A DNA stretch of 29,268 nucleotides from a virus, in IMG/VR virus record IMGVR_UViG_3300017706_000375, positions 1-29,268 of that record; one strand, given 5' to 3'. The notes beneath the pieces were generated by a model. That model saw only the letters and a list, made by a program, of their open reading frames with translations. It was not told the DNA's origin and did no database searches. Each line of letters begins with the position of its first letter. Positions within the stretch are counted from its first letter, which is position 1. Positions 1 through 29,268 of this stretch are shown here, one piece after another. The translations under genes were made by a program, and so were the position numbers.

Positions 1-129
1 TACCTCTGCTCCTGCTACGAACTCATCCGCTTCAATTACAGTACCGTTCTCTAGTGTTTCCTGCGCTAATGCTACCTCCATGTTTAGGAGTGTCATAATA
101 CGCTTCAATGTTTCTTGACTTTTTGCCAT
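1..129 (-). CDS. Probable head scaffold-like protein, N-terminal part only (cut by window edge)
   Basis: An open frame starts with ATG at 129 (MAKSQETLKRIM...) and runs for 43 codons off the left edge with no stop. The segment (roughly residues 18-43, with LENGTVIEADEF) resembles the start of small acidic proteins that sit between the XkdF-type protease and the major capsid protein in Bacteroidetes phages; I recall these as roughly 100-190 aa, so most of the protein is missing here. A scaffold role is inferred from that position. It lies 12 bases downstream of the 116-aa gene in the same direction. If the window were circular, the frame would read four more codons from the right end and stop 5 nt before the 149-aa gene. 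Confidence 0.6.
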   Translation of the reverse strand, partial: MAKSQETLKRIMTLLNMEVALAQETLENGTVIEADEFVAGAEV

Positions 130-141
130 GTCTATCTTAAA

Positions 142-492
142 TTAAATTTTAGCTCCTGCTAATTTACCTACCTCACCTTTTAAAAGGTCTAGGAGTTTTC
201 TATTTGATTGTAACATTCCTTTAGGATTAAAATATCCGTTTGCTTCCCAGATGTCTTTCTCCCAATCTATTCCTATGTCATTACCTATTTTCTCATGCTT
301 CTTAATGAGATCCTCAAAAGCATCACACTGTTTCTCGTATGCAGGAACATTCTTATTTAGGAACTGAGCAAAAGGAACTAAAAAATCTAAACCATCAACT
401 TTAATCAATTCATCTAGCATTGATAGCTCTACTTTTTTTGCCTCTGGCTTAATCTTAGCAATCTTGCTAAATACTCTTTTCTTTGAATCCAT
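142..492 (-). CDS. Conserved hypothetical protein of the head module (116 aa)
   Basis: A charged, Lys- and Glu-rich soluble protein with no membrane segment and no motif I can tie to a function. It lies between the XkdF-like protease and the scaffold-like gene, a position that suggests a role in capsid assembly, but that is inference from context only. The start at 492 is supported by a leader of 17 bases (AGGTTCTATATATATGG) whose ATG is the start codon; the identical 17 bases precede the gene at 7894. A gap of 21 bases separates it from the upstream protease gene. Confidence 0.75.
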   Translation of the reverse strand: MDSKKRVFSKIAKIKPEAKKVELSMLDELIKVDGLDFLVPFAQFLNKNVPAYEKQCDAFEDLIKKHEKIGNDIGIDWEKDIWEANGYFNPKGMLQSNRKLLDLLKGEVGKLAGAKI

Positions 493-505
493 ATATATAG
501 AACCT
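489..505 (-). promoter_or_regulatory. Shared 17-nt leader over a start codon (copy 1)
   Basis: The minus strand reads AGGTTCTATATATATGG, ending in the ATG of the 116-aa gene. The same 17 bases occur at 7891-7907 in the same position relative to another start codon. It could be a translation-initiation leader or part of a promoter; the sequence does not decide which. Confidence 0.45.
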
Positions 506-513
506 TGTTTTTG

Positions 514-1431
514 CTATTTGTTACCTTTTTGATTTTCTCGGATCTTTTTGTCAGCCCATGATTTGGCTGACTTACCACCCCAGAGCAAATAACTAATGTA
601 GCCACATGAATTGGTATCTCCATTGTCATAGTCCTCTTCAGCTCTTGCTAGATATGAACTCATGCGTTTTATTACTTCTATGCTCAAAGGTCTCCCTGCT
701 TCCAGATCCGCTCCTCTTTTTTTGCCCACATCAGTGGCACACTTATTACCGTTTTTCTCGTTTAGATCTCTACCCCTCTTAGCGTTATTGCGTACTGATT
801 TAGGGTAATCACTAAATGATTCTAGTTCAGTACGCTTACCCTTTTTTGTTCTACGATCTTTCTTAATGATGGCTCTCACTTGAGCCAGTTTGCGCTCTGC
901 TTCCTGCTCTTTGGCTAGGTTTACTTTATCCACAAAAAAGCCTTCAATACTAAAACCCTTCACCTTACCAGTTTTTACCCAGTCATTCCAGATCTCATCA
1001 TTATTCACTTTCATGCTGACCATCCATGTGCCGATGGGCAGATCCATACCGTACAGTTTGCTCTTATCTTGCGATCCCTCTATGATCCAACTCTCAACCA
1101 CTGTAAGCCCTTCAATATCCACAGCATGTTCTAGAGTAGCCTTGCTCTGGTTTCCGTTCATTAGGAACAGCTCAGATGCCTTGCGTACTGTTTCCTTAGA
1201 GAAATATATATGGTATTCTTGATCACCATCCCTGCGGTAGATCATCTTGTTAGGGATCAGTGCAGATCCCATCAGTATTTTTTTCTCTTGATCTACTGTT
1301 GCTAGTTGCAGTTCTTTCTGCTTATTGAGTGCGATAAAATCCTCTTCAATAGCAGGATCTTCTACTATGCTTATGGCTTGTATGCCAGTAGCAAATGCCT
1401 CTTCATCTAAAATGAGTTCAATTATATTCAT
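514..1431 (-). CDS. XkdF-like prohead serine protease (Peptidase_S78_2 type) with extra C-terminal module
   Basis: A 305-aa protein. Residues about 50-170 match the pattern of XkdF-like phage proteases: an opening MGSALIPNK near 54-62, then TLEHAVDIEGL with H102, VVESW at 111-115, and VKGFSIEGFF around 157-166, where Ser161 is the likely nucleophile. Such proteases trim scaffold and capsid proteins during prohead maturation. Residues about 205-305 form a second module (SDYPKSVRNNAKRG, NGNKCATDVGKKRG, ISYLLWGG) that I know as a recurrent accessory domain of phage head proteins in Bacteroidetes; its function is unknown to me. The start codon overlaps the stop of the tape measure gene as TAATG. 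Its location next to the scaffold-like gene fits the protease role. Confidence 0.85.
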   Translation of the reverse strand: MNIIELILDEEAFATGIQAISIVEDPAIEEDFIALNKQKELQLATVDQEKKILMGSALIPNKMIYRRDGDQEYHIYFSKETVRKASELFLMNGNQSKATLEHAVDIEGLTVVESWIIEGSQDKSKLYGMDLPIGTWMVSMKVNNDEIWNDWVKTGKVKGFSIEGFFVDKVNLAKEQEAERKLAQVRAIIKKDRRTKKGKRTELESFSDYPKSVRNNAKRGRDLNEKNGNKCATDVGKKRGADLEAGRPLSIEVIKRMSSYLARAEEDYDNGDTNSCGYISYLLWGGKSAKSWADKKIRENQKGNK

Positions 1432-3383
1432 TATCCAAAACTTGCGTTACTTACTTTCTTTCTATCTAGTTCTTGCTGTGAGGTTACTTCTGATCCCACT
1501 ACAAATGCTTTCACTGGCTCTTTATTACCCATAGACTGTGCCAGTTGATTAACACCGCTTGAGCCTACCACATTAAACGATGGTGATCGCTGAGGTGCGG
1601 TTGGTATGTTAGGCTCTGATGTACTGCCACCGCCCTCAAATTGTGTTGCTCCAATTTGCGCTACTTGAGCAAAACCTGCAACACCTGCCACAATAGAGTT
1701 TGCTAATCTTACTGGGAATGGTAGCAACCCATCTGCACCCTCTGCTTTTAACGCACCTACAATCGCTTGATATGTACCCACTATGGCTTGACCTTGCGCT
1801 AGGCGTTTCTGAATGTCAAACGCTCTCTTTGCCCTGCTTTCATCCTCACCTGCATACACCTCTGATAAGGCTGTCAATGCATCAAATCCGTTTGTAGCAA
1901 TATCTAGTACAGATTCTTCTAGCTCCATTCTAAGATCCCTACGCAAAAGTGTAGAATCACGCTCTAGGGTATCTATCTCTGCTAGTGCTTCTTTCTCAAT
2001 CATGACTTTCTCATCAGCTAACTGCTTATACAGTTCGCTTTCTGCATCTAAGCCCACCATCTGAGCCTCTAGATCTGCCACCCTTAAACCTGCGATTTCT
2101 GCAATCGCTAGTTTCTGGGCATCTATCTTATCTGATTCTTTAAGTAACAGCTCTGTTTCTAGATCCAGTTCAATTTGTCTTAGGTCTATGGCTCTGTTTC
2201 TAGCCTCTGCTTCTATATCTCTACGCTCTTGCGCTAGGGCATCATTCTCTGCCTCTGCATCGTAACCTGCCTGATTGATCTCATTCTGCTTATCAGCAAT
2301 CTCTGTGAGTTTTTCTTCGTATGCTATACGATCCTCATCTAAGCCAGTCATGTCTGATATGGCTTTGAGGTTTGCCAACTGTATTTTGAGCTGTTCTTTC
2401 TCAGCATCAAGCTGACCTTTAATTAGATCATCTATGATCTTTTGCTGTTCCTCTCTTTTGGCTAGTGTCTGATTTTCTTTATCTCTTTCTGCTGTTGCTT
2501 TGGCTATATCATCGGCATACTTACTAGCGATTTTACCCATTGCCACTTCTGACTGTTCAGCTTGTTTGCGTAACTCAACCATGCGTTCAGCATCTTTCAT
2601 GACCTGATCAGTATCAATGTTTTTCACAGCTGTTGTGGTTGAATCCACAATCGCTGTAACACCTTGTATCACCTCACCTACTGCCTCACCTATATTAGAG
2701 GCAATATCTACTGCCTCTGTTACAATAGTTTTACCTGCTTCAATAATCTTTTCTGAGGTTGCATCTATCTCAGCATTGATCTCTGCAATTTTCTCTGCAT
2801 CGTTTTGACCAAACCATTTCTCATAGGCTTTCTGGACTTGTAGCACACCTAGCTTTAGACTGTTCAAAGAAATGATCAGAGGCTGTAAGGCGATGGTCAT
2901 TAAAGATCCGATCACCTCTTTCATGGCATCAAACCCTCCATTCATTTCCGATACCTTGTTGTAGGCATCGGCAATCGCTTCTGCAATCGTACCCATGACT
3001 ATACCAATGGCATTGGTAACTTTCTCAACTTGATCCATGATCTTCTGGTTGCTCATCAGAGCATCCTTGAGCAACTGGAAACCCTCTACAACTAACATTA
3101 CGCCAGTTGCTTTCATAGCCAGACCTAAGCCCTTAAAACCTTTGCCTAATTTAGCTACACCTTTTTTAGCACCTTGCGCTGTGGCGTTTAAAGCCTTGAG
3201 TAGCTTAGACTGCTCATTCAGCTCATCATTCTGATCAGTGATCGCATCAGTTTGTTTCTGGGTTTCTTTGGTAGCATCAGCTTGAGCAGATGCCAGTTTA
3301 CCCATCATTGCCTCTATGTCTGATATGCGTTTCTCTAGATTACCAGTTTCCGCATTGATCTTGATTGTTTTTTCTACCGCCAT
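1431..3383 (-). CDS. Tail tape measure protein
   Basis: A 650-aa protein with the usual tape-measure layout. It has a coiled-coil N-terminus (residues about 1-70), hydrophobic stretches near 88-112, 123-140 and 157-178, a long charged helical middle rich in Glu, Lys, Ala and Gln (about 260-500), another hydrophobic segment near 560-590 (SIVAGVAGFAQVAQIGA), and a Gly/Ser/Pro-rich tail ending in VSNASFG. It sets siphovirus tail length; at about 0.15 nm per residue it would specify a tail near 100 nm. It lies in the tail block, after the tail hub-like gene, and is followed by the protease gene with a TAATG overlap. A small GTG-start gene overlaps its first 10 bases. Confidence 0.9.
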   Translation of the reverse strand: MAVEKTIKINAETGNLEKRISDIEAMMGKLASAQADATKETQKQTDAITDQNDELNEQSKLLKALNATAQGAKKGVAKLGKGFKGLGLAMKATGVMLVVEGFQLLKDALMSNQKIMDQVEKVTNAIGIVMGTIAEAIADAYNKVSEMNGGFDAMKEVIGSLMTIALQPLIISLNSLKLGVLQVQKAYEKWFGQNDAEKIAEINAEIDATSEKIIEAGKTIVTEAVDIASNIGEAVGEVIQGVTAIVDSTTTAVKNIDTDQVMKDAERMVELRKQAEQSEVAMGKIASKYADDIAKATAERDKENQTLAKREEQQKIIDDLIKGQLDAEKEQLKIQLANLKAISDMTGLDEDRIAYEEKLTEIADKQNEINQAGYDAEAENDALAQERRDIEAEARNRAIDLRQIELDLETELLLKESDKIDAQKLAIAEIAGLRVADLEAQMVGLDAESELYKQLADEKVMIEKEALAEIDTLERDSTLLRRDLRMELEESVLDIATNGFDALTALSEVYAGEDESRAKRAFDIQKRLAQGQAIVGTYQAIVGALKAEGADGLLPFPVRLANSIVAGVAGFAQVAQIGATQFEGGGSTSEPNIPTAPQRSPSFNVVGSSGVNQLAQSMGNKEPVKAFVVGSEVTSQQELDRKKVSNASFG

Positions 3384-3517
3384 TCTCTCTTAATCTGTGT
3401 AGCTACTTCACGCCATGTTCTAGGCATCACATGCCTACCCTTAGCTATCTTAGTTAGCTCACTGTTTGCAGGTACTTCTTTAAGTACGCTAATAATGAAA
3501 CCTAAATTACTGTTCAC
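3374..3517 (-). CDS. Small hypothetical tail-module protein, 47 aa, GTG start
   Basis: This fills the only gap in the tail block. The frame opens with GTG at 3517 (VNSNLGFIISVLKEVP) and ends with TAG at 3374-3376, inside the first codons of the tape measure gene (10-base overlap). The GTG sits two bases after the TAA of the 657-aa gene. The only nearby ATG, over the previous stop, gives a 6-codon peptide, so GTG is the best start. The product is basic and ends in REVATQIKREWR. Junctions on both sides look translationally coupled, which supports a real gene. Function unknown; a role in tail assembly would be a guess from position. Confidence 0.6.
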   Translation of the reverse strand: MNSNLGFIISVLKEVPANSELTKIAKGRHVMPRTWREVATQIKREWR

Positions 3518-3519
3518 TG

Positions 3520-5493
3520 TTATACATCATTTAGTAGTTCTAGACTGGCTGATCCAGTAGTGAGATCAACTTTCATGGAATTGATCTTATAGTTTCTGTT
3601 CCAGATCGTGATCATGTCGTTTGACTTGATCGCTAAAACTACGCTCAATGGCAAAATAGCCTCGTAACTCCAGAGCCTTCTAGCGGTGTCAAATAAATCA
3701 GTAATGTAATCTTCCCAGTAGGTAGCGTACAAGCTATTAGAATCAAGCGTAAGGCTATAAGGATTGATCTCAGCACCGAAGTTTATGCTCTGTGATGAAT
3801 CGCTAGAGGTGTTTATTTCCCAAACGCTTGAACGCACTTGATTTGTGCCATCAACATTGAGGTAGTTTAATCGCTTATCGCCAGATAGTGTGATCGCAGG
3901 ATTCACATAAAACAAAATTGGTGCGCCCACATTAGGAGTAAACTCTTTATCAAAGGCTTTGCCCATGATCACATCTGATTGGCTGTTATCATCCTCATCA
4001 CTAAGCCTCTCAAAAAGCATCTGCTCAAATGGTATATCTATCTCAAAGGCTTCACCATCAAAAGTAAATTCAGTTTCTAGATCACCGTACCCTATACCAC
4101 CGTTACTCACTCTAAATCTATCAGCTAGTATGGTTTCACTTTCTTCAAACCTAAAGCTGATCTTTTTGTACAGTGGTATTCTAGCTAGTTTGTGGCTATC
4201 TGCTTTCACATACTTTGTTAGATCATGTGTAGCTCCCTCTGCATACCAGTCATCTAATGGCTCTATATCATAGACATCTTTGGCAGTTGGAATTAAGACT
4301 AGATTAAACATCTTTAATAATCCCTGCAAGAAATCCTCTACGGTGATTTCTGGCATGTGATCAGCCATGACCAATTCTGGATCATAATTAGTGGATGCTC
4401 CATCCATAGTTGTACTAGCCAATACAGTGTTAGCAAATCTGTACTCTACATCTAGATCACTCAATTCTGAACTAGCACCATCTTGACCGCTTAACGCTAT
4501 CTGGTAAGTATCGCCTATGTCTGGTGAATCAAAATACTGCACTGTGTTAGTTGTAGCGGTGTGAGTTGTTCTACGAACTACAATACCATTCTTGATAACT
4601 ACAATCTGGAACGGTGTATTGGCTGTTGTGCTTAAGCGTATCTCTAGTGATGTACCACTGCTATCTGTATAGGTATCTGTACTGTCATTATATCCAGTGC
4701 CAGTAGTTAAACTAGATACTGGATTAAACACCTTATAATCGTTTGGTGCATTATCCTCATTGAACAGATAGCCCTCATTCCTATGCGCCCACAGATAGAG
4801 ATCTGTAAATACAGCTGTGCCAAAGAAATCAGAGTTAAATGTAACTGAGTATTTAGCCTCTATTGCATCTATGATCTTAGCCACTTTTAACGCAGGTTTA
4901 AAATCATTCTTAACCAGACCATGCGGATCATTGGAGGTGTGGTAGGCTATGTTTTTATTATTGTGATTATTGCTGTTAGAGTTAAAAAACAGATCTCTGA
5001 CTGGTGAAATAAGTGGATAGATCACACTGTTATTAGTGCCAGTTATATACCCACCAATACCTGCCTTTACATTACTATCTCTGTAAGTGTGATCATAATC
5101 AGATAGATCTAGATCAGTCAGCATATCCTTTCCAAACTTGCCTTTTAAACTTGTGTTCATTCCATAGAATGCAACCGTATATGTCTTAGGTCTACCATCT
5201 GCCATGCTTACAGATTCTAGCTCAACCACTCCAGATCTGTACAGAAAGCTGTTGATCTGGATGAATGCTTCTAGCCTTGTATTAGCATTATATCCGTTTT
5301 GCAGATCTGGCTCATAGTAGTGCTTAAAGATCTTGTTGTTTGTTTTTGTAGCAGGTAGGGTAAACGATTGTGAGTAATCTCCGAACACCTTAGAAATATC
5401 TCTGACATCTTGAGCTGATACATTGAACTCAATGCTTTCCCCATCGTGCATATCTGCCCTCTGGTTATCTATGTATATTTCTAGCTGTTTCAT
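3520..5493 (-). CDS. Tail tip/hub-like structural protein (657 aa)
   Basis: A large, mostly beta-rich protein beginning MKQLEIYIDNQRADM, followed by SQSFTLPATKTNNKIFKHYY (about residues 41-60). This N-terminus is characteristic of a large tail protein that recurs in flavobacterial siphophages; I read it as a distal tail or hub component, by family recognition and by its place beside the tape measure. No catalytic motif is apparent. The region near 270-360 is rich in Thr and Ser. Its ATG overlaps the preceding stop as TAATG. It could instead be a baseplate-like adhesin carrier. Confidence 0.7.
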   Translation of the reverse strand: MKQLEIYIDNQRADMHDGESIEFNVSAQDVRDISKVFGDYSQSFTLPATKTNNKIFKHYYEPDLQNGYNANTRLEAFIQINSFLYRSGVVELESVSMADGRPKTYTVAFYGMNTSLKGKFGKDMLTDLDLSDYDHTYRDSNVKAGIGGYITGTNNSVIYPLISPVRDLFFNSNSNNHNNKNIAYHTSNDPHGLVKNDFKPALKVAKIIDAIEAKYSVTFNSDFFGTAVFTDLYLWAHRNEGYLFNEDNAPNDYKVFNPVSSLTTGTGYNDSTDTYTDSSGTSLEIRLSTTANTPFQIVVIKNGIVVRRTTHTATTNTVQYFDSPDIGDTYQIALSGQDGASSELSDLDVEYRFANTVLASTTMDGASTNYDPELVMADHMPEITVEDFLQGLLKMFNLVLIPTAKDVYDIEPLDDWYAEGATHDLTKYVKADSHKLARIPLYKKISFRFEESETILADRFRVSNGGIGYGDLETEFTFDGEAFEIDIPFEQMLFERLSDEDDNSQSDVIMGKAFDKEFTPNVGAPILFYVNPAITLSGDKRLNYLNVDGTNQVRSSVWEINTSSDSSQSINFGAEINPYSLTLDSNSLYATYWEDYITDLFDTARRLWSYEAILPLSVVLAIKSNDMITIWNRNYKINSMKVDLTTGSASLELLNDV

Positions 5494-6221
5494 TAGTGTG
5501 CTATGTTCAGATCATCAAAGGCGTATTCTACCTCAATCGTATAGTTAATCATGCGGTCATTGATGTGCTTCTGCATTTCCAGTGAGCTTGTATTTACATT
5601 TACCGCTACACCGTTTTGTGTATAGGTGTAATCTCTTTGCTCACCAGATCCTGATGCACTTACTGTGCGATCATCAGAAAGGATCACTACATGATCAGAA
5701 ACCAAAAGCTGTTTCATCAGCTCACTGTAATCCTCACCCACCCATCCAGTGTTTAGGGTTCTGGTCTTTTTGCTTTTGATATTGTACTTCATGTACTGCG
5801 GATCAAACTTTGGTATGCTGTAATTACCAGAGGAATTGACAGCTCCAGTAGTGCGCTTGAATTGCTCACTCTGGACATTTACTGCATCTGTTGATTTCTT
5901 AAAGAATGTGATGTAATCCCACATGCCAAACTTGTTTACAAAAGCCACATGTACTGGCGTTTGTTTTGGCTCACATGTTACATAGAACTTTCTGCTATCT
6001 ACCACCTCTGTACCACTCATGAGATCAATACGATACCATTCCATATCTTCTGGATTCCCTACACCACCAATCTGTTCATCTCGCATGAATTTTGTAAGGT
6101 TAGGAACTCCACAAGGAAACTGCTTAATAGCCTCAGTAGCATCTCCTTGATCAATGCTTACTGTATGTGTAAAGGTGTCTGCATTAGACATCGTTACTCT
6201 AATTTTTATATCTACTGCCAT
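5493..6221 (-). CDS. Tail protein (242 aa), function unassigned
   Basis: A 242-aa protein beginning MAVDIKIRVTMSNADTF, with alternating hydrophobic residues that suggest beta sandwiches, and no membrane segment or enzyme motif. A WDYITFF motif lies near residues 98-104. It sits between a 206-aa protein (2-base gap) and the 657-aa hub-like protein (TAATG overlap). In related phages a similar pair of mid-sized proteins precedes the large tail protein. A minor tail or tail-tip component is the best inference; the precise role is unknown. Confidence 0.65.
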   Translation of the reverse strand: MAVDIKIRVTMSNADTFTHTVSIDQGDATEAIKQFPCGVPNLTKFMRDEQIGGVGNPEDMEWYRIDLMSGTEVVDSRKFYVTCEPKQTPVHVAFVNKFGMWDYITFFKKSTDAVNVQSEQFKRTTGAVNSSGNYSIPKFDPQYMKYNIKSKKTRTLNTGWVGEDYSELMKQLLVSDHVVILSDDRTVSASGSGEQRDYTYTQNGVAVNVNTSSLEMQKHINDRMINYTIEVEYAFDDLNIAH

Positions 6222-6223
6222 AA

Positions 6224-6844
6224 TTAAGGAGTTGGTGCGTTACCGTAATTGCCGTTCTCAGATACCGCATCCCAGTTAGTTGTAATCTGATTCCAGACTT
6301 GTTCTGCTAAGTTCCAGTCAGTATCAGCAAATGATTCTAATGGGTTCATCCATAAACCCATGACCATCACATCATCTTTGTGTACATACCTCTCTGCATC
6401 TACCATAGTAATACCGTACTGGTAGTGGTAGTTTGCACCATCCTCAAAATTGGAGTAGCCACCAGAGAATAGGAACGCATCCCAGAAACCAGTATGTACT
6501 CTGGCTGTTCCATCTGTATGGGTGTAGTTCATAGTGTACTCAACCTGCGCCCACTTAACCATACCAGATGCAGTATCACCTACTGCACTGTCATCTAAAT
6601 TTGCTGAACTATATTCTATGTACTCGTTTAGAAAGTGGCTTACATCAGCATAAAAATCAGTGCTAGGAAAGTTAGATAACCGCTGTATAGTAAATACTGG
6701 AGCGTTTGGTCTAACTCCGAAATCACTATCCCAGATGTAGATCTTTAGGTTCACCGCTGTGAACGCTGATACCACTGAATTGGTATAGGTAATGATCACT
6801 GGGCTTTTACTGCCCACAAAACCAGTAGGTGCTACTGTTGGCAT
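6224..6844 (-). CDS. Tail protein (206 aa), function unassigned
   Basis: A 206-aa protein, aromatic-rich and probably all-beta (many Tyr, Trp, Asn and Asp), with no signal peptide. It starts MPTVAPTGFVGSKSPVI. Its ATG overlaps the end of the gp10-like gene by one base (TAATG form), and it is followed closely by the 242-aa tail gene, so the two are likely co-translated. Position in the tail block points to a minor tail or tail-tip component. I do not recognise a named family. Confidence 0.65.
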   Translation of the reverse strand: MPTVAPTGFVGSKSPVIITYTNSVVSAFTAVNLKIYIWDSDFGVRPNAPVFTIQRLSNFPSTDFYADVSHFLNEYIEYSSANLDDSAVGDTASGMVKWAQVEYTMNYTHTDGTARVHTGFWDAFLFSGGYSNFEDGANYHYQYGITMVDAERYVHKDDVMVMGLWMNPLESFADTDWNLAEQVWNQITTNWDAVSENGNYGNAPTP

Positions 6845-7440
6845 TATATGTCTATGTTAAATTCATCAATCATTTTCTCAATCTCTTCAGCCACTATAAA
6901 TTGTAGCTGTGCAGGTAACTCAGCATACAGCTCCTCTAGCCCTTTGCTGAAAAACTCGGTTTTGGGCAATCCTCTATCCTTAACCTTTCTGGCAATCAGC
7001 CATGCAAGGTTCTTTCTATTGGCATCCGTTTGCTTAACAAAGCTACCAGTTTCTGGATCTCTCACTTTCACCCTGCGCTTCTTCATCCATTTGAGTATGC
7101 TCATCTGGTGTGCATTACTCTTCATTGAGTATGCATTCTGATATGAGTATGGACTGCCTCCCTGCACCTTAAACTTTCTACCAGATACCCCTGCATCCAG
7201 ATACTTACCATACGATGCCATGAAAAACTCCAGAGCTGAATGAACACCTCCTGCCGTTATTACATAGCCTATACTGTTTTGCAGATTACCAGAGGCAACC
7301 ATTCTACGGTTCGCTGTCTTACCATCATTATACTTAATGCGCTTCTTAGTACCTAGCTCTAGTTTAGCTCTACGAACTACCTCCTTTGCAAATGCATGGA
7401 GCTTACTCTGAATAACATCATTGATAATAGGACTAGCCAC
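6844..7440 (-). CDS. HK97 gp10-like tail completion/neck protein, GTG start
   Basis: A 198-aa basic protein. The first third has the helix then NLQNSIGYVIT pattern seen in HK97 gp10-type head-tail or tail completion proteins, with a positively charged middle. The start is GTG at 7440, which overlaps the stop of the preceding gene by 8 bases (GTGGCTAG); no ATG lies near. The order tail-terminator-like protein then gp10-like protein is typical of siphovirus neck modules, though here it follows the chaperone genes. Moderate confidence in function, high confidence that it is coding. Confidence 0.65.
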   Translation of the reverse strand: MASPIINDVIQSKLHAFAKEVVRRAKLELGTKKRIKYNDGKTANRRMVASGNLQNSIGYVITAGGVHSALEFFMASYGKYLDAGVSGRKFKVQGGSPYSYQNAYSMKSNAHQMSILKWMKKRRVKVRDPETGSFVKQTDANRKNLAWLIARKVKDRGLPKTEFFSKGLEELYAELPAQLQFIVAEEIEKMIDEFNIDI

Positions 7441-7894
7441 AGATACTGATTTTGTTTCTAGTCTGGATAGTTAGATCTACACCCCATCCTGCAAGTAGAT
7501 TCTCAAAGCGATCTGTAAACGGTTCGCACGATGGATCACCTACAAGGTGAAATCCATCTATATGGGCATCACCTTTTTTGAGGTTCTGCACCAGATCATT
7601 TACCACATAGAGCTGAGTGTTCAGTACATCCTGCTCATTATTGATCCCATAGAAAGGCTCTGATTGATCTCTTATATCCTTGCTAGTTACATCTACCACA
7701 TCCATTACGATCACAGAAATAGAATGCTCTATAACATGATCAGTGATTGTGGCACTGCCTAGCATCACATGTGCTAGTGGATATATGCTTTGCTTATTAA
7801 GATCAACCTCAAAAATATCACCGTAGGTAACGGTGTTGATCTGATCGTTTGCATCTAAGATGCCCTTGATTTTGTCTAGTATATCATAAACCAT
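7433..7894 (-). CDS. Tail terminator/tail completion-like protein (153 aa)
   Basis: The protein starts MVYDILDKIKGILDAN at ATG 7894. An upstream in-frame extension of 18 codons to 7948 would read through the stem and T-run of the terminator at 7932-7956 and only mimics a signal peptide, so I reject it. The product has the alpha/beta profile and the DILDKIK...NTVTYGDIFEVDL opening known from small tail proteins of Bacteroidetes phages, probably a tail terminator that caps the tube. Its start codon is the last part of a 17-base leader shared with the gene at 492. Its stop overlaps the GTG start of the gp10-like gene. Confidence 0.65.
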   Translation of the reverse strand: MVYDILDKIKGILDANDQINTVTYGDIFEVDLNKQSIYPLAHVMLGSATITDHVIEHSISVIVMDVVDVTSKDIRDQSEPFYGINNEQDVLNTQLYVVNDLVQNLKKGDAHIDGFHLVGDPSCEPFTDRFENLLAGWGVDLTIQTRNKISICG

Positions 7895-7907
7895 ATATAT
7901 AGAACCT
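7891..7907 (-). promoter_or_regulatory. Shared 17-nt leader over a start codon (copy 2)
   Basis: Identical on the minus strand to the sequence at 489-505 (AGGTTCTATATATATGG), again ending in the ATG of a gene. It lies 24 bases downstream of the T-run of a terminator, where expression of the tail block would have to resume. Confidence 0.45.
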
Positions 7908-7931
7908 AAAAGCAGGGTAAGTGTAGTACAC

Positions 7932-7956
7932 AAAAAAAAGGAGCGCAATGCGCTCC
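7932..7956 (-). terminator. Intrinsic terminator after the 74-aa gene
   Basis: The minus strand reads GGAGCGCATTGCGCTCC followed by eight T. The arms are perfectly complementary (GGAGCG/CGCTCC with a 5-base loop), and the run of T is immediate. It closes the single-gene unit 7962-8186 and precedes the tail-terminator-like gene. Confidence 0.85.
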
Positions 7957-7961
7957 TTATG

Positions 7962-8186
7962 CTATTCTGAAACCTCAGCCCACATCTCTAGTTTGCTGAG
8001 TATCTCCTGCATCATTATTGCAGGAAACTCTGGTGTCATGATCGGGCGTTTGCCCTCATCCACCATTGTCTGGAGTTCAGACCGCATGGCTTCAGCATGT
8101 GAGGCAAATGCCTCTTTGATCCAGAAGAGATCTCCACCATTTAAGGCATGGCGATCTCTATACTCCTTTGTTAGTTTGTAGTCCAT
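7962..8186 (-). CDS. Orphan 74-aa protein in its own promoter-terminator cassette (moron-like)
   Basis: I choose ATG at 8186 (MDYKLTKEYRDRHALNGGDL). A GTG 39 bases upstream would put the start only 3 bases from the promoter -7 element, and the ATG has the leader TTAACCAA 10 bases before it. The product is soluble and amphipathic-helical, with FWIKEAFASHAEAMRSELQTM in the middle; no family is recognised. The gene has a Bacteroidetes-type promoter candidate at 8228-8260 and a strong terminator at 7932-7956, so it is a self-contained unit inside the tail block. That arrangement is typical of phage morons, accessory genes often expressed independently of the lytic programme. Function unknown. Confidence 0.75.
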   Translation of the reverse strand: MDYKLTKEYRDRHALNGGDLFWIKEAFASHAEAMRSELQTMVDEGKRPIMTPEFPAIMMQEILSKLEMWAEVSE

Positions 8187-8196
8187 TTGTGTAAGG

Positions 8197-8204
8197 TTGG
8201 TTAA
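8197..8204 (-). promoter_or_regulatory. TTAACCAA leader motif before ATG 8186
   Basis: TTAACCAA on the minus strand, 10 bases before the ATG. The same octamer lies 11 bases before ATG 12464 and 12 bases before ATG 17654, each the first gene after a spacer. Confidence 0.4.
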
Positions 8205-8227
8205 ATGGTTGCGGTCGTTCCGCACCG

Positions 8228-8260
8228 CAAAGTTAATTGCAAGGAAATGACAATTCCAAA
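8228..8260 (-). promoter_or_regulatory. Bacteroidetes-type promoter for the 74-aa gene
   Basis: The minus strand has TTTG (8257-8260), then 21 bases, then TAACTTTG (8228-8235). This is a full match to the Bacteroidetes consensus TTTG / TAnnTTTG with normal spacing. Transcription would start near 8221, leaving a leader of about 35 bases before ATG 8186. It lies in the noncoding gap just after the stop of the chaperone frameshift product. Confidence 0.65.
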
Positions 8261-8266
8261 TAAAAC

Positions 8267-8536
8267 TTACTTTTTATTTATTGAACGCTCTATGGATTTA
8301 CGCTCTAGATCCTGCCGTTCTTGATCGTAGACCAGTTTGGTAAAGCATAAATGTATAGGCAGTTTAGTTACCTCATCATAGCGTAATAGATCACCATCTG
8401 CTAAATGATCTATACTGGATAGCCATCCCCACTTCCTGCTAAAGTTACCCTCTGGTGTTAGGTTTGTTCCAGTGTCGGAATCTTGATCTCCAAAGATGTC
8501 TGGGTATGTTGCGATAACTCCTTGCTTAAATCGCAA
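8267..8536 (-). CDS. Tail assembly chaperone, T-domain extension reached by -1 frameshift
   Basis: This 89-codon frame has no ATG at its start; its first possible codon is TTG at 8536, exactly the codon entered after a -1 slip at T TTT TTT (8536-8542). It overlaps the end of the chaperone gene by 79 bases. The sequence, with SRKWGWLSSIDHLADGDLL and DEVTKLPIHLCFTKL, resembles the T domain of tail chaperones in related Bacteroidetes phages. The fused product would be 164 + 89 = 253 aa. By analogy with lambda gpG/gpGT, the short form coats the tape measure and the long form recruits tail-tube subunits. A sequencing error in the T9 run is the alternative. Confidence 0.75.
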   Translation of the reverse strand: MRFKQGVIATYPDIFGDQDSDTGTNLTPEGNFSRKWGWLSSIDHLADGDLLRYDEVTKLPIHLCFTKLVYDQERQDLERKSIERSINKK

Positions 8537-9027
8537 AAAAAAACCAGTGCGCCCAGAGCTACACCTAGTGGGAAATCCTTGTAGCCATCATTAGGCTCAT
8601 ACGGTTCTATTGTATATCTCTGCCCTACCTTTTGCGTTATTGGTCTGTATAGGACTGCTACCGTTTTGTGTAGCATGTCCATATCAGATAGGTACTCATC
8701 CAGATCCACATACTCCCCTAAACTTATCTCTTCTAGCATAGGTATAAATCCGTACTCTGTACCCTTGTATTCTATGATCGGAGTAAGTGAATGTTTTGTG
8801 CCAATCATCTCTAGTAGCTCACTCATCATGGTAAAGAAACCATCGGACTGCATCGTTAAGGCGGTGCGTAACGGTATGCTTAAAAAGATCTCTGATGCCT
8901 TGAGCAGTGAGAATGTAATGTCATCAGTATCTACCTTTAGGTATTTCTGGTACTGCTCAACTGTAAGCTCATTGACATGCTCAGGGAACATGATCTTCAT
9001 TTCCTTATCTGATGGCGTATGTTCCAT
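8458..9027 (-). CDS. Tail assembly chaperone (gpG-like, 189 aa)
   Basis: A 189-aa acidic helical protein with GTEYGFIPMLEEISLGEYVDLDEYL near residues 89-113 and a VAVLYRPI motif near 123-130, as in tail chaperones of flavobacterial phages. The role would be to bind the tape measure protein during tail assembly. Codons 162-164 (GTT TTT TTT before TGC) contain a T TTT TTT heptamer that would let a fraction of ribosomes shift to the -1 frame and make a 253-aa fusion. The start overlaps the end of the large terminase gene by 23 bases. The gene sits far from the tape measure, separated by neck and tail-tip genes, which is not the canonical order. Confidence 0.8.
   Translation of the reverse strand: MEHTPSDKEMKIMFPEHVNELTVEQYQKYLKVDTDDITFSLLKASEIFLSIPLRTALTMQSDGFFTMMSELLEMIGTKHSLTPIIEYKGTEYGFIPMLEEISLGEYVDLDEYLSDMDMLHKTVAVLYRPITQKVGQRYTIEPYEPNDGYKDFPLGVALGALVFFCDLSKELSQHTQTSLEIKIPTLEQT
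8509..8543 (-). promoter_or_regulatory. Programmed -1 ribosomal frameshift site and stem
   Basis: Nine consecutive T (8535-8543) read in the zero frame as GTT TTT TTT TGC, giving the heptamer T TTT TTT. It is followed by a potential hairpin: TTGCGAT (8530-8536) pairs perfectly with ATCGCAA (8509-8515) across a 14-base loop; the part strictly downstream of the heptamer is TGCGAT/ATCGCA. A -1 slip enters the 89-codon T-domain frame at TTG 8536. Confidence 0.75.
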
Positions 9028-10225
9028 AATTTTTGTTTGTCTTTCTGTTGTAGTTGGTAATCGCTAGGCTCATGACCGTATCATCATGTAGCCCTACTGG
9101 ATGTCCGTATCTTATGTTCCTAGTCTTAGGGCTGTACTCATAGGTAAAGTAGCCCATCTCTTGATAGAGGTATGGGAATAATGTTTCATTAGGAATACAG
9201 ATCCCCCTCTCATTTGTATCAATAATAAGCCCTTCTATGATCTCTGTTTTGCTCTGGTGCGTAGTGATAAATGGATGGGTGTTCTGCCACTGCATTTTGA
9301 TCTGCTCATAGATCGGATCTCCCACACCATTAACCTCAACCATGCATGAGGCATTGAACTTCCTTAATCGGCTCACCACCTCTTTGATCATGGTGTGCCA
9401 TTGATTCTGGTTATCTCTATACACATCAACCACAATACCTTTCTGATCCATGATTGTAAGCACTGTAAAATCCTCTTGCTTTCCTATGTCCAGACCTGCA
9501 AAGCATTTGCCTACTGGTGATGGGTACTTATCTAGTATGGCGATCTGATCCACATTCTGGAACACCTCACCACCTCCATCTAGGAACTCAGCCAGATACT
9601 CCTGCCTAAACACTTTCTCTGGTACTGTCTTTTTTGCCTCATTGATCTCTGCCTCATCTATAAACGGTGTGTCGTATGAACTGCCCTTGTAGGATTTGTA
9701 GTTAGGGTACTCTGAAGATGTGCCGTATTGATACAGATCGTAAAACCAGTTCTTTCCTTTGGGTGTAGAAATGAACAGTACCTTTTTACCTCTGACCAGT
9801 AAGGTAGGCTTGATTGCCTCCCTCCATGCATCATCCTTAATGTACCCTGCCTCATCTACGATTGCATAATCTAAGGTCATACCCCTGATGTTATCATACC
9901 TCTCAGCTGATCTAAAATAGATCACTGATCCAGTTGATAGTGTGATCTCATTTGTGGAGTAGTTATTTGATCTGAGCAGGGCAGTGCCACCTATGGCTTC
10001 AATCACTTCTTTCTGCACCTTGTTAGCTTGAGAATATACTGGAGATACCCAGAGGATCTTGCAGGGTGCATCATTGATCGCCCAGTATAAAGCTAGGTTC
10101 TCTGCCATCATAGATTTACCGAACTGCCTACCTATGGATGCAATATGGTATTTCTCTGATCCGTTGATCACGCTGTTTAGCAATTCCCTTTGTTTAGGGT
10201 GTGGTGTGAATGCGGTTATCTCCAT
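9005..10225 (-). CDS. terL: Terminase large subunit
   Basis: A 406-aa protein with both terminase domains. The ATPase has Walker A GRQFGKS (residues 32-38) and Walker B YAIVDEAG with D124-E125, followed by the coupling motif FISTPKG (151-157). The RNase H-like nuclease has acidic residues D246 (AGLDIGKQED), E297 (MVEVNGVGD) and D381/D382 (HDDTVMSLA). It cuts concatemeric DNA and pumps it into proheads. It lies 8 bases after the small terminase gene and overlaps the chaperone gene by 23 bases. The length is compact but complete. The portal is about 14 kb away, which is unusual. Confidence 0.95.
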   Translation of the reverse strand: MEITAFTPHPKQRELLNSVINGSEKYHIASIGRQFGKSMMAENLALYWAINDAPCKILWVSPVYSQANKVQKEVIEAIGGTALLRSNNYSTNEITLSTGSVIYFRSAERYDNIRGMTLDYAIVDEAGYIKDDAWREAIKPTLLVRGKKVLFISTPKGKNWFYDLYQYGTSSEYPNYKSYKGSSYDTPFIDEAEINEAKKTVPEKVFRQEYLAEFLDGGGEVFQNVDQIAILDKYPSPVGKCFAGLDIGKQEDFTVLTIMDQKGIVVDVYRDNQNQWHTMIKEVVSRLRKFNASCMVEVNGVGDPIYEQIKMQWQNTHPFITTHQSKTEIIEGLIIDTNERGICIPNETLFPYLYQEMGYFTYEYSPKTRNIRYGHPVGLHDDTVMSLAITNYNRKTNKNYGTYAIR

Positions 10226-10233
10226 GTGTTAGG

Positions 10234-10521
10234 CTACTCTTTCCAATCACCAAACTTTAGTGTAATGTTCTTGAACAGATCCTCACCCTCATTACCTACA
10301 ATTTCCTGCCTAGCTAATTTAGGGATCATGTATTCACTGAGCTTCAGCATCAGCTCTAAGGCTTGTTTAGGATCATCTCCTGCAACATCTGCTAACCACT
10401 TAGACATATTATCCAGATTGCTTTCTACGAGCATCTGGTAAGCCTCTTTTATTTCTTTTGTTGTAGCGTTGGGTGTGCCTTTCTTGCGCCCACCCAAACT
10501 GTTTCCTTTCTCAAACGGCAT
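10234..10521 (-). CDS. Probable terminase small subunit
   Basis: A 95-aa protein starting MPFEKGNSLGGRKKGTPNAT, a Gly/Lys-rich opening followed by helices (KEIKEAYQMLVESNL), typical of DNA-binding small terminase or DUF5681-like proteins. Small terminases recognise the packaging site and load the large subunit. It is the first gene after a strong terminator at 10555-10585 and immediately precedes terL. The small size and lack of a certain helix-turn-helix signature keep the call probable rather than firm. Confidence 0.75.
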   Translation of the reverse strand: MPFEKGNSLGGRKKGTPNATTKEIKEAYQMLVESNLDNMSKWLADVAGDDPKQALELMLKLSEYMIPKLARQEIVGNEGEDLFKNITLKFGDWKE

Positions 10522-10554
10522 GTTAAATCATGTTAGTTTATCATAAAAGAAACC

Positions 10555-10585
10555 AAAAAAAAAGCACAGTGTACTACACCATGCT
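10555..10585 (-). terminator. Intrinsic terminator closing the early gene block
   Basis: The minus strand forms a 10-bp stem, AGCATGGTGT with ACACTGTGCT (two G-T pairs), with loop AGT, followed by nine T. It lies 55 bases after the last early gene and before the terminase genes, so it separates early from late transcription units. Confidence 0.85.
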
Positions 10586-10640
10586 CTTTTCCTCGTTTAA
10601 AACCAATAAACAAATGCGTTGCCTACTCCGCTGTAAAGCA

Positions 10641-10784
10641 CTAGCATTCAATTCCAAAGATAACTAAATCATTTAAAAGAATGTCTATTAACTCTTTTTT
10701 TTTGCTGATCGTATAGCCCACACCACAGTTAGGGCATACAGTATCAATAGGATCACAATCTGAGCCATCTTCTTCTGCGTTCAT
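10641..10784 (-). CDS. Small Cys-containing protein, 47 aa (possible zinc knuckle)
   Basis: The frame starts with ATG at 10784, right after an AAGGAAGT purine stretch, and ends with TAG at 10641-10643. It has four cysteines, including a CPNCG motif at residues 17-21 and single Cys at 10 and 47, which could bind a metal. It overlaps the end of the 65-aa gene by 32 bases in another frame. It is the last gene before the terminator at 10555-10585. Function unknown; a small zinc-binding regulator is possible. Confidence 0.55.
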   Translation of the reverse strand: MNAEEDGSDCDPIDTVCPNCGVGYTISKKKELIDILLNDLVIFGIEC

Positions 10785-10950
10785 ACTTCCTTATTAGTCT
10801 AGCGTTGTTTAACAGATGCTCTGAGGCATCTTCTATGTTATTTAGGTGTGAGCATACCAGTACAGTATTTATAGTGTCATAGCGTAGCTCTCTAAGTGTC
10901 TGGCGTATGTATCGCAGGTGTTTAGCCTTGCGGTGGTATTGCATTATCAT
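10753..10950 (-). CDS. Small basic hypothetical protein (65 aa)
   Basis: A 65-aa, highly basic protein (MIMQYHRKAKHLRYIRQ..., ending in RKYERRRRWLRL), likely helical, with no recognised domain. Its ATG overlaps the stop of the RecE-like nuclease gene as ATGA, indicating coupled translation. Charge suggests nucleic-acid contact, but this is only inferred. The last 32 bases are shared with the start of the 47-aa CPNCG gene in a different frame. Confidence 0.6.
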   Translation of the reverse strand: MIMQYHRKAKHLRYIRQTLRELRYDTINTVLVCSHLNNIEDASEHLLNNARLIRKYERRRRWLRL

Positions 10951-11789
10951 AGCTCCCCAGTTATATAGTAATCATGTAGCATCTCTTGCACCTCTAGTTT
11001 TTCTTTACCTGCAAAGAAATGGTTGTATTGCTGTAAGGCATACAACACTTTCTCTTCACCTGCATTATAGAAATCGGCTGTGCAGGAGTACACGCCGATA
11101 TCACATGAGGCTTTATCTATTACCAGAAAATCAAAATCTGTGTAATCACAATTAAACAGCTGACAATAAATGTAGACTTGAACTCCGTATGAGAATTTGT
11201 ATCTGGCACTATACACAAAGTTCTTTAGGTCTGAGGTGGTTTTAAGATCTACGATCCCTCCAGAGTTCTTGAGTATATCTGCCTTACCTCTAAACGGTAC
11301 ACCCTCTACATAACCAACCGCAGGTACTTCAAACTTACTATCACTTAAAAGCTCTCTGGCTTTCTCATTCTTAAAGATCGCATCGGCAATGCGCTCGGCA
11401 TTGTATTTCTCTTTATTGGTGTATAGCACATGTTTGGGATGTTGTGCGCTCATCTCTTTCCAAACCTTAGTGGTTTTTGTTGTGGTTTCACAAAAAACCA
11501 GTTCATCCAGTCTATGCGGTTCTAGGATCATCATGTGGATCAAACGCCCATCTCTTAGAGCTTGGCTGTTTGTTTCCTCACCATACTGTTGTAAGTTCCA
11601 ATAAGTTTTTGGGCTGTCTAGGATCTTCTTTACGCTAGAACTGCTTAGAGCGTTCTTGCCTAGAAATCCATAGTAGAACTCATCATCATAAGACTGCTCT
11701 ATTAACCAGTCATGATCATATAGTTTGCCATCAAGTAGTTCAATCTGTTTCATCTCTTTTTGTAGTATTTGTTTTTGGTAGTCTTTCAT
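10947..11789 (-). CDS. PD-(D/E)XK exonuclease, RecE-like (DUF3799 type)
   Basis: A 280-aa nuclease. Visible motifs: SSSSVKKILDSPKTYW (49-64), DGRLIHMMILEP with H85 (80-91), FRGKADIL with D171, GIVDLKTT with D181-x-K183, and YGVQVYIY with Q204. This is the arrangement of RecE/exonuclease VIII-like and Cas4-like PD-(D/E)XK enzymes that resect DNA ends for recombination. In this phage it would work with the SSB-like protein and RusA-like resolvase in recombination-linked replication; no recognisable RecT-type annealase was found. It is coupled by ATGA overlaps to the 28-aa membrane peptide gene upstream and the 65-aa gene downstream. Confidence 0.85.
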   Translation of the reverse strand: MKDYQKQILQKEMKQIELLDGKLYDHDWLIEQSYDDEFYYGFLGKNALSSSSVKKILDSPKTYWNLQQYGEETNSQALRDGRLIHMMILEPHRLDELVFCETTTKTTKVWKEMSAQHPKHVLYTNKEKYNAERIADAIFKNEKARELLSDSKFEVPAVGYVEGVPFRGKADILKNSGGIVDLKTTSDLKNFVYSARYKFSYGVQVYIYCQLFNCDYTDFDFLVIDKASCDIGVYSCTADFYNAGEEKVLYALQQYNHFFAGKEKLEVQEMLHDYYITGEL

Positions 11790-11872
11790 TTGTCTTTGGT
11801 CTTAATTAGGTAGATAAAAAATGCACTCACTACAATAGTTAGTATTAACACTACCCATTTAAACTCAATCAT
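11786..11872 (-). CDS. 28-aa single-pass membrane peptide
   Basis: A 28-codon frame, MIEFKWVVLILTIVVSAFFI then YLIKTKDK. Nearly the whole peptide is one hydrophobic helix (about residues 5-22) with a Lys-rich C-terminus, so it should sit in the inner membrane with the tail inside. Its ATG overlaps the stop of the upstream gene (ATGA), and its TGA overlaps the ATG of the nuclease gene (ATGA). This double coupling makes chance unlikely. Function unknown. Confidence 0.65.
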   Translation of the reverse strand: MIEFKWVVLILTIVVSAFFIYLIKTKDK

Positions 11873-12114
11873 TTGGTCATTCCTAATGCGGTTAAAAACC
11901 TCTGCCCTTTATCTTGATCAATGGTTTTGATCAGTCTGTAAATGACTGCACTTGCCCTCCTAGATTTCTCTTTGTAGTTCCTTGAGGATTCTGTACCAAT
12001 GTTCTGGTAGATCTGAGCATCCACCCATAGGAGTAGATTCACCTTATCAGATTCAGATCGCTTAGGATCGTTCACAATTTCATACGCTTTTGCTACTGCC
12101 ATCTCTGCATCCAT
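11869..12114 (-). CDS. Hypothetical protein (81 aa)
   Basis: An 81-aa soluble helical protein (MDAEMAVAKAYEIVNDPKRS...). The middle (SSRNYKEKSRRASAVIYRLIK) is basic. No family is recognised. The start lies one base after the stop of the 40-aa gene, and the end overlaps the 28-aa membrane peptide gene as ATGA, so it is part of a tight early operon. Confidence 0.65.
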   Translation of the reverse strand: MDAEMAVAKAYEIVNDPKRSESDKVNLLLWVDAQIYQNIGTESSRNYKEKSRRASAVIYRLIKTIDQDKGQRFLTALGMTK

Positions 12115-12115
12115 A

Positions 12116-12238
12116 CTATAACGGTTTAATGTTTTCTAAATGCCTTACCCACATCTTAGCCACCATCGCTTTCCGCTGTGGCTTAAAAGGGAATCGCCTC
12201 CGCAGTAATGCATTGGCGATCCTTGTAAACTGATTCAT
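12116..12238 (-). CDS. Small basic protein, 40 aa
   Basis: A 40-codon frame from ATG 12238 (MNQFTRIANALLRRRFPFKP) to TAG 12116-12118. Very basic, with many Arg and Lys, and one amphipathic helix. It starts one base after the end of the 74-aa gene and stops one base before the next ATG, so it fills the gap exactly. Function unknown; the charge would suit binding to nucleic acid or an acidic partner. Confidence 0.6.
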   Translation of the reverse strand: MNQFTRIANALLRRRFPFKPQRKAMVAKMWVRHLENIKPL

Positions 12239-12239
12239 A

Positions 12240-12464
12240 TTATTTTCCATACTGTAAAGCGAATGTTACAGAGTTGAGCAATGGCTCAGCTCCATATCCT
12301 GCGAATACTTCATCATAGGTTCTGGTAGCATTAAAGAGCCTCCAGTATGCATCTCCTGCATCAGCATCATGAAACTTATGTACTGTGAACTGGGCTGAGT
12401 GATCAGCTGAGTTCTTGTACCTCTGGTAAAATGTTCTGGTGTGTACTAGCTTGTAGTTTTTCAT
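12240..12464 (-). CDS. Hypothetical protein (74 aa)
   Basis: A 74-aa protein, MKNYKLVHTRTFYQRYKNSA..., rich in aromatic residues, with no recognised domain. It follows a 41-base AT-rich gap and carries the leader octamer TTAACCAA 11 bases before its ATG, suggesting that it is the first gene of a transcript or has its own initiation signal. Function unknown. Confidence 0.6.
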   Translation of the reverse strand: MKNYKLVHTRTFYQRYKNSADHSAQFTVHKFHDADAGDAYWRLFNATRTYDEVFAGYGAEPLLNSVTFALQYGK

Positions 12465-12475
12465 TTGTTTATAAA

Positions 12476-12483
12476 TTGGTTAA
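12476..12483 (-). promoter_or_regulatory. TTAACCAA leader motif before ATG 12464
   Basis: TTAACCAA on the minus strand, 11 bases before the ATG, in the AT-rich gap 12465-12505. The same octamer lies at equivalent distance before ATG 8186 and ATG 17654. Confidence 0.4.
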
Positions 12484-12505
12484 TAAACTACAATATATAA
12501 AAAAT

Positions 12506-13021
12506 CTAACTAACTGGTATAGTGCCTAGTATAAGATCTTCACAATCTGACAATCTTAAATAAGTGAATATATCTTGTCCGTTTGGTCTACCTAGCCAAA
12601 CATTAGGCATCTCGTAACACATCACACCCATCTGCCGATGCACTGATCCATCGTAAGGCTCACAGATTTCTAGTGTGCGCTTTCTCAAAGCATCTTTATC
12701 AAACACATGAAATCCCTCTGGGAATAGAAAGGCTATAAACTCTGCCTTACTTTGCTTTGCACACCATCCATGATACCCCCATCTGTTCTGCATCTCTATA
12801 AGTATGTAACCGTACTCATGTGATCTCTTTAAACCTTTGACATCAATTTTACGATCATGCCAGATAAAATCTATGTACTTCTTGTCATCTTCCGTTTCAG
12901 TCTTAGTTGCATTAGTCAGCTCTTTGAAAAGAGCCTCTGCATCTGTACCCATTTTCTTTACATGTGCTAGGCGTTCTGGCGATAGCTTGAGGCTATTCTT
13001 TAGGTAATCATGTAAACTCAT
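12506..13021 (-). CDS. Putative PD-(D/E)XK-fold nuclease (171 aa)
   Basis: A 171-aa protein. Residues about 48-95 carry a pattern of restriction-endonuclease-like folds: a D in KKYIDFIW (D51), then DRKIDVKGLK with D60-x-K62, then EMQNRWGYHGWC with E76. Such enzymes are used by phages for DNA processing, host DNA attack or junction cleavage. The C-terminal half (to about 171) has no recognised motif. It overlaps the 77-aa gene upstream by 14 bases and ends before an AT-rich gap. The fold call is an inference from the D-x-K core; the substrate is unknown. Confidence 0.6.
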   Translation of the reverse strand: MSLHDYLKNSLKLSPERLAHVKKMGTDAEALFKELTNATKTETEDDKKYIDFIWHDRKIDVKGLKRSHEYGYILIEMQNRWGYHGWCAKQSKAEFIAFLFPEGFHVFDKDALRKRTLEICEPYDGSVHRQMGVMCYEMPNVWLGRPNGQDIFTYLRLSDCEDLILGTIPVS

Positions 13022-13241
13022 TTAGATCCGTTTGGGTTAATAGCTTATTGTCCTTGTAAAAGTATAGGATCATGTCTTTGTACTTGACCTTTATACCTCC
13101 ATACTGCCCAGACAAATCAAACTTCCATTGCTTTCCTTTGTGGTGGGTGGTGATACCCACCCCCTCTTTAAAATCTAGTATGTCATGACCATTAGCAAAT
13201 AGCCAGACCATGAGTAGATTACTAAGTTTCTCACCCTGCAT
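13008..13241 (-). CDS. Hypothetical protein (77 aa)
   Basis: A 77-aa protein with a short helical N-terminus (MQGEKLSNLLMVWLFANGHD) and a beta-rich C-terminal half with a repeated Lys/Tyr pattern (KVKYKDMILYFYKDN). No family recognised. It overlaps the upstream gene by 11 bases and the downstream nuclease-like gene by 14 bases, so it belongs to the early operon. Confidence 0.6.
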   Translation of the reverse strand: MQGEKLSNLLMVWLFANGHDILDFKEGVGITTHHKGKQWKFDLSGQYGGIKVKYKDMILYFYKDNKLLTQTDLNEFT

Positions 13242-13662
13242 CGTAGGTAGCGTAGAGATTTCTTAGATCATCAATATGCCGTTTCCATTCTCTGGGTGAG
13301 CAGGTGCAGGGTACATACATCTTATGTTGAAATACTCTAGCATGGATCTTACTGAGTGGCTCTTGCCATTTCTCCTTGATCTCGTTACCATTGAACTCAC
13401 CAAAGAATGTTTCCAGAGCTTGGTGTTCATCTCTTTCTAAACACAGCACCTCAGTACGCTTGTATGGGAATGCTTTGTTTAGAGCATCTTTACGAGCCTC
13501 ACACCCACAATCAATTCCAGTAGCATCTACAAAAGCATCTACTACCGCTTTGATCCCAGTGGCTTTAGTTATTTTCTCTATGGTATCACCCACCCCTTTG
13601 GAGGCGGTCATAGTCTTTGTTTTGGTAATCTTCGTACTCTTCTTTGAGTTTTTCTTTGACAT
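13231..13662 (-). CDS. Conserved Bacteroidetes-phage protein with CGCEAR motif
   Basis: The start is chosen at ATG 13662 (MSKKNSKKSTKITKTKT), giving a Lys-rich tail as in relatives I recall; ATG 13611 (MTASKGVGDTIEK) is the alternative and would reduce the overlap with the sigma gene from 77 to 26 bases. The core reads GVGDTIEKITKATGIKAVVD, then DCGCEARKDALNKAFPY. This family recurs in phages and prophages of Bacteroidetes, but I know no assigned function. The paired Cys and later CTCSP suggest possible metal binding. It lies directly after the sigma-like gene. Confidence 0.65.
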   Translation of the reverse strand: MSKKNSKKSTKITKTKTMTASKGVGDTIEKITKATGIKAVVDAFVDATGIDCGCEARKDALNKAFPYKRTEVLCLERDEHQALETFFGEFNGNEIKEKWQEPLSKIHARVFQHKMYVPCTCSPREWKRHIDDLRNLYATYDAG

Positions 13663-14134
13663 AATTCCTAGTCTTTTTGATTGTATCAAATATGTTTTTT
13701 AATGAGATCTTACTGCCCTTGCTTATATCCCTCATGCTCAGATCACTCTGATAGTATAGCTTAAACATTTTGTCATAATACCAGTGCATTTCTGAACTGG
13801 TTTCATAGACCAGATCAACCATGTATTCAAAGCTCTCTGCCTCTTCACTATCAAACGCTTCAATATCTACCACTTTCCATTCTGGATGCTCATCCAGTGG
13901 AACGGTCTTTATTGCCTTTGCGCTACCCTTAGATGAACGCACTATGTTTCTGAGTGTAACCCACATGAAGAGCATGTTAGGTTTGCCATCCGAAATGATG
14001 GTATCTGGATTCTTAATGTATTTGTGCAGTCTGATGTACATCTCCTGCACCACATCTTCTGCCTCATGACCTGCGCCTAGCTTGTAAGCCATACGCACAT
14101 AATCTTTGTGGTATTTACTTATCAGCTCTAACAC
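13586..14134 (-). CDS. Sigma-70-like RNA polymerase sigma factor
   Basis: A 182-aa protein with an ECF-like layout. Region 2 lies at about residues 8-67, with GHEAEDVVQEMYIRLHKYI (22-40) and FMWVTLRNIVRSSKG (56-70). A helix-turn-helix region 4 lies near 130-172 (LYYQSDLSMRDISKGSKISL). A middle acidic linker separates them. It would redirect host RNA polymerase to phage promoters, plausibly for late genes, since the gene is in the early block. Its ATG overlaps the TAG of the 54-aa membrane protein gene by one base. Confidence 0.75.
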   Translation of the reverse strand: MLELISKYHKDYVRMAYKLGAGHEAEDVVQEMYIRLHKYIKNPDTIISDGKPNMLFMWVTLRNIVRSSKGSAKAIKTVPLDEHPEWKVVDIEAFDSEEAESFEYMVDLVYETSSEMHWYYDKMFKLYYQSDLSMRDISKGSKISLKNIFDTIKKTRNYVKEKLKEEYEDYQNKDYDRLQRGG

Positions 14135-14298
14135 TATTCTGGTTTACTAGTCCATGTAATAACAAACGCAAACAGCACCATACATATCTGGAGGCTGTGG
14201 TATGTAGGATCTTCATGATCATCATCCATCGTAGAGTTCCAATAGTTTACACCTACTAGCAGTCCTGCCAGTGGTGCAATATCAACCGCTATATTCAT
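14134..14298 (-). CDS. Small membrane protein (54 aa)
   Basis: The start is taken at ATG 14298 (MNIAVDIAPLAGLLVGVNYW); an ATG at 14319 would add 7 residues and overlap the previous gene by 38 bases instead of 17. Two hydrophobic stretches (about residues 5-17 and 35-50) flank a short acidic loop with DDDHED. Similar small proteins with the PLAGLLVGVNYWNS opening occur in flavobacterial phages. Probably an inner-membrane protein; function unknown. Confidence 0.65.
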   Translation of the reverse strand: MNIAVDIAPLAGLLVGVNYWNSTMDDDHEDPTYHSLQICMVLFAFVITWTSKPE

Positions 14299-14692
14299 AC
14301 TTCTGTAATTTAGATTCAAGCTCTATTATATCTTGTGTTTTTTTATGTACTAAGGTTCTGAGCTTTATATTCTCTAGAACAGTATCTATCCTATGAGATT
14401 GCGCCAGATACTCATCCGAATGAATTAAGCCATCTATTATAGCTTCAGTAACATCAAACATCTTTCGGTAATCCTCATCAAACTTGTAATTCATCTCATG
14501 AGCTTTAGTAGCATGTATCACAGTGGCATGGTTTTTATCCATGACCTTTCCAATCGCACTGGTAGTAAAAGCTCTTCTTGCGCTTACCATGAATGCAAAT
14601 CTGGCTACTACATTTCTACGCTCTCTGTTTGTCTTTATGTCAAACATCTCAGCGTATCTCTCGTATTCTAATCTGAGTACAGTTTTAGTCAT
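14282..14692 (-). CDS. Stand-alone DnaA C-terminal (domain IV) DNA-binding protein
   Basis: A 136-aa protein. Residues about 22-66 reproduce the DnaA domain IV pattern: NRERRNVVARFAFMVSARRA, then the signature DKNHATVIHATK (52-63), which in DnaA contacts the DnaA box. The AAA+ domain of DnaA is absent, and the C-terminus (about 90-136) looks like a coiled coil (KKTQDIIELESKLQKYEY), suggesting dimerisation. It likely binds DnaA-box-like sites in the phage or host origin, either recruiting the phage helicase or competing with host DnaA; this is inference. It lies in the replication block, two genes after the helicase-like ATPase. Confidence 0.8.
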   Translation of the reverse strand: MTKTVLRLEYERYAEMFDIKTNRERRNVVARFAFMVSARRAFTTSAIGKVMDKNHATVIHATKAHEMNYKFDEDYRKMFDVTEAIIDGLIHSDEYLAQSHRIDTVLENIKLRTLVHKKTQDIIELESKLQKYEYSG

Positions 14693-15032
14693 TACTGTCT
14701 TTTGGTTCTAAGTTTATATCTAGAATATCAAACTGATCTTCATACATTTTTAGTTTGCGTTGCAACTGTTGTATAGTCAGCTTGAGATCTGCATTCTTCG
14801 CTTGAGCCTCCCAGATCATTGGCTCTACTTCTTCAACTAGATCTACACATGCATCAATAGCACCGTAGATGCTAACTAGGTCTAAAAAAATATCTAGCTC
14901 ATGACTATTCTCTGAGGTGTCCGCAGGTCTTAACGCTTGAGCTATTTCCATTAGATCACGATTCTTAGCTCGTAACCAGAGTAATGTCATAGATCTACCC
15001 ATTCCTTTTTCTTTGAGTTCAATGTAGTTCAT
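14685..15032 (-). CDS. Hypothetical protein with C-terminal coiled coil (115 aa)
   Basis: A 115-aa acidic helical protein (MNYIELKEKGMGRSMTLLWL...). The last third (AKNADLKLTIQQLQRKLKMY) has heptad spacing typical of a coiled coil. It lies between the helicase-like ATPase (4-base gap) and the DnaA domain-IV protein (8-base overlap). That position suggests a replication accessory or adaptor, for example between initiator and helicase, but there is no direct motif for this. Confidence 0.6.
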   Translation of the reverse strand: MNYIELKEKGMGRSMTLLWLRAKNRDLMEIAQALRPADTSENSHELDIFLDLVSIYGAIDACVDLVEEVEPMIWEAQAKNADLKLTIQQLQRKLKMYEDQFDILDINLEPKDSND

Positions 15033-15036
15033 TTTC

Positions 15037-15954
15037 TTAAAATGGGAAATTAGATTGTTTTGTTTCCTTTTTCATGATCAGATTCTGTCCATCAATTTCA
15101 AATCCTACATTGCTAGGCAAACTGCGTAACCTTATAGGTTCATCTTTACTGGTTGGTTTACCACCAGTTTCTATCTCTTTGATCTTAGCCACATGTATAT
15201 GTGAGTACATCCACTCAGTAGGGTGTGCAACATAGCGGTGTATGATCAGCATGGAATCAGAGCGGTTACTATGCTTACCCCCACCCTCAACATCAGACAT
15301 GCTAGGAGGTATTGGCAAACCTGCATACTCATGTGATGCAGGATGCTTTTTTCTTAATGCCTCTGTAACAGCATGAACACATAGCCAGATAGAAACCTGC
15401 CGATCCTTACACCAGTTTCTAAAGTGTGTAAGTACCTCGTAATCGTATTCATGACCGCCCAGAGATTTGTACATCTCTTTGTCTTTTGCCAGTGAGTTGT
15501 ATGGATCAATCATGAACCCATCAAACTCATGCTGTATGTGCAGATCAGTTGCCTCTTCTATGAGATCATTGTAGGTGTACATTTTCTGCTCTGAATCTAT
15601 AATAACGAAATAGCGTTGCATAAAATTCATGGCACTCTGTAACTCTTCTTGCGTTGATCCCTGCAACACCTTACCCAGATAAAACTCCGAGATCTTTGTA
15701 GCTATGCTAGAGGCTGTATTTTCACTTGAGTATACCAACCATACCATATTATTTTTAAGGCTCTGTAAGACCATTAAAAACAGCACTACGGTGGTCTTAC
15801 CTACATTAGCATGACCTAGCACTATATTAAGGTCAGCTTTTTTAAAAACGAAATGGGTATCTATTCTATGGTGTCCAAACTCATATCCAGTTGTTACCTT
15901 ACCTCTTCTGATCAGATCTAGTTGAGATTGTAATGATGCGAATGATATAATCAT
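15037..15954 (-). CDS. RecA-fold ATPase, DnaB-like replicative helicase
   Basis: A 305-aa protein. Walker A GHANVGKTT lies at residues 47-55, a Walker B-like strand FDGFMIDPYNS with D150 at 144-154, and the WLCVHAVTEALRK strand with H194 at 190-202, as in the C-terminal ATPase of DnaB/RepA-type hexameric helicases and AAA_25-like proteins. There is no DnaB N-terminal domain. It probably unwinds the phage fork or loads replication proteins. It starts downstream of a terminator (15972-16003) and ends with the unusual tail NFPF, similar in style to SSB C-terminal tips. Confidence 0.8.
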   Translation of the reverse strand: MIISFASLQSQLDLIRRGKVTTGYEFGHHRIDTHFVFKKADLNIVLGHANVGKTTVVLFLMVLQSLKNNMVWLVYSSENTASSIATKISEFYLGKVLQGSTQEELQSAMNFMQRYFVIIDSEQKMYTYNDLIEEATDLHIQHEFDGFMIDPYNSLAKDKEMYKSLGGHEYDYEVLTHFRNWCKDRQVSIWLCVHAVTEALRKKHPASHEYAGLPIPPSMSDVEGGGKHSNRSDSMLIIHRYVAHPTEWMYSHIHVAKIKEIETGGKPTSKDEPIRLRSLPSNVGFEIDGQNLIMKKETKQSNFPF

Positions 15955-15971
15955 GTATTGGTTTTAATTGT

Positions 15972-16003
15972 AAAAAAAAAGGAGGTGCTTTTATTGCACC
16001 CCC
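15972..16003 (-). terminator. Intrinsic terminator after the SSB-like gene
   Basis: The minus strand forms a GGGGGTGC/GCACCTCC stem (one G-T pair) with a 7-base loop, followed by nine T. It begins 11 bases after the stop codon of the SSB-like gene and lies before the helicase gene, so it may attenuate transcription within the replication block. Confidence 0.8.
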
Positions 16004-16013
16004 CTATGTTCAT

Positions 16014-16550
16014 CTAGAATGGCAAACCATCCTCTGCCACCTCAGCGGTAACTTTTACTTTCTCTCTGTCTTGAAAATGATCAGCATGTGTAGCTCCAGA
16101 TGTATCTGGATCTTTGCCCAGTACCCAGTTCACCATGCGCTCTGCATTCTCTAGAATAATAGCCAGATCCTTACCACCTATCTCAGCTGATGCTTTTAAA
16201 GCTGTCTGGCGAACGATCAGCTCATCTTTGGAGGTATGTGTAGTTAGCTTTGTTCCAAACGCTTTAGATGTACTTGCAGGAGCATCAGCTACTGGTTTGT
16301 AATCATAGTCTGGATTGCTAGGTTTGATCGTATAAAACATTTTGTCGTTATACATCTTACCAGTAATAGCATAGGTGGCTTCTTGACCTACCCTAAACTT
16401 ATCCTGCGTTTCACTTTTGGAATTATACTTTCCATTATCACCGTTTGCAAAGGTGATGTAATAACCATACAGAGTTCCGTACTGGCTCTCATATGGCTTG
16501 TTCGTAGGTACTACTTTAGTAACCTCACTGATCTTCGTTGGTGTTTCCAT
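16014..16550 (-). CDS. Single-stranded DNA-binding-like protein
   Basis: A 178-aa protein. The first about 90 residues are beta-rich (YGTLYGYYITFANGDNGKYN, RVGQEATYAITGKMY), compatible with an OB-like fold, and the C-terminus is acidic and ends EDGLPF, very like the DDIPF tip through which SSBs recruit partner proteins. It would protect ssDNA during replication or recombination. The start overlaps the RusA-like gene by 26 bases, and a strong terminator follows the stop. Alternative: a phage annealing or accessory protein with the same tail. Confidence 0.65.
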   Translation of the reverse strand: METPTKISEVTKVVPTNKPYESQYGTLYGYYITFANGDNGKYNSKSETQDKFRVGQEATYAITGKMYNDKMFYTIKPSNPDYDYKPVADAPASTSKAFGTKLTTHTSKDELIVRQTALKASAEIGGKDLAIILENAERMVNWVLGKDPDTSGATHADHFQDREKVKVTAEVAEDGLPF

Positions 16551-16929
16551 GTGTTTTAGTTTTTAATGGATTAAACAAATCTACTTTAACGATACAAAAA
16601 TTCTTATCAACCTCGCTGTCAAATTTGATACGCAACTCTTTGTAGTATTTAGGGCTGTCATCATAAACATATCCCAGATCCACAAGTGTATCAGCAACAA
16701 ACTTTGAAACAAGTACAACATTATCCACATCAAGCCTACTATTATAAGCGATCCTAATGCGAATAGATTCTGCGTAATAATGGTCATAACCATCCAATGC
16801 GGTTTCAACCTCTTTTTTATACGCATCTTTAACTTTCTTGCGGTATGTCCAATGTTTCCCACTGTATAAACTATTTAGGGAAATTGTCTTTGGTAAGATC
16901 AATTCCAGTGTTATCATTTTCTCTATCAT
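16525..16929 (-). CDS. RusA-like Holliday junction resolvase
   Basis: A 134-aa protein beginning with the RusA-type strand MITLELILPKTISLNSLYSG. The active-site pattern is clear: RLDVDNVVLVSK with D67, D69 and K76, followed by YVYDDSP with D90/D91, the spacing of E. coli RusA acidic residues and lysine. It resolves branched recombination intermediates before packaging. ATG 16929 (used here) or ATG 16917 could be the start; the second puts the conserved strand right at the N-terminus. It overlaps the DUF3310-like gene by 47-59 bases and the SSB-like gene by 26. Confidence 0.85.
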   Translation of the reverse strand: MIEKMITLELILPKTISLNSLYSGKHWTYRKKVKDAYKKEVETALDGYDHYYAESIRIRIAYNSRLDVDNVVLVSKFVADTLVDLGYVYDDSPKYYKELRIKFDSEVDKNFCIVKVDLFNPLKTKTHGNTNEDQ

Positions 16930-17221
16930 ACCCTAGATATTCCAGTTCCTTATTTAAGTGATCCATAGCTTTTATGATGTCATTCACTATCGGATTGTCT
17001 GGCTTCTTACCTGCCCTTAAAAGGTAGGCAATCGCCACACCTATATTATAACTATCCCTTGAGAAATCCATACATACATCAAACGCCTCTATGCCTTTGT
17101 ATTTACCCACATAGTAGGCAGGAGTATTAAACGCCTTTTGGTTGGTAGAGGTAGGGCTTTTGATCGGGGATTCCGAAGTGGAGGTATAGGTGGTTGTATA
17201 CTGTTTGTCTGTTACACTCAT
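16871..17221 (-). CDS. DUF3310-like protein (116 aa)
   Basis: A 116-aa protein. The C-terminal half has the DUF3310 pattern, with GKYKGIEAFDVCMDFSRDSY, then NIGVAIAYLLRAGKKPDNPI and DIIKAMDHLNKELE. DUF3310 domains are common beside phage nucleotide-metabolism and replication genes and are sometimes labelled nucleotide kinase, but the biochemical role is not settled. The first 35 residues are Ser/Thr-rich and look unstructured. It overlaps its neighbours on both sides in the early operon. Confidence 0.75.
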   Translation of the reverse strand: MSVTDKQYTTTYTSTSESPIKSPTSTNQKAFNTPAYYVGKYKGIEAFDVCMDFSRDSYNIGVAIAYLLRAGKKPDNPIVNDIIKAMDHLNKELEYLGYDRENDNTGIDLTKDNFPK

Positions 17222-17430
17222 AATTCTCTGGGTATTGAATTTCTTTCGGCTTCATGGGCTAGAATATATTGGTGGATCATCAGATCAACTGTTTCTGGAG
17301 CTAGGTTCTTCAAGCTGTGATTTCTGTATGACCAATTCATTACATGATCCAATCTAGTTTTTAAGGATTTAACCTCAGCCTCTAAAACATCTATATACAG
17401 ATCTCTATCGTAGTTTCTATTTACACTCAT
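17218..17430 (-). CDS. Hypothetical early protein (70 aa)
   Basis: A 70-aa charged helical protein (MSVNRNYDRDLYIDVLEAEV), with a probable short coiled coil near residues 10-30. No family recognised. Start and stop overlap the neighbouring genes by 4 bases each (ATGA type), so it is part of the first early operon. Confidence 0.6.
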   Translation of the reverse strand: MSVNRNYDRDLYIDVLEAEVKSLKTRLDHVMNWSYRNHSLKNLAPETVDLMIHQYILAHEAERNSIPREL

Positions 17431-17654
17431 ATCCCCAGTACATAATTAGTTGATTCATCAATGATCATCTCATACCAGTCATTGGTATGTGCAGGTTTAC
17501 TTCTGGTAGTTTGATTAACTGCCCATGCGGTTAGTGCAAAATACTGATCTACTTGTAGATCCTTAACAGCATCAAAAAATCTACCCTGCAATGTATGTGG
17601 GCATTTTGTTAATAGCCATGCCAGATGCTCGGCATGTTGATAATCTTTGTTCAT
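17427..17654 (-). CDS. First early-operon protein (75 aa), unknown
   Basis: A 75-aa protein (MNKDYQHAEHLAWLLTKCPH), helical, with no recognised domain. It is the first gene after the 232-base spacer and has a promoter candidate (17683-17713) and the TTAACCAA leader 12 bases before its ATG, so it is probably among the first genes expressed after infection. First early genes of phages often act on host functions; no evidence here says which. Confidence 0.65.
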   Translation of the reverse strand: MNKDYQHAEHLAWLLTKCPHTLQGRFFDAVKDLQVDQYFALTAWAVNQTTRSKPAHTNDWYEMIIDESTNYVLGI

Positions 17655-17666
17655 AATAATTGTGAG

Positions 17667-17674
17667 TTGGTTAA
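17667..17674 (-). promoter_or_regulatory. TTAACCAA leader motif before ATG 17654
   Basis: TTAACCAA on the minus strand, 12 bases before the ATG and close to the predicted transcription start of the early promoter candidate. Shared with the leaders of the genes at 8186 and 12464. Confidence 0.4.
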
Positions 17675-17682
17675 TAATATCT

Positions 17683-17713
17683 CTAAGGTAATCAGATCAG
17701 ACTTATTAACAAG
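17683..17713 (-). promoter_or_regulatory. Early promoter candidate, Bacteroidetes type
   Basis: The minus strand has CTTG (17710-17713), 19 bases, then TACCTTAG (17683-17690), one mismatch from the -7 consensus TAnnTTTG. Transcription would start near 17675, giving a leader of about 20 bases before ATG 17654. Less exact than the promoter at 8228-8260. Confidence 0.45.
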
Positions 17714-17780
17714 TAGGTGAATAAAAAGTTATTAACATGACTTGCGTACCTTATATAAGTATATATATTCTATATATCTA

Positions 17781-17820
17781 TATACTATATGCTACTCTAT
17801 AAGAGTAGCTATATAGTATA
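17781..17820. repeat. Long inverted repeat (hairpin/cruciform)
   Basis: The inner arms GCTACTCT (17791-17798) and AGAGTAGC (17802-17809) pair perfectly around a 3-base loop. The outer arms TATACTATAT and TATATAGTATA continue the pairing with a single bulged base, giving about 18 bp in total. There is no adjacent T-run on the minus strand, so it is not an ordinary terminator. Confidence 0.8.
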
Positions 17821-17828
17821 GTATATAT

Positions 17829-17862
17829 AAAAAAAAAGAGGCTAGTGCATAAGCACCGCCTC
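17829..17862 (-). terminator. Intrinsic terminator after the holin gene
   Basis: The minus strand forms a stem GAGGCGGTGC / GCACTAGCCTC (one internal irregularity) with loop TTAT, followed by nine T. It lies 24 bases beyond the holin stop codon and ends the structural/lysis transcript. Confidence 0.8.
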
Positions 17863-17886
17863 CTTTTATCATTAACCAACCTAGAT

Positions 17887-18246
17887 CTATCTGATTCTCT
17901 TATCCACAGATCTAACTGCAAAGTAACCACCTACAACCGTAACTGACAACATATTCCACAAACTTATCCATGATTCATCAACACTGAGGTAGCCCATACC
18001 ATCAAAGAAAGTACACACTACCAGAAAGCCTACCACCGTTATCAATGTCAGTGGGCGTACATTCTTGCTTAACCAACTGTCGCTAGTCATGTCAGCTTTC
18101 CATCTCTTGCTGATCTCAGCCTCAATGTTAGCTTTCATTTCAGCTTTCTCTTCTGGAGTAGATACAAAGCGATCTACAACATTAGCTACTGCCTCTATCG
18201 TTTCTTTTGCTCCCCCTGCGAATATCTTTCTTATTGGATTTCCCAT
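17887..18246 (-). CDS. Holin of the gene-transfer-agent/3TM type
   Basis: A 119-aa protein with start chosen at ATG 18246 (MGNPIRKIFAGGAKETIEAV); a longer frame to 18306 would overlap the 33-aa gene and lacks family support. It has an amphipathic N-terminal half with STPEEKAEMKANIEAEI, then SDSWLSKNVRPLTLITVVGF and a second hydrophobic segment (SLWNMLSVTVVGGYFAVRS), matching the 3TM holin family PF11351. It would permeabilise the inner membrane so the endolysin reaches peptidoglycan. It lies two genes after the spanin-like protein. A perfect DnaA-box sequence lies within its last codons. Confidence 0.8.
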   Translation of the reverse strand: MGNPIRKIFAGGAKETIEAVANVVDRFVSTPEEKAEMKANIEAEISKRWKADMTSDSWLSKNVRPLTLITVVGFLVVCTFFDGMGYLSVDESWISLWNMLSVTVVGGYFAVRSVDKRIR

Positions 18247-18293
18247 TACATGTGTTTTTACATTTGCATTCTTTTGGCTCAGTGGCGCAATAC

Positions 18294-18395
18294 TTATGAG
18301 CCACAAGCCTCACATTCTGGGTTATCTATACTGCACTGTACTGGTTGTTCAGCGGTTTCCAGTTCCGCTATGAAATCATTAAAGCTGTCAGACAT
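18294..18395 (-). CDS. Small Cys-containing peptide, 33 aa
   Basis: A 33-codon frame from ATG 18395 (MSDSFNDFIAELETAEQPVQ) to TAA 18294-18296, ending CSIDNPECEACGS. Acidic, with three Cys. Its ATG overlaps the last 8 bases of the 97-aa gene upstream, a coupled arrangement, and the holin start follows 47 bases later. Similar short acidic Cys-ending peptides occur near lysis genes of Bacteroidetes phages as I recall; function unknown. Confidence 0.55.
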   Translation of the reverse strand: MSDSFNDFIAELETAEQPVQCSIDNPECEACGS

Positions 18396-18681
18396 TTTTG
18401 AGCCTATCGTTTTCTTTGGTCAAGTAGAGTACCTCAGTTTCTAGCCTACCAACTTTTGCCGTAAGTGTAATCACTTGGGCGTTGCTCTCCTCTAGCAAGG
18501 TTTCTAAGCGGAGAACTCTTTGTTTTAGGTCATCGCGAAATTGGACTGTATCATTTTGCATTAGATCTTGATTTTTATCGGCTGATTTAGCCTTTAATCT
18601 TGCCTCTAAGTATTTCCAGATCCCTGCACTTCCTACAACAGTCAGTACGGTAACTAAAATTTGAACTACACCTTGATCCAT
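18388..18681 (-). CDS. Membrane-anchored coiled-coil protein (possible spanin or holin partner, 97 aa)
   Basis: A 97-aa protein with one N-terminal membrane segment (VVQILVTVLTVVGSAGIWKY, residues 4-23) and a long charged coiled coil to the C-terminus (VLRLETLLEESNAQVITLT, KVGRLETEVLYLTKEN). This architecture resembles i-spanins or small phage lysis-accessory proteins. It lies in the lysis block between a multi-pass membrane protein and the holin. Spanin function is a guess from topology and neighbours; no o-spanin lipoprotein with a lipobox was found. Confidence 0.65.
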   Translation of the reverse strand: MDQGVVQILVTVLTVVGSAGIWKYLEARLKAKSADKNQDLMQNDTVQFRDDLKQRVLRLETLLEESNAQVITLTAKVGRLETEVLYLTKENDRLKNV

Positions 18682-18683
18682 TA

Positions 18684-19067
18684 TTATTTATTCCTTGCTA
18701 GTTTTTCTTTATATACTCTGATCACATTCCATACTGACATAAGGAATATAATACACCACCCTACACTAGATCCTTTTAGAGATCCCACACTGTAAAGATT
18801 TTCAATAGTTAATAATGCAATCACACTGGCGAACTGCACTGCCCTTAGTCTATGTTCTAGACATCCAGAAAATAAGGCACTCCATAATTGATACAACCCT
18901 GCACTCATTGCAATACCTATGAATAGGTAACTCGTAGTGTGCATGTCCGTTACCAATGTACATGGTAACGCAACAGTATGGCATAATCCAATCATGACCT
19001 CATTAGGCTCACTGTCAGAGTATAAGAATATATCCTTAGCTCGTTTTAACCCTTGTGATTTTCCCAT
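18684..19067 (-). CDS. Multi-pass membrane protein in the lysis block (127 aa)
   Basis: A 127-aa protein with about three hydrophobic segments (residues about 25-42, 46-66 and 98-115) and a basic C-terminus (RVYKEKLARNK). It overlaps the endolysin gene by 22 bases and is 2 bases before the coiled-coil membrane protein. It may be a second holin or antiholin, judged only from topology and location. Confidence 0.6.
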   Translation of the reverse strand: MGKSQGLKRAKDIFLYSDSEPNEVMIGLCHTVALPCTLVTDMHTTSYLFIGIAMSAGLYQLWSALFSGCLEHRLRAVQFASVIALLTIENLYSVGSLKGSSVGWCIIFLMSVWNVIRVYKEKLARNK

Positions 19068-19507
19068 AACTCATACTTAGTTTTACCGTTTAATTTATAA
19101 GCCTTGAGTATTTGATTTCTGTTATCAGCTCCTACATAAGAAACATGAACCCATGATGGGTTCTGATCAGTTCCAAATTCCCAGATTAATTGATCAAAGC
19201 TGAGGTGATCTTTTATGTAGTTAAAAACTGCATAATTCTCATCACCATTATCTAGATCTAAAGCATTGCCCTCACAATGCTGTGATCTAGAACTGCCACC
19301 TATTAGATCATTTAATTCTTTTGATCTGTACCCAGAGCTTACAAATAATGGACTGCCCAAAAAATTTCTTACTGGTTGGAAAATATACTCTGCTATTCTC
19401 TTTAGGTTTATGCTGTGTTCCACCGTTGGAGTATTTGCAATTCCATGCCGTTGTGCAGTAGCAGATCTCACCGCTTCTGCAAGGGAAAGGTTTTTGGACA
19501 GTTTCAT
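19046..19507 (-). CDS. Peptidase M15 endolysin
   Basis: A 153-aa zinc peptidase (Peptidase_M15_3 type) that cleaves peptide links of peptidoglycan. Motifs: SSGYRSKELNDLIGG (57-71), SQHCEGNALDLD with H77 and D84 as zinc ligands (HxxGxAxD), and SWVHVSYV with H121 as the third ligand. There is no signal peptide, so release depends on the holin encoded downstream. Full length for the family. Its ATG overlaps the stop of the 53-aa gene as TAATG. Confidence 0.9.
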   Translation of the reverse strand: MKLSKNLSLAEAVRSATAQRHGIANTPTVEHSINLKRIAEYIFQPVRNFLGSPLFVSSGYRSKELNDLIGGSSRSQHCEGNALDLDNGDENYAVFNYIKDHLSFDQLIWEFGTDQNPSWVHVSYVGADNRNQILKAYKLNGKTKYELWENHKG

Positions 19508-19668
19508 TAGTCATTATTTATATAAGCACTACCGATGCCTTGATTCATTATATCACCATCACAGCAATCTACTGAATAGACATCACGATCTCTACACAAA
19601 CATCCTCTACGCCTACCCTTTGGTGAGGTACGGCTTGGAGTTTTAACTTTCTTGTTGTTGCTCATCAT
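19507..19668 (-). CDS. Small Cys-rich conserved protein, 53 aa
   Basis: ATG 19668 (a second ATG follows at once at 19665) to TAA 19507-19509. It has a basic N-terminus (SNNKKVKTPSRTSPKGRRR) followed by GCLCRDRDVYSVDCCDGD and GIGS. I recall similar short proteins with a CLC...CC core and GIG ending as frequent in Bacteroidetes phages; the four Cys may bind a metal or form disulfides. It overlaps the 84-aa gene upstream by 26 bases and the endolysin start by one base. Function unknown. Confidence 0.65.
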   Translation of the reverse strand: MMSNNKKVKTPSRTSPKGRRRGCLCRDRDVYSVDCCDGDIMNQGIGSAYINND

Positions 19669-19897
19669 CTACAAATTCACCAGTTTCAATACTGACATTT
19701 ATACTGCCGTATTTTTTCTCTAGTTTAGCACCTAATTTATCAAGCCTTTCCTGCATACCTTTGAACTGATCCATTGCTATTGCATGGGCAAAGTGTAGCT
19801 TAACTACTTCATCTTTTTGTTGCTTAGATTCTGCTACATAGCGTTGCAAATTCTCTAATTCTTTAGGCGTTAATTTCTTTCTGTTTTGTGTACTCAT
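19643..19897 (-). CDS. Hypothetical helical protein (84 aa)
   Basis: An 84-aa helical protein, MSTQNRKKLTPKELENLQRY, then KLHFAHAIAMDQFKGMQERL and EKKYGSINVSIETGEF near the C-terminus. Proteins with this pattern (LTPEEL..., YGSISINI) are common small genes in marine phages near tail or lysis genes, with no known function to me. It overlaps the 53-aa gene by 26 bases. Confidence 0.65.
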   Translation of the reverse strand: MSTQNRKKLTPKELENLQRYVAESKQQKDEVVKLHFAHAIAMDQFKGMQERLDKLGAKLEKKYGSINVSIETGEFVDDEQQQES

Positions 19898-19909
19898 TTT
19901 ATCTATTAT

Positions 19910-20044
19910 TTATTTATAAACTGTTTGGGTTTCCATCCATATTACACACTCTTCATGTGTTCCCATGAATGATGGGATACTGTCTACCAATACCTCATGT
20001 ATGGTTTCCTCTTCATTGTATGATTCTAGTTCTAGTAGTGGCAT
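19910..20044 (-). CDS. Small acidic hypothetical protein, 44 aa
   Basis: ATG 20044 (MPLLELESYNEEETIHEVLV) to TAA 19910-19912. Strongly acidic, one Cys. Its ATG overlaps the stop codon of the LamG-like gene as TAATG, and it fills the gap up to the 84-aa gene. The coupled start and clean open frame support it. Function unknown. Confidence 0.55.
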   Translation of the reverse strand: MPLLELESYNEEETIHEVLVDSIPSFMGTHEECVIWMETQTVYK

Positions 20045-20946
20045 TAGTAAGTAGCTGTATTACCATTAACGATTGAGCAGGTGTAAGCACCTGCACTATC
20101 ATTAGCGTTATTATTATCAAATGTCCATTCAGTGATCAAGCCACTACTCACTGTCTGTGAGCTGTCAGCTATTGTACCGCTATTATACAAGGTTGTAACC
20201 TCAGATCCAGATAATACTTTGTTATAGATCTTAATCTCATCATAATCTAAATTTGCATTACCTGCACTATTGGTGAGGTGTATGTTCTCACCTATCCTGC
20301 CCTTAGTGGCATTCATAGCGGTTCTAGTGCCACTATTTGCAATAGCCTGACTGGTTGCTTCAGTTGCGTTCCAATACATCTTAAAAGCGTTCCCTGCGTT
20401 TGTCTGGGATGCATCGTAGGTAATGGTGATCATGCAAAAGTTTTGTGATTGCACATTGCCTCTGTTTGTACTACTCCATCCAGAGCTGTTTACACCAGTT
20501 GCTGTCTGATTATCATGTAAAGCCCATTGGCGATCAAAATTGACTGAGTTGCTTCTGTACCTAGCAACTAACCTATTTAAGTTTTTACTGTATGTTAAAA
20601 ACATACGGTTGTTACCATTGGAATTTGTGTTACCAAAATTGTAAAGCAACTGATTCTGCTTAACACCTCTATTTCTTACCCACATACTAAAACTTAGATC
20701 TTGAGTAGTGTTAATGCTAAACGGTGCAGATCCAGTAGTACAGTTTATATAATCACCAGTGCCATCATTTTCATAGAATCTGGTGTTAGTGTATGCAGGT
20801 GCATTGCTAAAACCGTAAAATTCTTTCATGCCATGTGGTGCAGTCTTACTTGCTTCACCAGATAAAGTAGTTAAGGAGTAGCTACTACTCCCTAACTCAG
20901 TCTTTATATCGCTTATGCTGATTGCTCCAGAAGATTGTAAAGCCAT
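20044..20946 (-). CDS. LamG/concanavalin-like lectin appendage protein
   Basis: A 300-aa protein. The N-terminus (ALQSSGAISISDIKTELG, about 2-19) is an anchoring motif widely seen on marine phage structural proteins. Residues about 75-300 form a LamG-like jelly roll: DLSFSMWVRNRGVKQNQLLY, then FCMITITYDASQ and LDYDEIKIYNKVLSGSEV, a standard pattern of concanavalin-A-like domains. It likely sits on the virion surface and binds host polysaccharide. It is the last gene of the fibre set. Confidence 0.8.
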   Translation of the reverse strand: MALQSSGAISISDIKTELGSSSYSLTTLSGEASKTAPHGMKEFYGFSNAPAYTNTRFYENDGTGDYINCTTGSAPFSINTTQDLSFSMWVRNRGVKQNQLLYNFGNTNSNGNNRMFLTYSKNLNRLVARYRSNSVNFDRQWALHDNQTATGVNSSGWSSTNRGNVQSQNFCMITITYDASQTNAGNAFKMYWNATEATSQAIANSGTRTAMNATKGRIGENIHLTNSAGNANLDYDEIKIYNKVLSGSEVTTLYNSGTIADSSQTVSSGLITEWTFDNNNANDSAGAYTCSIVNGNTATY

Positions 20947-20949
20947 TAT

Positions 20950-21309
20950 CTATTGATTTAAATCACCATCAACTGCAATAACATCCCCTTTGACTTTGAG
21001 ATCGCCAGAGGCAGTAAGCCTCGCTACCTCAACTGAATCAATCACAAAGCTAATTGTGTTAGATCCATCTACATTTACTCCGATGTAATCAGTTGTGCTA
21101 CCAATTTTAGTTACTCCCTGCGTAAGTACCGTAGGTATTCTTGCTGATCCTAAAGTTCCAGAGGTTATTTTACTTGCACTATGGTTAGGAATACGAGCAG
21201 TGCCAAAAGCACCGCTCGTAATCTTACTTGCATCAAGGTTAGGCACATCACTTGCTGTGATGTTCATACTGCCAGTAACATCTATATCTCCTAGTATATT
21301 TATTGCCAT
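20950..21309 (-). CDS. Short tail fibre-like protein (119 aa)
   Basis: A 119-aa protein starting MAINILGDIDVTGSMNITAS, with two close copies of the (D)ASKITSG-xxG-xARIP unit (near 27-42 and 44-60), which is typical of fibre shafts. The C-terminus (VARLTASGDLKVKGDVIAVD) matches the intramolecular linker style of phage fibre proteins. It lies between the large fibre and the lectin-like protein. It probably forms part of the same appendage. Confidence 0.7.
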   Translation of the reverse strand: MAINILGDIDVTGSMNITASDVPNLDASKITSGAFGTARIPNHSASKITSGTLGSARIPTVLTQGVTKIGSTTDYIGVNVDGSNTISFVIDSVEVARLTASGDLKVKGDVIAVDGDLNQ

Positions 21310-21336
21310 GCCTTAAATTTAATCAATTATATAAAT

Positions 21337-23229
21337 CTAGTTTCTTTTGCCACAGATGCTTATGTGGTAATTACCGTTTGGTAATCCTGCTACTGTTACA
21401 GTGCCATTATCTGTGTCCATTGCCATGTCTGCCAAAACAAAATTGCCATTAGCATCAAACAAAGTAATAGAGGCAGGGAATGCACAGCGGTGCGAACTTT
21501 GAGCAACCGAGATACTAGTTACACCACTAAAACTTTCTGTGTAAGATGATTGATCACTTGAGAAAGTTGTACCGCTTAATGAAAGACCATTACCTGCACT
21601 GTATGTAGTATCTGTATCTGTTGCAACAAAATTCAGCTTACCAGTTGTATCATTGTAGGTAACTGTTATGTTTGTTTCTGTGTTACTAGAAACCATTGCA
21701 CCAACTATATCTTGAACCTGCTCATCAGAAAGCTGAGTGTTTGCAGTTCCTGCAATAACACCACTAGCGGAAATGGTTATATTACTACCTCCACTAAATA
21801 GAGCGTAAACAGATGCATCAGATCTGTTAGTGTTTGTGGTGTAACTCGGCAAACCGAATGTACCATCATGTTTTAGGAAATGACCTGCCGTTCCTGCGCT
21901 TGGGACTACACCACTGTTACCAGTTCCTAATGCTGTACGAATTTGACTAGCAGTTTGATCAGCTGTCGCACCTGCTTCTATACCGTTTAATTTAGTATGA
22001 TCAGCGTTCGTAAAGTTGTTTTGAGATAGCTCACCATCTTGAATGGAATATGTAGTGTTATCGTTTGCTGAGGTAAGCGTTTTAGTTCCACTGTTATATG
22101 ACAATCCACCTGCTAGAATTAAATCATCACCTGCGATAACATCATTTCCATCAACAGTAAATACAACATCCGTTGCTCCGAATGTTTCAGCTGTTAAGTA
22201 GCTAGGATCAGTAGCAGGAACCCATGATGGAGTTACATCAGCTCCAGTAGCAATACCATCTAATTTAGTTTTTAAGGTACTGGTAAAGTTTTTCTGAGTT
22301 AATCCACCATCACCAACTGTGTATTGAGTGTTAGTATCATCAGAGCTAATTGTAAAGGTGTTAGATGTTGCATCGTATGTAACGCTTGTAGCATTCTCAC
22401 CCTCAAAATTTACTTGCGCTCCTGATCCAATGGTTTCTGAGTTTGTACCATCAGATGCTGTCCATGATCCATAGGCATCTGCACTGGTTGCGATGCCATC
22501 TAATTTCGTTTTAAGCGTATTAGTAAAATCATTAGCAGTTTGAATATCAGCAGAAATAACACCACTAGAGATCGTAATACGGCTACCAATTTTAACACCC
22601 CCTTTAGTAGATGCACTAGCTGTCGGTAAAGAGTAGTTATTGGCGTTATCACTAGCACCAAAAGGTAATTGAGAAAATGTAGTACCATCATTTGAGATGC
22701 TCCATCTTTCTGTACTTTCATCCCATTGAAACACTGGCACAAAATTACCAGAGCCACGATCAACAGAAAGCCCAGAATCTGCTCCTGCATCTGCTCCAGA
22801 GTTTAATGTGATGTTGCTGTCCTCAACAGCTAACTCAGCTGTGTTTAAAATAGTCTGTGTACCATTGACAGTAAGATTACCAGTAACTACAACATTATTT
22901 GAGAATGTTTTGTTACCTGCAACTGTTTGCGCTCCAGAGGTACGAACTACTGTGGAATCAACACTGATCCCATCAGCACCTACACTAATACCATCATCAG
23001 CATCAGCTGAGAAAGATACACCAGTCAAGGTAATACCATTACCTGCGGTGTATTCTAGTCCTACCACTTCCCATGCTGATCCAGTATAAATTTTTACTTG
23101 ATCATCAGTAGTGTGGAAATAAATTTGTCCAGTCGTTGGTGAACTGGGATTAGCAGTCAGTGTTTCTAATGCGAAATTCTCTATCTCTGAACCGCCTAGA
23201 TCTAAACTACTGAGAAACTTAATAGCCAT
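21337..23229 (-). CDS. Tail fibre protein (630 aa)
   Basis: A 630-aa Thr-, Ser- and Asn-rich fibre protein. It opens MAIKFLSSLDLGGSEIENFA and then PTTGQIYFHTTDDQVKIYTG (about 32-51), a phage fibre pattern. A TVNGTQTILNTAEL segment lies near 123-136. Three repeats of the type F-T-x-x-x-x-TKL-x-GI-x-x-x-A occur in the middle (DFTNTLKTKLDGIATSADA, NFTSTLKTKLDGIATGADV, NFTNADHTKLNGIEAGATA), likely shaft units. The C-terminus (SVAQSSHRCAFPASI, then NGNYHISICGKRN) may be the tip. It probably mediates host attachment. Confidence 0.8.
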   Translation of the reverse strand: MAIKFLSSLDLGGSEIENFALETLTANPSSPTTGQIYFHTTDDQVKIYTGSAWEVVGLEYTAGNGITLTGVSFSADADDGISVGADGISVDSTVVRTSGAQTVAGNKTFSNNVVVTGNLTVNGTQTILNTAELAVEDSNITLNSGADAGADSGLSVDRGSGNFVPVFQWDESTERWSISNDGTTFSQLPFGASDNANNYSLPTASASTKGGVKIGSRITISSGVISADIQTANDFTNTLKTKLDGIATSADAYGSWTASDGTNSETIGSGAQVNFEGENATSVTYDATSNTFTISSDDTNTQYTVGDGGLTQKNFTSTLKTKLDGIATGADVTPSWVPATDPSYLTAETFGATDVVFTVDGNDVIAGDDLILAGGLSYNSGTKTLTSANDNTTYSIQDGELSQNNFTNADHTKLNGIEAGATADQTASQIRTALGTGNSGVVPSAGTAGHFLKHDGTFGLPSYTTNTNRSDASVYALFSGGSNITISASGVIAGTANTQLSDEQVQDIVGAMVSSNTETNITVTYNDTTGKLNFVATDTDTTYSAGNGLSLSGTTFSSDQSSYTESFSGVTSISVAQSSHRCAFPASITLFDANGNFVLADMAMDTDNGTVTVAGLPNGNYHISICGKRN

Positions 23230-23249
23230 AATTTTTTTATTATATAATT

Positions 23250-23678
23250 TTAATTAAAATATGCTTTACCGCTTTGAGCGGTTCTAAAATTTATTGATAC
23301 TGCGTTATCGCTAGTGTACTCTACCTCAGCAAAAACTACTTCCTCAGCACTGTTCACAATAGTTACACTAGGTCTAGTGTTTAAATTGTGAGTTACTGAC
23401 CATGTAGCACTAGCTACTGATTGGCTATGTGTATAGCGCACATCAATCCACTGGATCTGTGTACCAGTAGATTTTAAGACCTGCCCTGCCGATCCAGTAG
23501 CATTGTCTTTATCCTTGACCTTACCGCTAAACTTAACAGAATCGGTATTGACATAAACTGGTATGGTATTACCATCACCATCAGACAGCTGAACCTCACC
23601 AGTGATCTCAGCACTGTCAGTTGTTTTGATCAGTCCTTTGTAGGTGTCTTTTACCTTATTGCTCGTTAGCGTTGCCAT
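23250..23678 (-). CDS. Fibre-associated structural protein (142 aa)
   Basis: A 142-aa protein (MATLTSNKVKDTYKGLIKTT) with GSAGQVLKSTGTQIQWIDV near 62-80, a motif often found at the collagen-like or shaft boundary of phage fibres, and WSVTHNLNTRPSVTIVNSA after it, a small beta domain recurring in phage appendage proteins. It is the first gene of the fibre set, between connector and large fibre. Possibly an adapter that attaches the fibre. Confidence 0.7.
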   Translation of the reverse strand: MATLTSNKVKDTYKGLIKTTDSAEITGEVQLSDGDGNTIPVYVNTDSVKFSGKVKDKDNATGSAGQVLKSTGTQIQWIDVRYTHSQSVASATWSVTHNLNTRPSVTIVNSAEEVVFAEVEYTSDNAVSINFRTAQSGKAYFN

Positions 23679-23737
23679 GTATTTTGTCTATATATCGTTT
23701 TAACCGTTGTAAATTGATCCGTTTGGGTTTGTATCTT

Positions 23738-24238
23738 TTAGATGTTCCACCCTCCGTAATATGCATCTTTTTGCGGTTGCATGTCATCATTATTATTGCT
23801 AAAGTATTCTGGGTACTTATTAGTGTTAAAGCTCATGTAATCCATAAACCTCCTGCCGTAATGCTCTGCAATATCTCTGTGTTTATTGCTTAACATGTCA
23901 ATTTCAGATTGCTCCATAGGAACGCTATTCTCGCTAGTGTGTTTGTATGCGCCTCCATTGCCGATTGTGTAGGCACTGTGAGGCAGATATTCACTCATAG
24001 CAAAGTGTATAAGCATAGGCTGAATGTAATCATCTAGTATGGTGATATAATCAGCTTGTAGGCTGTTGTTCGTTATATCAGCTTTGAGCTTATCATACAG
24101 TTTAGTTCCTAAATAGGACTGTATATGGATCTCTTGCGCTATCTCAATAAATGGCAGGATCTTATCACTGTCTACATTACCAGAGATCACACTGTTCTCA
24201 ACTAGGTGTTCACGCTTTATGAATAATACTTTTGCCAT
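23738..24238 (-). CDS. Head-tail connector protein (gp6-like, 166 aa)
   Basis: A 166-aa protein, mostly helical, with LPFIEIAQEIHIQSYLGTKL near residues 28-47 and YDKLKADI after it, characteristic of the DUF6712/gp6-like head-tail adaptor family in Bacteroidetes phages. It would form a ring under the portal. The start overlaps the portal stop as TAATG, which fits its role. Confidence 0.75.
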   Translation of the reverse strand: MAKVLFIKREHLVENSVISGNVDSDKILPFIEIAQEIHIQSYLGTKLYDKLKADITNNSLQADYITILDDYIQPMLIHFAMSEYLPHSAYTIGNGGAYKHTSENSVPMEQSEIDMLSNKHRDIAEHYGRRFMDYMSFNTNKYPEYFSNNNDDMQPQKDAYYGGWNI

Positions 24239-26280
24239 TATTTACCGTAATTTGGATGGTGTCCATTGTCTTTCATATCAACTGGTGCTTTACTGACCTC
24301 TTCAGGGTTTTTAGGTAGCTTAAAACCGCTACGCACCGCTTGATTTACATTGACAAATTTTGTTCCTGCTAGGGCATCCCCTCCGTAGGGTTCGCCATCT
24401 TTAGTTAATTTCTTTTTATAGATCCTGCGTTCCCATCTGTGGTGGCAGTTCACGCCACCTTTGTATTTAAAGATGGAGTAGTTTCTGCCTTTATGCCCAT
24501 GCGATTTGTTTACGCCCTTTGCCGAAAGGAATCCTATGTCCTCTTTGCGGTAAACCTTGCTCCCTTTAAGCATCTTTTTACAAAAAGATCTCGTTTCCCC
24601 CTCAGCACTCTTGCTAGTACCTTTTACATAGGCATAGCGAACCTTGTACAGCTCATTATCTTGTGATGAATCATCTCTTGCAGATAGGTTCACTAGACCG
24701 TTGAGGTAATTCTCAACATCAAAATCCTCTGGCTCATCTTGAGTAGATTCTTCATCTACATCAATAAGCTCATATTCATTTTCTAGCGGTTCATCTTCAC
24801 CTACCTGCTCAATAAAATTTTCTAGATCAAAATCACTAGACAATTTTGCACTGTGAGCATCGCATGGCATGTACCATGTTTTGCCATCTACATCATGAGT
24901 GTGATAACCAGAGCATCCTAGATCCTCAGCCATCTCTTCAGCTTTCTCTTGACTGGCATAAGCCAAACGGTCATTTATGATAGCAAAATCATTATCCACT
25001 ACCATAGATGCCAGACTGTCTTTAGGTACGCAATTAGGTACTTTCTTACCGTTCTTCATTTTCGTACCAACCATCTCATATCCTGCCTCGCATGGATTGT
25101 CTTTATCTAGATTAGTGCATCCGCAATCCTTAGAAAATTTACGCCCAGTTTCCTCTTCTTTTGTTTCAGCATCTAGATTGTCATAATCCATAAACTCTAG
25201 AGGCTGTAAAGTTTTAAAGTATAGGTTTAAGGTGATCTGGTTAAATGTTAGGATCTCATCCATTGCATCTAAAACCAGTTCCTGCGTACTACGGATCACT
25301 GTGTTTTGAAATAACAGTGATGCCGTTTTGATCTCATCAGCATTAGATCCCATACCGCTACTATCCTTGATCCCCAAAAGGAATGGACTGGTAATGCGGT
25401 GTGCTACCATTAGTTTTTCTCTGGATTCCTCACTGAGAAACTCGTATTGGCTTGAGGCATCTGATAACTGGACTGGCTCAATAGAGGCTTGAGTATCTGC
25501 ACTGTCATTGAACGCAAGGATGAATTTCCCTGCATTGCTTGAGCCACTAAATTTGTCAATGATCTTGTTCTCAATAATTGCTCTTTCCTCATCAGATGGA
25601 ACTCCATTATTAAAGTTGATCAACATGGATGGGTGCAACCCTGAGCGGACATTATTTATGTGGAAATTAGCTACCTCAGCTTCAAGCTCTGCATACTGCA
25701 ACCCCCCTTGATAGTCTACTGGTGAATAGTAATAGAAACCTGCTCTGTACGGCTTAATACAATAGATCTCAATTTTATCACCTTGCTCACCAAAGCCAAA
25801 CGCAGGAATGCGCTCTGGCTCATATCCCTTTTTACGGATCTTGCTCCAGTCTTTAGAATACCAGTACGCTTCAATTTCGCCATCTTCATTGCATTTCTCC
25901 ATGCGTAATGTTTCCACTGGGAAATGCTCTACCTGCGCTACTTGCGATTTGTCATCATTGTAGATTACTTGAAATGTCGCTTGACCTAATGCTTTAACAT
26001 CAAAGCAAATCCTGCGTAAACAGTGTTTGCTAAACATGCTAATCATCTGGGCATATTGATCTGGTCTACGGTTTGCATCAGTTGCTCCGATACCCTTACC
26101 ATAGATCAACTCAGTTACACCATTTATGATGGCATTATTAGTTGCTGATCCATGATACTGTGAGATCAAGTAGTCATAATACAAGTTATCATCACCATAC
26201 TCAACCCATGACTTGCGATTATCTTCTTTCGCTTGGGGTGTAGTGTAATTGCTTAGATTTACTATTCTTATTTTACTCAT
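24238..26280 (-). CDS. Portal protein with long C-terminal extension (680 aa)
   Basis: Residues about 1-365 form the portal core: N-terminal YYDYLISQYHGSATNNAIIN (34-53), then LHPSMLINFNNGVPSDEERA (215-234), HRITSPFLLGI (294-304), the pattern of dodecameric DNA-entry portals. Residues about 380-680 are an extra region with three visible parts: a Cys motif and YEMVGTKMKNGKKVPNCVPK (401-420); AEDLGCSGYHTHDVDGKTWY (451-470); and a terminal part with SFCKKMLKG, KYKGGVNCHHRWERR and GHHPNYGK. The last parts resemble Mu F/XkdF-associated head modules of Bacteroidetes phages. The length exceeds usual portals (about 400-550 aa). ATGA and TAATG overlaps join it to its neighbours. Confidence 0.85.
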   Translation of the reverse strand: MSKIRIVNLSNYTTPQAKEDNRKSWVEYGDDNLYYDYLISQYHGSATNNAIINGVTELIYGKGIGATDANRRPDQYAQMISMFSKHCLRRICFDVKALGQATFQVIYNDDKSQVAQVEHFPVETLRMEKCNEDGEIEAYWYSKDWSKIRKKGYEPERIPAFGFGEQGDKIEIYCIKPYRAGFYYYSPVDYQGGLQYAELEAEVANFHINNVRSGLHPSMLINFNNGVPSDEERAIIENKIIDKFSGSSNAGKFILAFNDSADTQASIEPVQLSDASSQYEFLSEESREKLMVAHRITSPFLLGIKDSSGMGSNADEIKTASLLFQNTVIRSTQELVLDAMDEILTFNQITLNLYFKTLQPLEFMDYDNLDAETKEEETGRKFSKDCGCTNLDKDNPCEAGYEMVGTKMKNGKKVPNCVPKDSLASMVVDNDFAIINDRLAYASQEKAEEMAEDLGCSGYHTHDVDGKTWYMPCDAHSAKLSSDFDLENFIEQVGEDEPLENEYELIDVDEESTQDEPEDFDVENYLNGLVNLSARDDSSQDNELYKVRYAYVKGTSKSAEGETRSFCKKMLKGSKVYRKEDIGFLSAKGVNKSHGHKGRNYSIFKYKGGVNCHHRWERRIYKKKLTKDGEPYGGDALAGTKFVNVNQAVRSGFKLPKNPEEVSKAPVDMKDNGHHPNYGK

Positions 26281-26642
26281 CGGTATAAATATCCATTACT
26301 ACTGCTTTCTTTTTCTGTGTATGTGTCCTCTAATGTGGTGTATTTCTCTAGATCAGTTTGATCAGTACAAAACATTTTACCTCTGTATATCTCCTTATAA
26401 CTGTCATTAACATCTTGCACTATCAATGTGTAAAATGTACCCTCATTTATAAAACCAGTTGGCATACTGCCAATCTGGGATTTTACAAAATTGTCAGTTA
26501 ATCTCCTTACTCCTGCACTAACAAAGGAGTTTACCACCTCTTTGGTTTCCTCATTAGTTATAGAAAATTGCACAGCTCCAGTAGGAAACTGTCTAGGCAC
26601 TACTTTTACCTCGTGCGGATATTGTGTTGTTATAATGTGCAT
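26277..26642 (-). CDS. Hypothetical virion-module protein (121 aa)
   Basis: A 121-aa protein starting at ATG 26642 (MHIITTQYPHEVKVVPRQFP). A longer frame would begin at a TTG (26678) lying inside the T-run of a terminator, so I reject it. It is beta-rich with MPTGFINEGTFYTLIVQDVN in the middle, typical of small structural proteins in related phages. It ends by overlapping the portal start (ATGA). It may be a minor head or tail component. Confidence 0.65.
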   Translation of the reverse strand: MHIITTQYPHEVKVVPRQFPTGAVQFSITNEETKEVVNSFVSAGVRRLTDNFVKSQIGSMPTGFINEGTFYTLIVQDVNDSYKEIYRGKMFCTDQTDLEKYTTLEDTYTEKESSSNGYLYR

Positions 26643-26676
26643 ACTTATATAACCAGAAAATGGTGTATCTGTTACC

Positions 26677-26705
26677 AAAAAAAAGGGATGCCCGAAAGCA
26701 CCCCT
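26677..26705 (-). terminator. Intrinsic terminator after the tail-tube gene
   Basis: The minus strand pairs AGGGGTGC with GCATCCCT (one G-T pair) around a 6-base loop, followed by eight T. It begins 34 bases after the tail-tube stop codon and precedes the 121-aa gene, so it would lower expression of the portal and fibre genes. Confidence 0.8.
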
Positions 26706-26738
26706 CTAACCAAACACACAAAAAAGACTAGAACAGCC

Positions 26739-27284
26739 TTATGAGTTAGATCCGCTAGTTACTGATGGAGATGTAGACAATCCTGCAAACGGATCAGCCT
26801 CTGTTGCTCCCTCTAAGAAATTAGCAGGTAATTGCTCCTGCGCTGATAAGGTCAAAGTGTAACCACTCATATCACCCATACCTGCACCAGTTACAATAGA
26901 TCCTCCAGTTACCTCTGCACCATGCTCTACACCCATCATGAATGCATTGCCGTTGTAATCATGTACTACTACATGTGGTCTACCGTAGGATAATAGTTTA
27001 ATTTCTTTGTGATCCTCTTTTGATAACTTAGTCAAAGACAAGTTCAGAGTTTGCTCAAAGAAAGTTGTACCGTTTTCTCGGCTTGAGGTGATCGCTTGTT
27101 CAAAGCTAGATCCACCTTTCAGCTCGTATTTGAATGCTGTGATCGTACCTAGATCATCAATAACATCCGTATTTGTTGAATCATAGGTAGCGGTAGCTCC
27201 ATAGTTAATGAAATAGACAGCTTTAATACCACCTACAACATCCTTACAAGGAACAGCTCTACCTATCGTTAAGTTACATGCCAT
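26739..27284 (-). CDS. Major tail tube protein
   Basis: A 181-aa protein that opens MACNLTIGRAVPCKDVVGGI and has SSRENGTTFFEQTLNLSLTK (67-86), then GRPHVVVHDYNGNAFMMGVE and MGDMSGYTLTLSAQE, as in the tail-tube proteins of flavobacterial siphophages. It polymerises around the tape measure. The C-terminus (from about 150) is Ser/Thr/Ala-rich. It lies between two terminators, which may let it be made in high amounts. Confidence 0.75.
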   Translation of the reverse strand: MACNLTIGRAVPCKDVVGGIKAVYFINYGATATYDSTNTDVIDDLGTITAFKYELKGGSSFEQAITSSRENGTTFFEQTLNLSLTKLSKEDHKEIKLLSYGRPHVVVHDYNGNAFMMGVEHGAEVTGGSIVTGAGMGDMSGYTLTLSAQEQLPANFLEGATEADPFAGLSTSPSVTSGSNS

Positions 27285-27305
27285 GCTTTATATTTTTTTG
27301 GAAAG

Positions 27306-27337
27306 AAAAAAGGCGAACAAGCAATCGCTCACCCGCC
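27306..27337 (-). terminator. Intrinsic terminator after the capsid gene
   Basis: The minus strand forms an 11-bp stem, GGCGGGTGAGC with GCTTGTTCGCC (seven Watson-Crick and four G-T pairs), with loop GATT, followed by six T. It begins 29 bases after the capsid stop. Partial read-through would give more capsid mRNA than downstream mRNA. Confidence 0.75.
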
Positions 27338-27365
27338 TTTATTCAATAATTAAACCTTGTTATTC

Positions 27366-28304
27366 TTATGATGCCAAAGTGTACAAAACACACTCAGATC
27401 CAATACCGTAGTTTACACCTGCGGTGAAACGCATTACGATGCGTACATTTTGATCACCCAACGATTCCGCAGTGTCAATTACGCGGACTTCATTATGGTC
27501 AGACATCAAACCAGTGCCGAAATATAAGTTCTCTCTACGCGCACAAACCATGTGATCTTCTGGCATACCTGCACAGACAAATAATGGAATACCCTCGTAA
27601 GATAATTGCGCTCCGTTTCCGTACCACATTGATCCCTTACCCTCTAAACCGTTTGCACCTACACCAGATGCTCCGAAACCGTTTAATGAACGGATGTATA
27701 GTTGAGCTACTTTCTTTGGTACATAGATCGCTAGATCCTCAGCACCGTAAACAGCTGATGGGATAGCATCTACTACCTTAGCTAATTCAGCTTGAATAGT
27801 TCCAGATGCAAAAGCAGTTTCAGTTGTAGTAGCATCTACTACTGCGCTATCCGCTGACATCAATACTGTCAAACCATCAAACTCACCTGCGTTTGCGTTT
27901 ACGCCACCCCAGATGTTTTGCTCCATTTTCTCAGCTACTTTAGCTGATACATGACCGATTAAGAAATCAGCAAATGATGGAGGCAGTTGATCGTAAGCTG
28001 AATAGCCCATCTCAACACTTTCCCAATCGTTTCTAAAATCTTTTCTACACAAAGTTAGATTTACTTCATACTCTTCGGGCTGAAGTACGCGCTCTGTAAG
28101 CGTTACTTGAGATTGATCAGAGTAATCACATGATGCATCTTTTACCAATGCATTTGTGCTTAATACTTTCAATGTTTCCTTGAACTTAATGTTCGGCTTA
28201 ACAGTGATTCCGTTGCCTTCAATAGTGTCTGCACTCAATAGAGATGCAGAAATGTATTTTCCAGCAAATTGACCTGCATATGTGGTCGTAATACTCGTAG
28301 ACAT
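27366..28304 (-). CDS. Major capsid protein (HK97-fold type)
   Basis: A 312-aa protein beginning MSTSITTTYAGQFAGKYISA, with VLQPEEYEVNLTLCRKDFRN (73-92), VPKKVAQLYIRSLNGFG near 195-211 and a terminal MRFTAGVNYGIGSECVLYTL, which is the pattern of the major capsid protein of several Bacteroidetes siphophages. It likely adopts the HK97 fold. It lies after the tandem pair and before the tail-tube gene. No N-terminal delta domain is evident, so scaffolding is presumably supplied in trans, for example by the partial gene at 1-129 or the tandem pair. Confidence 0.85.
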   Translation of the reverse strand: MSTSITTTYAGQFAGKYISASLLSADTIEGNGITVKPNIKFKETLKVLSTNALVKDASCDYSDQSQVTLTERVLQPEEYEVNLTLCRKDFRNDWESVEMGYSAYDQLPPSFADFLIGHVSAKVAEKMEQNIWGGVNANAGEFDGLTVLMSADSAVVDATTTETAFASGTIQAELAKVVDAIPSAVYGAEDLAIYVPKKVAQLYIRSLNGFGASGVGANGLEGKGSMWYGNGAQLSYEGIPLFVCAGMPEDHMVCARRENLYFGTGLMSDHNEVRVIDTAESLGDQNVRIVMRFTAGVNYGIGSECVLYTLAS

Positions 28305-28335
28305 AATTTAGTTATTTATGTTTTTTATTAAAAAA

Positions 28336-28797
28336 TTATCGTTTTATTTTATCTGCAAATGCAGTGATATTCTGTAATCTAGATGAACGCCAGTTATCAA
28401 CTAGATCATCATGAGCAGATTCTGTGGTTTGCACCATCTCTCTAGCCTCATCAAAGCGATCAAAAATATCATCAGCATTCATGCCTAAACCTTTTGCTGA
28501 TTCCTCTACTTTATCTAATAGATCATTTAATTCATCAGAGGCATCTTTAGCGAATAGCATCTGTGAATTGATGATCATCTCATCTACTGCAAGGCTGATA
28601 TCAGACAGTTTTTCTTCTAGATCATCCATCATTTCATAGGTAAAGTAAGTAAGATCCATCATTGATCCTTCTACCTCACCCATTTTGCGTTCTATGTCAT
28701 CAACTAAGCTCAGTTTTACATTGCGCTTAGTTGATCCTAGATTAGTTCCTTTTTTCGCTTTGGACAATTCAGCCCAAACTTGTTGTAGTTTCTTCAT
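28336..28797 (-). CDS. Tandem paralog B upstream of capsid gene (153 aa)
   Basis: A 153-aa acidic helical protein. Residues 1-29 (KKLQQVWAELSKAKKGTNLG then KRNVKL) match the neighbouring 149-aa protein closely; the rest is diverged but keeps the same coiled-coil pattern and a shared segment around LGMNADDIFDRFDEARE. An exact 17-base repeat (28763-28779 and 29214-29230) lies in the same place of both genes. Both stand just before the capsid gene. A scaffold or capsid-assembly role is possible, but no family function is known to me. Confidence 0.7.
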   Translation of the reverse strand: MKKLQQVWAELSKAKKGTNLGSTKRNVKLSLVDDIERKMGEVEGSMMDLTYFTYEMMDDLEEKLSDISLAVDEMIINSQMLFAKDASDELNDLLDKVEESAKGLGMNADDIFDRFDEAREMVQTTESAHDDLVDNWRSSRLQNITAFADKIKR

Positions 28798-28798
28798 G

Positions 28799-29248
28799 TT
28801 ACTTGAGATTTGTTAAGCGGTATACTAATGGAAATTTATCTTCTAGATCATCAAACTCTCCTTGAGTTGCTCTCATTAACGCCATCATTCTTTTAGCCTC
28901 ATCTATCTCATCATAGATCTCATCTGCATCTACACCTAATGCACTAGCACTATCCTCAATTCTTTTAATAGCATCAGTAAGCTCATCAGCAAAATCTTCT
29001 AAGGAACTCGCTTCGCTATTGACAATGATGTTATCTACTTTTCTTTGGACTTCATAACATGCATCTTCTAGCTCTGGCATTAGTTCTTCTATGATGTAAA
29101 CTGCCTCATTGTATGCATTTTCACCATATTCTCTGGCATTCTCTACATCTTGAATTGCATTAAGTTTAACACCTCGCTTTTTAGAGCTGAGGTTTGTATT
29201 CTTTTTGCCTTTAGACAATTCAGCCCAAACCTTTTGTACTTTCTTCAT
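28799..29248 (-). CDS. Tandem paralog A upstream of capsid gene (149 aa)
   Basis: A 149-aa acidic helical protein, MKKVQKVWAELSKGKKNTNL, followed by a long amphipathic helix region and LGVDADEIYDEIDEAKRMM near 103-121, aligned with the same segment of paralog B. The gap to paralog B is one base. The first 20 bases of the right end (29249-29268) are AT-rich and noncoding. In a circular arrangement the scaffold-like gene at 1-129 would precede it. Function unknown. Confidence 0.7.
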   Translation of the reverse strand: MKKVQKVWAELSKGKKNTNLSSKKRGVKLNAIQDVENAREYGENAYNEAVYIIEELMPELEDACYEVQRKVDNIIVNSEASSLEDFADELTDAIKRIEDSASALGVDADEIYDEIDEAKRMMALMRATQGEFDDLEDKFPLVYRLTNLK

Positions 29249-29268
29249 GGATCTTAATTTATTTTAAA

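Follow-up and report, generated by a model that had tools for sequence, protein, structure and literature searches.

We analysed a viral DNA window of 29,268 nucleotides (the whole of the stretch presented above, positions 1 to 29,268 of the IMG/VR record IMGVR_UViG_3300017706_000375), focusing on a minus-strand gene in which a run of nine T joins two overlapping reading frames. The gene, hereafter the slip gene, its parts and its neighbours are laid out as follows.

9005..10225, minus strand: large terminase subunit (TerL), directly upstream of the slip gene, with a 23-base overlap (phrog_2, E 7.8e-50; PF03237, E 1.1e-18).
8458..9027, minus strand: frame-0 gene of the short product, 189 codons (189 aa), made of a conserved domain (residues 1-164) and a 25-residue frame-0 tail (phrog_32199, E 1.5e-10).
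8535..8543, minus strand: slippage site, a T9 run in GTT TTT TTT T, found as T9 or T10 in all relatives.
8267..8536, minus strand: extension in the -1 frame, 89 aa counting its first codon TTG, with a conserved KWGWY..LA.GD domain and its stop at 8269-8267.
8267..9027, minus strand: predicted fusion product of 253 aa, read in frame 0 from 9027 to 8536 and then from 8536 to 8267, base 8536 being read twice.
7433..7948, minus strand: 171-aa protein, conserved downstream neighbour in 251 of the 257 loci with enough downstream DNA (phrog_30964, function unknown).
6844..7440, minus strand: 198-aa protein, placed by synteny (phrog_29822, function unknown).
1431..3383, minus strand: 650-aa probable tape measure protein, about 5 kb downstream, recognised from phrog_32985 (function unknown), from its composition and from a homologous C-terminus in phage P12024S (43%).

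Around the slip, the gene reads GGC GCA CTG GTT TTT TTT TGC GAT TTA AGC, with the final TTT codon ending at 8536. After a -1 shift within the run, reading would continue as TTG CGA TTT AAG and onwards through 89 open codons, ending at 8267. A first-pass annotation made from the letters of the window had described this layout, which lies on the minus strand, accurately, with a 189-codon frame containing GTT TTT TTT TGC, a T run at 8535-8543 (exactly nine T) and an overlapping 89-codon frame devoid of ATG and entered after a -1 slip, which is indeed open from 8536 to 8267. Four other nine-base runs of T or A occur in the window, all of them outside its main genes.

An initial search with the 189-aa protein returned 29 viral loci, all of them carrying T9 in the same phase and a -1 frame that is open and similar wherever the contig continues. 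Profile searches using progressively more distant alignments extended this set to 405 loci holding both domains, leaving out 5 further loci that end at a contig edge ahead of the second domain. Nearly all of the search patterns were protein motifs located elsewhere than in the T run. In 405 of these 405 loci it is the -1 frame that encodes the second domain, with no case in the +1 frame and none in a single frame. Among the 319 non-identical loci, the run counts nine T in 289 and ten T in 30, and is never shorter, while elsewhere in the coding DNA of 307 of these loci (1.10 Mb) T9 occurs once, T8 13 times and T7 49 times. Only one relative was retrieved by a scan of cellular genome contigs, in a Bacteroidetes MAG (L112). 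Conservation of the T run in related genomes, the check proposed by the first-pass annotation, is thus observed in 405/405 relatives, which carry T9 or T10 at one and the same site and with the same frame relation. This annotation had also named raw reads with 8 or 10 T, and relatives in which the frames form one gene or are unrelated genes with their own starts, as observations that would speak against a programmed shift: among the loci read here, no run of 8 T and no single-frame locus was encountered, and the 30 loci with T10 show the layout in two frames as well.

BFVD contains predicted proteins of 234-267 aa (A0A6J5N0W0, A0A516L611, A0A516L5A8, A0A6J5SVK3 and others) that match both the N-terminal domain (N-domain) and the extension. 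They may be natural single-frame fusions or assembly variants, and single-frame versions of the gene may exist. The two frames could alternatively stem from an erroneous assembly or sequence, or from a gene in decay: homopolymers are prone to error, and some of these proteins appear to have both domains within a single ORF. The run recurs nevertheless across more than 300 independent contigs as well as in two isolates, the phages P12024S and P12024L, and purifying selection is strong on both sides of it. Since the same T9 and extension are found in relatives and in P12024S/L, sequencing error is excluded for practical purposes, and the probability that we leave to an error or a decaying gene is negligible.

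In these two isolates (Inhavirus phages of Nonlabens), gp38-gp39 form a homologous gene (phrog_32199) located at the same position directly behind the terminase, with CTT TTT TTT TAT followed by the same -1 extension, and a search with the extension of a relative alone finds this place. They differ from the window by a protein identity of 23-25%, by a terminase of a different family and by the annotation of the two parts as separate hypothetical proteins. Following this P12024S/L annotation, the extension could form a distinct gene that has a start of its own, like gp39 of P12024S. However, in 192 of the 319 loci the -1 frame is free of ATG, GTG and TTG all the way from its upstream stop to the 20th codon after the slip, and an ATG is found in 8 only; since most loci are devoid of any start codon in the needed stretch, the extension generally cannot start on its own. 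Conservation moreover sets in already at the slip, ahead of the ATG annotated in P12024S, making a separate gene very improbable. The intervals annotated as genes of their own (L031:12528-12695, which is P12024S gp39, and L032:5528-5695) correspond to the -1-frame extension of the preceding gene, and on this comparison the separate gp39 is a misannotation in a reference phage genome. The shift itself can be placed most narrowly in locus L229, which reads GCT AGT TTT TTT TTG, with a -1-frame TAG directly ahead of the run and a minimum open distance of 2 codons: because this TAG adjoins the run, a shift upstream of it is excluded there. P12024S/L infect a marine member of the Bacteroidota, Persicivirga sp. 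IMCC12024 of the genus Nonlabens; together with the Bacteroidetes MAG relative, this points to a Bacteroidota host for the virus of the window.

Substitutions counted by codon position in 168 sister pairs revealed the selection acting on each frame. Upstream of the run, changes at frame-0 positions 1/2/3 amount to 822/597/2677 and are dominated by the third position. Beyond the end of frame 0 they amount to 246/1235/413, peaking where the -1 frame has its third codon position, with an intermediate pattern in the overlap (548/1236/1006). The concentration of changes at the -1 third position behind frame 0 shows that this frame encodes protein. Changes per site at this position are fewer in the overlap than behind it (0.14 vs 0.24), which suggests some constraint on the frame-0 tail as well. 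Comparative genomics thereby confirms the T9 slip as a real and selected two-product device. The nested 189-aa and 253-aa forms proposed in the first-pass annotation accordingly receive strong support from the conserved T9 and from an open -1 frame under selection.

The gene had been described as lying directly after the large terminase and far from the tape measure gene, an accurate description that extends to its relatives, with a large terminase upstream in 277 of the 287 loci with enough upstream DNA. Two terminase families are involved: that of the window (9005-10225) is matched in only 24 of the 319 loci and that of P12024 in 269, the slip gene standing directly behind both. From these matches, the packaging gene is swapped and the neighbouring cassette kept. 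Downstream, the 171-aa protein is possibly a tail completion or terminator protein, and the 198-aa protein, judging from sequence only, possibly an HK97 gp10-like head-tail or tail completion protein. An 87-aa ORF (7962-8225) that separates the slip gene from the following conserved gene is present in 1 of the 319 relatives. The gene order of the window is otherwise unusual, in that a long distance separates the capsid, possible tail tube and portal genes from both the terminase and the tape measure gene, the latter being located at the other end of the record. Beside the capsid gene, two adjacent genes (28336-28797, 153 aa, and 28799-29248, 149 aa) with near-alike starts (MKK.Q.VWAELSK.KK.TNL) are apparently a tandem duplication.

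Protein identity was explored on the N-domain (residues 1-164) and on the extension modelled separately, not as a fusion. The N-domain model (pLDDT 87) matched uncharacterised phage proteins in BFVD, and a Foldseek search of this model against the PDB gave no match at E <= 0.001. When 177 candidate PDB chains were re-aligned, the only entry shown above Z 2 was the HK97 tail assembly chaperone 2ob9, a weak though specific match (Z 3.4, 66 residues aligned, rmsd 4.2) of a kind (Z <8) that can reflect a common arrangement. The extension model (pLDDT 72) had no meaningful match in the PDB, nor did a PDB sequence search with the profiles of both domains return anything meaningful. Pfam gave no match to a tail assembly chaperone (TAC) family, NCBIfam gave no match, and hhalign to HK97 gp13 gave a probability of 0.1, that is, no profile similarity. 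Weak matches to phrog_166 ('tail protein') were obtained for 10 of 39 family members, with a best E of 7e-5. Two possible counterparts were considered and set aside. Flavobacterium phage 6H gp10, reached from a weak fold match, has neither a T9 nor a clear counterpart, and protein 3 of Elizabethkingia phage TCUEAP1 (180 aa, behind TerL), whose C-terminus resembles the extension (E 0.03), is one ordinary ORF and represents a candidate homology only.

The frame layout is that expected of tail assembly chaperones, a shared N-terminus and a long form made by a -1 shift near the 3' end being predicted in 405 of 405 relatives. The position is not, as the gene lies behind TerL with other genes intervening, instead of between the major tail protein and tape measure genes. 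By analogy of architecture, with the weak fold match to 2ob9 and the location in a packaging/tail block, a gpG/gpGT-like tail assembly chaperone pair appears quite probable. The tail-chaperone role put forward at first pass is in this sense likely, although it comes with no Pfam TAC match and no sequence match to HK97 gp13, and in view of the differing position and the weak fold match we do not file the gene as a proven gpG/gpGT member. The device could alternatively be real and the protein something else, for instance a packaging or head-tail joining factor. Such a factor would suit a gene that, in almost every relative, follows TerL immediately and that stands some 5 kb away from the tape measure gene, and would agree with a phrog (phrog_32199) of no assigned function, with a weak HK97 match and with the missing profile similarity to HK97 gp13. 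Yet a short form with a C-terminal extension made at a slippery site, in small and largely helical proteins of a tail block, is what characterises gpG/gpGT. Among solved folds only that of a TAC was matched, and no other frameshifted or chaperone-like gene was seen beside the tape measure gene of the window. A non-chaperone function is for these reasons considered unlikely.

The length and phase of the run bear on the machine that slips. In vivo, a stretch of nine A or T causes efficient slippage of bacterial RNA polymerase, whose RNA:DNA hybrid measures 9-10 bp (PMC5009743). Insertions during bacterial transcription are mostly single bases located in A/T runs and become exponentially more frequent as the run lengthens (PMC5574713), and selection against such runs is visible from nine on in many genomes (PMC1088944). 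Taking the four codons that read GTT TTT TTT TGC in the window, loci whose codon 4 is devoid of its first T (GGG, CTG or GTG; L194, L134/L146, L278, L280) have TTT as codon 1, and loci whose codon 1 is devoid of its middle T (GCT in L240, AGT in L229) have TTN (TTC or TTG) as codon 4. The nearest neighbours of these phase-slid lineages in the protein tree are mostly of ordinary phase, and the independent phase-slid lineages are few, about 3-6. Shuffling codon 4 against codon 1 predicts 5.5-6.6 runs shorter than nine where 0 are observed, a value reached in none of 20,000 permutations, and the outcome was unchanged with 121 thinned dissimilar sequences. That lost end T's are offset at the other end and that no run falls below nine point to selection on the uninterrupted length of the run regardless of codon phase. 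The alignments thus demonstrate two frames, a universal T9/T10 and selection on both the -1 frame and the run length. An uninterrupted A/T run of at least about nine, kept in any codon phase as it appears to be here, is a feature of programmed transcriptional slippage.

A programmed -1 ribosomal frameshift at T TTT TTT, as in lambda gpG/gpGT, would account for the same two products, the extra T's then serving the protein or the efficiency of the shift. Ribosomal -1 frameshifting is the known mechanism for the tail assembly chaperones of many long-tailed phages (PMC5009743). The heptamer, of the X XXY YYZ type, is in the correct phase in all 319 loci, and ribosomal slippage is possible at every site since each T9 run holds it. 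The residues flanking and covering the run (V/L-F-F-L) are conserved and hydrophobic, and the end T's may in part be protein constraints, which, together with the small number of independent phase-slid lineages, is the main weakness of the argument from length. For a ribosomal -1 slip, however, the seven T of T TTT TTT suffice, yet no run of 7 or 8 T is found and end T's lost on one side are replaced on the other. Tryptophan and serine are moreover accepted as first residue of the extension, and alanine and serine in codon 1, so that the end T's are not strictly imposed by the protein.

RNA structure near the run was not in excess, with a mean z of +0.06 upstream and -0.18/-0.25 downstream against -0.33/-0.52 in controls, in an analysis that covered stems. 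The stem proposed by the first-pass annotation, TTGCGAT/ATCGCAA (8509..8536, minus strand), does occur in the window but is already broken in the 98%-identical relative L001 (ATCTCAA) and in L004 (ATCACAA), and shows no covariation, 68.1% of cells being paired vs 68.2% in shuffles; it is probably not part of the device. No conserved downstream stem that would assist a ribosomal shift was found, although a downstream stem or pseudoknot is not obligatory at every known -1 frameshift site. A nascent 5' hairpin beside the slippery run is known from Roseiflexus IS elements. As a general feature it was rejected here, being absent in the window's own family as well as overall, as the upstream z indicates. 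A short hairpin does adjoin the T9, within 30 bases upstream, in L008, L027 and some 30 relatives with VALGAT; it shows paired synonymous changes (GTTGC/GCAAC vs GTAGC/GCTAC) and could stimulate polymerase slippage in that subclade only.

The direction of the shift adds a further element. One extra U fits the need of the gene, while the loss of one U would lead to an early stop, located within 7 codons in 315 of the 319 sites. A length of at least nine in any phase, the lack of a conserved stimulator and the one-base insertion typical of polymerase put transcriptional slippage slightly ahead. We therefore slightly favour RNA polymerase slippage over ribosomal -1 frameshifting, and both can act together. 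The lambda-type ribosomal frameshift initially proposed thus keeps its frame relation and its heptamer and loses its stem, with polymerase slippage providing a somewhat better fit to the comparative data. A ribosomal shift as in lambda, with the additional T's kept for other reasons, appears rather less probable than even, while being the most serious of the alternatives considered here.

Taken as a whole, the locus is best explained as a two-product chaperone-type gene of Bacteroidota siphophages, slipping at T9, with the polymerase as the likelier main mechanism, a reading to which we give a probability of roughly 0.55. The machine that slips, the amounts of the products and the chaperone role are what we infer within it. 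Most expression would yield the short frame-0 protein of 189 aa, and a fraction the 253-aa form, in which a -1-encoded domain of about 80-90 residues would replace the frame-0 tail. Slipping at T9, the host RNA polymerase would add one U, giving a U10 mRNA to be read normally by ribosomes, with a possible contribution from ribosomes slipping by -1 on U UUU UUU. If lambda gpG/gpGT is taken as the model, the short form would serve to coat the tape measure protein, while recruitment of the tail tube protein would fall to the long form. The more specific proposal, that this siphophage lineage makes its gpG/gpGT-like pair by polymerase and not ribosomal slippage at T9, as a new chaperone family behind the terminase, comes close to an even chance but falls just short of it.

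Frameshifted tail chaperones are already known, and what appears to be new is the family, its wide distribution, its strict T9/T10 and a possible transcriptional device. Few features of long-tailed phages are as well conserved as the gpG/gpGT device, which is regarded as ribosomal, and our literature search, in which subscription journals are thinly covered, found no report of transcriptional slippage in a phage tail chaperone. The present chaperone-like family, widespread in environmental viral contigs, has been missed by annotation, its second half being recorded as a separate gene in the annotated isolate pair. The proposed device is directly testable in an isolated pair, phage P12024S and its marine host Persicivirga sp. 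IMCC12024.

Like lambda gpG/gpGT and HK97 gp13/gp14, the gene of the window would encode a short protein and a long form with a -1-frame C-terminal domain, both small and largely helical and encoded in a late block, and its N-domain has a weak fold match to HK97 gp13 (2ob9). It differs from these chaperones in its place after TerL, remote from the tape measure gene, in having no detectable sequence similarity to HK97 gp13, in a T9/T10 run where they have a two-base heptamer, in the absence of a conserved stimulator and in a mechanism that may be transcriptional. The closest parallels for such a mechanism are the transcriptional slippage of Thermus thermophilus dnaX (PMC5009743, PMC1088944) and that of the Shigella mxiE type (PMC4256274), where an uninterrupted run of nine A/T likewise lies in coding sequence and an extra base opens another frame. 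Those are bacterial genes and not phage morphogenesis genes, and slippage in the present family is deduced from comparative data alone. If the polymerase does slip here, the same ratio problem would have been solved by another machine, as for dnaX in Thermus vs E. coli.
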